Source: Comamonadaceae bacterium | GTDB lineage: Bacteria; Pseudomonadota; Gammaproteobacteria; Burkholderiales; Burkholderiaceae_C | Direction of reading: 5' to 3' | DNA: 64,000 nt | Assembly: GCA_027488985.1 (NCBI GenBank) | Contig: JAIYAR010000005.1 | Location: 229,594 to 293,593 of the forward strand | Part shown: in pieces, positions 1 through 64,000 of the stretch | Numbering within the stretch: the first letter of the stretch is position 1 | Layout of the letters: every line of letters starts with the position of its first letter | Translations under genes and position numbers: made by a program | Notes under the pieces: generated by a model | Told to the model about the DNA's origin: nothing | Seen by the model: only the letters and a program-made list of their open reading frames with translations | Database searches by the model: none

Positions 1-340
1 AGGCAATCACCTTGATGTTGCGCTCGGCTGCCTTCTTGAGCGCCGGTGCCAGCTTGGTGCCGTCAATGGCGCCTATGACCAGCACTTTCATGTCAGCAGC
101 CTTGAGCATTTCCTCCGTCTGGGCCACTTGCGTCGCCACATCGTCGTTGGCGTACTTGAGGTCGGGGCGGTAGCCCAGTTTGTCCATGGCGCGCACCATG
201 GCCAAGCCATCCACCACCCAGCGTTGGGAAGTGACGGTGGGCATCAGGATGCCCACACCGCCCTTGATGTTCTGTGCATAGGCCCACGGCATGGACACCA
301 ACAACAAACTGCTCAGAAAGATCCGTCGAAGGGTGCGCAT
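1..340 (-). CDS. Sugar ABC transporter substrate-binding protein, ChvE/XylF-like (N-terminal part)
   Basis: The reading frame starts at an ATG at 338-340 and runs off the left edge, so only about 113 residues are visible. It opens with a signal peptide (MRTLRRIFLSS...MPWAYAQ). The mature start (GGVGILMPTVTSQRWVVDG) and the stretch KVLVIGAIDGTKLAPALKKA match the periplasmic-binding fold of the complete ChvE homologue at 6761-7837, so it is a paralogue. It lies 17 bases downstream of the semialdehyde dehydrogenase stop and is probably co-transcribed. Its ligand is presumably a monosaccharide; whether it feeds GguAB or another transporter beyond the edge cannot be seen. Confidence 0.85.
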   Translation of the reverse strand, partial: MRTLRRIFLSSLLLVSMPWAYAQNIKGGVGILMPTVTSQRWVVDGLAMVRAMDKLGYRPDLKYANDDVATQVAQTEEMLKAADMKVLVIGAIDGTKLAPALKKAAERNIKVIA

Positions 341-357
341 GTGGGGGGCCTTGCTAC

Positions 358-1797
358 TTATGCCAGTGTGTAAGCCGTTTTCACTGTGGTGAAGAACTCG
401 GCAGCGTACTTGCCCTGCTCACGCGAGCCGTAGCTGCTGCCCTTGCGTCCGCCGAAGGGCACGTGATAGTCCACCCCGGCCGTGGGCAGGTTCACCATCA
501 CCATGCCAGCCTGGCTGTGGCGCTTGAAATGGGTGGCGTACTTGAGGCTGGTAGTGGCAATGCCGGCAGAGAGGCCGAAAGGCGTGTCGTTGGCAACCGC
601 CAAGGCTTCGTCGTAGTCCTTCACACGGATCACGCTGGCCACCGGGCCGAAAATTTCTTCGCGGTTGATGCGCATGGACGGGGTGCTGTCCACCAGCAAG
701 GCGGGGGCCATGTAGAAGCCCTCGGTATCGCGCGTCAAGCGTTCACCACCGGTGAGCAGCGTGGCGCCTTCGGCCTTGCCGATTTCTACATACGACAAGT
801 CCAGCTCCAGTTGGGCTTGCGACACCACCGGGCCGATGTCGGTGCCAGCGGCCAGCGCATCACCTACTTTGATGGCGGCCATGCGCTTTTGCATGGCTTC
901 GATGAAGGCGGGATAAATCTTGTCAGTCACGATCAGGCGGCTGGACGCGGTGCAGCGCTGGCCGGTGGAGTAGAAGGCGCTCTGGACGCTGAGTTCCACC
1001 GCCACGTTGAGGTCGGCATCGTCAAGCACCACTTGGGGGTTCTTGCCACCCATTTCCAGTTGGACTTTCTTCATGTGGCCGGCACAGGCGGCGGCAATGC
1101 GCTGGCCCACACCCACGGAGCCGGTGAAGCTCACAGCGGTGATGCCGGGGTGATTGACCAAGGCGTCACCAATGACGCGGCCCGAACCCATGACGAGGTT
1201 GAACACACCTGCAGGAATGCCGCTCCGGTGAATGATGTCGGCCAGCGCCCAGGCGCAGCCGGGCACCAGATCTGCCGGTTTAAGAACCACGCAGTTGCCA
1301 TAGGCCAGTGCGGGTGCAATCTTCCAGGCGGGGATGGCGATGGGGAAGTTCCAAGGCGTGATCAGGCCGATCACGCCCAAAGGCTCGCGGGTGACTTCCA
1401 CGCCGATGCCGGGGCGCACGGAGGGCAGAGTTTCACCGGCCAGGCGCAGGCATTCACCGGCAAAGAACTTGAAAATGTTGCCGGCACGGGCAGCTTCGCC
1501 AATGCCTTCTGCGCGGGTTTTGCCTTCTTCGCGGGAGAGCAGGGTACCCAGCTCTTCCTTGCGAGCCAGGATTTCATTACCGATTTTGTCGAGCGCGTCG
1601 GCGCGGGCCTGAATGCCACCGGTGGACCAAGCGGGAAAGGCTTTTTGAGCAGCGGCTATCGCAGCGTTGAGTTGGCTCACATCGGCTTGGGCGTATTCGC
1701 CGATCACGTCTGCGAGGTTGGAGGGGTTGAGGTTTGGCGCGTAGCCGGTGCCGGCGAGCCATTCGCCGTTGATCAGGTTGTTGTGTTGGGTGGTCAT
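358..1797 (-). CDS. Alpha-ketoglutarate semialdehyde dehydrogenase (2,5-dioxovalerate dehydrogenase), ALDH family
   Basis: This 479-residue NAD(P)-dependent aldehyde dehydrogenase has all the catalytic landmarks: Asn150 in TPWNFP, the general base Glu248 in LEMGGKNPQ, and the nucleophile Cys282 in GQRCTASS. Its expected reaction is oxidation of 2-oxoglutarate semialdehyde to 2-oxoglutarate, the last step of the non-phosphorylative pentose pathway. The substrate is inferred from the operon, which also encodes the 2-keto-3-deoxyarabonate dehydratase and the sugar importer; sequence alone fixes only the ALDH family. It starts 16 bases downstream of the Gfo/Idh/MocA gene. Confidence 0.88.
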   Translation of the reverse strand: MTTQHNNLINGEWLAGTGYAPNLNPSNLADVIGEYAQADVSQLNAAIAAAQKAFPAWSTGGIQARADALDKIGNEILARKEELGTLLSREEGKTRAEGIGEAARAGNIFKFFAGECLRLAGETLPSVRPGIGVEVTREPLGVIGLITPWNFPIAIPAWKIAPALAYGNCVVLKPADLVPGCAWALADIIHRSGIPAGVFNLVMGSGRVIGDALVNHPGITAVSFTGSVGVGQRIAAACAGHMKKVQLEMGGKNPQVVLDDADLNVAVELSVQSAFYSTGQRCTASSRLIVTDKIYPAFIEAMQKRMAAIKVGDALAAGTDIGPVVSQAQLELDLSYVEIGKAEGATLLTGGERLTRDTEGFYMAPALLVDSTPSMRINREEIFGPVASVIRVKDYDEALAVANDTPFGLSAGIATTSLKYATHFKRHSQAGMVMVNLPTAGVDYHVPFGGRKGSSYGSREQGKYAAEFFTTVKTAYTLA

Positions 1798-1813
1798 GGT
1801 GTGATCAGGTTAG

Positions 1814-2974
1814 TTAAACGATGGTCCATGCGCCGTTATGGCGACTGGACTCGATGGCAGCGGCCACAAAGCGGATACCTTGCAAGCCGTCGGTCGCATT
1901 CGGGAAGAATTGGTTCAGCGGGTCAGGTGTATTGCCGCTGCGCTGTGCGGCAATGGTGTCTGCCGCATTGGTGTACAGATTGGCAAACGCCTCGTGAAAG
2001 CCTTCCGGGTGGCCGGCCACGATGCGCGAGGCCCGGGCCGCCAGGGGCAGGGTACCTTGGCCATTGGGGGTGCGTACTTGGGCGGGTGCGTCCAGCGGTT
2101 TGAATTGCAGTACTTGTGGATGCTCTTGGTGCCACTCCACACTGCCCAGTGAGCCGCTCACGCGGATGCGCAAGCCGTTTTCCACACCCGCTGCGGCCTG
2201 TGTCACCCAGAAGCTACCGCGTGCGCCATTGCTCATGCGCAGCATGGCACCGGCATAGTCGTGCGTGACGCGGTCGGGCACGATGCTGCCTACATCCGCG
2301 GCGACCTCGGAGACTTCGAGGCCTGTAATGAAGCGCAGCAGGTTGTGGGCATGGGTGCCGATATCACCCATCACAAGAGAAGGGCCACCACGGGCCGGGT
2401 CTTCTTTCCATGCGCGACGACCGGGGCCTGCCTTGGCACGACCGCCTTGCACGTATTCCACCTGCACCAGACGGACATCGCCCAGCAAACCCTCCATCAC
2501 CATGGCCTTGGCTTGGCGCACCATGGGATAGCCAGTGTAGTTGTGGGTCAGGCAAAACACGCGGCCACTACTCAGTACTTTGGCATGCAGCGCCTCGGCT
2601 TCTTGCAGCGTGTTGGTCATGGGTTTGTCGCAAATGACGTCCATGCCATGTTCCAACGCCTGCATGGAAAAGCGGAAGTGACTGTCATTGGGCGTCATGA
2701 TGGCCACGACCTCGGCGCCATCGACCCGCTGGGCTTCGGCTTCGATTAACGCGCTGCCATCGGCATAGCAACGGTCTGCCGGAACGCCGATGCTTTGGCC
2801 ACCGGCTTTGGATCGCTCGGGGTCTGATGACAGCGCTGTAGCCACCAGCTCATACCTGTCATCCAGCCGCGCAGCTTGGCGATGCATCGCGCCTATGAAG
2901 GAACCGGGGCCACCACCGATCACGGCTAGTCGCAGACGGCGACCCAGGAGTTGGAAGACGGTGTTTTCTGACAT
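1814..2974 (-). CDS. Gfo/Idh/MocA family oxidoreductase
   Basis: The 386-residue protein begins with a Rossmann motif (AVIGGGPGSF, residues ~17-26) and has the family CDKPM motif in place of the common EKP (~residue 135), followed by the larger C-terminal domain. Members are NAD(P)-dependent dehydrogenases of sugars, inositols and sugar acids. It sits between the ketodeoxyarabonate dehydratase and the semialdehyde dehydrogenase, so it probably handles a carbohydrate that enters through the same importer. It is longer than, and not clearly similar to, the Azospirillum L-arabinose dehydrogenase of this superfamily, so I do not assign it that step. Confidence 0.85.
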   Translation of the reverse strand: MSENTVFQLLGRRLRLAVIGGGPGSFIGAMHRQAARLDDRYELVATALSSDPERSKAGGQSIGVPADRCYADGSALIEAEAQRVDGAEVVAIMTPNDSHFRFSMQALEHGMDVICDKPMTNTLQEAEALHAKVLSSGRVFCLTHNYTGYPMVRQAKAMVMEGLLGDVRLVQVEYVQGGRAKAGPGRRAWKEDPARGGPSLVMGDIGTHAHNLLRFITGLEVSEVAADVGSIVPDRVTHDYAGAMLRMSNGARGSFWVTQAAAGVENGLRIRVSGSLGSVEWHQEHPQVLQFKPLDAPAQVRTPNGQGTLPLAARASRIVAGHPEGFHEAFANLYTNAADTIAAQRSGNTPDPLNQFFPNATDGLQGIRFVAAAIESSRHNGAWTIV

Positions 2975-3006
2975 GGTGGCGAATCCTTATCGGGTGATGA
3001 ACGGTT

Positions 3007-3936
3007 TTACCGGCCCCAACGCAACACCATGGGGTCCAAACGCTTGGCAGTATCGATCAGACCGGCGCGTGTGTCGGGATGCATGGCGGGGAAGGGGTGA
3101 CGACCGGCTTCGCAAGTGATGACGCCACCTTCCTTCATCAGGGCTTTGGCAGTCAGTATGCCGCCCTGGCGGTTTTCGAAGTTGATGAGGGGCAGCCACT
3201 GCTGGTAGTGGGCAGCCGCCTCGTCACGACGGCCGGCTCCATAGGCATCCACAATCTTGCGGATACCGTCGGGGTAGGCACCGCCGGTCATGGCGCCGGT
3301 GGCGCCGGCGTCCAGATCGGGCATGAGGGTGATGGCTTCTTCGCCATCCCACGGGCCTTCAATCGCCGCACCGCCTACGCGAATGAGTTCGCGCAGCTTG
3401 GAGGCCGCGCCCGCGGTTTCGATCTTGAAATACGACACCTGCTTGATCTCCTGCGCCATTCGGGCCAGGAAAGGCACCGACAGCGGCGTGCCGCTGACCG
3501 GCGCGTCCTGGATCATGATGGGAATATCAATCGCATCTGACAGGCGGGCGAAGTATTCGTAAATTTGACCCTCAGGCACGCGAATAGTGGCCCCATGGTA
3601 AGGCGGCATGACCATAACCATGGAGGCACCCAGCTGCTGGGCCTGCACGCTACGGGCAATGGTGACCTGAGTGCTGAAGTGGGTGGTGGTCACGATGACC
3701 GGCACCCGGCCATTCACATGCGCAAGGATGGTTTTGGTGAGCACTTCGCGCTCGGCATCCGCCAGCACAAACTGCTCGGAGAAGTTGGCCAGGATGCACA
3801 GACCGGTGGAGCCGGCGTCGATCATGAAGTCGACGCAGCGTTTCTGGCTTTCGAGGTCCAGCTCGCCGGCGTCATTGAAGGTCGTAGGGACGACAGGGAA
3901 CACACCCTTGTAGCGGGCGTTAGATGCAGAAACCAT
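3007..3936 (-). CDS. L-2-keto-3-deoxyarabonate dehydratase (DapA/DHDPS family)
   Basis: A 309-residue (beta/alpha)8 aldolase-superfamily enzyme. The stretches GVFPVVPTTF, DAGSTGLCILANFSEQF, MVMPPYHGAT and EGPWDGEEAITL closely resemble, from memory, the Azospirillum brasilense enzyme (EC 4.2.1.43) that converts L-2-keto-3-deoxyarabonate to 2-oxoglutarate semialdehyde. The Schiff-base lysine is expected in YFKIETAGAA (about residue 171). It lies 9 bases after the permease gene and two genes before the enzyme that consumes its product. A related DHDPS-family sugar-acid aldolase is the main alternative, but the neighbourhood favours the dehydratase. Confidence 0.88.
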   Translation of the reverse strand: MVSASNARYKGVFPVVPTTFNDAGELDLESQKRCVDFMIDAGSTGLCILANFSEQFVLADAEREVLTKTILAHVNGRVPVIVTTTHFSTQVTIARSVQAQQLGASMVMVMPPYHGATIRVPEGQIYEYFARLSDAIDIPIMIQDAPVSGTPLSVPFLARMAQEIKQVSYFKIETAGAASKLRELIRVGGAAIEGPWDGEEAITLMPDLDAGATGAMTGGAYPDGIRKIVDAYGAGRRDEAAAHYQQWLPLINFENRQGGILTAKALMKEGGVITCEAGRHPFPAMHPDTRAGLIDTAKRLDPMVLRWGR

Positions 3937-3945
3937 GGTGAATCC

Positions 3946-5139
3946 TTATTTGTTTTTGTTGTAGACGTCGAAGCAGACCGCTGCCAACAAGACCAGACCC
4001 TTGATGACCTGCTGGTAGTCGATACCGATGCCCATGATGGACATGCCGTTGTTCATGACGCCCATGATGAAAGCGCCGATCACAGCACCCAACACCTTGC
4101 CGACGCCACCGGAGGCGGATGCGCCGCCGATGAAGCAGGCAGCAATCACGTCCAGCTCAAAACCCAGACCCGCTTTGGGTGTGGCAGTATTCAAGCGGGC
4201 TGCAAAAATCAAACCGGCTAATGCTGCCAACACACCCATATTGATGAAGGTATAGAAGGTGAGCCGTTCCGTACGGATCCCCGACAACTTTGCCGCTTTT
4301 TCGTTGCCACCCAATGCGTAGATGCGGCGACCGATGGTGGTTTTGGAAGCGACAAAGTCGTAGGCCAACATCAACAGCAGCATGACAACCAGCACATTCG
4401 GCAGGCCTTTGTAGGAAGCCAGCTGGTAGCTGAAGGCCACGATCATGCCCACGAAAATGAAGTTGGCAATTGCGAAGAAAAGAATGGGCTCGTTTTCCAT
4501 GCCATGAGCGGCACGGTCGGCACGACCACGCACTTTGGCGATCAACATTGCCAAAGCAATCAGCAAGCCGATCACCAAGGTAGCGACACGCAAGGTTTCG
4601 CCCGCAAACGGGTCCGGGATGAAGCCGGTGCTAAGCAACTGGAACTCGGGCGGAAAAGGGCCCACGGATGCGCCTTCCAACACCGCCAGCGCCAGGCCCT
4701 TGAAGACCAGCATGCCGGCGAGCGTGACGATGAAAGACGGGATCTTGTAGAACGCGACCCAATAGCCTTGGGCAGCACCGATGACACCGCCCAGAATCAG
4801 ACAGACGATGGCAGCGGGTACATAGTGCCAGTTGTAGTTGACCATGAGCACCGCCGCTACCGCGCCGATAAAGCCGCACACCGAGCCTACCGACAAGTCA
4901 ATGTGACCGGCGACGATGACCAGCAGCATGCCCAGCGCCATGACGATGATGTAGCTGTTTTGCAGGATCAGATTGGTCAGGTTTAGCGGCTGGAACAAAG
5001 TACCTTCGGTCTGGACCTGAAAGAAGACCATGATGATGACCAATGAAATCAACAGGCCGTATTCGCGCAGATTGCTTTTCAGGAAAGCCATGCCGCCACC
5101 GGTAGCAGGGGCGTTTGTTTCCGGGGTTGTGCTTGTCAT
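3946..5139 (-). CDS. gguB: Multiple-monosaccharide ABC transporter permease GguB
   Basis: This 397-residue inner-membrane permease of the ribose/xylose type has about ten hydrophobic segments. It carries the family region AGHIDLSVGSVCGFIGA (~residues 77-93) and the cytoplasmic loop GRRIYALGGNEKAAKLSGI that contacts the ATPase. It starts one base after the ATPase stop codon, so the two are translationally linked. With ChvE and GguA it forms the importer for L-arabinose, D-xylose, D-galactose and similar aldoses. Confidence 0.93.
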   Translation of the reverse strand: MTSTTPETNAPATGGGMAFLKSNLREYGLLISLVIIMVFFQVQTEGTLFQPLNLTNLILQNSYIIVMALGMLLVIVAGHIDLSVGSVCGFIGAVAAVLMVNYNWHYVPAAIVCLILGGVIGAAQGYWVAFYKIPSFIVTLAGMLVFKGLALAVLEGASVGPFPPEFQLLSTGFIPDPFAGETLRVATLVIGLLIALAMLIAKVRGRADRAAHGMENEPILFFAIANFIFVGMIVAFSYQLASYKGLPNVLVVMLLLMLAYDFVASKTTIGRRIYALGGNEKAAKLSGIRTERLTFYTFINMGVLAALAGLIFAARLNTATPKAGLGFELDVIAACFIGGASASGGVGKVLGAVIGAFIMGVMNNGMSIMGIGIDYQQVIKGLVLLAAVCFDVYNKNK

Positions 5140-5140
5140 T

Positions 5141-6673
5141 TCAGTTCACTCCTGACGTCACGATAGAACGCATAATTTTTTCTTGTGTCGCTTCTGCGGC
5201 CGGGAATTCCGCCACAAAAGCACCCTCATTCAACACACAGATCCGGTCGCACATGCCCAGCAGTTCGGGCATTTCGCTGGAGATCATCAGCACGCATTTC
5301 CCCTCGGCGGCGAGCTGCGCAATGATGGTGTAAATCTCGTACTTGGCACCCACGTCAATACCGCGGGTAGGCTCATCGAGGATGAGCACTTCGGGCTCCG
5401 AAAACAGCCACTTGCTCAGCACCACTTTCTGCTGGTTGCCGCCCGACAGATTGACGGTGCGGGCAAACACATTGGGGCTGCGGATATTGAGCTTTTTACG
5501 GAAGTCCTGGGCTACATTGAACTCTTTGCCCTCGTCCACCACCGTTTTGTTGGACACCGCAGGCAGGTTGGCCAGCGTGGTGTTCCAGGCAATGGTTTCG
5601 TCCAGCACCAGCCCGTAGCACTTGCGGTCTTCGGTCACATAGGCAATGCCGTGGTCAATGGCTTTCTGCACCGTACTGGTGTCGACTTCTTTGCCGTTGA
5701 GCAGTACCTTGCCGCTGATGTTCTGGCCGTAAGTACGGCCGAAAATGCTCATGGCCAATTCGGTACGTCCTGCGCCCATGAGACCGGCAATGCCGACAAT
5801 TTCGCCGCGTTTGACGTGCAGGTTTACACCCTTGATGACCTTGCGTTCAGGGTGGATGGCGTGGTGCACCACCCAGTCCCGCACTTCGAACACGGTGTCA
5901 CCCACATTGGGTGTGCGCTTGGGATAGCGGTCTGCCATTTCACGCCCGACCATGTGGCGGATGATGAGGTCTTCGCTGACCGGCTCTGCGCGGCAATCCA
6001 GAGAGGCTACGGTCGCACCATCGCGCAGCACCGTGATGGCGTCTGCTACTTTGGAAATCTCATTCAGCTTGTGCGAGATCAGAATGCAGGAAATGCCCTG
6101 GCGCTTGAGTTCAAGCAGTAGCTCGAGCAGCGCATCGCTGTCGGTCTCGTTCAGGCTGGCGGTGGGCTCATCCAGGATCAAAAGTTTCACTTCTTTGGAC
6201 AGCGCCTTGGCAATCTCGATGAGCTGCTGTTTGCCCACGCCTAGATTGGTAATAAGCGTGTTGGGGGATTCTTTCAAACCGACTTTTTTCAGCAATGCCT
6301 GCGTTTTGACGTAAGACGCGTTCCAGTCAATCACGCCACCTTTGGCTTGTTCATTGCCGAGAAATATGTTCTCGGTGATCGATAGCAGGGGCACCAAGGC
6401 TAGCTCCTGGTGGATGATGATGATGCCTTTTTCTTCACTGTCTTGTATGCCGCTAAAGCGGCATTCTTCGCCCTGGTAGCGGATCGTGCCTTCGTAGTCG
6501 CCGTGCGGGTAGACACCGCTCAGCACTTTCATCAGGGTGGATTTGCCGGCGCCGTTTTCGCCGACGATGGCGTGGATCTGGCCTTCTTGCACTGTGAGAT
6601 TCACATTGCTCAGGGCGGTCACGCCGTGGAATGTCTTGCGCATTCCACGCATTTCTAAAATGGGTTCAGCCAT
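5141..6673 (-). CDS. gguA: Multiple-monosaccharide ABC transporter ATP-binding protein GguA
   Basis: The 510-residue ATPase has two fused nucleotide-binding domains. The first has Walker A GENGAGKS (~residues 38-45) and Walker [11 protein letters not shown]. The second has the degenerate A loop GLMGAGRT, the signature LSGGNQQK and Walker [13 protein letters not shown]. This layout is typical of the carbohydrate-uptake (CUT2) class. It lies between the ChvE gene, from which a terminator-like hairpin separates it, and the permease. Confidence 0.95.
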
Positions 6674-6711
6674 GGTGCCTCAACGATCGATCTCTTGAAC
6701 CAGAAGAATGT

Positions 6712-6740
6712 AAAAAGCCCTGTGCTTTGGGGCACAGGGC
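6712..6740 (-). terminator. Intrinsic terminator-like hairpin between chvE and gguA
   Basis: On the minus strand GCCCTGTGC (6740-6732) pairs perfectly with GCACAGGGC (6725-6717) across a six-base loop and is followed by TTTTT (6716-6712). It lies about 20 bases after the chvE stop. Because the operon continues into gguA, it probably acts as a partial terminator or 3'-end stabiliser that leaves the binding protein in excess over the membrane components. Confidence 0.75.
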
Positions 6741-6760
6741 CTCTTTATCGCCGCTAAAGA

Positions 6761-7837
6761 TTACTTCAGCTGCTCTTCTTTGATGTAACCGCTGCCCACC
6801 AACACTTGCTTGTAGTTGGACAAGTCCACAGCCACAGGCTTGAGCAGGTAGGAAGGAACGACCTTGACCTTGTTGTTGTAGGTCTTGGTGTCGTTGATTT
6901 CAGGCTGCTTGCCGGACAAGACTGCGTCCACCATGTTGGCAGTGACCTTGGCCAGTTCGCGGGTGTCCTTGAAGATGGTGGAGTACTGTTCCTTGCGGAT
7001 GATGGACTTCACGGAAGGAACCTCAGCATCCTGACCGCTCACGAAAGGCATGGGTTGACCGGCGCCACCGTAGCCCACGCCCTTGAGCGCAGACAAGATG
7101 CCGATGGACAGGCCGTCATACGGGGACAACACAGCGTGGACTTTGTCTTTGCCGTAGTAAGCGCTCAACAGGTTTTCCATACGGGCTTGAGCCACCTGGC
7201 CGTCCCAACGCAGGGTTGCGACTTTTTGCATACCGGTTTGCTTGGAGCGAACCACCAGCTTGCCGGACTTGATGTACGGGTCCAGCACGGACATGGCGCC
7301 GTCATAGAAGAAGAACGCGTTGTTGTCGTCTGCAGAGCCACCGAACAGTTCGATGTTGAACGGGCCTTTGCCCGCCTTCAGACCCAATGCCTTTTCCAGA
7401 GACTGGGCTTGCAACACGCCCACCTGGAAGTTGTCGAATGTGGCGTAGTAGTCCACGTTCTTGGAGCCGACGATCAGGCGGTCATAAGAAATGATCTTGA
7501 TGCCCTTGTCAGCGGCTTTTTGCAGCACGTTGGTGAGGGTGGTGCCGTCGATGGCGGCAATCACCAGCACCTTGGCGCCTTTGGTGATCATGTTTTCGAT
7601 CTGGGCCAACTGGTTAGGGATGTCGTCTTCTGCGTATTGCAGGTCGGCTTTGTAGCCTTTGGCTGCCAAAGCGGCAACCATGCTGTTGCCGTCGCTGATC
7701 CAGCGGGTAGAGCTCTTGGTAGGCATGGCTACGCCGACCAGGCCTTTGTCTTGTGCTTGCGCTACGGTGGTGCCGAAGGCCAGACCCATTGCAAGGCTTG
7801 CTGCAAGTACCTTGAGGGTGGTTCTACGTGCTGTCAT
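6761..7837 (-). CDS. chvE: ChvE-type periplasmic sugar-binding protein
   Basis: A 358-residue protein with a Sec signal peptide ([17 protein letters not shown]..., cleavage near AQAQD) and the two-lobed sugar-binding fold. [19 protein letters not shown] is the ChvE-like N-terminus. [13 protein letters not shown] and ISYDRLI line the hinge side, and [15 protein letters not shown] is in the second lobe. It captures aldoses for GguAB; in Agrobacterium ChvE also presents sugars to a sensor kinase, but no such partner is visible here. It is the first gene of its operon and is divergent from the gbpR-type regulator. A truncated paralogue lies at 1-340. Confidence 0.93.
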
Positions 7838-7945
7838 GAGATGTCTCCTGTGTTTAGTTGCTTCTGTCAGTTACGTCTTCGCCTTTTCGGCTCAGGCGGC
7901 AAATCATAAGTACCACACTGATTTATTTCTAATATAGTTTGAGCC

Positions 7946-7960
7946 TTATTCGATACGTAA
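7946..7960. promoter_or_regulatory. Candidate LysR-type (T-N11-A) operator in the chvE/gbpR divergent promoter
   Basis: TTATTCGATACGTAA is a dyad (TTA-N9-TAA) containing the T-N11-A core expected for a LysR regulator. It sits in the AT-rich 146-base gap between the divergent chvE and LysR genes, with a wider CTAAT...ATTAG pair at 7929-7933 and 7961-7965. Position and form suggest the binding site of the adjacent regulator. Confidence 0.5.
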
Positions 7961-7983
7961 ATTAGGATTGGTGCTAACCCTAT

Positions 7984-8955
7984 ATGACGAATTACACCCA
8001 TTGGTTTCTACGTGCAAGGCTCAAAACCAGGCAACTTTTGCTATTGGTCGCATTGGCCGAGGAGGGCAACATCCATAGGGCGGCCCAAGTGCTGAACATG
8101 ACCCAACCGGCTGCCTCCAAGTTGCTTAAGGACTTGGAAGACGTGTTGGGCGTGTCTTTATTCGAGCGTTTGCCGCGTGGCATGCGCCCCACGTGGTATG
8201 GCGACACCATGATCCGCCATGCCCGTGCCGCGCTCGCGAGTTTGAATCAGGCTCACGAAGAACTGCAGGCGGCCAAGAACGGGCAATTCGGACAGGTGAA
8301 CCTTGGCTCTATCACGGCACCGGGTCTGGCCTTGTTGCCACCAACCGTGGCGGCAGTGAAACAAGCGCATCCGAATTTGCAGATCACCATCCAGATCGAG
8401 CCGAGTAACGTATTGATCGAGAAGCTCAATCGCGGCACGCTGGACATCCTTGTGGGTCGCTTGTCACCTGAGCATGACAAAGCTGCACTGCGCTACGAGA
8501 TGGTGGCAGAAGAGCCGATTTGTGCGGTAGCGCGGCCGGGGCACCCATTGCTTACCGCGATCAAGCCAACGCTCGAGGATGTTTTTAAATACGGGTGGAT
8601 CGTTCCCCCAGCCGGCAGCATGTTGCGGCATCGCTTTGACCTGATGATTCAGGAGCTCGGCTTGGAACAGCCGTCCAACAGCGTGGAGACCAGCGCATTG
8701 CTGTTCATCAGCAAAATGATGCAGCAGAGTGACATGGTGAGTGTGATGGCCGTGGACGTGGCACGTTACTACGCCAACCACGGTTTGATGTCCATACTGC
8801 CGGTGGCCATGCCCTGTGAGATGGAACCTTTCGGTTTCATCACGCGTCGTGACCGTCTGCTGTCGCCGGCAGGGGAAGTCGTTTTGCGTGCGCTGAAGGC
8901 GTCTGCCATGACGGTGTACGGCAAGGCATTCAGCGTAGATCCACTCCCCGGCTGA
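7984..8955 (+). CDS. LysR-family regulator, GbpR type
   Basis: The 323-residue protein has an N-terminal winged helix (RLKTRQLLLLVALAEEGN...MTQPAASKLLKDLE, residues ~10-55) and a C-terminal effector domain. The start RARLKTRQ and PTWYGDTMIRHARAAL resemble GbpR, the Agrobacterium galactose-binding-protein regulator that controls chvE. It is transcribed divergently from chvE and convergently with the sugar dehydrogenase. It probably activates the import operon and possibly the divergent dehydrogenase/dehydratase promoter when a pentose or galactose is present. There is no clear Shine-Dalgarno sequence before the ATG. Confidence 0.88.
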   Translation: MTNYTHWFLRARLKTRQLLLLVALAEEGNIHRAAQVLNMTQPAASKLLKDLEDVLGVSLFERLPRGMRPTWYGDTMIRHARAALASLNQAHEELQAAKNGQFGQVNLGSITAPGLALLPPTVAAVKQAHPNLQITIQIEPSNVLIEKLNRGTLDILVGRLSPEHDKAALRYEMVAEEPICAVARPGHPLLTAIKPTLEDVFKYGWIVPPAGSMLRHRFDLMIQELGLEQPSNSVETSALLFISKMMQQSDMVSVMAVDVARYYANHGLMSILPVAMPCEMEPFGFITRRDRLLSPAGEVVLRALKASAMTVYGKAFSVDPLPG

Positions 8956-8970
8956 AAACGGACTACTGGC

Positions 8971-9747
8971 TTAGTTCCAACCCGCGTCGACTTTGAACTC
9001 CTGGGCAGTGCACATGGCACCGTCATCCGACGCCAGGAACAAGACCATGCAGGCGACATCGGAAGGTTTCAACTTATCAGGCAGGCATTGGTTACGCTGG
9101 ATGTCGGCTTCGCCTTCGGCGTTCAGCCACATCTTGATCTGGCGCTCTGTCATCACCCAGCCGGGTGATACCGTGTTGATACGGATGCGGTCTGCACCCA
9201 ATGTGTCCGCAAGGCCCCGCGTGAGCCCGTTCACGGAAGACTTGGCCACGGCATAGCAGGGGTAACCGCTGCCCTTGGTTTGCCAACCGGTGGAGCCGAG
9301 ATTGACAATGGATCCCGCGCCCAGGCGCTTCATGCCGGGCACCAGCGCCTGGATGGCGAAGAAGGCAGGGCGCTGATTGACGGCCATGCGCTCATCCCAG
9401 TACTCGGGGGTTACCGATTCCAAAGTATGCCGGTCATCGCGGGCGACGTTGTTCACCAGCACCGAGAAGTCGCCTAGCGCTTGCGCAGCGTCCGCAGTTG
9501 CTGCCTGAAGGGCGGCGATATCGCGCACATCACAGGTGCGCCACCAAACTTTGGCACCGATGGTGGTTACCAGTTCTTCTGCCAACTGGCGGCTTTCGTT
9601 TTCCGCAACATCCACGAAGGCCACATGAGCACCCTGCTCAGCAAATGCCGTCACGATTGAGGCACCAATGCCAGTTCCGCCACCGGTGATGAATACGTTT
9701 TTGCCTTCGAGGCTGGGATAGCGGGCGAGTTTTGCTTTGTCTGACAT
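8971..9747 (-). CDS. SDR-family aldose 1-dehydrogenase (L-arabinose/D-xylose dehydrogenase-like)
   Basis: A 258-residue short-chain dehydrogenase with the cofactor motif TGGGTGIG (~residues 21-28), NNVARDDRHTLESV and the catalytic Ser-Tyr-Lys (Ser in NLGSTGW, then YAVAKSS). The ending DAGWN and the YPSLEGKNVFITGGG opening resemble, from memory, Caulobacter XylB, an NAD-dependent xylose 1-dehydrogenase also active on L-arabinose. It would oxidise the aldose to the lactone as the first step of the pathway. It is divergent from the L-arabonate dehydratase and shares its promoter region. A separate lactonase is not visible in the window. Confidence 0.82.
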   Translation of the reverse strand: MSDKAKLARYPSLEGKNVFITGGGTGIGASIVTAFAEQGAHVAFVDVAENESRQLAEELVTTIGAKVWWRTCDVRDIAALQAATADAAQALGDFSVLVNNVARDDRHTLESVTPEYWDERMAVNQRPAFFAIQALVPGMKRLGAGSIVNLGSTGWQTKGSGYPCYAVAKSSVNGLTRGLADTLGADRIRINTVSPGWVMTERQIKMWLNAEGEADIQRNQCLPDKLKPSDVACMVLFLASDDGAMCTAQEFKVDAGWN

Positions 9748-9781
9748 GGTTTTTTCTCTGTTTTGATTGCAATATAGATAT

Positions 9782-9802
9782 ATGAATCGTCTCTAAATTC
9801 AT
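9782..9802. promoter_or_regulatory. Inverted repeat in the dehydrogenase/dehydratase divergent promoter
   Basis: ATGAAT (9782-9787) and ATTCAT (9797-9802) form a perfect six-base inverted repeat with a nine-base spacer in the AT-rich gap between two divergent catabolic genes. The downstream half contains TAAATT, as does the site region in front of chvE. It is a candidate operator for the same LysR regulator; no second regulator is encoded nearby. Confidence 0.45.
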
Positions 9803-9884
9803 TTTCTATTATCACTGTGCATTGGTACCATGCCTGCTGTCAAGAACCGGAGGCATCCGCCTCCACGAATAAAGAGGCAAACCC

Positions 9885-11609
9885 ATGGATTCCGAAAAGC
9901 CCCCATTCCGCCGTAGCCACGCTTGGTTCGGCCGCCAAGACCGTGATGGTTTTGTGCATCGCAGCTGGCTCAAAAATCAGGGCTATCCCCACGACCTGTT
10001 GGATGGTCGTCCCATCATCGGCATTTGCAACACCTGGAGTGAGCTGACACCTTGCAACGGCCACTTCCGTGAATTAGCGGAGTTTGTGAAACGTGGTGTG
10101 TACGAGGCCGGCGGTTTCCCGCTGGAATTCCCCGTCATGTCGCTGGGAGAGACCCAACTGCGCCCCACCGCCATGCTGTTTCGCAACTTGGCATCGATGG
10201 ATGTTGAAGAAAGCATTCGTGGCAACCCCATCGACGGCGTTGTGCTGTTGATGGGCTGCGACAAGACCACCCCGTCTCTAATGATGGGCGCGGCGAGTTG
10301 CGACCTGCCCACCATCGGCTTGTCCGGTGGCCCCATGTTGAACGGCAAGTTCCGGGGCAGAGATGTGGGCTCAGGCACCGGCGTGTGGCAAATGTCAGAA
10401 ATGGTGCGTGCCGGCGAAATGACCATGGAAGAGTTCTCTTCCTGCGAGAGCGACATGCACCGCTCCAGCGGCACCTGTATGACGATGGGCACCGCCTCCA
10501 CCATGGCCAGCATGGTTGAAGCATTGGGTATGGCACTGCCTGAAAACGCCGCTATTCCGGCAGCCGATACCCGCCGCAAGCGTTTGGCACAGCTTACCGG
10601 TCGCCGCATTGTTGAGATGGTGAAGCAGGACATCCGGATGTCTCAAATCATGACGCGGCAAGCTTTTGAAAACGCGATCCGCACCAATGCGGCCATCGGC
10701 GGATCGACAAACGCCGTCATCCATTTGCTGGCCATGGCTGGCCGTATTGGCGTCAAGCTTACGCTCGAAGACTTTGACAAGCTAGGTTCGGAAGTCAACA
10801 ACATTCTGGACCTGCAGCCTTCCGGCAAGTACCTGATGGAGGACTTCTGCTACGCCGGCGGCTTGCCTGCCGTCATGCGAGAAATCCTGCCGATGTTGCA
10901 TGGCGACGCGTTAACCGTAAATGGCAAAACCATCCGCCAAAACGTCGAAAACGCTCCTTGCTACAACCGCGATGTCATCAAGACCGTGGAAGAGCCCTTT
11001 ATGCCAGCTGCCGGTATTGCTGTCGTACGAGGCAACCTCGCCCCGAATGGCGCTGTCATCAAGCCCTCGGCCGCTTCCAAGCACTTGCTGCAACATCGTG
11101 GCCCAGCCGTGGTGTTTGAATCCATTGAAGACTTCCACGCCCGCATTGATGACCCGGATTTGGTTATCGATGAAAACAGTGTCATGGTACTCAAAAACTG
11201 CGGCCCCCGCGGTTACCCCGGCATGGCGGAAGTTGGCAACATGCCGCTGCCCCCCAAGGTGCTGAAAAAGGGCATTACCGACATGGTCCGCATTTCGGAT
11301 GCCCGCATGAGCGGCACGGCCTATGGCACCACGGTGCTACACACCTCTCCCGAAGCCGCAGCTGGCGGTCCTCTGGCCGTAGTACAAGACGGCGACATCA
11401 TTGAACTCAACGTGCCGGAACGTAAACTGCACTTGGAGGTATCGGACGAAGAATTGGCACGCCGCCTGGCTGCGTGGCAAGCACCCGAAAAACCCAAGCG
11501 CGGCTGGTACAAACTGTATGTGGAGACGGTGCAACAAGCGCACCTGGGTGCTGACTTGGACTTTTTGGTGGGTGGAAGCGGAGCAGCGGTCCCGCGTGAT
11601 TCCCACTAA
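9885..11609 (+). CDS. L-arabonate dehydratase (IlvD/Edd family)
   Basis: The 574-residue Fe-S sugar-acid dehydratase carries the cluster cysteines in NTWSELTPCNGH (~residue 54), LMGCDKTTPS (~122) and SSGTCMTMGTAS (~195). It also has the Mg2+/substrate motifs GGSTNAVIHLLA and GTAYGTTVLHTSPEAAAGGP. The N-terminal RSHAWFGRQDRDGFVHRSWL and the C-terminal end resemble, from memory, the characterised Rhizobium and Azospirillum L-arabonate dehydratases (EC 4.2.1.25) more than dihydroxy-acid dehydratase. It converts L-arabonate to L-2-keto-3-deoxyarabonate, the substrate of the enzyme at 3007-3936. A role on D-fuconate or D-galactonate as well is possible. Confidence 0.9.
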   Translation: MDSEKPPFRRSHAWFGRQDRDGFVHRSWLKNQGYPHDLLDGRPIIGICNTWSELTPCNGHFRELAEFVKRGVYEAGGFPLEFPVMSLGETQLRPTAMLFRNLASMDVEESIRGNPIDGVVLLMGCDKTTPSLMMGAASCDLPTIGLSGGPMLNGKFRGRDVGSGTGVWQMSEMVRAGEMTMEEFSSCESDMHRSSGTCMTMGTASTMASMVEALGMALPENAAIPAADTRRKRLAQLTGRRIVEMVKQDIRMSQIMTRQAFENAIRTNAAIGGSTNAVIHLLAMAGRIGVKLTLEDFDKLGSEVNNILDLQPSGKYLMEDFCYAGGLPAVMREILPMLHGDALTVNGKTIRQNVENAPCYNRDVIKTVEEPFMPAAGIAVVRGNLAPNGAVIKPSAASKHLLQHRGPAVVFESIEDFHARIDDPDLVIDENSVMVLKNCGPRGYPGMAEVGNMPLPPKVLKKGITDMVRISDARMSGTAYGTTVLHTSPEAAAGGPLAVVQDGDIIELNVPERKLHLEVSDEELARRLAAWQAPEKPKRGWYKLYVETVQQAHLGADLDFLVGGSGAAVPRDSH

Positions 11610-11633
11610 ATTGGGTACTCTTTGAAGCTCTTG

Positions 11634-11675
11634 AGGCCCATGGCGACGGGAACACCGTTGTTATGGGCCTTTTTT
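11634..11675 (+). terminator. Intrinsic terminator after the dehydratase
   Basis: AGGCCCAT (11634-11641) pairs with ATGGGCCT (11663-11670) and the hairpin is followed by a run of six T residues. It begins 24 bases after the stop codon. The rest of the 387-base gap up to infA holds only a dispersed repeat copy and no convincing gene. Confidence 0.85.
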
Positions 11676-11773
11676 CTGTTGGGACGCGTGCTGATTTGTG
11701 CCCCATATGCGCCTGATGGCGATGACGGGCGGTGGCAACCATCAGGTTTTGAGTCAAATCAGGCCGTGACGTC

Positions 11774-11812
11774 AGTGGAATATGCGTGAACAGCTATCAA
11801 TTTGATAGCATC
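11774..11812 (+). repeat. Comamonadaceae-type intergenic repeat, copy 1
   Basis: This copy contains TGGAATATGCGTGAACAGC followed by GCTATCAATTTGATAGC, a small perfect hairpin. Seven more copies occur in the window; the consensus is AGCGCYCATGGAATATG, then CGCGAGCAGC, then a short inverted repeat beginning GCTA and ending TAGC. Confidence 0.8.
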
Positions 11813-11996
11813 TTTGAATCCAGTAACTGCTGATTTATGACACCCGGATCATTCCCGTGGCATGGCGCCCGGAAGGATGTTGGTGCAATCAACACGGATT
11901 CAGACTTTTCTCCACCAATCCGGGTCAGCGGAGTGATATCTTTTCCAAGCCGGGTTCGCCTGAAAGGCCCTCGCCGGCGAAGACTTTTGCCGTCAA

Positions 11997-12245
11997 TCAG
12001 CGACGTGGGGTCATCGGGCCGCGCCCTTCGATGTGACGGAAGTTGATACGACCCTTGCTGAGGTCGTAAGGAGACAACTCCAGGGAAACACGGTCACCCG
12101 CCAGAATGCGGATGTGGTTCTTGCGCATCTTGCCGGCTGAGTAAGCGATCAGCTGGTGACCATTGTCCAAGGTGACGCGGAAACGGGTGTCAGGCAACAC
12201 TTCGTTAACCACGCCCATCATTTCAATCAGATCTTCTTTTGCCAT
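11997..12245 (-). CDS. infA: Translation initiation factor IF-1
   Basis: This 82-residue S1/OB-fold protein starts [13 protein letters not shown] and contains [16 protein letters not shown] and [14 protein letters not shown], the conserved IF-1 core that binds the 30S A site. The C-terminal extension ([11 protein letters not shown]) is longer than in E. coli IF-1 (72 residues) and resembles the second infA copy common in Burkholderiales. It stands alone, away from the ribosomal protein operon, so another copy probably exists elsewhere in the genome. Confidence 0.95.
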
Positions 12246-12733
12246 AAAACTTCCTCTGAACCTAATAGTTACCGGGGGCCGGTTCCAGCCAGTGTCCGGT
12301 AATTGACTTGTGCGTTTGCAGATTCCGCCAGCGCAACAAGCGTTGAAACATTGCCGCCAAAATTCAATATTTGTGCGCGTTGCACCAGTGCAGCTGGCAA
12401 TGCCCTATTTGCCAAGATGAACTGTGTGTAAATCGTCAAACTAATTTTGGTTCTGAATTTATAAATATACAAACGCGCCAACTGAGAAGGAAGTGGACTG
12501 GAAATCCCTCTGCAGCTACCGGTAGGTATTGGGAGTCGCTCTAGAAGCCGAATAGGCGCTGGATTGGAACCTCCACAGTCGGGAGAATTGTGTTTTTGCA
12601 CGAGGCTCAGACACTGCCAATCGCTTTTTGGCGACTCGCTAATGTAGCATGGAGCACTGAAAGCGGAACTTCACGCCCTGTTTTGACTCGACAGGGTGTG
12701 GTTTTCTTAGTGAAACTCAGGACTATTCAACGC
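12246..12733. other. 488-base gap without a supported gene
   Basis: This is the upstream region of both infA (minus) and the amidotransferase (plus). It contains an AT-rich patch around 12440-12475 that could hold promoters. A 110-codon open frame on the minus strand has no recognisable features and unnatural composition, so I do not call it. I see no strong hairpin or repeat. Confidence 0.5.
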
Positions 12734-13438
12734 ATGAAACTCTGCATTCTGGACAACGACACCATCGACGAAGCCTTGATCCCGGTGTACGGCAATTACG
12801 GTGCCATGCTGGAAAAGGTTTTGCGTGATGCGGGGGCTGCTGATTGGGTAATGGATCGTTTCAGCACACCGCACGGTGAGTATCCGGCTTCATTTGCAGG
12901 GTACGACGCTGTCCTCCTTACAGGTAGTAAAGCGGACTCCTTCTCCGATGAACCTTGGGTGGTTGAGCTTCGGCGTCGTGTGACGGAACTTCTGTCTACA
13001 GATATCAAGTTGTTGGGTGTTTGCTTCGGGCACCAATTGATTGCACTGTGCCTCGGTGCGAAGGTCGGCCGTGCTCCTCAAGGTTGGGTAACGGGGCGCA
13101 ACACCTATCAATGGCATGCCGGTGATTTGGTTGACGACAGCCGGGATGGCTTCGCTTTGCTGGCCAGCCATCAGGACCAGGTGTTGGAATTGCCTGAAGG
13201 CGCCCGGCTATTGGCTAGCAGCGACCGTTGCCCCATTGCTGCTTACGCCAAAGGCAAAGAGGTTCTATGCATCCAGCCTCACCCTGAATTTGTAGAAGAT
13301 TACAGCGCCTACCTTCTAAACAAACGTCGTTCGCTTTTGGGCGACGAGCATTACGCTGCCAGCATGGAAAGTCTTCAACATGGTCACGAAGGTGCAGACT
13401 TCGCCAAAGTGATGGTTGCTTTCGTTGAGAACCGCTAA
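12734..13438 (+). CDS. Class I glutamine amidotransferase domain protein
   Basis: A 234-residue stand-alone GATase1 domain. The nucleophile Cys lies in LLGVCFGHQLIA and the His-Glu pair of the triad is in IQPHPEF. It resembles GMP-synthase-like amidotransferases of unknown acceptor that act on small amines or glutamyl conjugates. I chose the ATG at 12734 because MKLCILDNDTID begins the first beta strand; an in-frame start 144 bases earlier would add an unstructured leader. The gene converges with the FMN-binding protein and the two overlap by four bases. Confidence 0.85.
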   Translation: MKLCILDNDTIDEALIPVYGNYGAMLEKVLRDAGAADWVMDRFSTPHGEYPASFAGYDAVLLTGSKADSFSDEPWVVELRRRVTELLSTDIKLLGVCFGHQLIALCLGAKVGRAPQGWVTGRNTYQWHAGDLVDDSRDGFALLASHQDQVLELPEGARLLASSDRCPIAAYAKGKEVLCIQPHPEFVEDYSAYLLNKRRSLLGDEHYAASMESLQHGHEGADFAKVMVAFVENR

Positions 13439-13920
13439 CTGTTTTGAATGATGGTTCGTAAAGTCGCTTGGTCGACTTTTCTTGCGGCACCAAAGCCAGC
13501 GATGACGCGGCCCGCCAAAGGTTTAACTTTGACGAAAGCAAAGTCTCCAAGTTCTGTCATGAAGGCTGCTTCCGGAAAGCGCTGAACATACGCTTCACGT
13601 GTCGCGTGATAGGCAGCGTCACTGGCACCGACAAATTCAATGTCGGCTTGAATAGATACCCGGGACAAGGCATGTACCTCTTCGCCAGCGACCTCCGGCT
13701 TGGCTATCAAAAGAGCCGCTTGTAGTTTGTTCTTCAAGTACTTGAAGTGGGGAGACAAAGCGCTGACATGGATCAGTAGCACCCCCTCGCCATGCATGAG
13801 AGCAAATGGAACCATGGAGGCATGAGGTAATCCGCCTTCATCGATAGTCGCCAGGCTTGCGATACGTTGTTTGCACAACAGCTCGGAAATCACGGAATCA
13901 AAGGATGTTGTTTCGTTCAT
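13435..13920 (-). CDS. Pyridoxamine-5'-phosphate-oxidase-like FMN-binding protein (HugZ-like)
   Basis: The 161-residue protein has the split-barrel flavin-binding fold: RIASLATIDEGGLPHASMVPFAL, LLIHVSALSPHFKYLKNKLQAALLI and the closing GDFAFVKVKPLAGRVIAGFGAARKV. The last segment is typical of the HugZ/heme-utilisation branch, some members of which bind or degrade heme. It has no signal peptide and should be cytoplasmic. The 5' region contains competing hairpins and a U-tract (13929-13986), so expression may be attenuated. Confidence 0.82.
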   Translation of the reverse strand: MNETTSFDSVISELLCKQRIASLATIDEGGLPHASMVPFALMHGEGVLLIHVSALSPHFKYLKNKLQAALLIAKPEVAGEEVHALSRVSIQADIEFVGASDAAYHATREAYVQRFPEAAFMTELGDFAFVKVKPLAGRVIAGFGAARKVDQATLRTIIQNS

Positions 13921-13928
13921 CTGGTGAT

Positions 13929-13986
13929 GGTAGCCGTCAACAAAAACGCCCCGCTACCGGTTAGATAGTCAGGGCGTTAACGGTAG
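13929..13986 (-). promoter_or_regulatory. Candidate attenuator: mutually exclusive hairpins upstream of the FMN-binding protein gene
   Basis: Read on the minus strand there are five segments in order: CTACCG (13986-13981), AACGCCC (13978-13972), CGGTAGC (13959-13953), GGGCGTT followed by more T (13951-13942) and GCTACC (13934-13929). Segment 2 with 4 makes a terminator-like hairpin ending in TTTTT. Segment 3 can pair with 1 or with 5, and the 1:3 pairing is interleaved with the terminator. The structure ends 8 bases before the start codon. Confidence 0.5.
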
Positions 13987-14128
13987 AGGCTTTGGTAAAA
14001 CCTTCTATAGCCCGGTTCCTTGTGAGTGCCGGTGGCATGGGGCTGTTGTTCAACCCTGATGAGAAGTGTATTTCGAACGAATAGCCATTTGATTGCGAAG
14101 TTGCTAGTAATCAAATAATTTTAGGCAT

Positions 14129-14162
14129 AATATTCCAACAAAGTCACTTATCTTGGAATATT
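14129..14162. promoter_or_regulatory. Perfect 10-base inverted repeat before the Lrp-family gene
   Basis: AATATTCCAA (14129-14138) and TTGGAATATT (14153-14162) are exact reverse complements separated by 14 bases, and the second arm touches the GTG start codon. CATAAT at 14126-14131 could be a -10 box overlapping the first arm. This is the expected layout for autorepression by an Lrp/AsnC protein. Confidence 0.7.
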
Positions 14163-14627
14163 GTGGAAATAGATCGCATTGACCAGCAAATTCTGGAAAT
14201 TCTCCAGATAGATGGCAGGATTGCCAATCAGGATCTTGCTGATCGCATTGGGTTATCCCCTTCTCCCTGCTTGCGTCGTGTCAGGGCACTTGAAGAATCA
14301 GGTCTGATTACCGGCTATCGCGCCATGCTGGACGCCAAAAAGTTGGGTTTGTCTTTGATCGCCTTGGTTCACATTTCCATGGACAGGCACACACCTGAAC
14401 GATTTGCCAATTTTGAAGCCAGTGTCGGCGTATTGCCCGAGGTGCTCGAATGCCTGCTCATTACCGGACAGGATGCGGACTATCAGATCAAGGTCGCAGT
14501 CAAGGACATGGACCACTACCAGACATTGCTCTTAAACAAACTTACCCGTATCGAAGGGGTTACCGGGGTTCACTCCAGCTTTGTGTTGCGACGGGTAATC
14601 GATAGAACCGCACTTCCTTTAGTTTGA
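14163..14627 (+). CDS. Lrp/AsnC-family transcriptional regulator
   Basis: A 154-residue protein with an N-terminal helix-turn-helix (DRIDQQILEILQIDGRIANQDLADRIGLSPSPCLRRVRALEESG, residues ~3-48) and a C-terminal RAM ligand-binding domain (residues ~65-145). It starts with GTG directly after a perfect inverted repeat and lacks a clear ribosome-binding site. It lies 9 bases upstream of the NRDE gene, so they form an operon. Such regulators respond to amino acids or related small molecules; the effector is unknown. Confidence 0.92.
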   Translation: MEIDRIDQQILEILQIDGRIANQDLADRIGLSPSPCLRRVRALEESGLITGYRAMLDAKKLGLSLIALVHISMDRHTPERFANFEASVGVLPEVLECLLITGQDADYQIKVAVKDMDHYQTLLLNKLTRIEGVTGVHSSFVLRRVIDRTALPLV

Positions 14628-14636
14628 GGTATCACG

Positions 14637-15392
14637 ATGTGCTTGATCGTATGGGATTGGGATCCAGAGGCCGAAAAGCTGCTGGTTCTGAGCAATCGGG
14701 ATGAAGCCTATCTTCGGCCGACTCTTCCCCTTCATGCATGGTCTGGCAAGAACATTTATGCGGGCAAAGACGAGGAAGCGCTAGGCACATGGCTCGGATG
14801 CAGTAAGACAGGCAGACTGGCTGCAGTAACCAATTTCAGGAGCGGTCAAGCACCCAACCCCCAGGCCAAGAGCAGAGGTCAATTGGTCACCCAGTTCCTG
14901 GCTGCTGAATTGAATTCCGAAGATTTTCTGCGATGCATTGCGAAGCAAGCAGATGCTTACAACGCTTTCAATGTATTGGTATTTGATGGTGAAACCTTGG
15001 CGGGTTTTGAGAGCCATTCCTCAAGAACCTTGACCATGTTGCCAGGAATCTCTGGGGTTTCCAATGCAGGATTCAACAGCCCTTGGCCAAAGTTGACCAC
15101 GACCAAACACAGGCTTAAAGAACTACGTAAAGCGATAAACGTTTCGAATGAAGACTACTTTGCTTTGTTGGCAGACACCCAACTTGCGAACTTGGATGCC
15201 TGCCCTGCAACTGGTATTCCACAAGAAATCGAGCACCAGCTATCTGCTGTGTTCATCAAGATGCCCGGCTATGGAACCCGGGCAAGCAGTGTTGTACAGA
15301 TAAGTCCTGCCTCCGTCTTGTTTCAAGAACGTACGTTCAATGAGCAAGGAAAGCAGGGTCTGGTGACCGTGAGTTTTCCAATTAGCACTTAA
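14637..15392 (+). CDS. NRDE (TANGO2) family protein
   Basis: The 251-residue protein begins MCLIVWDWD and has the family hallmark [17 protein letters not shown] near residues 19-36, followed by [19 protein letters not shown]. The second-position Cys suggests an Ntn-hydrolase-like N-terminus, but catalysis has not been established for the family as far as I know. The animal TANGO2 homologue is linked to heme and lipid handling. It is co-transcribed with the Lrp gene, and a HugZ-like protein is divergent. Confidence 0.88.
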
Positions 15393-15649
15393 CGCGCGTC
15401 GGGCAACTCAATCTTCACTTCCAGTACTTCCAGGTTGTCCTGACGTTCCAAATTGACTTTGATGTCATCAGGATTGATCTTGATGTACTTGCTGATAACT
15501 GCAACCAGATCCCTCTGCAAGTCGGGCAGGTAGTCGGGCTCCGCAGCATTGCGACCGCTGCGTTCATGGGCCAGAATGATTTGCAACCGTTCCTTGGCAA
15601 CACTGGCTGTCTTCTTTTTTTCGCCAATCAGGAATGAAAGGAATGACAT
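15389..15649 (-). CDS. minE: Cell division topological specificity factor MinE
   Basis: This 86-residue protein contains [17 protein letters not shown], the MinD-interacting helix, followed by the dimerisation domain ([36 protein letters not shown]). It stimulates MinD ATPase and restricts the division inhibitor to the poles. It is the last gene of minCDE, 4 bases after minD, and its stop overlaps the end of the convergent NRDE gene by 4 bases. Confidence 0.97.
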
Positions 15650-15653
15650 AGCC

Positions 15654-16469
15654 TCATTTCCCTCCGAACAGGCGCTTCAACAAGCCTTGCTTCGGCGCTT
15701 CGGTAAATCGCATGGGCTTCTCGGCACCCAAAAAGCGGTCGATGACATCTTTGTAGGCTTCTGACACGTCACTTCCCTGCATATGCACTGCTGGAACGCC
15801 TTGGTTAGATGCCTGCAAAACGGATTCACTTTCCGGAATTACACCGATCAACGGTATGCGCAGAATGTCCTGAATGTCGTCCAGGGACAGCATCTGCCCT
15901 TGGTCTACACGTGCCGGGTTGTAACGTGTAATGAGCAGGTGTTCCTTGATCGGGGCTGTACCTTCCACCGCACGTTTGGTTTTGCTCGACAACATACCCA
16001 GAATCCGGTCTGAATCACGCACGGATGACACTTCCGGATTGGTAACCACCAGCGCCTCATCCGCAAAGTGCATAGCCATCAGAGCACCAGTTTCGATACC
16101 GGCGGGAGAGTCGCACACGATGTACTCGAACTCCATGGCAGACAGATCATTCAATACCCGCTCCACGCCTTCTTGCGTGAGTGCGTCTTTGTCACGAGTC
16201 TGTGAAGCAGCAAGGATGTACAGGTTGTCGCATTGCTTGTCTTTGATCAGTGCCTGATTCAGGTTGGCCTCTCCCTGGATCACATTAATCAGGTCATAAA
16301 CAACACGACGCTCGCAACCCATGATGAGGTCAAGGTTCCGTAAACCTACGTCAAAGTCAATAACGGCGGTCTTGTGCCCACGCAACGCCAAGCCTGTTGC
16401 AAAACTTGCGCTGGTTGTCGTTTTACCAACCCCGCCTTTGCCCGATGTAACAACGATGATCTTGGCCAT
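15654..16469 (-). CDS. minD: Septum site-determining protein MinD
   Basis: The 271-residue ParA-type ATPase has the deviant Walker [13 protein letters not shown] (~residues 10-21), [10 protein letters not shown] and a C-terminal amphipathic membrane-targeting helix ([12 protein letters not shown]). I placed the start at [13 protein letters not shown]; an in-frame ATG 18 bases upstream is less conserved. It oscillates with MinE at the membrane and recruits MinC. Confidence 0.97.
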
Positions 16470-16503
16470 GAGAAGCAGGTCTTTCAAAAAGAAGTGAAAT
16501 GTT

Positions 16504-17268
16504 TCAAGCCTTGAGGGCTTCTATCAATAATTTTTCTTGTCCGTCATCACTGAGCCGGACTTGAGCCGTTTTCCCATGAACTTCCTTGGGAAACGGATTT
16601 TCGCTGGTGCGGTAAACCCCGGCGATGGAAACCAACTCCGGTTCCAGAGACAGCGCAAATATCCGAGCCTTGGCATTGCCTCTCGCACCTGCCATAGCTT
16701 TGCCGCGTAAAGCTGCATAAACGTGAATATTACCGTCAGCTACAACCTCTGCGCCTTGGTTGACCATAGCCAAAACGACCAGGTCACACCCCTTGGCATA
16801 CACCTTTTGTCCTGATCGCAAAGGCTTGTCGATCACCATCGTTGCAGGTCCGGGCACTTCGCGAATCAGTGCCTGTTTTGGCTCTGTTTCCACAACAGAT
16901 GGCTTTGGGCGCTGCACCTCGGGCTCAGCCTTGACTAAACCCGCGTTTTCTGCAGATTCGGCCCAAGAAGCATGGTTGCTGCGGTAGGCAACAGGAATCA
17001 GGTTGCAGGTTTTCAAGACCGCTAAAAGCGGGTTTAGTTCTTGAGCCGGTACATCAGCATCCAAGAAAGAAAAATCCAAAACCAAACCATCGTTTTCAAA
17101 GAAATCTGGCGTTTCCCCTTGAGGTCCAAAAGCTGCGGACAGTTCTTCGGCCAAAACTTGAAAGTTTCCGGATTTCAACAGCAAAGCAACCAACGGTAGT
17201 TGCGCGCTTTTGATTTCAAAGGTGCTTCGTTTTGATGAAGAAGGTTGCACGGCAGAAGGTGCTGGCAT
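16504..17268 (-). CDS. minC: Septum site-determining protein MinC
   Basis: A 254-residue FtsZ-assembly inhibitor. The N-terminal domain (FEIKSAQLPLVALLLKSGN...) and the C-terminal beta-helical MinD-binding domain (RSGQKVYAKGCDLVVLAMVNQGAEVVADGNIHVYAALRGKAMAG) are both clear, joined by a long variable linker (~residues 115-145). It is the first gene of minCDE and is divergent from a diguanylate cyclase across the putative origin region. Confidence 0.96.
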   Translation of the reverse strand: MPAPSAVQPSSSKRSTFEIKSAQLPLVALLLKSGNFQVLAEELSAAFGPQGETPDFFENDGLVLDFSFLDADVPAQELNPLLAVLKTCNLIPVAYRSNHASWAESAENAGLVKAEPEVQRPKPSVVETEPKQALIREVPGPATMVIDKPLRSGQKVYAKGCDLVVLAMVNQGAEVVADGNIHVYAALRGKAMAGARGNAKARIFALSLEPELVSIAGVYRTSENPFPKEVHGKTAQVRLSDDGQEKLLIEALKA

Positions 17269-17329
17269 GAAAGGGTTTGTACAGATTCGTCAAAAGGTAG
17301 CAAATCTTACTTGATGCGAAGGTGGCTTC

Positions 17330-17640
17330 TATCGATTTATCGACAGAAATTGCAGATGTACACAAGTTTTTTCCCAATCTTTTGAAGTATGAAAAACTGG
17401 GGAAAAAGTTTTCCCTGCTATTGTCTTATTTCTTTAATTTCAAGATAGTAGTAGTAGATAAGGAAAGCACTTTTCTGTTGATAAGCTATAAAAACTGTTA
17501 TAAATCAATAGCTTATGATTCATCTACTCTTGTGTGTGACCGTGCTTCGACTTCGTATCCGGAATATGGATAAGTTCTAGAAAGCGTTCCTATCTGTGGA
17601 TAAGTTGAAGTTGTCATTGAATTTATACACAGAGTTATGC
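17330..17640. other. Candidate chromosomal replication origin (oriC): DnaA boxes, AT-rich tract, TAG-triplet run
   Basis: This 491-base non-coding gap contains two consensus DnaA boxes, TGTGGATAA (17595-17603) and TTATACACA (17623-17631). Three more differ from consensus at one base: TTATCGACA (17337-17345), TGTTGATAA (17476-17484) and TATGGATAA (17565-17573). Between the first and second lies an AT-rich tract (17365-17450) ending in four TAG triplets (within 17440-17465), like the DnaA-trio element next to known unwinding sites. Genes to the left (minCDE) point left and the mnmG-parAB block points right, as expected near an origin. The alternative is a DnaA-controlled promoter. Confidence 0.6.
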
Positions 17641-17759
17641 TCATTCGGCACTGTACGTGATACCAGACATTTACAGACCACTATTGATCTGTCCTTACGA
17701 TTTCAGCTGACAATGGCTTTGCGCCAGAAACTGGGTGTGCGCCAGAAAGAGAAGCAAGC

Positions 17760-19319
17760 ATGGTTGAGAAACGTTCATTCGAGATTGCCCGTGAGACCTT
17801 GAAGCAGCTCACAGCAAGAAAACTGGTTCCCACTCCGGCCAATTACCAGTCTGTATATAACGAGATAGCGGGAATTCCTTCAGTACAGCCGTTTCCGGCA
17901 GATTTCCTGCGCGATCTCTCGCAGTCTTTGCCACTGAAGACACCAGGTCAGCAGAAGCAAAAAGGCTTGTTGGACTACGCTATTGATCGCTTGAGCTGGG
18001 ATGGTGTGAAAACCGCATTGGTGGGCTATGGGGCGTTTTCACCCGTAGTGGCGCCAGAGACTGGAACATCGCCGGTGGCGTCGTCTTCTCCTTTGGTACC
18101 GGAGCAGCTGTCTTCCAACCCGCCAGCTTTGACTACTGAATTTTTTGCCCAAGTTGCCCGCTTGATTGAGTATGCGCAACCGGCTCTAGGCACGGACGAT
18201 GAGAGGTTTGTAGAACAAACCGTACTTTTGCTCCAAGCCATGCGCAAGCCTGATGCTGATGCATTTACCGTGAAGACCATGTTGGTGAACTACAGCCATC
18301 GTTTGTCTTTCGCGGCCGAAGATCAGGCGGAAATTCGCAAAGGCCTACTCAAGCTCTTGCATTTGGTGTTCATGAATATTGGTGAACTTAGCCTGGATGA
18401 GCAGTGGCTGAAGGGACAGATGGATGCGCTGATGAGTGTGTCGACTCCGCCGTTAAGTTTGCGTCGATTGGATGAGTTGGAGCGGCTCTTGGGTGATGTG
18501 ATTTTCAAGCAGAAGGACGCAAAATACAAAGCGCTAGAGGCACAAGACGAAATGCAGCGCATGCTGGCTGCGTTTATTGAGCGTCTTGCGCACATGACAC
18601 AGTCGACCGGTACTTTCCAGAGCAAGTTGGAAGAAAGTGCCCGCCTGATTGAGCAGGCCAAGACTATTGCTGACATTGCACCGGTACTGAAGGAAGTAGT
18701 TGGAACCACACGCAACATGGCGCAGGAAAGCCAGCTGTCACGCGAGCAGTTGGGTGCTATGCAGGAGCGTGCCAAACAGACAGAAGCGGAATTGGCCCAA
18801 CTGCACAAGGAACTAGACAGGGTGAGCTTGCAGGCTCGCCATGATGCACTGACAGGTGCTTTGAACCGCAAGGGCTTGGATGAAGCCTTGAATCGGGAAA
18901 TATCGACCATGCGCCGCAATGAAAGCGTACTCAGTGTGGCGTTGCTGGATATTGATAACTTCAAAAAACTTAACGATACCCTGGGACATGCAACCGGCGA
19001 TGTAGCGCTCACCCATCTCGCCACGGTCGCCAGGGAGTGTATGCGGCCCCAGGACACGCTAGCCCGCTATGGTGGCGAAGAATTTGTCATTCTCCTGCCC
19101 GATACGCCTCTGGACAAAGGCATTGAGGCCATGACCCGCTTGCAGCGCGAATTGACCAAACGCTTCTTTTTGGCAGGAACAGAAAAAGTACTGATTACCT
19201 TCAGTGCGGGCGTGGCACAGGTCGCGACGGAGGAAGAACCCGCCGATGCGATTCGCCGGGCGGACCAAGCTATGTATCTGGCAAAACGTGCCGGAAAAAA
19301 CCGTGTTTTGGGCGCCTGA
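17760..19319 (+). CDS. Diguanylate cyclase (GGDEF domain), cytoplasmic
   Basis: The 519-residue protein has a C-terminal GGDEF domain (residues ~350-519) with the active-site variant GGEEF in RYGGEEFVILLPD. The product-inhibition site RPQD lies five residues before it, so c-di-GMP synthesis with feedback control is expected. The first ~230 residues match no domain I recognise. A long helical stretch (~residues 240-350) probably forms a coiled coil. No membrane segment is visible. The gene starts just to the right of the putative origin, divergent from minC. Confidence 0.92.
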   Translation: MVEKRSFEIARETLKQLTARKLVPTPANYQSVYNEIAGIPSVQPFPADFLRDLSQSLPLKTPGQQKQKGLLDYAIDRLSWDGVKTALVGYGAFSPVVAPETGTSPVASSSPLVPEQLSSNPPALTTEFFAQVARLIEYAQPALGTDDERFVEQTVLLLQAMRKPDADAFTVKTMLVNYSHRLSFAAEDQAEIRKGLLKLLHLVFMNIGELSLDEQWLKGQMDALMSVSTPPLSLRRLDELERLLGDVIFKQKDAKYKALEAQDEMQRMLAAFIERLAHMTQSTGTFQSKLEESARLIEQAKTIADIAPVLKEVVGTTRNMAQESQLSREQLGAMQERAKQTEAELAQLHKELDRVSLQARHDALTGALNRKGLDEALNREISTMRRNESVLSVALLDIDNFKKLNDTLGHATGDVALTHLATVARECMRPQDTLARYGGEEFVILLPDTPLDKGIEAMTRLQRELTKRFFLAGTEKVLITFSAGVAQVATEEEPADAIRRADQAMYLAKRAGKNRVLGA

Positions 19320-19328
19320 AGTTGGCCG

Positions 19329-19544
19329 CTATAGCGCTGAACCCAAGAACCACTGGATCACAAACTTGGCGGCAAAGCCAACCATGCCGAATGCCAGTCC
19401 CAGGAAGAGGACAAAGGTTCCGAACTTGCCCGCTTTGGACTCCCAGGCAAGTTGCCCGATGATGAATAGCATGTAGAGCATAAAAGCTCCCACGCCGAAA
19501 GTCAGGCCGAATGCGGCGATCTGTTCTTCAGAGAACCCGAACAT
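19329..19544 (-). CDS. DUF2788 small membrane protein
   Basis: This 71-residue protein has two hydrophobic segments (FGLTFGVGAFMLYMLFIIGQLAW and FGTFVLFLGLAFGMVGFAAKFVIQWF) and the conserved EEQIAAFGLTFGVGAFM opening of DUF2788. Function unknown. Its start overlaps the stop of the DUF2189 gene by one base, so they are probably translated together. Confidence 0.85.
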   Translation of the reverse strand: MFGFSEEQIAAFGLTFGVGAFMLYMLFIIGQLAWESKAGKFGTFVLFLGLAFGMVGFAAKFVIQWFLGSAL

Positions 19545-20386
19545 TACTTGGCTCCGCTACCGGGAGTCAGATTTCCATCCTGAGGGTGGCTATCCAAGTC
19601 AGGCTCTACCAAGTCCCGGTAAGCGTGCCAGCTTGCATGTCCCAACATCGGAATGACAAAAATCAGACCGATCAACAGTGAGGCAAGGCCTAAAAAGGTG
19701 AAGCCCATAATCAGTGCGGCCCACCAGGCCATGACACCCGGGTTCGCAAGAACGACTTGCCAGCTGGCCAACACGGCAGTTTTTACATTGACCTTGCGAT
19801 CCAACAACATAGGCATGGCCACCACGCTGGATGCAAACATGGGTGCTGCCATGAGCGCTCCCATGGCGAGCCAGAGTTCAAAGAGCCATCCGTTCGGCGA
19901 CAAAATGACCAAACGAACAAAGTCTTCCGGTGAATTTACAGGGGCCGGTGCCAGCAAGGTAATCAGGGCAGCGGATGTCAGTACCCAAGTACTTGCCGCA
20001 GCCGCCAGGAGGATGCCGAAACGAAGCATGCACCAATAGTCTTCGCCCCATCGATTGAGACGCTGGTTTTGCCAATTCAACCAGGTTTGGGCAATGACTT
20101 CCCAATCAGCGGGTTCATCCCGATCAATGGCACGGCTCAGGGCGTACAAGCTGGTTGCAAGCACCGGAGCAATAACCAGAAAACCCGTCAAAGCCCCGGC
20201 CAAAAGCCAGAACTTGTGCCGCGCGAATGCAACGATGGCGGCGCCGACAAATGTGAGTACCAAACCGTGGGACAAACTGGCGATGCCGGAGTATTGGATG
20301 TCCCGCCAACCCATGCCAAGCCACACCAGAGGCCGCATAAAGCCGACGGTGCGCACGGAAATGGTTTGTGATGGCATTGGGTTCAT
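19544..20386 (-). CDS. DUF2189 integral membrane protein
   Basis: The 280-residue protein has about six transmembrane helices and the DUF2189 pattern (GWRDIQYSGIASLSHGLVLTFVG, FLVIAPVLATSLYALSR, SWQVVLANPGVMAWWAALIMGFTFLGL). Function unknown. I chose the ATG at 20384-20386; a TTG two codons earlier is possible. No Shine-Dalgarno sequence precedes it, and the start codon is buried in a long inverted repeat (20384-20433). Confidence 0.87.
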   Translation of the reverse strand: MNPMPSQTISVRTVGFMRPLVWLGMGWRDIQYSGIASLSHGLVLTFVGAAIVAFARHKFWLLAGALTGFLVIAPVLATSLYALSRAIDRDEPADWEVIAQTWLNWQNQRLNRWGEDYWCMLRFGILLAAAASTWVLTSAALITLLAPAPVNSPEDFVRLVILSPNGWLFELWLAMGALMAAPMFASSVVAMPMLLDRKVNVKTAVLASWQVVLANPGVMAWWAALIMGFTFLGLASLLIGLIFVIPMLGHASWHAYRDLVEPDLDSHPQDGNLTPGSGAK

Positions 20387-20433
20387 GGTCAAGAGCAGTC
20401 TATGGGAGTCATCCCATAGAGTTCTTGACCATG
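20384..20433 (-). promoter_or_regulatory. Nested long hairpin covering the DUF2189 start codon
   Basis: The outer arms CATGGTCAAGA (20384-20394) and TCTTGACCATG (20423-20433) are exact reverse complements. Inside them CTATGGGA (20400-20407) pairs with TCCCATAG (20412-20419) across a four-base loop. In RNA this gives 19 base pairs with a small internal loop, and the start codon lies in the outer stem. Confidence 0.7.
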
Positions 20434-20471
20434 ATCAAGGGAAAGTCGCGTAGCGATTCCCTCAGCAATCC

Positions 20472-20960
20472 CTAGTGCCTGGACGAGCCACCGTGTTGGC
20501 GGCCTTTCATGCTGGCAGATTCTGTGTCAAACACTTTCTTCTGTTCAGGGGTCAGCGTGGCATAAAAGGTCTTTACGGCTTGCTCCCGTTGTTCCATCTC
20601 GGCATTACGCGCAGCCATGTGCTCGGTACGCAAAGCCTTCATTTTGTCCAAGCGTTCCGGAGTAGGTAACTTGGCCAGTTCTGCGCGGTCCATCGCAGGC
20701 TTGGACTTAGCGGCAGGTGGCTTCATGCTGTTGGTGAATGCAGTCCAATTGGCTTCCTGTGCCGCTGTAATTTTGAGCTTGGCTTTCAGCTCAGCACTGC
20801 GCTTGGCATGCATTTCAGTCATCTTGGCCGGGTCCATGCGGTGCATACCGGGCCGGCCTTCGTACTTGCCGTCTTCGGTGCCATGCTTTTGCGCCATGGC
20901 GGAGAAACCGGCGCCAGCCAGCAGGCTAGCGATGAGCAGTGTTTTGAATACGGGTTTCAT
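20472..20960 (-). CDS. Spy/CpxP-family periplasmic protein (LTxxQ motif)
   Basis: A 162-residue protein with a clear signal peptide (MKPVFKTLLIASLLAGAGFSAMA, mature from about QKHG). A helical, Met- and Lys-rich body carries two LTxxQ-type repeats (LKITAAQEANW and LTPEQKKVF). Spy and CpxP are envelope-stress chaperones, and this protein probably protects periplasmic proteins. It is 85 bases upstream of the DUF2189 gene on the same strand. Confidence 0.85.
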   Translation of the reverse strand: MKPVFKTLLIASLLAGAGFSAMAQKHGTEDGKYEGRPGMHRMDPAKMTEMHAKRSAELKAKLKITAAQEANWTAFTNSMKPPAAKSKPAMDRAELAKLPTPERLDKMKALRTEHMAARNAEMEQREQAVKTFYATLTPEQKKVFDTESASMKGRQHGGSSRH

Positions 20961-21109
20961 ATGTGAGTCCTTTCAGGGGTACCCGGGGGCAGACATTGCT
21001 CACAGGTTGGATGCAAGTGTTACTTTTGCTTGTAACTGCGGTGTGGCCCTGCCTTATCGATTTGTAAAGATGCATGAAAATGCCTGATTAACAAATTGAT
21101 AGGTGTTGT

Positions 21110-22045
21110 GTGTTTAAAAACGTGATCGTCTACCGCTTGGTGTCTCCCTGGTCTGTGACACAGGCCCAGCTCGAGGAAGCATTACTGGCAGAGCACTTTG
21201 TCGAATGCGGCGCCAGCCAGGAAAAGTCGGTGGGCTGGATAGAACCCCGGGGTCAGGCGCATGGCCCGCTTGTCGAAATAGTGGGCGGCCAGTGGATCTT
21301 GCGGCTGATGATGGAAATCAAGTCTGTACCCGGTTCCGTGGTCAAGCGCAAGGTTGAGGAACAGGTTGCCCAGATCGAAGTCAGTACCGGCCGCAAGCCC
21401 GGCAAAAAAGAAGTGCGTGAACTGCGGGATGACGCGCGCCTCGCGCTGCTTCCGATGGCGTTTACCAAACAAGGCAGCGTGGGAGTGTGGATCGATCCCA
21501 AGGCCGGTTGGTTGGTACTGGATGCCGGTAGTCAAAGCAAGGCCGATGAAGTGATGACAGCCTTGGTCAAGGCAGTCCCGGACTTTGCGGTACAGCTGGT
21601 CAACACCCAGATATCGCCCGCGTCTGCCATGGCTGTATGGTTGTCTACTCGGGAATCACCCGCTGATTTTTCTGTCGATCGGGAATGTGAACTGAAAGCT
21701 TCGGACGAGTCCAAAGCCGTAGTGCGCTACACCCGACACCCCTTGGACACGGAAGAGGTCAGCCAACACATTGCACTCGGCAAAATGCCGACGCGCCTGG
21801 CACTGACATGGAATGACAGGGTGTCCTTTGTCTTGACTGAGGCACTCCAGCTCAAGAAAGTCACTTTCCTGGAAAGCGTGTTTGAGGACACAGCCAAGGC
21901 AGCCGGAGATGGCAAGGACGACAACTTTGATGCGGACGTATTGATTTCAACCGGCGAGCTGTCACAGTTGATACCTGATTTGATGGAAGCTTTGGGCGGA
22001 GAGGTTCCTCTAGGGGCCATGCCTGGTACGCCGCCAGCGGCCTAA
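21110..22045 (+). CDS. rdgC: Recombination-associated protein RdgC
   Basis: This 311-residue protein starts with GTG after an AGGTG ribosome-binding site and matches RdgC along its length (MFKNVIVYRL, then KEVRELRDDARLALLPMAF and GWLVLDAGSQSKADEV). RdgC forms a ring around duplex DNA and moderates RecA action at stalled forks. The length is normal for the family. Confidence 0.95.
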   Translation: MFKNVIVYRLVSPWSVTQAQLEEALLAEHFVECGASQEKSVGWIEPRGQAHGPLVEIVGGQWILRLMMEIKSVPGSVVKRKVEEQVAQIEVSTGRKPGKKEVRELRDDARLALLPMAFTKQGSVGVWIDPKAGWLVLDAGSQSKADEVMTALVKAVPDFAVQLVNTQISPASAMAVWLSTRESPADFSVDRECELKASDESKAVVRYTRHPLDTEEVSQHIALGKMPTRLALTWNDRVSFVLTEALQLKKVTFLESVFEDTAKAAGDGKDDNFDADVLISTGELSQLIPDLMEALGGEVPLGAMPGTPPAA

Positions 22046-22131
22046 AGCCGGAAGCAGCCAAAGGTTTTTACAAGCCGCAGGCCAATTCGTCATGCGATTT
22101 GGATACGCTGGTTTTTTTTAAGGGAGTCACC

Positions 22132-23022
22132 ATGTCGCGCAAAACTGCTCAGGATTTCGATCAAGAACTGCTCATCCTTTTTGATGCTTACGTGCACGGC
22201 ATCGTGGATCGTCGTGGCTTTCTCGAGAAAGCCCAGAAGTTTGCGGTGGGCGGATTGACAGCGGCAGGCTTGCTGGCGGCCCTGAGCCCCGACTTTGCTT
22301 CTGCTCAACAGGTCCCCAAAGATGACAAGCGCATCCTGGCGAACATGGTTGAACTCCCTTCACCGGCCGGTTACGGCACGGTCAAAGGTTACCTGGTCCG
22401 GCCTGCAGGTGTAACAGGCAAGTTGCCTGCCATCCTGGTAGTCCATGAAAACCGCGGCTTGAACCCTCATATCGAAGACATAGCACGCCGGCTGGCCCTG
22501 GAAGGTTATCTGGTGTTTGCACCGGACGCACTCGCGCCGTTGGGCGGTTACCCGGGCGATGAAGATAAAGCACGCAGCCTCTTTGCAACGTTGGATCAGA
22601 AAAAAACAGCGGAGGACTTTGCTGCTTCTGCACAGTGGCTGCAGGCACACCCGGACTCGCGTGGCAAGCTGGGCGTGGTGGGCTTCTGCTATGGCGGAGG
22701 GGTGGCTCATGCATTGTCGGTGCGGCTACCGGGCTTGGCGGCGGCAGTACCTTTTTACGGCAACCACCCTCCTGTAGAAGACGCCGCCAAAGTGAAAGCG
22801 CCCCTGTTGATCCACTTTGCTGCTGTCGACGAGCGAATCAATGCGGCCTGGCCTGCATATGAAACTGCGCTGAAGGTAGCTGGTGTGCGTTACACCGCGC
22901 ACCAGTACGCTGGCACGCAGCATGGCTTCAATAACGACACCACACCCCGGTTTGATGCAGCGGCAGCCAAGTTGGCTTGGGAACGCACTTTGGCGTTCTT
23001 CAGCCAGCATGTAAAGAGCTAG
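22132..23022 (+). CDS. Dienelactone-hydrolase-family protein with Tat-type signal
   Basis: The 296-residue alpha/beta hydrolase has the nucleophile Cys in VGFCYGGGVAH, the Asp near FAAVDERINAAW and the His in GTQHGFNN. The N-terminal DRRGFLEKAQKFAVGGLTAA followed by FASAQQ looks like a twin-arginine signal, so the enzyme may be exported. I chose the ATG at 22132 because AAGGGAG lies 6 bases upstream. The substrate is unknown; no aromatic catabolic genes are adjacent. Confidence 0.88.
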   Translation: MSRKTAQDFDQELLILFDAYVHGIVDRRGFLEKAQKFAVGGLTAAGLLAALSPDFASAQQVPKDDKRILANMVELPSPAGYGTVKGYLVRPAGVTGKLPAILVVHENRGLNPHIEDIARRLALEGYLVFAPDALAPLGGYPGDEDKARSLFATLDQKKTAEDFAASAQWLQAHPDSRGKLGVVGFCYGGGVAHALSVRLPGLAAAVPFYGNHPPVEDAAKVKAPLLIHFAAVDERINAAWPAYETALKVAGVRYTAHQYAGTQHGFNNDTTPRFDAAAAKLAWERTLAFFSQHVKS

Positions 23023-23025
23023 GGT

Positions 23026-23574
23026 TTAGTCACGGTGTTTGCCATGGCCGCGGCCTTTGCCGTTGTGCCCATGGTGGTGCCCGTAATGCGGGTTATGGCG
23101 CTCATCGCCTCGGTTAAAACTCTGCGCTTGGTATCCGCGCTTGCCATGGCCGTGGCTTGTGTATGCATGTTGCTCAGAATGTTGAGTCATGCTTCGTGCA
23201 ATCCCGGTGCCGGCAGCGCCACCAACACCGGCGCCAACGATGGCACCTGTTTTCCCTGCGACCGATTGGCCCACCGCAGCGCCTGCAGCACCGCCTACTG
23301 CCCCACCGATCATGGCTCCTCCTTGTTGTCGCCCCTGGGTAGTAACGGCTGCGCCTGCAGCCCCTCCCAAAGCGCCACCAATGACGGCTCCGTGTTTACC
23401 GCCTACGCTTTGGCCTACTACCGCACCTGCTGCGGCCCCAGCCCCGCCACCCAACAGGGGTGTCCAGTCATCTGCGTGGGCATGTCCGGCTAACAAGGCA
23501 GCTGCCACAAGCAGAGAGCCCTTTAGCCAAGATGTAGACCGAGAGAATGGAGATTGAACAGACGTTGTGAACAT
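23026..23574 (-). CDS. Exported glycine-zipper protein
   Basis: From the ATG at 23574 the product is about 182 residues: a signal peptide (WLKGSLLVAAALLAGHAHA), then three glycine-zipper repeats (GGGAGAAAGAVVGQSVGGKHGAVIG and two relatives, residues ~40-120), then a basic His/Gly-rich tail. Such proteins insert in or associate with the outer membrane. An upstream in-frame ATG at 23628 would add 18 residues. It converges with the dienelactone hydrolase. Function unknown. Confidence 0.75.
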   Translation of the reverse strand: MFTTSVQSPFSRSTSWLKGSLLVAAALLAGHAHADDWTPLLGGGAGAAAGAVVGQSVGGKHGAVIGGALGGAAGAAVTTQGRQQGGAMIGGAVGGAAGAAVGQSVAGKTGAIVGAGVGGAAGTGIARSMTQHSEQHAYTSHGHGKRGYQAQSFNRGDERHNPHYGHHHGHNGKGRGHGKHRD

Positions 23575-23723
23575 GCTTTGAGGGGACGAGGCCCGTGCCG
23601 CCAAAAGTGACGGCTTATGCACATCCAACGGCCAGTAAACCTTCAGGATGACTCCGATTACAAGCCTTTACACCTGAGGCGATTTGCTTACAGGCGCTTC
23701 AAGATCGCACGGCGCGCAATGAT

Positions 23724-23915
23724 TTATTTTTTTGTGGGGCAAGTGCTAAAACCGAAGACAGCATACGACGGGCACCATCCGAAGACGCCCGTGACGATGG
23801 GGGCAATGCCTATCCACCCCCAGAGGCCGATGATGTCGGTGACCGCAAGACCCACCAATACGGCGCCCAGCCAGATACGGATCAGTCGTTCCCAGTTGCC
23901 GATGTTGGTGCGCAT
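23724..23915 (-). CDS. DUF2892 (YgaP-like transmembrane) small protein, copy 1
   Basis: A 63-residue membrane protein: MRTNIGNWERLIRIWLGAVLVGLA followed by a second hydrophobic segment and the ending GWCPSYAVFGFSTC. This is the two-helix domain found fused to rhodanese in YgaP. It is a tandem paralogue of the protein at 23998-24189, including the two conserved cysteines near the C-terminus. Confidence 0.88.
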   Translation of the reverse strand: MRTNIGNWERLIRIWLGAVLVGLAVTDIIGLWGWIGIAPIVTGVFGWCPSYAVFGFSTCPTKK

Positions 23916-23997
23916 GCTGTGCTCCAGAAGCTATGAAAAGCTTGATTGGAGCGGGGGCCGCTGCAGCCGTCTGTGCTGCGGCCCACACAGGCGCAGC

Positions 23998-24189
23998 CTA
24001 GTTTTTGACGGCGCAGGTGCTGAAGCCAAAGATGGCATAAGGTGGGCACCAACCCATCAGGCCGGTAGCCAAGGGCACCGCACCCAGCCAACCCCACCAG
24101 CCCACGGTGCCGGTTGCGGCCAAGCCGACCAGAACGGCGCCAGCGCCAATACGGATGATGCGGTCGATGCCGCCGACATTTGCTTTCAT
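23998..24189 (-). CDS. DUF2892 (YgaP-like transmembrane) small protein, copy 2
   Basis: This 63-residue two-helix membrane protein (MKANVGGIDRIIRIGAGAVLVGLAA...GWCPPYAIFGFSTC) is the upstream member of the tandem pair. A Crp/Fnr-type dyad lies 57 bases upstream of its start, and a Crp/Fnr regulator gene follows on the same strand. This suggests control by redox, oxygen or nitric oxide. Confidence 0.88.
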   Translation of the reverse strand: MKANVGGIDRIIRIGAGAVLVGLAATGTVGWWGWLGAVPLATGLMGWCPPYAIFGFSTCAVKN

Positions 24190-24245
24190 GGAATCACTCC
24201 TTGGTTGTGTTGAAGTGATTGGACGCCTCAGCCATATGAAAGTAT

Positions 24246-24259
24246 GTGACTTAGGTCAC
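24246..24259. promoter_or_regulatory. Crp/Fnr-type operator upstream of the DUF2892 pair
   Basis: GTGACTTAGGTCAC is a perfect GTGAC-N4-GTCAC dyad between the DUF2892 genes and the Crp/Fnr gene. Its 12-base core TGACTTAGGTCA recurs as its reverse complement at 36624-36635. Confidence 0.6.
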
Positions 24260-24282
24260 GCAGCCTCTGTTCAGCAGCGAGC

Positions 24283-24924
24283 TCAGCCCCCGCCGGCCAG
24301 TGCACGCAAGGCCGGGCTGTTGAGGATGTGAATGTGCTCCCGCCCCAGCGTGAGCCAGCCCTCCCGCTCAAAGCGGCGCAGTAGACGCGTCACCATCTCG
24401 CGCACCGTGCCCAGCTCGTCGGCCAGGGTCTGGTGCGAAAGGTGCAAATCCTGGCCGCGCCCCAATAGGGCGTTGGCGAGCCGCTGGTCCAGCTTCTGGA
24501 AGGCGACCGCATCCACCAGGCTGGTCAGCTCGGCCATGCGCTCGGCAAACAGGCCCAGCACCAGATTGCGGAAGGCGGGCACGCCCAGCCACTCTTCAAA
24601 TTGCGCAGGCGGAATTATCATGAGCGTGCAGGCTTGGGTGCTTACTCCTTGCGCGCCCAAGGGAAGCCCGCGAAACAGGCTGGCGCTGCTGACCAGGCAC
24701 AGCTCGCCCGGGCGAACCCGGTACAGCTCCAGGCTGCGCCCGTCCTCTGCATGGCAGGCCACTTGCACCTCTCCCGCGAGCACCAGTGGAAAGCCTTGGC
24801 AGGGCGCGCCTTGCGCAAACAGTTGCGTACCGGCCGGTACCGATACAGCTTGGGCTTGCAGCGCGGCCAGCGCTGGGCCCAGCGGTTCCAGGGTGGGATA
24901 CAGGGTGAGCAGGTCGGTGTGCAT
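24283..24924 (-). CDS. Crp/Fnr-family transcriptional regulator
   Basis: The 213-residue protein has an N-terminal cyclic-nucleotide-type beta barrel (residues ~25-110) and a C-terminal winged helix with LSHQTLADELGTVREMVTRLLRRFEREGWL as recognition region. It lacks the N-terminal cysteine cluster of Fnr, so it is not an obvious Fe-S sensor. Its nearest targets are probably the DUF2892 genes through the dyad at 24246. Confidence 0.9.
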   Translation of the reverse strand: MHTDLLTLYPTLEPLGPALAALQAQAVSVPAGTQLFAQGAPCQGFPLVLAGEVQVACHAEDGRSLELYRVRPGELCLVSSASLFRGLPLGAQGVSTQACTLMIIPPAQFEEWLGVPAFRNLVLGLFAERMAELTSLVDAVAFQKLDQRLANALLGRGQDLHLSHQTLADELGTVREMVTRLLRRFEREGWLTLGREHIHILNSPALRALAGGG

Positions 24925-24947
24925 GGTTAGGCATCATATCGGCCTCC

Positions 24948-24992
24948 AGCGCTTATGGAATATGCGCGAGCAGCTACTGTTTTGATAGTGCT
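24948..24992 (+). repeat. Comamonadaceae-type intergenic repeat, copy 2
   Basis: It begins AGCGCTTATGGAATATGCGC and ends in the variant hairpin GCTACTGTTTTGATAGTGC. The stop codon of the GT51 gene (TAG on the minus strand, 24976-24974) lies inside it. Confidence 0.85.
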
Positions 24993-26269
24993 GTAGAGCC
25001 GCTGATACCGGAATTCACTGGCCCCATCGCTGCCAGCTCGTTCAGCAGCCGGGCGCGTTCAGCCCGGGGTAGCGGCCGCAAGCCCGCCGCCACCCACTGC
25101 GCACGCTCCAGGTTGATGCTGCCACGTGCCTTCCAGCGCTGGGCTTCCAGGGCGGGGTTGTGCAGCATGGCTGCCAACCAGACGGCTTGGGCGGCAGTGA
25201 GTTGGTCGGCGCGTTTGCCAAAGTAGGTGTGGCCCGCGGCTTGCGCGCCGCACACGGTGGAGCCCCAGGGTGCGTGGCTCAGGTAGAGCTGCAGAATGCG
25301 GGCCTTGCCAAGAGTCTGTTCCATCTCCACTGCGTAGAGCAGTTCGCGCAGCTTGCGTACAGGGGAGCGTTCACCGCCTGTGACCAGCAGCTTGGCCACT
25401 TGCTGCGAAAGCGTGCTCGCCCCCCGTAGCGTGGCTTCTTCGGCTTGGTTGCTGCGTAAGGCTTTGCTCATCTCAATCAGGTCGTAGCCGGGGTGTTCAT
25501 AGAAGCGTTGGTCTTCGGCAGCCAGCACGGCGCGGGCCAGCAAGCTGTCGTTGCGCACATGGGCTCGTGCCATAACGGCGGGCAGGCCCCGGTTGCATTG
25601 GCTTTGTGCTTGCGCCCAGGCTGCGGTGCCCAGGCCGCTGACGGCCATGCCGTTCAGCCGTGGCTGGACGTTAAGCTTTTTACTGGGCAGCTCCAGAGTG
25701 GCTTTGAGGGAAAACGTACCGTCGATCTGCGCAGTGGCAACTTCGGGGATGGCGCTGGCGAACAGGGCGTAGCCATTGGCCACGGGGGTACTGGGCACAT
25801 CAATGTGCAGCGTGATGCCAGTGGGGCGCATCGTGCCGTGCCAGGTGGCGGTGACGGCACCGCTCTGCAGCGTGCCGCGCAGCTCGGTGGCGTTGCGGCG
25901 CACGGTCATTCGTGCCTCTTGCAGGCGGATCGGTTCACCGCCCCAGCTGCTGCTGCGTAGCGTGCAGGGCTGGCAGTGCAGCTGGAGTTGCTGGCTGGCC
26001 TCGTCCCACGCCAGCCGCACTTGGCCCAAGCGTGTGGGCAGGATGTGGCCGTGCAGCTGCCTTGCAATCCACGGGGTGCTGCCCCATTGCACCAAGGCAG
26101 CCACACCCACGTCCATCTTCAGCGGGCCCACGCGCAGTGTGGTTGCCCAGTCGCCCGGTGCCGGGCGTACGATGGCCCGCGCCGTAAACAACAAGGCACT
26201 CAGGCCCAGCATGGCCAGCACCGCAGTAATAACCAAAACCCGGGCCGTAGCCCACAGCAGTTTGCGCAC
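24974..26269 (-). CDS. Monofunctional GT51 peptidoglycan glycosyltransferase with extra periplasmic domain
   Basis: A 431-residue protein: one N-terminal membrane anchor (residues ~8-30), a ~180-residue periplasmic region rich in beta structure, then the GT51 domain. The domain carries the catalytic Glu in AAEDQRFYEHPGYD and the family stretches RGASTLSQQVAKLL and YFGKRADQLTAAQAVWLAA. No transpeptidase domain follows. Such enzymes polymerise lipid II into glycan strands, and the added N-terminal region is unlike plain MtgA. It is the last gene of the exosortase operon, 29 bases after the EpsI-like gene. Confidence 0.87.
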   Translation of the reverse strand: MRKLLWATARVLVITAVLAMLGLSALLFTARAIVRPAPGDWATTLRVGPLKMDVGVAALVQWGSTPWIARQLHGHILPTRLGQVRLAWDEASQQLQLHCQPCTLRSSSWGGEPIRLQEARMTVRRNATELRGTLQSGAVTATWHGTMRPTGITLHIDVPSTPVANGYALFASAIPEVATAQIDGTFSLKATLELPSKKLNVQPRLNGMAVSGLGTAAWAQAQSQCNRGLPAVMARAHVRNDSLLARAVLAAEDQRFYEHPGYDLIEMSKALRSNQAEEATLRGASTLSQQVAKLLVTGGERSPVRKLRELLYAVEMEQTLGKARILQLYLSHAPWGSTVCGAQAAGHTYFGKRADQLTAAQAVWLAAMLHNPALEAQRWKARGSINLERAQWVAAGLRPLPRAERARLLNELAAMGPVNSGISGSTALSKQ

Positions 26270-26298
26270 AACATCATCCTTGCTAAATCACCAGAGGG

Positions 26299-26856
26299 TT
26301 ACAGCGGAGTGGCCACGGTGATGGCCTTCCACGGGCCGGTGGACTGCCCGGCAGCCGATGCCCAGTACCAGGCGGACGTATCGGTAAAGCCTTGCCCTTG
26401 CGCGTCTTCAATGCGTTCACAGACGCGCACCGCGCGGCCACCGCGTTCGGCGATGAAGCAGCGCCAGCGGGTCTTGTCGGTGTGCTCTTCCAGCTGCTCG
26501 TTGCGGATGCGGTAGCCAAGGCCGCGGTAGCAGTCGGTGGCGGGGTGTAGCGTGCGGGTGGGCTGGGTCACGGTGCGCAGCACCAGCACTTGGTGGCCAT
26601 CGGTCATGCGCGCCAGCGTGCCGGGGAAGTGGCGTGCAAAGCGCAGCTCCACCTCGCTGAGTGCCAGGGGCCGCAACGGTGTGCCTTGCCACTCGGTTGG
26701 CAGCTCGTAGCTCTGTGTGGGTGTGCCTAGCTCTCGCGTTGCTGAGTGATCTACGATGGTTTGACCCAGGCTCCACAGAGCACACAAGGGCAGCAGGGCG
26801 GCCCACAGCGTCTTGTGCAGCACGCGGTTCATGAAATGATTTCTTAGCAAGTTCAT
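26299..26856 (-). CDS. Exosortase-associated periplasmic protein (EpsI-like)
   Basis: The product is 185 residues from the ATG at 26856, which overlaps the exosortase stop as ATGA, so the two are translationally coupled. It has one N-terminal hydrophobic segment (LWAALLPLCALWSLGQTIV). The body contains HPATDCYRGLGYRI and RVCERIEDAQGQGF. Size, position and topology match the EpsI-type partner proteins that accompany many exosortases, although direct sequence similarity is weak. It probably assists processing or positions the substrate. Confidence 0.65.
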   Translation of the reverse strand: MNLLRNHFMNRVLHKTLWAALLPLCALWSLGQTIVDHSATRELGTPTQSYELPTEWQGTPLRPLALSEVELRFARHFPGTLARMTDGHQVLVLRTVTQPTRTLHPATDCYRGLGYRIRNEQLEEHTDKTRWRCFIAERGGRAVRVCERIEDAQGQGFTDTSAWYWASAAGQSTGPWKAITVATPL

Positions 26857-27704
26857 GATGCGGCGCGCTCCGCAGTCATGGTGCGGCCCATGGTCCAGGC
26901 AATGCCACCGCACACCGCCGCCAGCACCAGCAGGCCCACTGCGTCATGTCCCCAAGCGGGCAGATGGGTGCCCGAGGCTTGGGCCGCCACCAACACGGTG
27001 TTGCGCAACACATTGCCCAGCAGTACCAGCACACCCACCACGGGTAATCGAAGCAGAAAGCGCCGGTTGGGCTGGCCTGTAGCCAGCGCAATCACGCAAG
27101 CGGTGAAGTACCCAAGCCATGCCATCTGCACACCCGAGCAAGGCGCGTCCACGATGATGAGCTGGCCATTCACGACCAGGCTGCTGCCCGTGCGTTCTAC
27201 GGTGTGGGCGACGGACAGCAACCAGCGGCTGGCTTCCGCTGTGACCACACGCAGCGGAAAGCCCGCATAGAACTGCAGCGAGGCCAGCAGCGGCAAAGAG
27301 AGCACGGACAGACCCAGTACCGGTGCGGAGGCTACACGCGCCGGCAGAAAGGCGATGAGCCCCGCGGCCACCGACAACAGGCCGATGAGCGCCACCACCA
27401 AGTCCGGCAACTGCTGGTGCAGTGCGGTGGTCAGCACCGCGCCCATAAGTGCAGCCATTTGAAAAGCCAGGCGTGGTGTGGGGCTCAGGTGGTGGCGGTG
27501 CTGCCACAGTAGTCCGGCCAGAGCCGCCAGGGCCAGTAGCCCCAGCGGGTCATCCGAGCCATCCACCATGCGCTGGCCCATCCACCACCAGGTGGGCCAC
27601 AGCGCCAGGGCCAGCAGGGCCAGCCAGCGCCATTCGGGTGCGGTATCGATGGCGATGCCGAAGCGCACGAATCGGGGCATGTGAATCAGGCGAGGCAGTG
27701 CCAT
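26853..27704 (-). CDS. Exosortase family transpeptidase
   Basis: The 283-residue integral membrane protein has about eight helices. The three residues of the exosortase active site are all present: Cys189 in VDAPCSGVQMAW, Arg234 in NVLRNTVLV and His253 in AWGHDAVG. Exosortases recognise PEP-CTERM tails, cleave them and transfer the protein to a surface carrier. The likely substrate is the PEP-CTERM VIT-VWA protein encoded 15 bases upstream. I cannot assign a named exosortase subtype. No exopolysaccharide genes are nearby, unlike typical EpsH loci. Confidence 0.88.
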   Translation of the reverse strand: MALPRLIHMPRFVRFGIAIDTAPEWRWLALLALALWPTWWWMGQRMVDGSDDPLGLLALAALAGLLWQHRHHLSPTPRLAFQMAALMGAVLTTALHQQLPDLVVALIGLLSVAAGLIAFLPARVASAPVLGLSVLSLPLLASLQFYAGFPLRVVTAEASRWLLSVAHTVERTGSSLVVNGQLIIVDAPCSGVQMAWLGYFTACVIALATGQPNRRFLLRLPVVGVLVLLGNVLRNTVLVAAQASGTHLPAWGHDAVGLLVLAAVCGGIAWTMGRTMTAERAAS

Positions 27705-27719
27705 GGCCGATCTTTCTGT

Positions 27720-29822
27720 TTAGCTTGTGTAGTGGTGAGCGCGACGGCGGCGATATGCCAGCATGGCCAACACCGACAGCGTCATCAACATCGCGCCCCA
27801 GGTGGCGGGCTCGGGCGTGCTGGGCACTTCAGCACCCAAGGCAGAGTTCTCCACACCTTGTGGCAAAGGCGAGGGTTGGTTCACGCTGGGGGTGTCGGCG
27901 GGCGCCTTGTTGCGCACGACTTGGTCCACGGCCAGGAAGCTGGTGTACTGGGTAAGCAGGCTGTACTTAAGGCCCAGATCGGTGATGGCGTCCTTGGCGG
28001 CGCTGCCGCCTTCCAGGGCTTCCTGGTCGCTGAGTGCGGCAATGCGGTGGCGGGCCCACAGGTGGCGCAGGGCGGCGGTGTCGGTGCTGGCGGCTGTGAT
28101 GGGCAGGCTGTTTTTCAGCGGGCCGTTGGCGGAATTACCGTCCACGATCAACGTGCCCTTGGCTTCTCCTTTCCATTTGCCAAACACGATGAGCGGGCGT
28201 TGGGCCAGCAAGTCGGGCAACTGGCGCGGTTCCACGTCGTACACGTCCAGGCCCTCAAAACGCACCTTCACATTGGTGAGCACGGGGGAGTCAATCATTG
28301 TGCGGAAGCGGGCCGCTTGTTCGGCGGCCTCGGCGGGTTTGGTGATGATGAAGGGTTCGCCCATGCCCGCACGGGCCAGGCCTTCCATGAGGTGGCGGTT
28401 CACGCTGGAGCCGATGCCGAACGAAAACACGTTGGCGCTGGAGAGGTTGTTGCGCACCAGCTCAAAGGCTTCGCGCTCCACAGTCACATAACCGTCGGTC
28501 ACCACCACCACGGTGCGCGAGGTGTCGGCGTTCTTGGGCTGCGCATAGACGCGTTTGAGCGCGGGGATCAGCTCGGTGCTGCCTCCGCCACCTTGTTGGT
28601 CAATGGTGCGGATGGCCTGGTCAATGTTGGCCTTGGTGGCGGGCACTGACGTGGGGTTCAAGAAGCTGTTGCTGCCCGAGAAAAGCAACACGTTGAAGGT
28701 GTCGCTGGGGCGCAGGCCGCCAATCAGCTCGCGCAACACGCCTTTGGCCGTGTCCAGTGGAAAGCCGTGCATGGAGCCTGAGATATCCACCACAAAGATG
28801 TACTCGCGCGGCGTGATGGCCGTAGCGGCCGGGGCCTTGGGCGGTTCCACCATGGCGAGGAAGAAGTTCTCGTCCTGGCCCTTGTAGAGCATCACGCCAG
28901 TCTCGATCTTGTCCCCGGCCAAGCGGTAGTTCAGGATGAAGTCGCGGTTGTTGGTGGGCTCGGCTGTGGGGTTCAGGCCCACCACGGTGGCGCCGCCCTG
29001 CTCGGTGTAGCTGCTGATGGTGTGCGAGCTGGAGCGCACCTCTTTCACACCAATGGGCGTGTTCAGCGTCACGTGGACATCAAACGCTGGCGCGGCTGCG
29101 CTGGTGGGCGTGTTCTGACCCTTCGGCATGATGGGCTGGGCCACCCAGGCAGCGTTGGCTTGGCTGCTCTGCGGGCTGTTGTAGCGCGGGCCCACCACGG
29201 TGGGGAAGACGAACTGGTAGTTGCCGTCGGTCGGCAGCAGCAACTCGGTGTAACGCAGCTCCACCTTCACGTCGTCGCCCGGCATGATGTTGGCCACATT
29301 CATCTGGAACACATTGGGCAGGTGCTGCTCCAGCAGCGCGGCGGTTTTGCCCTCTTGCTTGGCTGCTTCGTATTCGATCTTGGCCTGTTGCTTCTCGCGG
29401 ATTTTGGCGGTGATCAGGCGGTCCGCCAGGCGCACATTCATGCCATGCACTGCCGCGCGCGTGGAGCCGGGGAACACGTACTTGGCCTCGAAGGCGCGCT
29501 GGCCTTCGTTTTTGTAGGTCTGCACCACGGTCACGTCGGCAATCACGCCGCTGACCTTCACATTCACCTGGGTGGACTTGAGCGGCAACTGGTCTACGCC
29601 GGGGTTGTCGCTTTTGACGAAGAAGAAGGGGCTCTCGGTCTTTTGGCGAGGTGCGGCATCGCGGTCTTGCGCGTGGGCTGTGGGGCTGATGGCCAGCGCC
29701 ACAAAGCATGCGGCAGAGAGTGTGGTGGTGGCCAGCCAGAGCCAACGCGACAGACGCGCCGGAGGCTCAGTGGTGGCGGGTGGAGCCGCGTGTGCGGCAG
29801 CGGGATGGGTGGCAAATGCCAT
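27720..29822 (-). CDS. VIT- and VWA-domain surface protein with PEP-CTERM sorting tail
   Basis: A 700-residue protein with a long signal region (hydrophobic part WLWLATTTLSAACFVALAI, then PTAHAQ). A VIT domain (~residues 65-195) contains the ADRLITAKIREKQQAK stretch. A von Willebrand A domain has an intact metal-ion site (FVVDISGSMHG, ~residue 345). The C-terminal tail has STPEPATWGAML, a membrane helix and RRRR, i.e. a PEP-CTERM signal. It is the same architecture as the single LPXTG target of the marine proteobacterial dedicated sortase, with the tail changed to suit an exosortase. CreB boxes lie upstream. Confidence 0.92.
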   Translation of the reverse strand: MAFATHPAAAHAAPPATTEPPARLSRWLWLATTTLSAACFVALAISPTAHAQDRDAAPRQKTESPFFFVKSDNPGVDQLPLKSTQVNVKVSGVIADVTVVQTYKNEGQRAFEAKYVFPGSTRAAVHGMNVRLADRLITAKIREKQQAKIEYEAAKQEGKTAALLEQHLPNVFQMNVANIMPGDDVKVELRYTELLLPTDGNYQFVFPTVVGPRYNSPQSSQANAAWVAQPIMPKGQNTPTSAAAPAFDVHVTLNTPIGVKEVRSSSHTISSYTEQGGATVVGLNPTAEPTNNRDFILNYRLAGDKIETGVMLYKGQDENFFLAMVEPPKAPAATAITPREYIFVVDISGSMHGFPLDTAKGVLRELIGGLRPSDTFNVLLFSGSNSFLNPTSVPATKANIDQAIRTIDQQGGGGSTELIPALKRVYAQPKNADTSRTVVVVTDGYVTVEREAFELVRNNLSSANVFSFGIGSSVNRHLMEGLARAGMGEPFIITKPAEAAEQAARFRTMIDSPVLTNVKVRFEGLDVYDVEPRQLPDLLAQRPLIVFGKWKGEAKGTLIVDGNSANGPLKNSLPITAASTDTAALRHLWARHRIAALSDQEALEGGSAAKDAITDLGLKYSLLTQYTSFLAVDQVVRNKAPADTPSVNQPSPLPQGVENSALGAEVPSTPEPATWGAMLMTLSVLAMLAYRRRRAHHYTS

Positions 29823-29911
29823 GGAGCTTCTCCAATCGGCGTGCGGTATTGCACGGTGAAGAGAGCATCCCGCCGGGGGGAGAAGTCAGTTTGAAGCGGT
29901 TAGAGGCTTGT

Positions 29912-29938
29912 GTGAAGTTTGTGTGAAAACCGGGTGAA
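29912..29938 (-). promoter_or_regulatory. Tandem CreB boxes upstream of the VIT-VWA gene
   Basis: On the minus strand three TTCAC half-sites (29938-29934, 29927-29923, 29916-29912) recur every 11 bases, giving two overlapping TTCAC-N6-TTCAC elements. This is exactly the cre-tag bound by E. coli CreB and the related Aeromonas BlrA. The site is 90 bases before the VIT-VWA start codon, in the 142-base gap after the hypothetical gene that follows creC. Confidence 0.85.
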
Positions 29939-29964
29939 CAAGGATTTTCAGCAACAGCTGACAG

Positions 29965-30432
29965 TCATAAGTCAGCGCTCTGATTGGTGCTTTCAGCTAT
30001 CGGAGACAAATTGAGTTGCGCAAGGATGGCAAGGCACATTAGCCCCTGGCTTTTTCCGGTTCCTGGCATGTGCGCCGAAAGCATCTGTTCATTGGTAACC
30101 TCTCGCCATTCCTCAATTGACACAACTGTTGATTTGGCCTGGTTCAACTGAAGTTCCCATCGCCAAAAGCGTCGATCTACCGTGACGATAAGACCACTGT
30201 AGTGATCAACAAGGCCGACTGCGCTCAAGTCCTCGTACTCGAAGTCAATCGCTGTGGCCAAGTCGATCGAGCGTACTTCCAGAAATGCACGTATTGGTGA
30301 TGGAATTTCGTCCCTATGAGTACGAAACCACGTGGCTGCTTGGAGTAGCTTGTATTCCGAAACTGCGTTTTGCTCTGCCACATTGAGCTGACGTCGCTTC
30401 AAAAGACGCTCGATATCTGAAGGCGTTTTCAT
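29965..30432 (-). CDS. Hypothetical protein between creC and the exosortase operon
   Basis: The protein is 155 residues from the ATG at 30432, which has GAGCAAG upstream and follows the creC stop by 8 bases; an in-frame ATG at 30465 would overlap creC. It has no signal peptide or membrane segment. It is mixed helix/strand with FRTHRDEIPSPIRAFLEVRS and YSGLIVTVDRRFWRWELQLNQ. I recognise no family. The region is visibly richer in A/T than the genes on either side, suggesting later acquisition; it may simply be an insertion. Confidence 0.65.
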   Translation of the reverse strand: MKTPSDIERLLKRRQLNVAEQNAVSEYKLLQAATWFRTHRDEIPSPIRAFLEVRSIDLATAIDFEYEDLSAVGLVDHYSGLIVTVDRRFWRWELQLNQAKSTVVSIEEWREVTNEQMLSAHMPGTGKSQGLMCLAILAQLNLSPIAESTNQSADL

Positions 30433-30440
30433 GTTCTTGC

Positions 30441-31907
30441 TCAAGTAGCTCTGCGTGGCAACCACAACACCGCACTAGCACCCGAGCCCTCTTTTTCTGG
30501 CCGATTGCCCAATTCCACCTTCCCCCGGTGCAACGAAGCAATCTCTTTCACAAAGCTCAACCCCAGCCCCGTGCTCTTCTTCTTGGAGTGCGGGCGGGCG
30601 AGTGAGTAGAACTTCTCAAACACTTTGTCTTGCGCGTAGCCGGGGATGCCGGGGCCCTGGTCGCGCACGGTGATCTGGGCCCAGCGGCCTTGGACCTGCA
30701 AGCCCAGTTCAATGTGGCCGCCCTCCGGGGAAAAGTCCAGCGCGTTGTCCAGCAGGTTGCTGACCGCGCGGCGCAGCAAGAAGGGGTCGGCCTCCACGGT
30801 CACGTCTTCGCTGGCGGCCACGGTGATGCGGCAGCCGCGCTGCGTGGCCACGCCGTGGGATGCGTGTGCCAATTCGTCCAGCAGTGGGAGCAGTGCGACG
30901 GGTTGTACGGTGTCCAGCACGCGGCGGGTTTCCAGCGCGGTGAGCTCCATCATGCGGTCCACCATCTCCTGGATGCGCTGGGTCTCGCGCTGGATGTTGG
31001 TGAGGAAGCGCTGGCGCTGCGCTTCTTCCATGGGCTCCTGCAGCAGCTCGGCCGCACCGCGGATGGCGGACAGCGGGCTCTTCACTTCATGCGTGAGCGT
31101 CTGCACATAGTCGGCCACATAGTTGCGCCCGGCCAGCGCGTCGCGCATTTCGTCGTAGGCGGCGCGCATCAGGTCCCAGGCGCGGCGCAGCAGGCGGCCG
31201 GGGTGGAAGCCTTGTTGGGCCTTGATGTAGCGCGCGTAGTCGGCAATCAGGCCAAAGGGCCGCACCAGCCACATGGACACCATGACGGCCAGCACCAGCA
31301 CGGCTAGCACCGAGATCAGCCCCGCATAGAGCGTGCGGCTGCGCGCGGCGGCCACAAACTGGCCAAAGGTTTGCACCGGCTTGCCCACAGTGACGGCGCC
31401 AATGATTTCGCCGCTGCCCTCGCCTTGTGTATTGCTGGTCCAGCGCACCGGCGCGGCCATGTACATGACGGCGGTGTTGGGGTCGCCGGGAATATCCAGC
31501 GAGGTGCGGGCGCCGTATTCGCCTTTGAGCGTGAGCTGTACGTCGCGCCACTGCGAGAAGTCTTTGCCCTGCGACTGGCCGGTGGAGTCGTACAGCACGG
31601 TGCCGTTGCGGTCGGTGACGTAAGCGCGCAGCTCCACCTTGGTTTTGTTGACGCTGAAGATCTGGGCGCTGAACTCGCGGGCGTAGGCGGCTTTGAACAG
31701 GCTGTCCAAGCGCGCGGTGTCGATGGCGCCGTCGCGCACGTCTTGCTCGATGAGGGTGGCGAGCAGCTGAGAGGTTTCTACCAGCGACTCCTCTGCAGAC
31801 TCGCGGTAGCGCGGGTCCAGGTCGCTGACCACGCGGTAGAGCACGGCGGCCATGCCGATCGCATAGATCAGCAGCAGCCCGAAGAAGATGCGACTGCGTT
31901 TGCTCAA
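30441..31907 (-). CDS. creC: CreC-type sensor histidine kinase
   Basis: The 488-residue membrane kinase has two transmembrane helices (~residues 8-28 and ~197-215) flanking a periplasmic sensor domain. A HAMP-like linker follows, then the phospho-acceptor in TLTHEVKSPLSAIRGAAELL and the ATPase boxes (SNLLDNALDFSPEG, RDQGPGIPG, GLGLSFV). Sequence and pairing identify it as CreC. In E. coli and Aeromonas relatives it responds to metabolic state or to inhibition of low-molecular-weight penicillin-binding proteins. Its start overlaps the creB stop by 4 bases. Confidence 0.9.
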   Translation of the reverse strand: MSKRSRIFFGLLLIYAIGMAAVLYRVVSDLDPRYRESAEESLVETSQLLATLIEQDVRDGAIDTARLDSLFKAAYAREFSAQIFSVNKTKVELRAYVTDRNGTVLYDSTGQSQGKDFSQWRDVQLTLKGEYGARTSLDIPGDPNTAVMYMAAPVRWTSNTQGEGSGEIIGAVTVGKPVQTFGQFVAAARSRTLYAGLISVLAVLVLAVMVSMWLVRPFGLIADYARYIKAQQGFHPGRLLRRAWDLMRAAYDEMRDALAGRNYVADYVQTLTHEVKSPLSAIRGAAELLQEPMEEAQRQRFLTNIQRETQRIQEMVDRMMELTALETRRVLDTVQPVALLPLLDELAHASHGVATQRGCRITVAASEDVTVEADPFLLRRAVSNLLDNALDFSPEGGHIELGLQVQGRWAQITVRDQGPGIPGYAQDKVFEKFYSLARPHSKKKSTGLGLSFVKEIASLHRGKVELGNRPEKEGSGASAVLWLPRRAT

Positions 31908-32635
31908 AGTGTTTCCGGCAGTTCTTCGCTCAGCGCATAGCCGCTGCCTCGCAGGGTGCGGATGGGGTCGTGGCCGGGGGCCACGAGTTTGAGTTTGGCG
32001 CGCAGGGTTTTGATGTGGGCGTCTACCGTGCGGTCAAAGCTGTCGTTGTCGCCACCCCAGACCTGCAGCAACAGCTCGTCGCGCGTGAACACGCGGCCGG
32101 GCTTTTGCACCAGCAGGCGCAGCACGCCGTATTCATAGCGAGACAGCTCCAGCAGCTTGCCGTAGAAACGGATCTGGCGGCGCTCTTCGTCCAGTGCCCA
32201 TATGGCGGGAGTGTTTGCGGGTGCTGTCACAGCGGGTGCAGCAGTGGTCAAAGGCCGTGCACTGCGGCGCAGGATCGTGCGCACGCGGGCCACCAGTTCG
32301 CGGGGCGAAAAGGGCTTGGCGATGTAGTCGTCGGCGCCCAGCTCCAGGCCCACCACGCGGTCGATCTCGTCGCTGCGCGCGGTCAAAAACAGCATGGGCA
32401 CCTGCTTGCCACCGGGCAGGGCCTGCAGGCGACGGAACAGCTCAAATCCGTTCAGGTCGGGCAGGCCCACATCCAGTACGGCCAGTGCGGGCAGCTCGGC
32501 GCTGAACTGGGCAATGGCGTCTTCGGCAGTACTGGCCCACACGGGTGCAAAGCCGTCGGTGGACAGCACGTACTGCAGGGTGTCGGCAATGCCGGACTCG
32601 TCTTCAACAATGAGGATGCGCGGTTTCAGGGCCAT
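31904..32635 (-). CDS. creB: CreB-type response regulator
   Basis: From MALKPRILIVEDESG the product is 243 residues: a receiver domain (Asp pair VEDE, acceptor in LAVLDVGLPDLNG, Lys in IAKPFSPREL) and an OmpR-type winged helix (VFTRDELLLQVWGGDNDSFDRTVDAHIKTLRAKL). It should bind the TTCAC repeats at 29912-29938. The upstream part of the open frame (to 32698) is encoded by a dispersed repeat and is unlikely to be translated; an ATG at 32644 is a close alternative start. Confidence 0.9.
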   Translation of the reverse strand: MALKPRILIVEDESGIADTLQYVLSTDGFAPVWASTAEDAIAQFSAELPALAVLDVGLPDLNGFELFRRLQALPGGKQVPMLFLTARSDEIDRVVGLELGADDYIAKPFSPRELVARVRTILRRSARPLTTAAPAVTAPANTPAIWALDEERRQIRFYGKLLELSRYEYGVLRLLVQKPGRVFTRDELLLQVWGGDNDSFDRTVDAHIKTLRAKLKLVAPGHDPIRTLRGSGYALSEELPETL

Positions 32636-32665
32636 GGGTGGCATTGTGGCGTAAAAATGGGCTCT

Positions 32666-32707
32666 AGCGCCCGTCGAATGTGCGCGAGCAGCTATCAATT
32701 ACGTAGC
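32666..32707 (+). repeat. Comamonadaceae-type intergenic repeat, copy 3
   Basis: Contains AGCGCCCGTCGAATGTGCGC and the hairpin part GCTATCAATTACGTAGC. It lies between creB and cueR, and the last codons and stop of cueR (32699-32701) fall inside it. Confidence 0.85.
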
Positions 32708-33145
32708 AATTTGGCTGTCGCCCGCCAGGTCATCGAGGATGGGGCAGTCCGGCCGGTCGTCGCCGTGGCAGCAGTGCAACAGGGTGGAGAGCGTGCGCTG
32801 CATGGCCTGCATAGCGGCGATGCGCTCGCTGAGATCGTCCATATGCTTTTGGGCGATCTTCTTGACGTTGGCGCTGGCGCGGCGCTTGTTTTGCCACAAG
32901 CCAACCAGCTCGCCGATCTCGGCCATGGAGAAGCCCAGGTCGCGGCAGCGCTTGATGAAGCGCAGGGTGTGCACATCGGCCGCGCTGAACAGCCGGTAGC
33001 CACTGTCGGTGCGCGTGACATTGCCCAGCAGACCCAGCGACTCGTAATGCCGCAGCATCTTGGCGGATACGCCGCTTTGCCGGGCAGCCTCGCCGATGTT
33101 GACGGGCTGGCCGTACAGCGTTGCTGGCTTAGTCTTTGACGGCAT
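32699..33145 (-). CDS. cueR: Copper-responsive MerR-family regulator CueR
   Basis: The 148-residue protein has the MerR winged helix (NIGEAARQSGVSAKMLRHYESLGLL), a dimerisation helix and the Cu(I)-binding loop CCHGDDRPDCPILDD. The two loop cysteines and the Ser/Ala pattern are typical of CueR. I chose the ATG at 33145 (MPSKTKPATLYGQPVNIGEAA), which overlaps the end of copZ by 17 bases. It activates the two promoters at 33354-33384 and 33924-33954. Confidence 0.93.
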   Translation of the reverse strand: MPSKTKPATLYGQPVNIGEAARQSGVSAKMLRHYESLGLLGNVTRTDSGYRLFSAADVHTLRFIKRCRDLGFSMAEIGELVGLWQNKRRASANVKKIAQKHMDDLSERIAAMQAMQRTLSTLLHCCHGDDRPDCPILDDLAGDSQIAT

Positions 33146-33326
33146 AGCCCTCTTCGGCAATCGCCTTGGCAAGGATATCGCGGGCTTGGGTGGATTCGAT
33201 TTCCACCAAGTTGGCGCTGCGGTCGATCTTCACTTGGGCTTGGGGGTCCGCATCCTTGATGGCGCGGGTTACGGCCTTCTCGCAATGGCCGCAGGTCATG
33301 CCGGTAACGGTAAAGGTCTGGTTCAT
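33129..33326 (-). CDS. copZ: Copper chaperone (heavy-metal-associated domain), CopZ
   Basis: This 65-residue ferredoxin-like domain carries GMTCGHCEKAV, the CxxC copper site. It delivers Cu(I) to the CopA pump and perhaps to CueR. It is the first gene of a copZ-cueR operon driven by a CueR-type promoter, with CAGGAG upstream of the ATG. Confidence 0.95.
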   Translation of the reverse strand: MNQTFTVTGMTCGHCEKAVTRAIKDADPQAQVKIDRSANLVEIESTQARDILAKAIAEEGYAVKD

Positions 33327-33353
33327 GGTGACTCCTGAAAGGTAAATAGAAGC

Positions 33354-33384
33354 ATTGTGAACCTTGCCATGGTGGGAGGGTCAA
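33354..33384 (-). promoter_or_regulatory. CueR-activated promoter of copZ-cueR
   Basis: On the minus strand TTGACC (33384-33379) and CACAAT (33359-33354) are -35 and -10 elements with the long 19-base spacer typical of MerR-family promoters. The spacer contains the dyad CCTCCCACCATGGCAAGG, nearly identical to that in front of copA. Confidence 0.88.
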
Positions 33385-33471
33385 GTGCCTGTGTCAGTGG
33401 CCTGCCACTCTTTGGGCACACAAAAATGCACGTAAGCTTGTTTTTCCATGGGTTGAAGAGGAGAGGTTCAT

Positions 33472-33927
33472 TTGGACATCATCAAAGCCACGGTTGAAGA
33501 CGCTCCGGCCATCAGTAGCCTGATCGGTAGCGTGGCCCGTTTCTTCACTTTGCAGCCGGATGGAGCGGGTGCGGAAGATTTTCTGAAGACGATTTCGCCC
33601 GGCGCTGTGGCCGGCTACTTGGCAGATCCGCGCTTCTCGTATTTCAAGGCGGTTGACAACGGCACGCTGGCGGGTGTCGTGGCAGTGCGTGAAGGCAGCC
33701 ACGTGTATCACTTGTTTGTGGACGAGTCATTCCAGCGCCAAGGCTTGAGCCGGTTGCTGTGGGACCATGCCCGTATGGCTGTGGGCGAAGCCAACCCGGG
33801 TTACTTCACGGTCAACTCCACGCCTTATGCCCAGCCGGTGTACGAACGCTTCGGGTTTGTGGCCACCGGACCGCGGGTGGAGACCAAAGGCATTGCATTT
33901 GTGCCCATGCGTTGGGTAGCCGCTTGA
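33472..33927 (+). CDS. GNAT-family N-acetyltransferase
   Basis: A 151-residue acetyltransferase with the acetyl-CoA loop in FVDESFQRQGLSRLLWDHARMA (the R/QxxG/A motif is QRQGLS) and the typical YERFGFVATGPRVE ending. The start is TTG, supported by GAGGAGAGG 7-15 bases upstream. It is wedged between the copZ and copA promoters, and its stop codon overlaps the copA -35 box by four bases. Substrate unknown. The fold suggests a small-molecule or protein amine acceptor; a role in copper response is only suggested by location. Confidence 0.87.
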   Translation: MDIIKATVEDAPAISSLIGSVARFFTLQPDGAGAEDFLKTISPGAVAGYLADPRFSYFKAVDNGTLAGVVAVREGSHVYHLFVDESFQRQGLSRLLWDHARMAVGEANPGYFTVNSTPYAQPVYERFGFVATGPRVETKGIAFVPMRWVAA

Positions 33928-33954
33928 CCTTCCCACCATGGCAAGGCCTAAGCT
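33924..33954 (+). promoter_or_regulatory. CueR-activated promoter of copA
   Basis: TTGACC (33924-33929) and TAAGCT (33949-33954) are separated by 19 bases containing TTCCCACCATGGCAAGG, the same dyad as in the copZ promoter. Transcription starting seven bases after the -10 box would begin at or next to the copA ATG (33961). Confidence 0.88.
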
Positions 33955-33960
33955 TGCACC

Positions 33961-36201
33961 ATGAGCACTGAAACCCCCTCCCCCACGACCATCGATATCG
34001 GCATTGGCGGCATGACCTGCGCATCGTGTGTGATGCGCGTTGAGAAAGCCCTGAACAAGGTGCCTGGCGTGGACAGCGCCACGGTGAACCTGGCGACCGA
34101 GTCCGCCCGCATTGCGGTGCACGATGCCGGCATGGAGGCACGCTTGCGCCGTGCAGTGCGGGACGCGGGCTATGAGCCCTTGGCGCCCAGTGCCGCGATT
34201 GACGCGGTGGATGCCTCGCCATGGGCGGGCTTCGGGCCGGTGGGTATAGGCCTTGCGCTGTGTGCGCCTTTGGTATTGCCCATGGTCGGTGACCTTTTTG
34301 GCAAAGATTGGATGCTGCCGGCGCTCTGGCAGTTTTTGCTGGCCACGCCGGTGCAATTCATCCTGGGAGCACGTTTTTACAAGGCCGGTTGGCATGCGCT
34401 GCTGGCACGCACCGGCAATATGGATTTGCTGGTGGCGCTGGGCACCACAGCGGGGTGGGCTTTGTCCATGTGGTTGTGGCTGACCGCCACGGACCACAGC
34501 GCGCATGGCATGCCGAACATGGAGCCGCACCTGTACTTTGAAGGCAGCGCCGTGGTGGTGACGCTGGTGTTGCTGGGCAAATGGTTGGAGGCCCGCGCCA
34601 AGCGCCAGACGACGGCGGCTATTCGCGCCCTGCACAGTCTGCGGCCGGACACGGCGCACCTCTTGGGCCGCGATGGCGAAGTGGATGTGCCTGTGGCCGA
34701 GGTGCTGGTGGGCGACAAAATTGTGGTCAAACCCGGCGAGCGCTTTCCGGTAGACGGCACGCTGCTGGAAGGCCGCACGCAGGTGGACGAATCCATGCTG
34801 ACGGGCGAGCCGCTGCCGGTGAGCAAAGAAGTGGGCGACAAGCTCACGGGCGGCAGCATCAATGGAGAAGGTCGCGTGGTGCTGCAGGTGCGCGCGGTAG
34901 GGGTGGACACGGTGCTCTCAAGCATCATCCGGCTGGTGGAAGACGCGCAGGCTGCCAAAGCGCCCATCCAGCGGCTGGTGGATCAGGTGAGTGCGGTTTT
35001 TGTGCCGGTGGTGCTGGTGATTGCGCTGGTCACGTTGCTAGGCTGGTACTTCACCGGCCATAGCTTTGAAGTTGCGTTGATCCACGCGGTGGCGGTGCTG
35101 GTGATTGCCTGTCCTTGCGCCCTAGGTTTGGCCACGCCGGCCGCCATCATGGCGGGCACCGGGGTGGCGGCCAAGTTCGGCATTCTGATCAAGGACGCAC
35201 AGGCGCTGGAGGTGGCGCACACCGTGAGCGTGGTGGCCTTCGACAAGACCGGCACGCTGACCGTGGGCCAGCCGCGCCTGACCGCGCTCGAGCCTGTGGG
35301 CCTGACCGATGACGATGCGCTGGCCTTGGCCGCCGGTTTGCAAAGCGGCAGCGAGCACCCTTTAGCCCGCGCCGTGCTGCAGGCGGCTAAAGACAAAGCG
35401 CTCACCGTGACCGCACCCACCGATGTGCAAGCCGTGGCCGGTCATGGAACCCAAGGCAAAGTGGGCGAGCGCACTTTATTGCTAGGCAGCTTGCGCTGGA
35501 TGGCGGAGCTTGGGGTGGATATGGCGCCGGTCGCGGCGCAGGCGGCCGATCTGCAGATGAGCGGTGCCACGGTGTCAGCCATGGCAGAGCAACAAGCAGG
35601 TGGCTTAAAACTGCTGGCCCTGCTCGCGTTTGCGGACGAGCCCAAGCCCGGCGCCAAGGAAGCGTTGGCCACCCTGAAGGCCCGCGGAATCCAGACCGTG
35701 ATGATCTCCGGTGACAACCGGGGCGCGGCTGAGGCCATGGCCAAGCGCCTCGGCTTGGATACCAACGATGTGTTGGCCGAGGTGTTGCCCGGCGACAAGG
35801 CTGCGAAAGTAGCCGCGCTCAAAGCCGGTGGCAAAGTCGTTGCCATGGTCGGTGACGGCGTGAATGACGCACCAGCGTTGGCGGCTGCCGATGTGGGCAT
35901 GGCCATGGCCAACCCCAACGGCGGCGGCACCGATGTAGCCATGCACGCGGCCGGCATCACCCTCATGCGAGGCGATCCGCTGCTGGTGGCGGCTGCGCTG
36001 GACATCAGCCGCCGCACGGTGTCCAAGATCCGGCAAAACCTGTTCTGGGCCTTTGCCTACAACGCGGCCGGCATTCCGCTGGCAGCGCTGGGCTACCTGA
36101 GCCCCGTGGTAGCAGGTGCGGCCATGGCACTGAGCTCAGTGAGTGTGATGACCAATGCCTTGTTGCTCAAACGCTGGACGCCGGAGCAGGGCGACAAGTA
36201 A
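33961..36201 (+). CDS. copA: Copper-exporting P1B-type ATPase CopA
   Basis: The 746-residue pump has one N-terminal metal-binding domain ([16 protein letters not shown]), eight predicted membrane helices and the intramembrane copper site CPC ([14 protein letters not shown]). The phosphorylation motif is DKTGTLT; TGEPLPV and [10 protein letters not shown] are also intact. The HP motif occurs in [12 protein letters not shown]. It exports Cu(I) across the inner membrane at the cost of ATP. The promoter is CueR-type and little or no 5' leader is expected. Confidence 0.97.
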
Positions 36202-36230
36202 GTCGAACATTTGGATAAAAATGGGCGCTG

Positions 36231-36271
36231 GCGCTCATGGAATATGCGTGAGTAGCTCCTAAAATGGGAGC
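36231..36271 (+). repeat. Comamonadaceae-type intergenic repeat, copy 4
   Basis: Contains GCGCTCATGGAATATGCGTG and the hairpin GCTCCTAAAATGGGAGC. The terminal hairpin differs from the commoner GCTATC form but keeps self-complementarity. It lies between copA and the YnfA-like gene. Confidence 0.85.
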
Positions 36272-36287
36272 AAACTCCAAAACACCC

Positions 36288-36626
36288 ATGAACCACCTGT
36301 TGCTTACTACCGGCCTCTATGTGCTCACTGCGGTCGCTGAGATCGTGGGGTGCTACTTGCCTTGGCTCTGGTTGCAGCAGCGCGCACCGGTGTGGGTGCT
36401 GTTGCCGGCGGCAGCATCACTGGCTCTGTTCGTGTGGCTGCTCACCTTGCACCCCGCGGCCAGCGGCCGGGTGTATGCGGCCTATGGCGGCGTGTACATC
36501 GCCACCGCGCTCATCTGGCTGTGGATGGTGGACGGCATTCGCCCTACGGCGTGGGACTGCGCCGGTGCAGCTTTGGCACTGGCAGGCATGGCGGTGATTG
36601 TGCTGGCGCCGCGCACCGGGGCATGA
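36288..36626 (+). CDS. YnfA/UPF0060 family membrane protein
   Basis: The 112-residue protein has four hydrophobic helices and the UPF0060 pattern ([49 protein letters not shown]). The fold resembles small multidrug resistance transporters. I start at the ATG at 36288 because the one at 36264 lies in the repeat. Its stop codon is part of a palindromic Crp/Fnr-like site. Confidence 0.9.
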
Positions 36627-36635
36627 CCTAAGTCA
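36624..36635. promoter_or_regulatory. Crp/Fnr-like palindrome, second copy
   Basis: TGACCTAAGTCA is the exact reverse complement of the core TGACTTAGGTCA at 24247-24258. It overlaps the stop codon of the YnfA-like gene and is about 160 bases before the chemoreceptor start codon. It may control the chemoreceptor. Confidence 0.45.
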
Positions 36636-36793
36636 AGGCGCGCTGGAGCGGTCTGTGGGATTCTCTGGCTGCATAAGTCGTTGGAAATGGCGGGCGTCCT
36701 GCCGGCTTTGCCTCGTATTGCCGCTTGTAACCACCTCTAGACTCTGAAAGAATGGCCCAACGCTTTGGCCCGGCTTACCCGAGGAACACAACA

Positions 36794-38368
36794 ATGAACA
36801 TGATGACCATGATGCGGCAATTCACCATTCGTCTGCGCATGTTGGGGGCCATTGCGATGGTGCTCACTCTGCTCAGCATGTTGGGCCTTGGTGGCTTGTG
36901 GGGGATGGGGCAGATCAAGGAGCAAAGCGATGACTTCTTGCATCACTCCTTTGCTGAAGTGCAGCACCTGTCTCACTTGCGCGGCGCCTTGGCGCTGGTG
37001 CGCATGGCCGAAAAGGACATGATCATCGAATATGAGCGTCCTCATGAAGTGGAAAAAGCCTACACCCGCTGGAAACAGAATCTGGCCGAAACCGAAAAGG
37101 TAGCCAACGGTTTTCTCGAAGGCGAGGAAGACCCGGACAACCCGGTGGTGCGTGAATTGGTCAAGCGCTTGCAGTCGTACGCAAAAGGCTTTGAGTCGGT
37201 CACCGTTCAGCTCAAGAGCAGCGGCTATGAATCCGCGACCACCGCTAACCGCATGAGCCAGAAGGCATTGGCCGAGTTTTTGATCATCGACAAGCAAGTA
37301 GCGGAGTTGGAAGTCATCCTGAATCAGGAGGTTGAAGAAGCGGTGCAGGATCAGCAAAAAGTTGCAACAGTGGTGCGCTGGGTGTTTATTGCTGCTTTGG
37401 CGGTGGCCTCTTTGGTGGTGGTGCCTCTCACCATTCTGAATATGAACTCCATTTGCCAGCCTTTGGAGCGCGCGCGCCTGTTGGCTCAGGCGATTGCCGG
37501 TGGCGATTTGTCACAAGAGATTGAAGTGCATGGCAAAGACGAAGTAGCCGACTTGCAGCACGCCCAGAAGGCCATGCAAGAGGGCCTCGGTGCTCTGGTT
37601 TCGCAGGTGCGTTACGCGAGCGAAAGCGTGGCCACGGCCAGCCAGGAAATTGCTTCGGGTAACCAGGATCTGTCAGAACGCACCGAAAAGTCTGCCAGTA
37701 GCGTGCAAGACACAGTGGGCTCCTTGGCCGAGCTGACCGAGAACGTACAGCAAACCGCCCATGCGGCCCAAACGGCCCGGCAGTTGTCCGACTCGGCCTT
37801 CACCCTGGCGGCCCGCGGTGGCCAGGTGGTGACGCAGGCGGTAGGCAGCATGCACGAGATTGCGTCCAGCAGCAGCAAGATTAACGACATCATTGGCCTG
37901 ATCGACTCTATCGCCTTCCAGACCAACATCCTGGCGCTCAACGCGGCGGTGGAAGCGGCGCGTGCCGGCGAGCAGGGCCGGGGCTTTGCGGTGGTGGCAT
38001 CTGAAGTACGCATGCTGGCCAAACGCTCTGCTGCGGCTGCGCAAGAAATCAAGGCCTTGGTGAGCACCAGCGTGCACGCCGTGGACGGCGGTGTGAAGCT
38101 GGTGGAAGAGGCCGGCGCCGCCATGAAAGAAATGGTGGATGGCGTGCAGCGCGTGGGCCAGATCATTGGGGAGATTTCTTCGTCGGCCACCGAGCAGTCC
38201 AGCGGCATCGCGCAGGTCAACCAGTCGGTGGGCATGATCGACCAAGCCACCCAGCAAAACGCGGCCTTGGTGGAGCAAAGTGCTGCGGCTGCCCAAGGGT
38301 TGCGTGAACAGGCGGACGCGCTGGCCCAGGTGGTGCGCCAGTTCCGCCTTAAGGGCAGCGCCGCCTGA
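36794..38368 (+). CDS. Methyl-accepting chemotaxis protein
   Basis: A 524-residue chemoreceptor: a first membrane helix (~residues 15-37), a ~150-residue periplasmic four-helix-bundle domain, a second helix (~190-210), a HAMP domain, and the signalling domain with the hairpin tip [37 protein letters not shown]. It ends in LKGSAA with no CheR-tethering pentapeptide. The start at 36794 follows GAGGAA. No chemotaxis genes are adjacent. Ligand unknown. Confidence 0.94.
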
Positions 38369-38376
38369 CGCTGCCT

Positions 38377-39597
38377 GTGGAGAACGCACCGCAGCCCGCG
38401 CTGCATTCCGTAGACGCGCGCGGCTGGTGCCTGGCACTCGCGCTGTCCGTGGGGGCGGCCGTTTCATTGGGCATTACCCGTTTTGCCTATGGCCTGCTGC
38501 TGCCCGCCATGCGCACTGACCTGGGCTGGACCTACACCTTGGCGGGCGCCATGAACACGGCGAATGCGCTGGGATACTTTATAGGCGCGCTGCTCACGCC
38601 CCGCTTGCTGCGCACCAGGGGCCCAGGCGAGTTGCTGTGGGGCGGGGCTTTGATGGCCACCGTGTTCATGGCCTTGAGCGGCTTTTTCACCGATGCGAAT
38701 GCCTTGCTGGTGCAGCGCCTGCTGGCCGGTATTGCCAGTGCGCTGGTGTTCGTGGCTGGTGGATTGCTGGCTGCACGTTTGGGGGCGCGTTACCCGCGCC
38801 ATGGCGGCTTGCTATTGGGCATCTATTACGGTGGCACGGGCTTGGGCATTGTGGCCAGTGCCTTGCTGGTGCCCTGGTTGCTGGAGCGTTTTGCGGGCCA
38901 GGCCCATGGCTGGCAGTGGTCCTGGTGGGCGCTGGCGCTGATTTGTTCAGCGGGAACTGCGGTGATGCTGTGGCCCGCACGGGTGATGTCGGCCTGGGCT
39001 CTGCCTCAGGCGCAGGCGGCTGCCGGCGGGCCCCAACAGTTTCAATGGGCAGACTTCCGTTACGGCTTGGCGGGGTACACCTTGTTTGGGGTGGGCTACA
39101 TCGGCTACATGACTTTTGTGGTGGCGCTCTTGCGCTCGCAAGGCACAACAGCCGCCGCTGTCACCGTGTTTTATGCCTTGCTGGGTGTGGCGGTGATGGC
39201 GTCCAGCCGCATCTGGGCGCGCTTGCTCGACAAACACCATGACGGCCGGCCATTGGCCACGCTGAATGCTCTGCTGGGTGTGGCGACCATTCTGCCGGCG
39301 CTCACGCAGTGGTGGCCGGTGGTGCTGGCGTCAGGCTTGCTCTTCGGAGCGGTGTTTTTGTCGGTAGTGGCATCAACCACGGCACTGGTCCGGCATAACC
39401 TGCCGCCTGCGGCCTGGGCAGCAGGTATCAGCGCCTTCACCACGGTGTTTGCCGCCGGTCAGATTGTCGGCCCGACGGTGGTGGGCTGGATTGCCGATGG
39501 CCCCGGTGGCTTGGCGCGCGGCCTGGTGTTTTCGGCATTTGCCTTGTGGGTGGGGGCAGCTCTGGGTTTTCGCCAAAAAGCACTCTCGCGCTCGTAA
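38377..39597 (+). CDS. MFS transporter, YbfB/YjiJ family
   Basis: The 406-residue carrier has twelve predicted helices. The family stretch SLGITRFAYGLLLPAMRTDLGWTYTLAGAMNTANALGYFIGALL lies at residues ~33-76. It begins with GTG 8 bases after the chemoreceptor stop, so read-through is likely. The substrate is unknown for this family. Confidence 0.9.
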   Translation: MENAPQPALHSVDARGWCLALALSVGAAVSLGITRFAYGLLLPAMRTDLGWTYTLAGAMNTANALGYFIGALLTPRLLRTRGPGELLWGGALMATVFMALSGFFTDANALLVQRLLAGIASALVFVAGGLLAARLGARYPRHGGLLLGIYYGGTGLGIVASALLVPWLLERFAGQAHGWQWSWWALALICSAGTAVMLWPARVMSAWALPQAQAAAGGPQQFQWADFRYGLAGYTLFGVGYIGYMTFVVALLRSQGTTAAAVTVFYALLGVAVMASSRIWARLLDKHHDGRPLATLNALLGVATILPALTQWWPVVLASGLLFGAVFLSVVASTTALVRHNLPPAAWAAGISAFTTVFAAGQIVGPTVVGWIADGPGGLARGLVFSAFALWVGAALGFRQKALSRS

Positions 39598-39647
39598 AGC
39601 TTGCCCGGGTATCTGTATATTCCACAGCAAATGAACAGGGAGACAAA

Positions 39648-40115
39648 ATGGTGTGGATGTGGTTTCGGCGCGCAGGGATTGTTCTGTTAGCAGGCGTGGT
39701 GGGCATGACGGCCTGGCGCCACCGCGACGACGCTTGGGTGCAGGCCCTATGGCGCCCGGAAGCGCCGCCCAAGCCGGTGGTGTTTGACAACGGGTCGGTG
39801 CGGGACAGCGCGGTACCTGTGCAGCCGCCGGCCAGCGCAGCGGCCAAGGGCCCCGACAACCTGCCCGGCCAGATGAAGAAGTGCATCAAGGGCAAACAGG
39901 TGGTTTACACCGACCAGCCTTGTGAGGCAGGCGCCAAGGTAGCCGCCGTCACGGGTGGCAACGTTACCGTGGTGCCCTCTAATGCTCCCAAGCCCGCTAC
40001 GCAACCTCAAGGCGGGCAGGCACCCGCAGGGCGCAGCACCTTGCACGATGCGCTGGACCTCAACAGCAATGACAACATCCGTGAAAAGATGATGGAGCGT
40101 GCCATCAACCGGTAG
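39648..40115 (+). CDS. DUF4124-like membrane-anchored protein
   Basis: This 155-residue protein has one N-terminal hydrophobic segment (RRAGIVLLAGVVGMTAW) and then a Pro/Ala-rich linker. It has a short disulfide-type motif, KKCIKGKQVVYTDQPCEAGAK, that matches the core of DUF4124 proteins. The end is charged. I chose the ATG at 39648 because AGGGAGA lies upstream; a longer frame overlaps the MFS gene. Function unknown. Confidence 0.75.
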   Translation: MVWMWFRRAGIVLLAGVVGMTAWRHRDDAWVQALWRPEAPPKPVVFDNGSVRDSAVPVQPPASAAAKGPDNLPGQMKKCIKGKQVVYTDQPCEAGAKVAAVTGGNVTVVPSNAPKPATQPQGGQAPAGRSTLHDALDLNSNDNIREKMMERAINR

Positions 40116-40150
40116 CACCAAGTTCGGTGATTCACTGAGAAGGAACGTCC

Positions 40151-40720
40151 ATGATCAAGCGCATCGCTTTGGCCCTTATGGTGTGCAGTGACGCCGGTGT
40201 TCAGCCAGCTGGTGAGCTTTAGTTATCCATCGGGTTTTGTGCCTGCCTTTGAGGACAGCAAGCCCGGTGCTTACATCCAGGAGTCGGTGTTGCGTGGCGA
40301 GAAGTTGGAGCGTTGGACCCAGATGCTCACGCTCAGTGGCGCCCGCGATCTGGTCGCCAATGCCCAGATGACGCCTTTGCGTTTTGCCGGCAGTGTGGGG
40401 GCCGGTTTCCAAAATGCATGCCCTCAGAGTTATGTAGTGTTGGGCTTGGGCGAGATGCGTCTGGGTAAGCACGACGCTTTTGCCGGTGTGATTGGATGCG
40501 GCTCGGCGCCGGGTGGTGCCCACAGCGAGGTGGCTTTGTTTTGGTGGTGAAGGGTGAGCGCGACTACTACACCCTGCAGTGGGCCGAGCGTGCACAGCCT
40601 GTGAACGGTCCCATCGCGCTGGATGCTGCCAAGTGGTCAGAGCGCTTGCAGCGGCTGATGCCGGTGAAACTGTGTACGCGCGTGCCGGGCGAAGCCCCTC
40701 CTTTTCAAAGTTGCCTCTAG
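40151..40720 (+). pseudogene. Frameshifted secreted-protein gene
   Basis: Three in-order fragments in changing frames make one plausible protein of about 190 residues. A signal-peptide start (MIKRIALALMVCS) follows AAGGAACG at 40151. A middle part in another frame from about 40188 begins TPVFSQLVSFSYPSGFVPAFE, and a C-terminal part from about 40530 (LVVKGERDYYTLQWAER) returns to the first frame and ends at 40720. Two compensating frameshifts near 40190 and 40535 explain this. It is either a decayed gene or two sequencing errors. I recognise no family. Confidence 0.65.
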
Positions 40721-40761
40721 CCCCTGCCAAATATGCGCGGATAGCTATCAAAGTAGTAGCA
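40717..40761 (+). repeat. Comamonadaceae-type intergenic repeat, copy 5
   Basis: A degenerate copy: AAATATGCGCGGATAGCTAT followed by CAAAGTAGTAGC. It starts at the stop codon of the frameshifted gene and ends before the GST terminator. Confidence 0.7.
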
Positions 40762-40770
40762 TTTCAATAG

Positions 40771-40791
40771 AAAAGGGCCCGTAAGGGCCCT
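40771..40791 (-). terminator. Intrinsic terminator of the GST gene
   Basis: On the minus strand AGGGCCC-TTAC-GGGCCCT is a seven-pair, very GC-rich hairpin followed by TTT. It lies 24 bases after the GST stop codon. Confidence 0.8.
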
Positions 40792-40814
40792 GATGTCTTG
40801 GAGGTTGCCGCGTT

Positions 40815-41423
40815 TTACTTCAGCAGACCTTCTGCACGCATGGCCGCTTGCACGCCGGGGCGTTCGCTCACGCGGGTGCGGTAAGCCAACAGATTCGCAT
40901 AGGTGCTGATGTCTACCTTCACAATGCGGGCCCAGTTCGTCACGGTGAACAGGTAGGCATCGGCCACGGTGAACTGATCGCCCAGCAGGTAGTCCTTGCC
41001 GGCGAGTTCGCTGTCTACCCAAGCCAGGCGCTTGGCCAGGCTTTGTTTGGACTGTTCTTTGGTTTCTGCGGGTGCGGCGGGGTTGAACAGGGGGCTGAAG
41101 CTCTTGTGCAGCTCGGTGCCGATGAAGGTGAGCCATTCCTGCAACTTGTAGCGCTCGAAAGTGCCGTTGGCCGGGGCCAGCTTTTTCTCGGGCACCAGGT
41201 CCGCCAGGTACTGCACGATGGCGGGGCCTTCGTGCAGGCTGCGGCCGTCGTCTAGCGTGAGGTAGGGCACGTAACCCAGCGGGTTGATGGTATAGAAATC
41301 GGTGCCGTCGGGCAGCTGGTGGGTTTTGGTGGGCGCAGGAATGGCTTCAAACGCCAAGCCGGCCTCATGCATCACGATGTGCGGGGAGAGCGAGCAGGCG
41401 CCCTGGGAGTAATACAGCTTCAT
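40815..41423 (-). CDS. Glutathione S-transferase, beta class
   Basis: A 202-residue GST. The N-terminal thioredoxin-like domain starts [22 protein letters not shown], with the active-site Cys (residue 10) typical of bacterial beta-class GSTs. [14 protein letters not shown] and [12 protein letters not shown] form the glutathione site, and the C-terminal helical domain contains [16 protein letters not shown]. Cytoplasmic; it conjugates or reduces electrophiles. It is monocistronic with its own terminator. Confidence 0.95.
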
Positions 41424-41441
41424 AAACGTCCTCGGGTTGGG

Positions 41442-43079
41442 TCAGGCATGCATGCTAGCGGCTTTGGCGGCCCGGATGTGCCGCACGGCCTTTTCCGCAA
41501 TCATGATGGTGGGGGCGTTGGTGTTGCCCGTCACCAGGTCCGGCATGATGGACGCGTCCACCACCCGCAGGCCTTGTATGCCGTGCACCCGCAGTTCGGC
41601 GTCCACCACGGCCATGGGGTCGCTGGCCGGGCCCATCTTGCAGGTGCCGATGGGGTGGTACTCGGTGTCGGAGTGGTCGCGCAGGAACTGCTCGATCTGA
41701 GCCCGGTTGTCGCGCTCAATGGGGTACAGCATCTTGCCGCGGTAGGGTTGCAAAGCTTGCGCCTGCATGATGTCAAAGCCCATCTGCGTGCCACGCACCA
41801 GGGTGTCCAAGTCATCGGGGTCTTGCAGGTACGCCGGGTCGATGCGGGGGGCATCGGTGGGCTTGGCGCTCTGCAGGGTGACGCTGCCGCGGCTCTTGGG
41901 CCGCATCAGGGTGACGTGCAGGGTGTAGCCGTGGCCGAGGTGGGCTTTGCGGGTGTGGTCGTCCACGATGCCGGTGCAAAACGCGAGCTGGATGTCAGGC
42001 GCCTCCACGTCGGGTCGGGTTTTCATGAATGCTTGGGATTCGGCCACGTTGGTGGTGATCCAGCCGGTGCGCTTGCTGCGCCACTCGAACACCGACTTCA
42101 GCATGTTGAGCGCGCCCTTGAGCGAAAAGCCCAGGGTCTCCTGCTGGTGTCGGGTGCGGTAAATCAGCACGGTGGTGACGTGGTCTTGCAGGTTCTGGCC
42201 CACGCCGGGCAGCACATGGCGCACCGGAATGCCGTGTTCGCGCAAGTGCTCGGCAGGGCCCACACCCGAGAGCATGAGCAGCTGGGGCGAGCCAAAGGCA
42301 CCGCTGCTGAGCAGTACCTCGCGACGGGCACGCAGTTCGTGGGTTTGCCCCTCGTGCAAGTAGCTCACCCCTGTGGCGCGTTGGTCGCCATTTGCGCCGT
42401 CGAGCAGCACTTTGCTGGTGTGGGCGTGGGTGATCACGGTGAGGTTGGGCCTGTCGCGGTGGGGGGTGACGTAGGCCTTGGCGGCACTCCAGCGCTCGCC
42501 GTTTCTCTGGGTGACCTGCGCGGGGGCGCAGCCCCATTGCTGTGCGCCGTTGTAGTCGGGGGTGCGGGGCAGACCCTGGCTTTCGCAGGCATCCAGGAAA
42601 GCCTGGTTGAGCGGGCTGGGGCTCTGTAGGTAGCTCACGTTGAGCGGGCCGCCGGTGCTGCGGTATTCGTTGTCGCCGAAGCACTGGTTGTTCTCAGACT
42701 GCTTGAAGAGCGGCAATACTTCCCGGTAGCTCCAGCCTGTGTTGCCTAAAGCGGCCCAGCGGTCGTAGTCATGGGGATTGCCGCGGGTGTAGACCATGGC
42801 GTTGAGCGAGCTGCTGCCGCCCATCACCTTGCCGCGCGGTGCAAAGCCACGGCGCCCGCCCAAGCCGGGTTGAGGCACGCTCTCGTAGTTCCAGTTGAAG
42901 ATGCCCAAAGGAGCAGTGGCCGCAAAGCCCAGTGGTGCATGGATAAAGGCGCTGGTATCCGGGCCGCCGGCTTCGAGCAAGCACACGGTTACGGTCGGGT
43001 CTTCGCTCAGGCGGCCGGCCAACACGCAGCCGGCGGAGCCGCCGCCGACCACGATGTAATCAAATTCTTTAGGGGTCAT
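41442..43079 (-). CDS. GMC-family FAD-dependent oxidoreductase
   Basis: The 545-residue flavoenzyme begins with the ADP-binding motif [20 protein letters not shown]. It carries the two GMC signatures ([18 protein letters not shown] near residue 80, and [18 protein letters not shown]) and the active-site His in [11 protein letters not shown] near the C-terminus. It resembles choline dehydrogenase and AlkJ-type alcohol dehydrogenases; betaine aldehyde dehydrogenase is not adjacent, so an alcohol substrate is likelier. It follows the class II aldolase gene by 8 bases. Confidence 0.92.
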
Positions 43080-43087
43080 GAAAAGGG

Positions 43088-43858
43088 TCAGTCTTGGTAA
43101 CTGGGGTCTATACGTTGGAGTTTGCGGATCAGGGCCGGCCAGACGAAGGCGCCGCCCATGCCACCGGTTTGCACGCGCATGGCTTCGGCTACGCCGCTGA
43201 CGATTTGCGGGTTCACATGGGTGAGGGCTCCGCCGCCGGACTGCGCACCGATCTGGATCTGGCAGGTGGCTTCGAAGGTGTACATGCTCAGAAAAGCATC
43301 TGCAATGGTTTTGCCCACGACCAGCAAGCCGTGGTTGCGCAGCACCAGAAAGTTGGCTTGGCCTAGGTCGGCTTGCAGGCGAGGCTTCTCTTCGGGGCGG
43401 AAGGCGACGCCCTCGTAGTCGTGGTACGCGAGGGACGCCAGCACGAAGGTGGATTGCTGGCTCAGGGGCAACACGCCATCCTTCTGGGCGCTCACCGCGA
43501 CGCCGGCACGGGTGTGGGTGTGGAGCACGCAGCCGGCGTCTTCGCGGGCCTCATGCACGGCGCTGTGGATGACGAAACCTGCCGGGTTAACGGGGTAGGG
43601 TGAGTCGATCAGCTTATTGCAGTCTTGATCGACTTTGACGAGACTGCTGGCAGTGATTTCGTCGAACATCAACCCGTAGGGGTTTATCAGGAAGTGGTGC
43701 TCCGGCCCGGGAATGCGGGCGCTGATATGGGTAAAGACCAGATCGCTCCAGCCATACATGGCGACCAGCCGGTAGCAGGCGGCGAGGTCCTGGCGGAGTT
43801 GCCATTCCTGCTCGCTGACCCGGGATTGCACTGAAGGTGTAGCCATTGATGACTCCAT
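43088..43858 (-). CDS. Class II aldolase/adducin family protein
   Basis: The 256-residue protein has the zinc-site histidines in VIHSAVHEAREDAGCVLHTHTRAG, and LRNHGLLVVG is the third conserved block. Members are fuculose/ribulose-phosphate-type aldolases or decarboxylases. Together with the GMC oxidoreductase it may act on a hydroxylated substrate, but I cannot name it. It is divergent from a Crp/Fnr regulator across a short gap with a palindrome. Confidence 0.87.
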   Translation of the reverse strand: MESSMATPSVQSRVSEQEWQLRQDLAACYRLVAMYGWSDLVFTHISARIPGPEHHFLINPYGLMFDEITASSLVKVDQDCNKLIDSPYPVNPAGFVIHSAVHEAREDAGCVLHTHTRAGVAVSAQKDGVLPLSQQSTFVLASLAYHDYEGVAFRPEEKPRLQADLGQANFLVLRNHGLLVVGKTIADAFLSMYTFEATCQIQIGAQSGGGALTHVNPQIVSGVAEAMRVQTGGMGGAFVWPALIRKLQRIDPSYQD

Positions 43859-43901
43859 GGTAGGGTTTTAATCGAGATTAGCGGGGCAATAGGCGTTACA
43901 C

Positions 43902-43917
43902 TGTTAAAAATTTGACA
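43902..43917. promoter_or_regulatory. Dyad in the aldolase/Crp-type divergent promoter
   Basis: TGTTAAA-AA-TTTGACA is a 16-base near-perfect palindrome with one mismatched pair, midway between the aldolase and regulator start codons. The half-site spacing suits a Crp/Fnr protein, so the adjacent regulator is the likely ligand. Confidence 0.55.
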
Positions 43918-43945
43918 ATCTAGGGTATTCACCGTGGGGGAATGG

Positions 43946-44641
43946 ATGGCGCACTCCAAAACCGAACTGCTGAAAAAAATGTCTGTGAACCCCTGGTTTG
44001 CCGCTTTGCCTTTGGCGGAGCGCAAGGCCATGTTGGCAGTTACCAGCTTACAAATCGTGTCTGTGGGCGATGTGGTGTACCGCAAGGGCGATCTGTCCGG
44101 ATCCTTCTATGGAGTGCTGGACGGCTTGTTGCGTGTGTCTGCGTCCGGAGAGGATGGCCGCGAGGGCATTCTTTCGGTATTGGAGTCGGGCAATTGGTTC
44201 GGCGAAACCACCTTGCTGGACGGGCAGCCCCGTCCTCATGACGTGACGGTACTGCAGGCGGGAGAGTTACTGGTGATCGCGCCCGCGGACTTCAAACGTC
44301 TGATGCGGAGGCTGGGTTTTGCCCATGGTATGGCGGCTCTGCTGACCGCCCGCGTGCGAGGATTGTTTGGCCTGGTGGAAGACACCATGTTGCGGTCCAT
44401 CCGGATGCGGGTTGCGCGACGGCTGATCTCCCTCGCCAAAGGCGACATGACCATGGCGGCGCAGACCCGGCAGGGGGTGCAGGTTTCCCACGAAGAGCTG
44501 GCCATGATGCTCGGGGTGACCCGCCAGACGCTGGCCAAAGAGCTCAAATATTTTGTGCGCGAAGGTGTTTTGCAATTGGGATACGGGCACATTGATTTTC
44601 TGGATACCCATCTTTTGCTGCGAGAGGCCGGACTCAGCTGA
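43946..44641 (+). CDS. Crp/Fnr-family transcriptional regulator
   Basis: The 231-residue protein has a cyclic-nucleotide-binding-type barrel (VVYRKGDLSGSFYGVLDGLLRVS, GNWFGETTLLDGQPRPHDVTVLQAGELLVI) and a winged helix (VSHEELAMMLGVTRQTLAKELKYFVREG). I prefer the ATG at 43946, with GGGGGA just upstream, to the GTG at 43934. It is divergent from the aldolase-GMC operon and probably regulates it. Confidence 0.9.
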   Translation: MAHSKTELLKKMSVNPWFAALPLAERKAMLAVTSLQIVSVGDVVYRKGDLSGSFYGVLDGLLRVSASGEDGREGILSVLESGNWFGETTLLDGQPRPHDVTVLQAGELLVIAPADFKRLMRRLGFAHGMAALLTARVRGLFGLVEDTMLRSIRMRVARRLISLAKGDMTMAAQTRQGVQVSHEELAMMLGVTRQTLAKELKYFVREGVLQLGYGHIDFLDTHLLLREAGLS

Positions 44642-44791
44642 GTGCGTTGGTCCGGCAGGGCTGCACAACACTGCCAAGGGTTTGAGCGCGGTGGCTGGCT
44701 GAAAACGGGGCAGGCCGGTAAAATCGCGCCCTCCCTTCTCTGATTGCGCCGGCCGGACACGCACTGTGGTCCGCCCCCGCGCCCCCTTGCC

Positions 44792-46837
44792 ATGTTGTAC
44801 CCACAAGAATTCGACGTCATCGTTGTCGGCGGCGGCCATGCCGGAACCGAAGCTGCACTCGCGGCTGCCCGCATGGGCTGCAAAACCCTGCTGCTCTCCC
44901 ACAACATCGAGACCTTGGGCCAGATGAGCTGTAACCCTAGCATCGGCGGCATCGGCAAGGGCCACCTGGTCAAAGAGGTGGACGCCATGGGTGGCGCGAT
45001 GGCGTTGGCGACCGACGAGGCGGGCATCCAGTTCCGTATTCTCAATTCCAGTAAAGGTCCGGCGGTGCGGGCCACCCGTGCGCAGGCAGACCGCGTGCTC
45101 TACAAAGCCGCCATCCGGCGCATGCTGGAAAACCAACCCAACCTCTCTCTGTTTCAGCAAGCGGTCGATGACCTGATGGTCGAGGGCGACCGGGTGGTGG
45201 GCGCAGTCACGCAGGTGGGCATCCGATTCAGGGGTAAGACGGTAGTGCTGACGGCCGGCACCTTCCTGGATGGCAAGATTCACGTGGGCCTGAACAACTA
45301 TGCCGCTGGTCGGGCAGGGGACCCACCCGCAGTGTCCTTGTCCGCCCGGCTCAAAGAACTGAAGTTGCCCCAAGGCCGCTTGAAGACTGGCACCCCGCCG
45401 CGCATTGATGGCCGCAGCATCGACTTCAGCAAATGCATCATCCAGCCCGGTGACGGCGTGCCCGGCGGCATGAGCGATGTGATGCCGGTGGTGAGTTTCA
45501 TGGGCAATGTGGCCATGCACCCGCAGCAAGTGCCCTGCTGGATCACCCACACCAACGAGCGCACGCACGACATCATTCGCAGCGGCTTCGACCGCAGCCC
45601 GATGTTCACCGGCAAGATCGAGGGCGTGGGTCCGCGCTACTGCCCGAGCGTGGAAGACAAGATCAACCGCTTTGCCGACAAAGACAGTCATCAGATTTTT
45701 CTCGAACCCGAGGGCCTGACCACCCACGAGTACTACCCCAACGGCATCAGTACCAGCCTGCCCTTCGACATTCAGTACGAATTGGTGCGCAGCATGGCCG
45801 GCTTGGAGAACGCGCACATCCTGCGCCCCGGTTACGCCATCGAGTACGACTACTTTGACCCGCGCTCGCTCAAGGGCAGTTTTGAGACGCGCCAGATCGG
45901 CGGCCTGTTCTTTGCCGGCCAGATCAATGGCACTACTGGTTATGAAGAGGCAGCAGCGCAAGGCATGTTTGCCGGCATCAATGCCGCACTGCAAGTGCGC
46001 GCCATGGGTGGTGGCGATGCGACCCTGAGTGCGGCGGGCGGCGCCAGCTACAGCGGCGACACCTGGTTGCCCGGTCGCGACCAGGCCTACTTGGGCGTGC
46101 TGGTGGATGACCTGATTACCAAGGGCGTGACCGAGCCTTACCGCATGTTCACCAGCCGGGCTGAGTTCCGCCTGCAACTGCGCGAAGACAATGCCGATGC
46201 CCGCTTGACCGAAGTAGGGCGCGAGCTGGGCCTGGTGGACAACGCGCGATGGGATGCCTTCTGCCGCAAGCGCGATGCTGTTTCACGTGAAACAGAACGC
46301 CTACGCAGCATCTGGGTGAACCCCCGCAACTTGGCTGCTGACGAATCCGAGCGGGTGCTGGGCAAGTCCATCGAGCATGAGTACAACCTCGCGGACCTGC
46401 TGCGCCGCCCGAATGTGAGTTACGGCGGCTTGATGTCGCTAGACCATGGCAAATACGCCAACCGTGATTTGCTGGACACTGTTTCACGTGAAACAGCGGG
46501 CTTGCCTGCGATAGATGCGGCGGAAGTGGCTTTTGTGGCTGCGGTAGTAGAGCAGGTGGAAATCGCCGCTAAGTATTCCGGCTATATCAATCGCCAAAGG
46601 GACGAAGTTGAGCGCGCCGCCCATTACGAAAACCTGCGGCTGCCGGATGACCTCGACTATATGCAAGTCACGGCCCTGAGCATCGAGGCTCGCCAGCGCC
46701 TGAGCAAGTACAAGCCTGAAACTCTGGGGCAGGCATCGCGCCTGTCCGGCATTACGCCAGCCACGATTTCGCTGTTGATGATCCACTTGAAGAAGGGCAA
46801 CTTCCGCGGCTTCGCTGAGAAGGCGGAAGTCGTATGA
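44792..46837 (+). CDS. mnmG: tRNA uridine-5-carboxymethylaminomethyl modification enzyme MnmG (GidA)
   Basis: A 681-residue FAD enzyme with [19 protein letters not shown] at the N-terminus, [19 protein letters not shown], and the conserved [11 protein letters not shown] and [16 protein letters not shown] segments. With MnmE it installs the cmnm5 group at wobble uridine 34. The start at 44792 ([15 protein letters not shown]) fits the family. Two perfect parS sites lie within the coding region; each encodes VSRET in the same frame (~residues 497-501 and 564-568), and the protein is somewhat longer than usual. Confidence 0.97.
46279..46294. promoter_or_regulatory. parS site 1 (inside mnmG)
   Basis: TGTTTCACGTGAAACA is a perfect 16-base match to the universal ParB-binding centromere consensus. 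It reads as codons for VSRET in mnmG. Confidence 0.95.
46480..46495. promoter_or_regulatory. parS site 2 (inside mnmG)
   Basis: A second perfect TGTTTCACGTGAAACA, 201 bases from the first and in the same codon phase. Confidence 0.95.
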
Positions 46838-47508
46838 GCGCCAGTCACTTGGAGCAACTGGGTAAAGCGGCCTCATCATTGGGTTTGAATCTGGATGCGG
46901 CCCAGCAAGGCGCATTGCTGGAGTACCTCGCCCTGATCCAGAAATGGACCAGGGTCTACAACCTGACGGCGGTGCGCAATCCGGATGAGATGCTCACGCA
47001 TCACTTGTTGGACAGTCTGTCGGTAATCGCGCCTTTGCAGAAGCAGCTCTCTGTTTTGAAAGAGCAGGGCGTTTGCGGTGACAAGCCCCGCTTGCTGGAT
47101 GTGGGTTCAGGTGCTGGGCTGCCCGGTATCGTGATTGCCATTTGCTGCTCGCACATCACCGTGGACTGTGTCGATACGGTGGCCAAGAAGGCTGCGTTCA
47201 TTCAGCAGGTGGCCGTGACCTTGAAGCTGCCTAACTTGCGTGGCATCCATGCGCGGGTAGAAAGTTTGACCGAGCCTTATGACGTGGTGAGCTCGCGTGC
47301 CTTTGCTTCTTTGGTGGATTTCACCACTTGGTCCGAGAAAGCCTTGGCAGGGCAGGGTGTGTGGATGGGCATGAAGGGCAAGCATCCTGCGGACGAAATG
47401 TCTGCGCTGCCTGCATCCGTTGAAGTGTTTCACGTGGAACAGCTTGCGGTGCCTGGGTTGGATGCAGAGCGGTGTATTGTGTGGATGCGGAAGAGGGTGC
47501 TGGTTTAG
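46834..47508 (+). CDS. rsmG: 16S rRNA (guanine-527-N7)-methyltransferase RsmG (GidB)
   Basis: The 224-residue methyltransferase has [26 protein letters not shown] followed by the SAM-binding motif [17 protein letters not shown]. Its ATG overlaps the mnmG stop by four bases, so the two are translationally coupled. A near-consensus parS lies near its 3' end. Confidence 0.96.
47426..47441. promoter_or_regulatory. parS site 3 (inside rsmG, one mismatch)
   Basis: TGTTTCACGTGGAACA differs from the consensus at one position, as is common for secondary parS sites. It encodes FHVEQ in RsmG. Confidence 0.85.
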
Positions 47509-47535
47509 AGCCATTGCTTTCTGTTCTGGTGTGAG

Positions 47536-47627
47536 GGTTGGGTGGGGTTGCGCGTTTTGCTCCGTGTCCCCCGCCCGCTGTGCGGGCTCCTCCTTGACCT
47601 GCGCAAAACACGCAACCCCACCCAACC
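47536..47627 (-). repeat. Structured hairpin element, copy 1
   Basis: The arms 47536-47560 and 47603-47627 are complementary at 24 of 25 positions, and the one exception becomes a G-U pair in minus-strand RNA. Between them is a 37-base core (47564-47600) shared with copy 2 in inverted orientation (34 of 37 identical). The core includes an AAGGAGGAG segment and an inner six-pair hairpin. It starts 28 bases after the rsmG stop. Confidence 0.8.
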
Positions 47628-47682
47628 TGCCACCTCGGTAGGAGCTGCCAAACAATTGAATGCCTACCTATTCTTCGCGGCA

Positions 47683-47772
47683 GCGTGGCAGGGGCACGCC
47701 CCAAAGTGAGGTCAAGGAGGAGCCTGCGCAGCAGGCGGGGGACACGAACGGCGGGGTGTGCCCCTGCCACGC
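47683..47772 (+). repeat. Structured hairpin element, copy 2
   Basis: The arms 47683-47702 and 47753-47772 pair at all 20 positions in plus-strand RNA, one pair being G-U. Their sequence is unrelated to the arms of copy 1. The core 47709-47745 (AGGTCAAGGAGGAGCC...GGGGGACAC) matches copy 1. The inner stem changes C-G to T-A relative to copy 1, so pairing is kept. Confidence 0.8.
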
Positions 47773-47815
47773 CGCGAGCCCAGCACACCCGTCTGCGAGT
47801 AATGCATGCCAAACA

Positions 47816-47831
47816 GGTTTCACGTGAAACA
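47816..47831. promoter_or_regulatory. parS site 4 (intergenic)
   Basis: GGTTTCACGTGAAACA matches the parS consensus except at the outermost base. It lies in the 421-base gap between rsmG and the LysE gene. Apart from this site and the two hairpin elements, I see nothing else in that gap. Confidence 0.9.
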
Positions 47832-47929
47832 ACACTCTGGCGACCTGAGTACCTCAGCAACCACAATGCGAATCCTCGTCGCAAAGTTTCCAACGTAAAC
47901 TCGACACCCACCTCCACGAAAGTACTCCC

Positions 47930-48550
47930 ATGCTCGGCATCACCGATTACGGCACCTTTGTCATCACCATCATCGTGTTCCTCGCCATCCCTGGTCCCGG
48001 CAATCTGGCTTTGGTGACGTCTACCAGCAAGGGTGGGATAGCTGGCGGACTGGCCGCCACCCTCGGGGTGATTCTGGGCGACCAAGTACTAATGTGGTCC
48101 GCAGTAGCAGGTGTGGCGGCGTTGCTGGCTGCTTACCCTGAAGCCTTCCATGCCGTGCAGTGGGCAGGCGCCGCTTACCTAGCTTGGTTGGGTTACAAAA
48201 TGCTCACCGCCAAACCCGGTGCCGCACCGGTGCTCAACATCAAGCCCGGCCAATACCTTCGCCAGGCACTGCTCATCACCTTGCTCAACCCCAAGGCCAT
48301 CCTGTTTTACATGGCGTTCTTTCCCCTGTTTGTGGACCGCGCTAGTCAGCAAGGGCTGGTGACCTACGGAGTTATGGCCGCGACGATTGCTTTTTTGACT
48401 TTCCTCTATGGCCTGGGCGCCACGCTGCTGACCCACTTTCTGGCTGAACGTATGCGTGCCAACCCTCGCATGGGCCGCATTCTGGAAAAAGTGGCAGGCC
48501 TGTTTCTGGTGGGCTTCGGCATCAAGCTGGCCTTGCAGTCCGCCAAGTAA
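47930..48550 (+). CDS. LysE/RhtB-family amino acid exporter
   Basis: A 206-residue membrane protein with five to six helices and the family landmarks IPGPGNLALVTSTSKGG near the N-terminus, WAGAAYLAWLGYKML and LLNPKAILFYMAFFPLFV. It exports an amino acid or homoserine lactone-like compound. It interrupts the usual rsmG-parA neighbourhood. Confidence 0.93.
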   Translation: MLGITDYGTFVITIIVFLAIPGPGNLALVTSTSKGGIAGGLAATLGVILGDQVLMWSAVAGVAALLAAYPEAFHAVQWAGAAYLAWLGYKMLTAKPGAAPVLNIKPGQYLRQALLITLLNPKAILFYMAFFPLFVDRASQQGLVTYGVMAATIAFLTFLYGLGATLLTHFLAERMRANPRMGRILEKVAGLFLVGFGIKLALQSAK

Positions 48551-48595
48551 TTTCCCGGTTGAGTCTGTTTTCCGTTTTCACACCCTGAGCGTCCT

Positions 48596-49381
48596 ATGGC
48601 CAAAATCTTCTGCGTTGCCAACCAAAAAGGTGGCGTCGGCAAAACCACTACCACCGTCAACCTGGCCGCAGGTCTGGCCAAAGTCGGGCAGCGGGTGTTG
48701 ATGATCGACCTCGACCCCCAAGGCAACGCCACCATGGGCTCGGGCGTGGATAAGCGCAAACTCGAACTCACGGTGTATGACGTGTTGCTGGAATCCGCCA
48801 CGGTGGCCGAAGCCCGCACCCAAAGCGAGAAGTTGATCGAAGGTGGATGCAGCTACGACATCCTGGGTGCCAACCGCGAACTGGCGGGTGCCGAGGTGGA
48901 AATGGTGGAGCTGGAACGGCGTGAGCGCCGCCTCAAGCAGGCGCTGGCCGTGGTGGACCATGAATACGACTTCGTACTCATCGACTGCCCCCCCTCTTTG
49001 AGCATGCTCACCCTCAACGGTCTCTGCTGCGCCCATGGCGTGATCGTGCCCATGCAGTGCGAGTACTTCGCCCTCGAAGGCCTGACCGACCTGGTCAACA
49101 CCATCAAGCAGGTGAAGGCCAACCTCAACGACGACCTGCAAATCATCGGCTTGCTGCGGGTGATGTTTGACCCCCGCATAACCTTGCAGAACCAGGTGAG
49201 CGATCAACTCAAGGCTCACTTCGGTGACAAGGTGTTCGACACCGTCATTCCCCGCAACGTGCGTCTGGCAGAGGCGCCTAGTTATGGTGTCCCCGGTGTG
49301 GTGTTCGACCCCAACTCCAAGGGTGCACAGTCCTTCGTGACCTTCGCGCAAGAGATGGTGGACCGCATCCACACCATGTAA
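48596..49381 (+). CDS. parA: Chromosome partitioning ATPase ParA
   Basis: The 261-residue protein has the deviant Walker [19 protein letters not shown] at residues ~10-27, DCPPSLSMLTLNGL as Walker B and switch region, and the basic DNA-binding surface typical of Soj. With ParB and the nearby parS sites it segregates the origin region. Confidence 0.97.
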   Translation: MAKIFCVANQKGGVGKTTTTVNLAAGLAKVGQRVLMIDLDPQGNATMGSGVDKRKLELTVYDVLLESATVAEARTQSEKLIEGGCSYDILGANRELAGAEVEMVELERRERRLKQALAVVDHEYDFVLIDCPPSLSMLTLNGLCCAHGVIVPMQCEYFALEGLTDLVNTIKQVKANLNDDLQIIGLLRVMFDPRITLQNQVSDQLKAHFGDKVFDTVIPRNVRLAEAPSYGVPGVVFDPNSKGAQSFVTFAQEMVDRIHTM

Positions 49382-49385
49382 TCCC

Positions 49386-49985
49386 ATGGGTACCGCAAGC
49401 TACACCACTCTCTTGTTGCCCGGCTGGCAGAACTCCGGCCCGGCCCACTGGCAAAGCCGCTGGGAGGCCTTGCATGGCTTTACCCGTGTGCAGCAGCACG
49501 ACTGGATGCAGCCTCTGCGCGGGGACTGGATGATGCAGCTGGAAGAAGCCGTGCTGGTCGCGCCCACCCCTGTGGTGCTGGTGGCGCACAGCCTGGGCTG
49601 CATACTCACCGCCGCTTGGGCCCAACATTCGCAGAACACCCACCGCGTGAAAGCGGCCTTTTTGGTTGGGCCTGGTGACCCGGAGCGGGAAGAACTGCAG
49701 GCGCCGCTCAAGAGCTGGTGGCCTGTCGTCATGGACAAGTTGCCCTTCACCGCCGAGCTGCTCGGCAGCCGCAACGACCCTTACTGCAGCTTTGAGCGGG
49801 CACAACAATTCGCCGCCGCCTGGGGAGCCGACTTGGTGGACTGCGGAAATGCTGGTCACCTGAATGCCGATTCCGGCTTGGGTGACTGGCCCGAAGGGCT
49901 GTCCCGGCTGCAGGCACTGGTAGCTAACAACAAGATTTCATTGAAAACCGACAACGCTCCGCCGGGCCGTCCCAAGGCGCGTTAG
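49386..49985 (+). CDS. RBBP9/YdeN-family serine hydrolase
   Basis: This 199-residue alpha/beta hydrolase opens TTLLLPGWQNSGPAHWQSRWE, has the nucleophile Ser in VLVAHSLGCILTA, and ends with a His in GNAGHLNADSGLG. It sits between parA and parB, 4 bases after the parA stop, so it is probably co-transcribed with them. Its role is unknown. The last codons (DNAPPGRPKAR) lie in one arm of an inverted repeat, suggesting that the C-terminus was extended by a repeat. Confidence 0.88.
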   Translation: MGTASYTTLLLPGWQNSGPAHWQSRWEALHGFTRVQQHDWMQPLRGDWMMQLEEAVLVAPTPVVLVAHSLGCILTAAWAQHSQNTHRVKAAFLVGPGDPEREELQAPLKSWWPVVMDKLPFTAELLGSRNDPYCSFERAQQFAAAWGADLVDCGNAGHLNADSGLGDWPEGLSRLQALVANNKISLKTDNAPPGRPKAR

Positions 49986-50024
49986 GCCCGATGGGGGGCA
50001 GCGACCCGCAAAGCGGCGGAGCGT
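49954..50024. repeat. Inverted repeat at the hydrolase 3' end
   Basis: ACGCTCCGCCG (49954-49964) and CGGCGGAGCGT (50014-50024) are exact reverse complements with 49 bases between them, spanning the hydrolase stop codon and reaching toward parB. It may be a mobile intergenic repeat or a processing hairpin. Confidence 0.6.
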
Positions 50025-50054
50025 GAGGGAAACATACATCAGAGGAATAGAAAC

Positions 50055-51014
50055 ATGGTTACGAAAAAACCCAAAGGCTTGGGCATGGGCCTGGAAGCTC
50101 TGCTGGGGCCCAAAGTCGTGGATGCGCCTGCAGCCGACACCAGCCTTGCGACTTCCACCACGCCCAGCACCTTGCTGTTGGCCGACATGGTGGCGGGCGT
50201 CTATCAGCCGCGCACCCGCATGGACGAGGGTGCCCTGTACGAGCTGGCAGAGAGCATCAAGGCACAGGGCATCATGCAACCGATCCTGGTTCGCAAGCTC
50301 GACGAGGCCGATGCCGCCAAGCATATTGGCGACGGCCGCAAGCGCGCCATCTATGAAATCATCGCCGGTGAACGCCGCTTCCGCGCTGCCAAGTTGGCCG
50401 GCCTGACGGAGGTGCCAGTGCTGGTGCGCGACGTGCCCAACGAGGCCGCCGCCGCCATGGCGCTGATCGAGAACATCCAGCGCGAAGACCTGAACCCGCT
50501 GGAAGAAGCGCAGGGCCTGCAGCGCCTGATCCGGGAATTCGGCCTCACCCACGAAACCGCGGCCCAAGCTGTGGGCCGTTCGCGCAGCGCAGCGAGCAAC
50601 CTGCTGCGCCTCTTGAACCTGGCCGATCCGGTGCAGACCATGCTGATGGCAGGCGATATCGACATGGGCCACGCCCGTGCTCTGCTGGCACTGGACCGGG
50701 GCACACAGATCACTGCGGCCAACCAGATCGCCACCAAAAAAATGTCTGTGCGCGAAGCTGAAAGTTTGGTCAAAAAGCTCAGTGCAGAGTTCTCGCTCAA
50801 GCCCCAAAAGCCGGCCAAGGAAAAGTCGCGTGACATCAAGCGCGTGGAAGAAGAACTCTCGGACTTGCTCATGGCTCAGGTGGATGTGCACATCAAAAAG
50901 CGCGTCAAACGCCATGGCCGTTTCGAGGAAATGGGTGAAGTGGTGATCCAGTTCGGCTCGCTGGATGAGCTCAACGGCCTGATTGACCGCTTGGCTCCGG
51001 GCGGCAACCGCTAA
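50055..51014 (+). CDS. parB: Chromosome partitioning protein ParB
   Basis: A 319-residue CTP-dependent parS-binding clamp. The N-terminal ParA-interacting segment (KKPKGLGMGLEALLG) and the CTP-binding box GERRFRAAKLAG are present. So is the helix-turn-helix (HETAAQAVGRSRSAASNLLRLL), followed by a C-terminal dimerisation domain. GAGGAA precedes the ATG. Four parS sites lie 2-4 kb upstream. Confidence 0.97.
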   Translation: MVTKKPKGLGMGLEALLGPKVVDAPAADTSLATSTTPSTLLLADMVAGVYQPRTRMDEGALYELAESIKAQGIMQPILVRKLDEADAAKHIGDGRKRAIYEIIAGERRFRAAKLAGLTEVPVLVRDVPNEAAAAMALIENIQREDLNPLEEAQGLQRLIREFGLTHETAAQAVGRSRSAASNLLRLLNLADPVQTMLMAGDIDMGHARALLALDRGTQITAANQIATKKMSVREAESLVKKLSAEFSLKPQKPAKEKSRDIKRVEEELSDLLMAQVDVHIKKRVKRHGRFEEMGEVVIQFGSLDELNGLIDRLAPGGNR

Positions 51015-51036
51015 TCACGGTACAACTCAAGCATTT

Positions 51037-51081
51037 GCTATGAAAACAGGAGCTGCTCGCGCATATTCCATGAGTGCTAGC
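51037..51081 (-). repeat. Comamonadaceae-type intergenic repeat, copy 6
   Basis: The only copy in reverse orientation. On the minus strand it reads GCTAGCACTCATGGAATATG, then CGCGAGCAGC, with GCTCCTGTTTTCATAGC at its end. It lies between parB and the methyltransferase gene. Confidence 0.85.
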
Positions 51082-51102
51082 GGCATTTTTCCCCTATAGA
51101 TC

Positions 51103-51879
51103 ATGCGTCGCCTCAACCCTGCCCATTGGCTATGGCCGTTGCCTGCGGTGCTGGCGTGGGCCCTGTGTTGGGCTGTGTTTCGCGAGCTGCTGGGGCAGGG
51201 CATGGCCTTGCAATGGGCGCTGGGTTTGAGCAGTGCATTGGGCGTGGCCTGCAGCTTGTGGGGCGCCACCTGGTGGCGGCGCTTGTTGATTGCGGGTGGT
51301 TTTCCCTTGTCGCTGGCAGCCAGCCTGTCGGCCTTGGGGGCGGACTCCTTGCCAGCTTGGGCCTGGTTGCTGCCTTTGGGGCTGTTGCTCTTGGTTTATC
51401 CGGTGAACGCCTGGCGCGATGCACCGCTCTTTCCCACCCCGCCCAATGCGCTGGTTGATTTGCCGAGGCACGCTCCTTTGCCCCAAGGCGCCCATGTGCT
51501 CGATGCTGGTTGCGGCCTGGGCCATGGCCTTCAGGCGCTGCGTTTGGCTTATCCGCAAGCTGAGCTGCACGGCATGGAGTGGAGTTGGCCTCTTCGTTTG
51601 CTCTGCGGGTTGCGCTGCCCTTGGGCCCGCGTCACCCGGGCAGATATCTGGAAAGCGAACTGGGCCAGCTATGACATGGTGTACCTGTTCCAGCGCCCTG
51701 AGAGCATGGAGCGCGCCGTGGCCAAGGCCCGCGCCGAGCTGCGGCCGGGCGCTTGGCTGGTGAGTTTGGACTTCGAAGCAACAACTTCCACACCGCGCGC
51801 CAGCTGGCGCGCACCCGGTGGCAAAATGGTGTGGCTGTACCAGGCGCCTCTGCCGGTGCCCCCAGGAGAATCTGCATGA
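51103..51879 (+). CDS. Membrane-anchored class I SAM-dependent methyltransferase
   Basis: The 258-residue protein has four N-terminal hydrophobic helices (to about residue 105) followed by a methyltransferase domain with GAHVLDAGCGLGHGLQALRLAYP as SAM motif I. The domain is short and acts at the inner face of the membrane; the substrate is unknown. Its stop overlaps the start of the HD protein (ATGA), so they are coupled. Confidence 0.85.
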   Translation: MRRLNPAHWLWPLPAVLAWALCWAVFRELLGQGMALQWALGLSSALGVACSLWGATWWRRLLIAGGFPLSLAASLSALGADSLPAWAWLLPLGLLLLVYPVNAWRDAPLFPTPPNALVDLPRHAPLPQGAHVLDAGCGLGHGLQALRLAYPQAELHGMEWSWPLRLLCGLRCPWARVTRADIWKANWASYDMVYLFQRPESMERAVAKARAELRPGAWLVSLDFEATTSTPRASWRAPGGKMVWLYQAPLPVPPGESA

Positions 51880-52622
51880 CCAACACTAGCTCTGCCCCTC
51901 ACACTGACGCCGACGAAGCCCTGCACGCGGCACAGGTTGTGGTGTTTGCTTTGGCCACGCTGGCCGAGCTGCGCGACTCTGACACCGAGAGCCACCTCCT
52001 GCGGGTTCAGAACTACGTGCGCGCCCTGTGCGGCGAGTTGCAAAGGAACCCCGCCTATGCCGCCGCGTTGACTCCGGCCTACGTCGAGACACTGGTAGGC
52101 AGCGTACCCATGTACGACATGGGCACCATCGGCATTCCGGACCGTATCCTGCTCAAACCCGGCCGCCTGACCCCGGATGAGATCGCCATCATGCGCACCC
52201 ACACCACGCTGGGCCACGACGCACTGGTGCGGGCGGAAAAGACCTTGGGCCGTGTGTCACCGTTGCTGACAATCGCCAAAGAACTCACCCTGTGCCACCA
52301 GGAAAAATGGGATGGCACCGGCTATCCCAAGGGGTTGTGGGGCGAACAGATTCCGTTGTCTGCCCGCATCGTGGCACTGGCCGATGTGTTTGATGCGCTG
52401 ATCAGCAACAAGGTCTACAAGGACGGCGTGTCTGTGGACCGCGCGGTGGAAATCATCACGGAAGCCCGCGGCGCGCATTTTGACCCCGCGCTGGTAGACG
52501 CGTTTATCGCGGTGCAAGACACCTTCCGCGGCATTGCCGTGCGCCATGCCGATACGGATGCCGACATGCAGCAGAAGATCGAATACATGGCCAATGCCAT
52601 CGCCGAAGTCGCGGTGTTGTAA
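51876..52622 (+). CDS. HD-GYP-like domain protein with altered active site
   Basis: A 248-residue stand-alone HD-GYP-type domain. ESHLLRVQNYVRAL and HQEKWDGTGYPKGL (the GYP loop) are present, but the usual HDIGK is changed to YDMGT in MYDMGTIGIPDRILL. Loss of the metal-binding His and the Lys suggests reduced or no c-di-GMP phosphodiesterase activity. I chose the ATG at 51876 (CAGGAGAA upstream, four-base overlap with the methyltransferase). Confidence 0.85.
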   Translation: MTNTSSAPHTDADEALHAAQVVVFALATLAELRDSDTESHLLRVQNYVRALCGELQRNPAYAAALTPAYVETLVGSVPMYDMGTIGIPDRILLKPGRLTPDEIAIMRTHTTLGHDALVRAEKTLGRVSPLLTIAKELTLCHQEKWDGTGYPKGLWGEQIPLSARIVALADVFDALISNKVYKDGVSVDRAVEIITEARGAHFDPALVDAFIAVQDTFRGIAVRHADTDADMQQKIEYMANAIAEVAVL

Positions 52623-52809
52623 CTCCAGCGCAGTTTTCCCTCGGGCAATTGCCGGGTTGTGAACCCCGGCACCATGTTTCGCCAGTGCCTAACGTCAGGT
52701 AAGCCTTTGTAAGCCGCGTTGCAGCCTGTCAGCAGCGGGCTATTTTGCGTGTTCTCTCTCTGACAATCCGCCGTCCTTGCACACGGTAGATGCAGGGCGG
52801 AGACATGGC

Positions 52810-55605
52810 ATGCGCCTGCACACAGCAATCAAAACAACAAGTTCACGTTCTTTCTTTGGATGGCCCACCCTGGCCTTGGCTGCGCTTCTCACGGCCTGTG
52901 GCGGTGGTGGTTCGGGCGACAGTTCCAGCAGTGGTGCAAGCAGTGGCACCGTATCGCTGGTGGCGGCTCCTCAGGCCAGCAGCCAGATTTCACAAGCCCT
53001 TCAAAGCGGCGACGCGAGTGCGCTCACCGATGCCAAGCTGGTGGCCCAACACGCCCAATACGCACAGCAGCAGATTACGTTGGCGCAGGCAGCGCGCATC
53101 AGCAGCCTGTACCAAGGGGTGAGCACCGAATACGACCCCACCCAGTGGAGCTACTGGGTGCAGCCCCGCAACACCGCCACTGCACAACCGCTGATCGTGG
53201 GTGACCAGGGCAACGCCTTGGCCAGTATCAGTGTGGCTGGTGGCGGCCGCAGCGCGGGCTTTGGTGTGCAGGTGCTTTCCAAGTTCAATGCCAACGAGTT
53301 GGTCGCCTACCGGCCCGCCTTCAAGCGCCTTCTGGCCTGGCTGGTGCGCGGTGATGCTACCGGCACTTTGCCTGTCACGGTGAACGTGGCCTTTGCGGGT
53401 ATCAATGCGAGCAGCAGTGCGGCAGGTATGGTCAAAGCTGGCGTGCCGGTCACCACCATCGCCTGTGACTTCATTGCCACCCCCGCCTGCGCCACCAATG
53501 CGCACCTCTTGGTGGTGGGCGGAGATATGGCCGCCAGTGCCAGTCTGGAGACCAACATCCGGGCGTTAGTGGCATCCGGGCGGCCGGTGCTCTATGTGCA
53601 CACCAAAAGCAACTGGACCAGCGACTCCGCCATCCAGGTGCTGGCGGGCATGGGCCTGCAGTTCGGCCCTTATGGGGGCAACTACTGGGCGAGCGACAAA
53701 GTGGCGGCTGGTCGCAGCGAAGCGAGCAACCGTGCCCTTGCCGACCAGTTCGCCAAAACCACGGCCATGCTGAGCCTGCTGGCCTCCGACAGTTTCAGCA
53801 TGCCCTACGACTGGTCGCCGTGTACCGTCTCCGCCGGCAAGACCGACTGTTCGGGGGTGGCTAGCCTGCAGTCCAACTTGTTGTCGCCGGTGGATACCTT
53901 GCGCAGCCAGATCGATGTGTTCAACAAAGCAGGTCAGAACATCTTTGCCACAGCCGATACCGAGGTGCTGCGCTACCTAGTACTTTGGGCCGACGTGGTG
54001 CGGCGCCAGCTCCGTTACCCCATGGATAAGGCTAGCACCCCGGCGGCCTTCCAGAAAGCCCTGATTGCCGATGCCCTGGTGGCCTATGTGCGCCCGGTTG
54101 CCACGGCCCAGGCGGACCTCGGGAGCTTTGCCAGCGCAATGACAGCCGGCATGTCCGTGAGCAATACGGATGAGACGGTAGACGTGACCGTGCCTTCCAC
54201 CAGTGGTTTTACAGCCATTGGGCGCCTGGCGGCTCCGGGCAAGCCGGTTACGGTCGAGCTGCTCAGCGCGGGCAGCGCTACCGTGTCGCTGCGCCTGAAC
54301 ACCCAGCGCACCGGATCTACCCGCTTGTGGGACCCTAACCGCTACAACCGCCCTCGCTTTTTGGCCAGCCCGGACATGGTGCTCAAAACCGGGACGGCCA
54401 TGCAGTTGGTGAGCCCCTATGGCGGCACCCTGCAACTGGTATTCAGCAACGCCACGCCACAGCAAAACGTGCAGTTGCGCCTACGTGGCGTCGCCAAGCA
54501 CCCCTTCCTAGACCAGTCCAATGGCGCGGGCGACAAAGCGGCATTCGTGACGGGCTTGAACGCTGCCTGGCATGAGTGGGCCGAGATCAAGCTCGCGGGC
54601 ATCGAGATCCATTCCCGTGCCGACAAGATGCGCGCGGTCATCAACGGCACTGATTACGCGGGCGACATCGACAAGTTTTTGAATGAGGTGAAAACGCTCT
54701 TTTTCGAAGACATTTACATGCTGGCCGGCTTCGCCTTGCCGGGCAAAAGCCTGACTGGGCATGTACAGGCCATGTGCACCAGCCTGGGCTGGAACTGCAC
54801 CGATGCCACGCTGCACCGCGTGCCCGGTACGCAACACATCAACGTGGACAACTACTCCCAATGCGGCAGCGGCTGTTCGGGCAACCCGTATGACCAGGAC
54901 TGGGGCCTCACGCCCCGCGGCTGGGGCGAAAGCCACGAGGTCGGTCACAACCTGCAAAAGGGCATGCACAAGGTCTATGACGACCGCAGTACCGAGGTCT
55001 CCAACAACCTGTTCCCCCTGCACAAAGGGTGGCGCATGCTCAGCGAGATGGGCTACAACACGGGCGATACCCGCGTGAATTACCTGTCCGCCTTCAACAT
55101 GATCAAGGCCGCCAAGTTGCAGCCAGACCCTGTGGAGGCGGCTTACCAAAGCATCTGGGGTAATGCCGCGTATGCCGTGCAAAACGGCGAGCGCATGGCC
55201 TTCTACATGCAGTGGGTGCACTACTGGGCCCAGCGCCAGGTGAACATTGCCACCGGCTGGGACATCATTACTCTGCTGTACCTGCACCAGCGCCAGTTTG
55301 AAGCAGTGGCTGATGCTGACTGGGCCGCCAACCGAAACAAGCTGGGCTACAGCACCTATGCCACCAAGCCCGGCCCGACCGGCAACGACAACCTGCTCAT
55401 CACGCTCTCGTGGATCACCCAGCGTGACCAGCGCCCGACCTTCGACCTGTGGGGTGTGCGCTACTCGGCGGCTGCGTCCGCCCAAGTAGCTGCCTTCACG
55501 TTAGCGGTGGAGCCGGCGCTCTTCTATGCCAACACGAGCACCAACAACCACAGCACGGTGCGCAAGATGGACATGTCCGTGGCCAGTCCGGTTTGGCCGT
55601 TCTGA
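52810..55605 (+). CDS. M60-like (ImpA-type) zinc metalloprotease, lipoprotein
   Basis: The product is a 931-residue exported protein. The lipobox LLTACGGGG lies at the end of the signal peptide and is followed by a Ser/Gly-rich linker. The C-terminal third has the gluzincin site SHEVGHNLQKGMH (~residues 705-717) with downstream glutamates, as in M60 peptidases that cut mucin-like O-glycoproteins. The middle part (~residues 230-480) includes a beta-rich accessory region. The ATG at 52810 follows GGCGGAG. Surface or periplasmic location is inferred. Confidence 0.88.
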   Translation: MRLHTAIKTTSSRSFFGWPTLALAALLTACGGGGSGDSSSSGASSGTVSLVAAPQASSQISQALQSGDASALTDAKLVAQHAQYAQQQITLAQAARISSLYQGVSTEYDPTQWSYWVQPRNTATAQPLIVGDQGNALASISVAGGGRSAGFGVQVLSKFNANELVAYRPAFKRLLAWLVRGDATGTLPVTVNVAFAGINASSSAAGMVKAGVPVTTIACDFIATPACATNAHLLVVGGDMAASASLETNIRALVASGRPVLYVHTKSNWTSDSAIQVLAGMGLQFGPYGGNYWASDKVAAGRSEASNRALADQFAKTTAMLSLLASDSFSMPYDWSPCTVSAGKTDCSGVASLQSNLLSPVDTLRSQIDVFNKAGQNIFATADTEVLRYLVLWADVVRRQLRYPMDKASTPAAFQKALIADALVAYVRPVATAQADLGSFASAMTAGMSVSNTDETVDVTVPSTSGFTAIGRLAAPGKPVTVELLSAGSATVSLRLNTQRTGSTRLWDPNRYNRPRFLASPDMVLKTGTAMQLVSPYGGTLQLVFSNATPQQNVQLRLRGVAKHPFLDQSNGAGDKAAFVTGLNAAWHEWAEIKLAGIEIHSRADKMRAVINGTDYAGDIDKFLNEVKTLFFEDIYMLAGFALPGKSLTGHVQAMCTSLGWNCTDATLHRVPGTQHINVDNYSQCGSGCSGNPYDQDWGLTPRGWGESHEVGHNLQKGMHKVYDDRSTEVSNNLFPLHKGWRMLSEMGYNTGDTRVNYLSAFNMIKAAKLQPDPVEAAYQSIWGNAAYAVQNGERMAFYMQWVHYWAQRQVNIATGWDIITLLYLHQRQFEAVADADWAANRNKLGYSTYATKPGPTGNDNLLITLSWITQRDQRPTFDLWGVRYSAAASAQVAAFTLAVEPALFYANTSTNNHSTVRKMDMSVASPVWPF

Positions 55606-55625
55606 TATAGAGGTTCTTCAGGTCG

Positions 55626-55669
55626 CTAGCGCCCGTAGAATGTGCGCGGACAGCTATCGAATCAGGAGC
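55626..55669 (+). repeat. Comamonadaceae-type intergenic repeat, copy 7
   Basis: Contains CTAGCGCCCGTAGAATGTG, then CGCGGACAGC and GCTATCGAATCAGGAGC. The stop codon of the GIDE-domain gene (55656-55654) lies inside it. Confidence 0.8.
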
Positions 55670-56562
55670 AATTTCAGCGTCATGAAAGCGGCGCCCAGGC
55701 ACACTGCCAAGTGAAATACGCTCCACAAGAGGTAACGCCTGCGCAGGGATTGGGGTGAGAGGGGCGAGAGCAAAAACAGGCGCCCGTCCTCCGGTGCGCG
55801 CAGCATGTGCACGCCCGGTTGCGCGCGGATGTTGCGGTGTTCTTTCTCCACCGTGCTTTTGGCCAGGCGGCGGGCCAACTCCCATTCCTTGAGGTCGATT
55901 TCGCCGTCCCGGTTCAGGTCGAAGCGGCGATGCAAGTCAGCGGGGTTTTCCTTCCAACTGGCGAGCAGGGCGTTCACATCTTCGCGCAGGCTCAACATGG
56001 AATTGGCGCCGCCTATGGTGGTGAACTCGCCCAGCGCGTACAGGTTGCGTCCACCGTGCAGCAAGTGCTCCACGTGCTTGGTGTCACCGGAAACGCGGGT
56101 CGTTTCAGGCACGCCCATCACCTCGGCATGGTCGGGGTCTATGGTGCACACGCCGCTGCCGTCCTGCAGGTCAAAGGTGGCGCTGCTGGTGCCGCCTTCG
56201 ACTTCCTTCCAATCGTTGTCGCTGTCGCGTTCATAGATGGCATACCGGTACCAGATGCAGGGTGAGTTGCTCAAGGGGCTGTAAATGAGGTCGGTGGTGT
56301 TGGTGCGCCCTTGCAGCTCCACGTAGCCCTGCGCGGCCGAGGCAATGCGGGAGGTGGCGATGTTGGAAATGGCCCGTGCCCGTCGCAACGCAGCACCCCA
56401 GGCCAGCAGGCCGATGGCACTGATGGCCCCTGCGGCCCACGGCCAATGCGGGCCGGACCCCGCGTGGAGGGCTGCGCCGCCCACGCCAATGTAAACGGCC
56501 GTTAGCAGCCCGTTCATGCTCTGGCTGCGCAGCCAGCGCAAGCCCATCAGTTGCAGACCCAC
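55654..56562 (-). CDS. GIDE-domain membrane protein with EF-hand
   Basis: The 302-residue protein has N-terminal helices (residues ~15-55) and a GIDE-type domain (ISNIATSRIASAAQGYVELQGR, SPLSNSPCIWYRYAIYE, ~65-190) as in mitochondrial E3 ligase-like proteins. A single EF-hand loop DLNRDGEIDLKEW follows (~214-226), and a C-terminal helix closes the protein. There is no RING domain. It is 6 bases downstream of lemA; LemA and GIDE proteins often co-occur, but their joint function is unknown. The Ca2+ loop has all the expected acidic positions. Confidence 0.8.
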   Translation of the reverse strand: MGLQLMGLRWLRSQSMNGLLTAVYIGVGGAALHAGSGPHWPWAAGAISAIGLLAWGAALRRARAISNIATSRIASAAQGYVELQGRTNTTDLIYSPLSNSPCIWYRYAIYERDSDNDWKEVEGGTSSATFDLQDGSGVCTIDPDHAEVMGVPETTRVSGDTKHVEHLLHGGRNLYALGEFTTIGGANSMLSLREDVNALLASWKENPADLHRRFDLNRDGEIDLKEWELARRLAKSTVEKEHRNIRAQPGVHMLRAPEDGRLFLLSPLSPQSLRRRYLLWSVFHLAVCLGAAFMTLKLLLIR

Positions 56563-56568
56563 CGCCCG

Positions 56569-57135
56569 TCAGGCCTTGAAGCGCGCGGAAATGTCCACGT
56601 CCTGCAGTTCTTCTGTGCTGAACTTCAGCAGCTCCGCACTCTTGAAGTTGAAAAAGCGCGCCACCAGCACGCCGGGAAACTGCTCGATGCGCACGTTGTT
56701 GATGTTGACCGACTCGTTGTAGAACTCACGGCGGTCGGCAATGCTGTTTTCCAGGCTGCTGATTCGGGACTGCAGCTGCAAGAACTGCTCATTGGCCTTG
56801 AGGTCAGGGTAGCTCTCGGCCAAGGCAAACAACTGGCCCAGCCCGTTGCGCAAGCCGGTCTCGGCGCGACCCACGGCCGCCACGTCCTGGGACTCGCGGG
56901 CGCTGGATACCTGGGCGCGGGCTGCAATCACCTTTTCCAATGTGGCCTGCTCGTGCTGCATGTACTGCTTGCAGGTGTCGATCAGCTTGGGCAGCTCGTC
57001 ATGGCGTTGCTTGAGCAGCACGTCGATGTTGGACCAAGCCTTGGAGACCGCATTCTTGACCTCTACCAGCCCGTTGTAGACGCTGATCAGATAGAACACC
57101 GCCACTGCCACCACGATCCAGAACATGATTCCCAT
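56569..57135 (-). CDS. lemA: LemA family protein
   Basis: A 188-residue protein with an N-terminal membrane helix (GIMFWIVVAVAVFYLISVYN) and the LemA core (NIDVLLKQRHDELPKLIDTCKQYMQHEQ, NEQFLQLQSRISSLENSIADRREFYNESV), an extended coiled-coil. The start at 57135 follows AAGGAG. Function is poorly known; it forms an operon with the GIDE/EF-hand protein. Confidence 0.93.
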   Translation of the reverse strand: MGIMFWIVVAVAVFYLISVYNGLVEVKNAVSKAWSNIDVLLKQRHDELPKLIDTCKQYMQHEQATLEKVIAARAQVSSARESQDVAAVGRAETGLRNGLGQLFALAESYPDLKANEQFLQLQSRISSLENSIADRREFYNESVNINNVRIEQFPGVLVARFFNFKSAELLKFSTEELQDVDISARFKA

Positions 57136-57175
57136 TGCCCGCTCCTTGCCTTGATTAAGTGCCAAAAAGGCTGCC

Positions 57176-57217
57176 AGCGCTCATGGAGTTTGCGCGAGCA
57201 GCTCCTGAATTTATAGC
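57176..57217 (+). repeat. Comamonadaceae-type intergenic repeat, copy 8
   Basis: Contains AGCGCTCATGGAGTTTGCGC and GCTCCTGAATTTATAGC. The TAA stop of the FAD-linked dehydrogenase (57213-57211) lies inside it. Confidence 0.85.
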
Positions 57218-58635
57218 GAAAAGATCTTTCCAGGATTCAGGATGTTATGCGGATCCAGTGCGTGCTTGATGGTGCGCATCATCTCCACCGCGCCATCGCC
57301 GGTTTCCTCCACCAGAAAGCCCTGCTTGTGCAGGCCCACACCGTGCTCGCCGGTGCAGGTGCCGCCCAGCTTGAGTGCACGTGCCACCAGCTGGTGGTTG
57401 AGTTGCTCGGCCAGCTCGCGCTCGGCTGGAATGGCGGGGTCAATCAGGTAGCCCATGTGGAAGTTGCCATCGCCCACATGGCCGACCAGGAAGAAGGGCA
57501 GCCCGGCCTCTTGGGCCTCAGTGACGCTGTCCAGCAGCGCATCCGCGAGGCTGGAGATGGGGACGCAGGTGTCGGTGGTGATGGCTTTGCAGCCCGGGCG
57601 GGACTGGATGCCGGCAAAGTAAGCGTTGTGCCGCGCCGTCCACAGGCGGGTGCGTTCCTCAGGCGTTTCGGCCCACTCGAACGCGGCACCGCCGAACTCG
57701 GCGGCAATGTCCTGCACGGTCTGTACCTGTTCCTTCACGCCCTCAGGTGAGCCGTGGAACTCCATCAGAAGCATGGCGCCTTCGCGCAGGGTGAGCTTGG
57801 AGTGCGCGTTGACCATGCGGATGGTGTTTTCGTCCAGCAGCTCGCAGCGTGCTATCGGCACGCCGAGCTGAATGAGCTGGATGGTGGTGTTTACCGCATC
57901 GGCCAAGCTATTGAACGAGCAGGTGGCGGCCATTACTGCCTCGGGCAAGGGGTAGAGCTTGACGGTGACTTCGGTGATCACGCCCAGCGTGCCTTCGCTG
58001 CCCACCATCAGGCGGGTCAGGTCGTAGCCGGCGCTGCTCTTTTTGGCGCGGGTGCCGGTGCGGATCACCTCACCGCTGGCAGTTACCACTTCCAGGGCCA
58101 GCACGTTCTCGCGCATGGTGCCGTAGCGCACCGCGTTGGTCCCGCTGGCGCGGGTGGCGCTCATGCCGCCAATGGTGGCGTCCGCGCCGGGGTCGATCGG
58201 GAAGAAGAGGCCGGTGGATTTGATCTCGTCATTGAGCTGCTTGCGCGTCACGCCAGGCTGCACGGTGACGGTCAGGTCTTCGGCGTTGATGGAGAGCACC
58301 TTGTTCATGCGGCTTACATCGAGGCTGATGCCGCCTTGCACCGCCAGCAAGTGGCCTTCCAGTGAGGAGCCCACGCCAAACGGAATTACCGGCACCAGGT
58401 ACTGCGCAGCTAACTTCACCGTATCGCTCACGTCCTGGGTGTTGTGCGCGAACACCACGGCAGAGGGCGGGGGCACGTCAAAGGCGGATTCGTCGCGCCC
58501 GTGTTGCTCGCGCACTACCAATGCAGTGGAGAGCTGGTCGCCGAATCGGGACTTGAGGGCGTCCAGCAAGGCGGCGGGCACCTCACGCAGGTTCACTTGG
58601 GGCAACAGGTGGTTCAGGTCGGTGGGGGCGTTCAT
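57211..58635 (-). CDS. FAD-binding oxidoreductase, D-lactate dehydrogenase (GlcD/Dld2) type
   Basis: The 474-residue PCMH-type flavoprotein has VIPFGVGSSLEGHLLAVQGGISLD, VQPGVTRKQL, DPGADATIGGM and the C-terminal metal/substrate residues in VGHVGDGNFHMG and CTGEHGVG. It oxidises a 2-hydroxy acid such as D-lactate. No Fe-S partner (GlcE/F or LldE) is adjacent, so it is probably the single-subunit cytochrome-linked type. The start at 58635 follows AAGGAG. Confidence 0.9.
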   Translation of the reverse strand: MNAPTDLNHLLPQVNLREVPAALLDALKSRFGDQLSTALVVREQHGRDESAFDVPPPSAVVFAHNTQDVSDTVKLAAQYLVPVIPFGVGSSLEGHLLAVQGGISLDVSRMNKVLSINAEDLTVTVQPGVTRKQLNDEIKSTGLFFPIDPGADATIGGMSATRASGTNAVRYGTMRENVLALEVVTASGEVIRTGTRAKKSSAGYDLTRLMVGSEGTLGVITEVTVKLYPLPEAVMAATCSFNSLADAVNTTIQLIQLGVPIARCELLDENTIRMVNAHSKLTLREGAMLLMEFHGSPEGVKEQVQTVQDIAAEFGGAAFEWAETPEERTRLWTARHNAYFAGIQSRPGCKAITTDTCVPISSLADALLDSVTEAQEAGLPFFLVGHVGDGNFHMGYLIDPAIPAERELAEQLNHQLVARALKLGGTCTGEHGVGLHKQGFLVEETGDGAVEMMRTIKHALDPHNILNPGKIFSL

Positions 58636-58736
58636 GGCGTGTCTCCTTGTTTTCGCCATTGTAGGAATCTGCGCGGCGCGAGGGGCTGTCACTTTGCTTG
58701 CGGGCAAGCGGCAGCAGTGCCTGCCACAATGTGTAC

Positions 58737-59321
58737 ATGGCAAACCGACTCACACAAATCGCCACCCGCACAGGGGACAACGGCACCACGGGGCTGGGCG
58801 ACAACACCCGTGTTTCTAAAAACAGCCTGCGGGTGCACGCCATGGGCGATGTGGACGAGCTCAACAGCCACCTCGGTGTGCTGCTGTGCGAAGACATGCC
58901 GCCCGCGGTGCGCAGTCTGTTGGTCGAAATCCAGCACCAGCTTTTCAATCTGGGCGGCGAGTTGTCGATCCCCGGGTTTGAATTGCTCAAGCACGAGGCC
59001 GTGTTGGCCTTGGACGAGGCCCTGGCAGAGCACAACGCTGCGTTGCCGCGCCTGGAGGAGTTCATTCTTCCGGCCGGCACCCGGGCTGCATCGTTGGCGC
59101 ATGTCTGCCGCACTGTGGCCCGCCGGGCCGAACGTGCGGTGGTGGCGCTGGGTAATGAAGAAGCCTTGAAAGACACCCCTCGCCAGTACCTCAACCGCCT
59201 TTCGGATCTGATGTTCGTGCTCGCGCGCGTGCTCAATCGCTACCGAACCGATGGCACGGTGGGGGACGATGTGTACTGGAAGAGCGAGCGCATGGCCAAG
59301 AGCGGCAGCGAGTCCGCCTGA
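58737..59321 (+). CDS. PduO-type ATP:cob(I)alamin adenosyltransferase
   Basis: A 194-residue enzyme. The N-terminal ATP site TRTGDNGTTGLGDNTRVSK, the helix-bundle residues GDVDELNSHLG, and RTVARRAERAVV followed by LNRLSDLMFVLARVLNR are all conserved. It transfers the adenosyl group to Co(I) of cobalamin for vitamin B12 assimilation (EC 2.5.1.17). The start at 58737 has no clear ribosome-binding site. Confidence 0.95.
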   Translation: MANRLTQIATRTGDNGTTGLGDNTRVSKNSLRVHAMGDVDELNSHLGVLLCEDMPPAVRSLLVEIQHQLFNLGGELSIPGFELLKHEAVLALDEALAEHNAALPRLEEFILPAGTRAASLAHVCRTVARRAERAVVALGNEEALKDTPRQYLNRLSDLMFVLARVLNRYRTDGTVGDDVYWKSERMAKSGSESA

Positions 59322-59328
59322 GCATCAC

Positions 59329-60105
59329 TCACTCTGCAGAAAGTGTGAAGTTGCGTATGCCGGTGCTGTGCTCTGCTGCAGGCCGGCTGGCGCTGGCCGG
59401 CACGAGGTAGCTCATGCGCACCGCCATCGGGAAAATGTTCGGGAGTGAGGTGCCCGCGACCACTTCGGCACGGCTCAACTCCCACTGGAAGTTTTCGGGG
59501 CGGCTCAGTGCAACGGTTTCCTCGCGCAAAATCGCACCGTCACGCACTTTCACGAGCTGCAGCTGATAGTTGCCCACGCGCTGGCCCTCGGTGTGGACCT
59601 CCACGCGCCAGCGCCCTCCCGGCAGGATTTGCACCTGCAGTTCACTGATTTTGAAAGCGCCTTCTACCGATGCCTTAAAAGCTGCCACGTCCTCGGCGCT
59701 TTGTTTTTCGCGTGCCTGGTAGGCCGCAGCCACCGCCGCGCAGGCTTTGGGTGAGTGGTTGGAACCATCCCCCAGTAGCGAGCGCCGCTCGACCACCTTG
59801 GCACACAGCTCTGCACGGCCGGTGCGACGCACCAGCTCCATGTAGCAGGCCGAGCGGTAATAGTAGGTTTTGCCGCCTATACCGAGCGTACCCCAGCCGC
59901 CATCCGTCAAGCCGCTGATGTAGCGGGTGGAGGACATGGCCTCGCACACGGCTTCGAGTTGACTGGGGGTATAGCGGTCGTAGTGGATGGCAGGGTCCGA
60001 GTTCTCCGGCTGCGCTCCGGCAAACGGGCTGAACACGCCAAGCACGCAAGTGATGGCCGCCAGACGTAGCCTGCGGTCTATGCACAAACCCGGTATGGTG
60101 TGCAT
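59329..60105 (-). CDS. Hypothetical exported protein
   Basis: From the ATG at 60105 the product is 258 residues, with a signal peptide (RRLRLAAITCVLGVFSPFAGA). A Cys-containing helical part (AVCEAMSSTRYISG, SACYMELVRRTGRAELCAKVVERRSLLGDGS) precedes a beta-rich C-terminal domain. I recognise no family. It lies 7 bases downstream of the binding-protein-like gene and is probably co-transcribed with it; both may serve the divergent diguanylate cyclase. Confidence 0.75.
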   Translation of the reverse strand: MHTIPGLCIDRRLRLAAITCVLGVFSPFAGAQPENSDPAIHYDRYTPSQLEAVCEAMSSTRYISGLTDGGWGTLGIGGKTYYYRSACYMELVRRTGRAELCAKVVERRSLLGDGSNHSPKACAAVAAAYQAREKQSAEDVAAFKASVEGAFKISELQVQILPGGRWRVEVHTEGQRVGNYQLQLVKVRDGAILREETVALSRPENFQWELSRAEVVAGTSLPNIFPMAVRMSYLVPASASRPAAEHSTGIRNFTLSAE

Positions 60106-60112
60106 CTGCTGT

Positions 60113-60994
60113 TTACTTGTTAAGTACGGGCCATCGGCTGGTACGCGGATTGATAAAGCCGCATTCCTGATAGGCACGCTTCAGGCTGCCGTTGCCTGCC
60201 AGTGCGGCCAACGCAGGAAACACTTTTTCTGCAATGGCCAGCCCTCCCGGCGAGCGCGATGCCGCAAGATGGCGTGAGCCTTGGAGTGCAATGGCCACGT
60301 CTCTCACAGGCTGAAGGCTCACTCCTTCCGCTTCCAGCACCAGGTCGGCCCGGTTCGGGAACGGCGCCATCAGCACATCGGCGCGACCCCGAGCAACCGA
60401 GAGGACCATTTGCCGCCAGGTTTTCACGTCGGTCAGTTGGCGCAGATTCAAGGCCTTCAAGGTGCTCCAGTCCACACTCCAGTCGCTATTGGATACCGCA
60501 GACAGGGTTTGAATAGCGCCCAGATCTCTGGCTTGCAGGGCCTTTTTGTTGCCCGCTGCGGTATAAAGCCCGACGACAAAATCGCCCACTTGCAGCATCG
60601 CAGGTGAGGCAATCGCGTCTTTGCCCACCGCGTCCAAGTCCATTCTCCACACGGTGGTTCCCAACGCACTGATGCGCCCCGAGCGCAGCTCCAGAAAGGC
60701 ACGCTGGTAGCTGTCAATCGGCACCAGCTCGGTCCCGGACTGCGGCCATTGGCGGCGTATTTCCCGCATCAACAGGGCCAGTTCCATCACGTCGCGGCGC
60801 GCGTGAGGACCTTCAAAGCTGCGCAGGTCTGCAACATCCCGCCCCGCGAGGAAGAGCCCGTAGTCCAGCAACACATCAGCAGGCGCCGCAACTCGCAGCG
60901 TTGCGGCTTCAGCCAGGGAGGGCAGAGGTCCTGCCAATGTGCCAACCGCAGCCAGTGCGGTTCGGCGGGTTATGCAATGTGCCGGAATCACGAA
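60113..60994 (-). CDS. Periplasmic solute-binding-like protein
   Basis: A protein of 293 residues if it starts at the GTG at 60994, which gives a normal signal peptide (CITRRTALAAVGTLAGPLPSLAEA); an ATG at 61045 would add 17 residues. The body resembles family-3 amino-acid/transporter-type binding domains (LRVAAPADVLLDYGLFLAG, WRQMVLSVARGRADVLMAPFPNRAD), with no permease or ATPase genes nearby. It is probably a sensory rather than transport component, divergent from a membrane diguanylate cyclase. Confidence 0.75.
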   Translation of the reverse strand, partial: FVIPAHCITRRTALAAVGTLAGPLPSLAEAATLRVAAPADVLLDYGLFLAGRDVADLRSFEGPHARRDVMELALLMREIRRQWPQSGTELVPIDSYQRAFLELRSGRISALGTTVWRMDLDAVGKDAIASPAMLQVGDFVVGLYTAAGNKKALQARDLGAIQTLSAVSNSDWSVDWSTLKALNLRQLTDVKTWRQMVLSVARGRADVLMAPFPNRADLVLEAEGVSLQPVRDVAIALQGSRHLAASRSPGGLAIAEKVFPALAALAGNGSLKRAYQECGFINPRTSRWPVLNK

Positions 60995-61108
60995 AGTATC
61001 TTGGAGTGTTTGGGGCAGTATGTCGTGCGCAGACCAGTTACACAAGACAGGCCGAGGCTTGGTAGTTCCCCTAGCGCGCGAGTGCTACTTGTGCGTTAGC
61101 GTGTATAC

Positions 61109-62257
61109 ATGATTGACCTTCACACGCCTACGTTGCTACTGGTCATTCTGGTGGTGAGTTTTACCTTGAGTGCCACCTTGGCCTCTGTGGCACGTCGCTT
61201 CAAGCGCGACGGCATGCTGTATTGGGCCTGGGGCTTTGTATTGCACACCCTGACCTATGTCTTGTTTGTGCTGCGGGGCCAAGTCAGTGATCTGGTATCA
61301 GTCGTGTTGGCCAATACTTTGCTTGCGGTCAGCTTTGCCCTGATCTCAGAAGGTGTCCAACAGTTTCTGCAGGTCCGCTGGTCGCGGTGGCTGGTCTGGG
61401 CACCGGTGCCTCTGGTGGCCGTCTCGTTCTTTGCACTTCTGGGGCATGCGCAGACCCGCATCATCCTCTCCGGCCTGATCATCGCTTGGCAATGTGCTTT
61501 GATCGCGTGGCAACTGGGGTCTCATCGAGACAAGGTGGTCGGCCGGGGGGCCTACTTTGTGATCGGCAGCTTTCTTACAATCAGTGCGGCTTTTCTGCTG
61601 CGCACGGTGGGCGCGTTGTCCGGCGAGGTGAGCATCGGGTCCATCACCACGTCCAACCCGCTGCAAAGCGCGACCTTTTTGTTCGTGTCAGTGGCTCTGA
61701 TGATGGTGTGTCAGGGTGTAGTGCTCATGACCAATGAGCGGGCCGATGAACGCAATCGCTTGTTGGCCATGCAGGACGAGCTCACCGGCTTGAGTAACCG
61801 GCGCTTCATCACAGAGGCTTTGGTTATGCAATTGGCGCAGGCCCGCCGCAATGGAAAGCCGGTGTCGGTGTTGATGATCGATGTGGACCACTTCAAAGCG
61901 ATCAACGACACCTATGGCCATCTGAGCGGAGACCGCGTACTGCGCAACCTGGCGACGAGTTTGCGCAGCAGGTTACGCGCCCAGGACATGGCGGGCCGTT
62001 GGGGCGGCGAGGAGTTTCTCGTGGTGTTGCCGGATACCGATGCCACGGGTGCAGCCATTCTCGCCGGCAACTTGCGCGCAGAGGTGGAAGACGCCCGATG
62101 GAGTGCACAGGATGGCCGCAGCATTCCGTTGACCCTGAGCATCGGGGTGCACACATGCGACTCTGCAGCGGAGGAGCTTGACACCGTCATCAGCGCGGCA
62201 GACCAAGCGCTCTATCGCGCCAAGCAGGCCGGCCGCAACAGGGTGGAGCAGAGCTAA
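61109..62257 (+). CDS. Membrane diguanylate cyclase (GGDEF domain)
   Basis: The 382-residue protein has about six N-terminal membrane helices (residues ~5-200) and a C-terminal GGDEF domain. GGEEF lies in RWGGEEFLVVLPD, with the inhibitory RAQD site five residues before it, so it should make c-di-GMP under feedback control. It has no periplasmic sensor of its own and is divergent from a binding-protein-like gene. Confidence 0.93.
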   Translation: MIDLHTPTLLLVILVVSFTLSATLASVARRFKRDGMLYWAWGFVLHTLTYVLFVLRGQVSDLVSVVLANTLLAVSFALISEGVQQFLQVRWSRWLVWAPVPLVAVSFFALLGHAQTRIILSGLIIAWQCALIAWQLGSHRDKVVGRGAYFVIGSFLTISAAFLLRTVGALSGEVSIGSITTSNPLQSATFLFVSVALMMVCQGVVLMTNERADERNRLLAMQDELTGLSNRRFITEALVMQLAQARRNGKPVSVLMIDVDHFKAINDTYGHLSGDRVLRNLATSLRSRLRAQDMAGRWGGEEFLVVLPDTDATGAAILAGNLRAEVEDARWSAQDGRSIPLTLSIGVHTCDSAAEELDTVISAADQALYRAKQAGRNRVEQS

Positions 62258-62266
62258 AGGCAGCGA

Positions 62267-62689
62267 TCAGCGTGGCGCCAGAATCGCCATAGTGATGCGT
62301 GAAACACAGGTCAATTCGCCGGCCTCGTTGCGCATGTCAATCTGCCACACATGGGTGGTGCGGCCCATGTGCACCGGACGCGCAATAGCCGTGACCCAGC
62401 CCGTTTTCACGCCCTTCAGGTGGTTGGCATTGATGTCCAGACCCACTGCGTTGTAGCCTTCTGGAATAGCAAACCCCGCCCCGCATGAACCCAGTGTCTC
62501 GGCCAACACCACTGACACACCGCCGTGCAAAAGCCCGAAGGGTTGGTGGGTGCGGTGGTCCACCGGAACGCGGCCCATCAGATAGTCGTCACCGACTTCG
62601 GTGAACTCGATGCCGAGTTGCTCGACCGCTGTGTTTTTGCTGATGTGTGTGAGGATCTCCACAGAGACCGGTTTCTGCCAGATACGCAT
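62267..62689 (-). CDS. Hotdog-fold thioesterase, YdiI/PaaI type
   Basis: A 140-residue hotdog protein with HQPFGLLHGGVSVVLAETLGS as the catalytic helix region and LDINANHLKGVKTGWVTA as the core strand. The Glu in LAETLG is the expected base. It hydrolyses an acyl- or aryl-CoA ester. It is close to the DGC stop but convergent with it. Confidence 0.9.
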   Translation of the reverse strand: MRIWQKPVSVEILTHISKNTAVEQLGIEFTEVGDDYLMGRVPVDHRTHQPFGLLHGGVSVVLAETLGSCGAGFAIPEGYNAVGLDINANHLKGVKTGWVTAIARPVHMGRTTHVWQIDMRNEAGELTCVSRITMAILAPR

Positions 62690-62719
62690 GGGGTTTCGCT
62701 TTCCTGACGGTGCCGGCGT

Positions 62720-63826
62720 CTAGCGGCGGAACTTGCCCGAGGCGGTGATGATGGACAGATCGGCAAAGTCGAGACCGGTGTGGTCTGTCGTGCTGAAGCT
62801 CAGACTCAGGCCACCGAGGTCAAACCGGCTGATGCCTTCGAGCGCCGACTGCAGCTTGTCGCGGGTAGGTTTGGGACCAGCCCGGCGCAGGGCTTCGACC
62901 AGCACCTTGGCGGACACAAAGCCCTCCAGCATGGCCGGACTGACATCAAGGACGTCTTTGGTTTTTGCCATCGCCGCTGCTTCCTGCACTACCGCGTAGT
63001 TGGGGGACTGCGGCAACACCTGGCTCACGATGACGCCCCGTGCGTGGTCTCCCAGCAGCTTGATAAAGCCGCCCGAAGCATTGTTGGACAAGGTGAGCAA
63101 CTGTGCGCCGCTTCCGGCTTCACGCAGTGACTTGATGGCATCCACCACCGCAGTACCTGAGCCAATGATCATGACCGCCTGGGGCGAGAGCTTGGCGATG
63201 GAGGGTGCGATCTGTGAAAAGTCGGGTTTGCTCCGGTTGAATTTGGCGACCGCCACGGCGTTGAGCTTGGCAGCTGCCAGACCCTTTTGCGTACCTTCGA
63301 GGCCGTCAGCGCCGAAGCTGTCATCCACGTGAATGATGGCCATGCGGGTCACACCGGTAGCGGCGAGGTGCGCCACTGCGCGTTCGGCCTCTCGCTGGTA
63401 AGTGGCCCGCACATTGAAGACATGTTTCTTCAGCGGCTGGTGCAGCACCATCGCGCCGGTAGACGGTCCTAGCAGGGGAACCCCATACTGGTCCAAGAGC
63501 GGAATGATGCCTTCGGTATGGGGTGTGCCGCGTGTCATGAACAGGGCGAGCACACCCTTGTTCTCTATCAAGTCTTTGGCATTGTCCAAGGCCAGCTGTG
63601 TGTCGAACTTGTCATCCAACGTGATCACTTCAATCTTCTCGCCACCCACTCCGCCTTTGGCGTTCACCGAGTCAATGTAGAGCTGAGCGCCGAACATGGA
63701 CTCCTTGACCGTTGCAGCGACAGCCCCCGTCACCCCGGTGGTCTGCCCGATCTTGAGTTGGGCATTGGAGGACATGCAGGCACTAGCGAACCAGAGCCCG
63801 ATCAGGGCTGAGCGGAAGACGTTCAT
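62720..63826 (-). CDS. Branched-chain-amino-acid-type ABC substrate-binding protein
   Basis: The 368-residue periplasmic protein has a signal peptide (MNVFRSALIGLWFASACMSSNA) and the type-1 LivJ/LivK fold: KIGQTTGVTGAVAATVKE, IEVITLDDKFDTQLALDNAKDLI and FGADGLEGTQKGL. The ligand may be an amino acid, amide or aromatic acid. No ABC membrane or ATPase genes follow, so the transporter partner is elsewhere or it is an orphan. Confidence 0.9.
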   Translation of the reverse strand: MNVFRSALIGLWFASACMSSNAQLKIGQTTGVTGAVAATVKESMFGAQLYIDSVNAKGGVGGEKIEVITLDDKFDTQLALDNAKDLIENKGVLALFMTRGTPHTEGIIPLLDQYGVPLLGPSTGAMVLHQPLKKHVFNVRATYQREAERAVAHLAATGVTRMAIIHVDDSFGADGLEGTQKGLAAAKLNAVAVAKFNRSKPDFSQIAPSIAKLSPQAVMIIGSGTAVVDAIKSLREAGSGAQLLTLSNNASGGFIKLLGDHARGVIVSQVLPQSPNYAVVQEAAAMAKTKDVLDVSPAMLEGFVSAKVLVEALRRAGPKPTRDKLQSALEGISRFDLGGLSLSFSTTDHTGLDFADLSIITASGKFRR

Positions 63827-63881
63827 GGCAATCTCTCGTTAAGGAAAGCCGATTAAATCATTGCGGCTTGAAACTTGTATT

Positions 63882-64000
63882 TCAATCATCCACAAACGCC
63901 TCTTCCCGCTTAGCCTTGATGGAAGGCAGCATCACCACCACCAGGAGAGCCAGAGCCGCCACCAGCAGGCTTGCAGAGAGCGGCCGAGTCACGAACACAC
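63882..64000 (-). CDS. C-terminal end of a TctA-like tripartite tricarboxylate transporter permease (partial)
   Basis: Only the last 38 residues are in the window: a hydrophobic helix (RPLSASLLVAALALLVVVML), then PSIKAKREEAFVDD and a TGA stop at 63882-63884. The pattern and charged tail resemble the end of TctA-family permeases. The identification rests on a short segment and is tentative. Confidence 0.45.
   Translation of the reverse strand, partial: VFVTRPLSASLLVAALALLVVVMLPSIKAKREEAFVDD

Follow-up and report, generated by a model that had tools for sequence, protein, structure and literature searches.

The window comprises 64,000 nucleotides of a Rhodoferax-like host. On its minus strand lie, in this order, creB, creC, a hypothetical gene, a gene for a VIT-VWA protein, an exosortase gene, a gene for an EpsI-like protein and a gene for a GT51 glycosyltransferase, and profile searches and translations bore out this arrangement as given in the original prediction. 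The response regulator gene creB (31904..32635) matched NF008296 with 299 bits (cut-off 273); its reading frame is open to 32698, the start of the family is matched by the ATG at 32635. The sensor histidine kinase gene creC (30441..31907) reached 580 bits to NF008312 (cut-off 356) and belongs in phylogenetic trees to an XrtQ-type clade. The core of the original prediction, an exosortase with one VIT-VWA substrate and its own CreBC pair, is supported, and CreB tags, described below, join the operon to CreBC. Between creC and the promoter of the VIT-VWA gene lies the hypothetical gene (29965..30465). It was rejected as part of the module, because it had no match in Pfam or NCBIfam and no homologue in 51 related loci; it is probably unrelated cargo, and in some relatives the gap between creC and the VIT-VWA gene is occupied by unrelated genes. 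Exopolysaccharide genes, the absence of which had been predicted as a difference to EpsH systems, were not detected among nine locus genes scanned with Pfam and NCBIfam; other neighbours, here and in the relatives, were partly annotated. The predicted conservation of synteny was confirmed: VIT-VWA gene, xrtQ and EpsI-like gene follow each other in 51 of 51 related loci, with the VIT-VWA gene upstream of xrtQ (one truncated), and in 44 of 50 loci a GT51 gene follows downstream at a distance of up to 2.8 kb, whereas it is non-adjacent in the other six. A creC gene was present inside the retrieved stretch at 41 of the 51 loci.

The exosortase gene (26853..27704) codes for exosortase Q (XrtQ, NCBIfam NF012182; 382 bits, cut-off 270), a family already named. 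Cys189, Arg234 and His253 were found at the predicted positions, and none of the three varies across the 59 aligned sequences, which include the window protein. This conservation fits a membership in the exosortase superfamily, for which cleavage or transfer of a PEP-CTERM protein is predicted. EpsH/XrtA shares the superfamily and the Cys, Arg and His residues (PMC1569441), but is linked to exopolysaccharides and has many substrates, whereas the XrtQ module has one substrate and no exopolysaccharide gene among its genes. The EpsI-like gene (26299..26856) starts within the stop of xrtQ, the predicted ATGA overlap being evident from the translations (start 26856, xrtQ end 26853). Its product had no match in Pfam; the sole NCBIfam match at E 0.01 was the C-terminal part of XrtT with 38 bits. 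The EpsI-like protein is present in 51 of 51 loci, in six of them as a fusion with XrtQ, and it aligns with the C-terminal parts of these six fusion proteins (alignment A4). A fold search with the structure model (pLDDT 91) yielded weak matches and no confident solved relative; EagT6/SciW chaperones and a photosystem II chain were set aside, since the best E value was 0.05. In the open-access literature searched, no paper on the XrtQ family was found, and likewise none on an exosortase together with CreBC or with a VIT domain; NCBI's family note may partly cover the substrate, the CreB tags and the GT51 link worked out here.

The proposed sole substrate is the VIT-VWA protein (27720..29822). 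As predicted, it has a PEP-CTERM tail: VIT (PF08487), VWA (PF13768) and PEP-CTERM (PF07589) domains were all matched by Pfam. The VWA metal-site motif DISGS is located at 346, and the C-terminus consists of VPSTPEP, a hydrophobic segment and an Arg-rich tail. Only T-P-E is common to all 57 tails of the related loci; the last Pro is replaced by Ala in L052 and L058, the first Pro by Ser in L036 and L077. The tail alignment (A1) was built from 26 rows chosen for P-x-TPE. A count over the own genome revealed 12 PEP-CTERM proteins above the cut-off, the VIT-VWA protein and 11 others. Formally, so many PEP-CTERM proteins contradict the prediction of a one-substrate enzyme; a second exosortase of this genome, XrtB, explains them, and the genomes with XrtQ alone remove the contradiction. 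For 36 of the 51 loci the whole genome was surveyed for exosortases, and XrtQ was the only one in 20 of these 36 genomes. These 20 had 0–2 PEP-CTERM matches at E ≤ 0.1 per genome, compared with 3–32 in the other 16. A profile of the XrtQ-substrate tail gave in each of the 20 genomes one strong match, at the VIT-VWA gene, with 52.9–76.7 bits, while the runner-up reached 19.0 bits; in ten of these genomes 150 of 169–274 first-look candidates were scored. XrtQ could still be one of two interchangeable exosortases that process all 12 PEP-CTERM proteins, with creBC and the GT51 gene as chance neighbours, and XrtB and the 11 further PEP-CTERM proteins speak for this. We consider it very improbable, because each XrtQ-only genome has one strong tail and because gene order and CreB tags are conserved. 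In the own genome, too, the VIT-VWA tail was the weakest of the 12 PF07589 matches (26.4 bits vs. at least 37.8), yet it had 75.7 bits with the XrtQ-substrate profile, followed by 30.6 bits for the next protein. The comparison of sequences pairs XrtQ with one predicted substrate, the VIT-VWA protein.

Between the hypothetical gene and the start of the VIT-VWA gene, two overlapping exact CreB tags on the minus strand (29912..29938) had escaped the original prediction. They are formed by three TTCAC repeats with an 11-bp period, and no further exact match occurs within the 64 kb. The tag TTCACN6TTCAC is reported as critical for the binding of CreB/BlrA (PMC4689548). Across the own genome outside the locus, lone exact tags are uninformative, since six were counted against five for a reversed control pattern; the overlapping pair alone is distinctive there. 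In the relatives the tags occupy the same place as the pair in the window. Of 57 related loci, which are kin and not independent, 53 have an exact tag at the promoter of the VIT-VWA gene, with 0.01 expected; two loci without anchor motif (L053, L055) were positioned by a default offset. Elsewhere in the 1,085,150 bp of these stretches one exact tag was observed, and two matches of the reversed control. Three of the four loci without an exact tag have a tag with one mismatch (L028, L029, L077). Two XrtQ-like loci (L079, L080; 128 bits) were excluded from the count; both have the exact tag close to the gene of the substrate. The exact tag is retained where creBC lies elsewhere in the genome, as in G281, where the distance is about 45 kb. 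With its upstream tag, exact in 53 loci and with one mismatch in three, the operon is a candidate member of the CreBC regulon. This conservation suggests that CreBC turns on the operon, the activating direction being assumed. A further, degenerate tag on the same strand, TTCAAACTGACTTCTC (29880..29895, two mismatches), could be a second operator; its assignment comes from the position, as tags with two mismatches are as frequent in the window as by chance (44 found, 44 expected). CTTC repeats similar to this tag were present 3' of the box in many of 54 aligned promoters.

CreC was encoded by all 41 XrtQ genomes tested. Among 300 genomes of the order, for which part of the first-look candidates was scored (e.g., 5 per genome), CreC was present in 7 of 7 genomes with XrtQ (at least 128 bits) and in 31 of 293 without (Fisher 3e-7, kinship ignored). 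In the tree, the CreC proteins of XrtQ genomes form a mostly separate clade and the label XrtQ genome takes three changes; two XrtQ genomes, G018 and G294 (locus L078), have a CreC of the creD type.

The last gene of the set (24974..26269) codes for a monofunctional GT51 glycosyltransferase with an N-terminal helix (PF00912, 144 bits). The window protein has both the catalytic Glu motif (EDQRFYEHPG) and the STLxQQ motif (GASTLSQQ). Its model has a pLDDT of 92, and the C-terminal part is similar to solved GT51 enzymes, while none of the 50 matches listed for the extra N-terminal domain, with Cys99, Cys102 and Cys225, was a convincing solved relative. GT51 genes are frequent in XrtQ loci, not universal: the retrieved stretches of G294, G067 and G111 had none, the catalytic Glu motif was not seen in L030, L033 and L034, and L058 carries a variant form. 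For the alignments A2 and A3 rows were chosen by the Glu motif pattern, with L018 (truncated), L030, L033, L034 and L058 dropped, so that the invariance of the catalytic residues in A3 stems in part from the selection. The N-terminal domain was strong in 5 of the 300 genomes of the order (11 first-look candidates scored per genome), four of them XrtQ genomes; the fifth, G322, has a GT51 of this type without XrtQ, which rules out an exclusive occurrence in XrtQ genomes. One explanation of the GT51 link would be that lipid II is the acceptor to which XrtQ couples the VIT-VWA protein, the product then being polymerised into peptidoglycan by the GT51 enzyme. In that case a failure of peptidoglycan synthesis would, through CreBC, lead to the covalent attachment of a single surface protein to the wall, a stress-induced, exosortase-based counterpart of sortase A for Gram-negative bacteria. 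In favour of this, the GT51 gene that often closes the set belongs to a lipid II-using enzyme family, the N-terminal domain of its product is concentrated in XrtQ genomes, and the targets of sortase A are described as joined to lipid II (PMC1569441). Against this stand the several loci lacking a GT51 gene or its catalytic motif, the GT51 of G322 and a report of lipid-anchored archaeosortase substrates (PMC7157517); lipid II as acceptor appears clearly unlikely to us.

We propose instead, with a probability of about 0.7, that the VIT-VWA, xrtQ, EpsI-like and GT51 genes are a dedicated protein-sorting operon that is switched by CreB and serves a single cargo. At the sequence level the proposal draws on the one-enzyme/one-substrate pairing, the CreB tags, the co-occurrence with CreC, the conserved gene order and the EpsI fusions. 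CreC would detect an envelope condition, probably a disturbed peptidoglycan synthesis as in Pseudomonas, and phosphorylated CreB on the tags 5' of the VIT-VWA gene would activate transcription of the operon. The VIT-VWA protein would be exported, and its tail would keep it in the inner membrane. XrtQ, via Cys189 and with the EpsI-like protein as partner, is predicted to cut it near the TPE motif, and the cut protein would be transferred to an acceptor in the envelope. The GT51 enzyme may add or adapt glycan strands at the anchoring point, and the anchored protein perhaps binds or braces the envelope. The presumed cell-wall-stress signal is drawn from other species, as published CreBC work links the system to cell-wall damage in Pseudomonas. 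With real tags the operon might also be mainly a metabolic or growth-phase output of CreBC, as in E. coli. This seems rather unlikely in view of the adjoining cell-wall genes: the GT51 gene is close downstream in most loci, and in Variovorax-type loci GT51-transpeptidase genes lie just upstream of the VIT-VWA gene on the opposite strand (L031 and L041, Pfam-checked).

The dedicated sorting of VIT-VWA homologues was known before, from the class GN sortase, from an exosortase case and from XrtN. The predicted independent, exosortase-based version of such a system is supported, but it is less new than expected: the XrtQ family already had its name, and a publication of 2011 (PMC3237569) described homologues of VIT/VWA proteins whose tails are of the LPXTG, GlyGly-CTERM or PEP-CTERM type. 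The class GN sortase system (TIGR03784/03785/03787/03788) likewise has one VIT-VWA target beside a sorting enzyme and a two-component pair, and its targets are homologous to the protein in the window (433 bits to TIGR03788). However, the sorting enzyme belongs to an unrelated family, the tail is LPXTG-like and not a PEP tail, and in L095 the kinase and regulator families differ from CreC and CreB. With 433 bits against a cut-off of 552 and XrtQ as adjoining sorting enzyme, the window locus stands outside that system. Control by CreB as a common feature of class GN sortase loci was rejected, since no exact tag was present in 11 VIT loci above the TIGR03788 cut-off (L093–L103; the sortase profile-confirmed in L095 and L100). 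XrtN with its VIT protein (TIGR04476/TIGR04477) and XrtT (NF033770) are exosortases linked to VIT proteins like XrtQ, but of other families; for XrtN the link is expressed in the family name of TIGR04477, XrtN-system VIT protein. XrtT genes directly precede VIT-VWA genes in L107 and L112, both without an exact CreB tag, and XrtT has the EpsI-like part in the same chain, which is a separate gene in the window.

To which acceptor and for what purpose exosortases sort proteins is difficult to study, as a typical host has many sorted proteins. In XrtQ-only strains, e.g., those of the Variovorax genome G008 and the Polaromonas genome G007, a single enzyme and a single substrate are combined with a predicted inducer pathway, which opens cleavage, acceptor and function to direct tests. 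The tags at the VIT-VWA promoter further suggest that creD is not the sole output of CreBC. The CreBC-CreD regulon of E. coli, Pseudomonas and Stenotrophomonas (BlrAB in Aeromonas) has the same CreB and CreC families and the same DNA tag, but its known target is creD, whereas the tagged operon here is that of the VIT-VWA gene and xrtQ. In all 8 XrtQ-less loci read for it, creD was located downstream of creC, and the stretches of five also contained an exact tag. Among the 51 XrtQ loci, creD was situated divergently beside the VIT-VWA gene in five.

On the minus strand of the window, creB, creC and a hypothetical gene are followed by a compact set of four genes: the VIT-VWA gene (29822-27720), the exosortase Q gene xrtQ (27704-26853; NF012182, 382 bits), an EpsI-like gene (26856-26299) with an ATGA overlap to xrtQ, and a GT51 glycosyltransferase gene (26269-24974). 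Because VIT-VWA and xrtQ are 15 bp apart, xrtQ and the EpsI-like gene overlap and 29 bp separate the latter from the GT51 gene, the four genes likely form one predicted operon. The residues Cys189, Arg234 and His253, originally predicted for the exosortase, were invariant in all 59 aligned sequences. The VIT-VWA protein closes with VPSTPEP, followed by a hydrophobic segment and an end rich in Arg; T-P-E recurred in 57 of 57 substrate tails, a flanking Pro differing in four. A scan of a one-genome-per-species collection yielded 51 loci with related exosortases. All had a VIT-VWA gene directly upstream of xrtQ on the same strand, recognisable in locus L055 in its last third only. An EpsI-like part followed XrtQ in every locus, as a separate gene in 45 (including L016, where the contig end cuts it) and as an XrtQ fusion in six. 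Of 50 loci, 44 have a GT51 gene downstream at a distance of at most 2.8 kb, L016 being left out as its stretch ends too early; two of the six others (L033, L034) have a homologue farther downstream. CreC matches above 200 bits were obtained on 41 of the 51 fetched stretches, and four of the ten stretches without a match have less than 3 kb of upstream sequence. For the hypothetical gene between creC and VIT-VWA no homologue was found among the 51 loci. The module was flanked by a CueR gene in only 12 and by a Crp-type gene in only five of them.

The original prediction assigned a single substrate to the exosortase and held that many PEP-CTERM proteins would argue against it. Twelve such proteins over the cut-off are encoded in the genome of the window, a count that by itself would speak against the claim; the same genome encodes two exosortases, XrtQ and XrtB, and since XrtB explains the twelve, they do not refute a single substrate. 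XrtQ was the sole exosortase in 20 of 36 XrtQ genomes searched, and these had 0-2 PEP-CTERM matches at E 0.1 or better, compared to 3-32 in the 16 genomes with another exosortase. A profile of the XrtQ-substrate tail upheld the one-substrate view: each of the 20 XrtQ-only genomes gave one strong match (52.9-76.7 bits), just before xrtQ, with a next-best match in any genome of 19.0 bits, scored in ten of the genomes on 150 of 169-274 first-look candidates.

The cre/blr tag TTCACN6TTCAC before creD is critical for CreB/BlrA binding, according to PMC4689548. The window contains two exact tags that overlap (29912-29938) and lie shortly before the VIT-VWA start. With the window and L073, L075, L077, L081 and L110 added to the 51 loci, the tag count covered 57, which are kin and not independent events; 53 of them carried an exact tag in the 400-nt VIT-VWA promoter stretch, for an expectation of 0.01. 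One-mismatch tags were present in three of the other four (L028, L029, L077), the fourth being the truncated L055, and overlapping tag pairs occurred in 19 of the 57. Elsewhere in 1,085,150 bp a single exact tag was detected, in L073 and likewise upstream of VIT-VWA; the reversed control pattern occurred twice. Outside the locus, the genome of the window has six exact tags versus five for the reversed control, no excess over expectation. Two further loci (L079:6690-9935, L080:6223-9398) encode XrtQ-like exosortases (128 bits) beside a larger VIT protein with an exact CreB tag upstream. This protein has TIGR04477, the XrtN-system VIT family, as its nearest match, at 106-115 bits and short of the cut-off of 250, and is possibly a second substrate type under the same CreB switch.

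CreC exceeded the cut-off in all 41 XrtQ genomes tested. In a survey of 300 genomes of the order CreC was present in 38: in seven of seven with XrtQ of at least 128 bits, four of which exceed the XrtQ cut-off, versus 31 of 293 others (Fisher 3e-7, kinship ignored). By coordinates, creC and xrtQ lay at most 10 kb apart in 32 of the 41 genomes and were distant or on different contigs in seven (G018, G019, G021, G028, G204, G281, G294); in G022 and G031 both genes are near contig ends and were counted neither way. The exact tag was kept in five of the seven distant cases (G018, G019, G021, G204, G281), with one mismatch in G294, G028 being the truncated case. In a first CreC tree, the proteins of XrtQ genomes formed one clade apart from the creD-type, with L078, the G294 locus, on the creD side. 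A larger tree gave the same split, with G018 and G294 as exceptions (creD-type CreC) and a second, creD-type CreC in G007; the support values in these trees are SH-aLRT ones, obtained in a quick search, and the branches are long. The eight XrtQ-less loci read all have creD downstream of creC, at a distance of about 70 bp to 7 kb, and five of these stretches carry an exact tag. Among the 51 XrtQ loci, five have a divergent creD beside VIT-VWA. In L103 (6155-10398), creBC and a TIGR03788-type VIT-VWA gene are divergently oriented, and this CreC branches as sister to the XrtQ clade; neither an XrtQ homologue nor an exact CreB tag was found on this stretch.

A structure search with the model of the GT51 protein (pLDDT 92) matched its C-terminal part to solved peptidoglycan glycosyltransferases. 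Three cysteines of the N-terminal domain were invariant in 23 chosen rows. This domain was strong in five of the 300 order genomes, namely four XrtQ genomes and G322, in which XrtQ was not found. The GT51 proteins of L030, L033 and L034 keep the cysteine pair, but the catalytic Glu motif could not be located in them. The GT51 protein is thus linked to XrtQ, although glycan synthesis may not be its sole role. Genes for bifunctional penicillin-binding proteins, which combine GT51 with a transpeptidase (confirmed by Pfam in L031 and L041), occur on the opposite strand upstream of VIT-VWA, head-to-head or near, in L031, L041 and other Variovorax-type loci. Two class GN sortase loci (L095, L100) likewise have PBP1b genes nearby.

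Dedicated sorting of VIT-VWA homologues is of an established kind, since PMC3237569 describes members of the family with LPXTG, GlyGly-CTERM or PEP-CTERM tails and NCBIfam has an entry called XrtN-system VIT protein. Like XrtQ, XrtT adjoins VIT-VWA genes, and is apparently a further exosortase family tied to such a target; the exosortase T gene directly precedes the VIT-VWA gene in L107:4910-8965 and L112:3109-6831. An open-access search, with most subscription journals outside its range, found no paper treating an exosortase together with CreBC. The sequences show the XrtQ/VIT-VWA pairing, the CreB tags, the CreC co-occurrence and the EpsI-like fusion. Loss of PBP4 activates CreBC in P. aeruginosa, as reported in PMC2654508. 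By analogy, CreC would sense disturbed peptidoglycan and CreB would activate the operon. XrtQ, with the EpsI-like protein as putative helper, would cut near TPE and pass the VIT-VWA protein to an acceptor, while the GT51 protein would simultaneously work on the wall.

The gap between creC and VIT-VWA (29965-30465 in the window) is a variable cargo spot with different genes in L014, L018, L019 and L030. Gap genes in relatives encode an ATPase with an OLD-like TOPRIM domain, a NERD/UvrD-type protein, an AAA-ATPase with a PDDEXK nuclease domain and a DUF4143 AAA protein; part of them look like defence genes. In the window, creBC is adjoined (32699-36201) by cueR and, judged from sequence alone, by what is probably copA, encoding a P-type metal ATPase. 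The XrtQ locus L051, from a bin titled Pedobacter (Bacteroidota), is grouped by the first CreC tree with a locus from Moraxellaceae and is perhaps a mis-binned contig.
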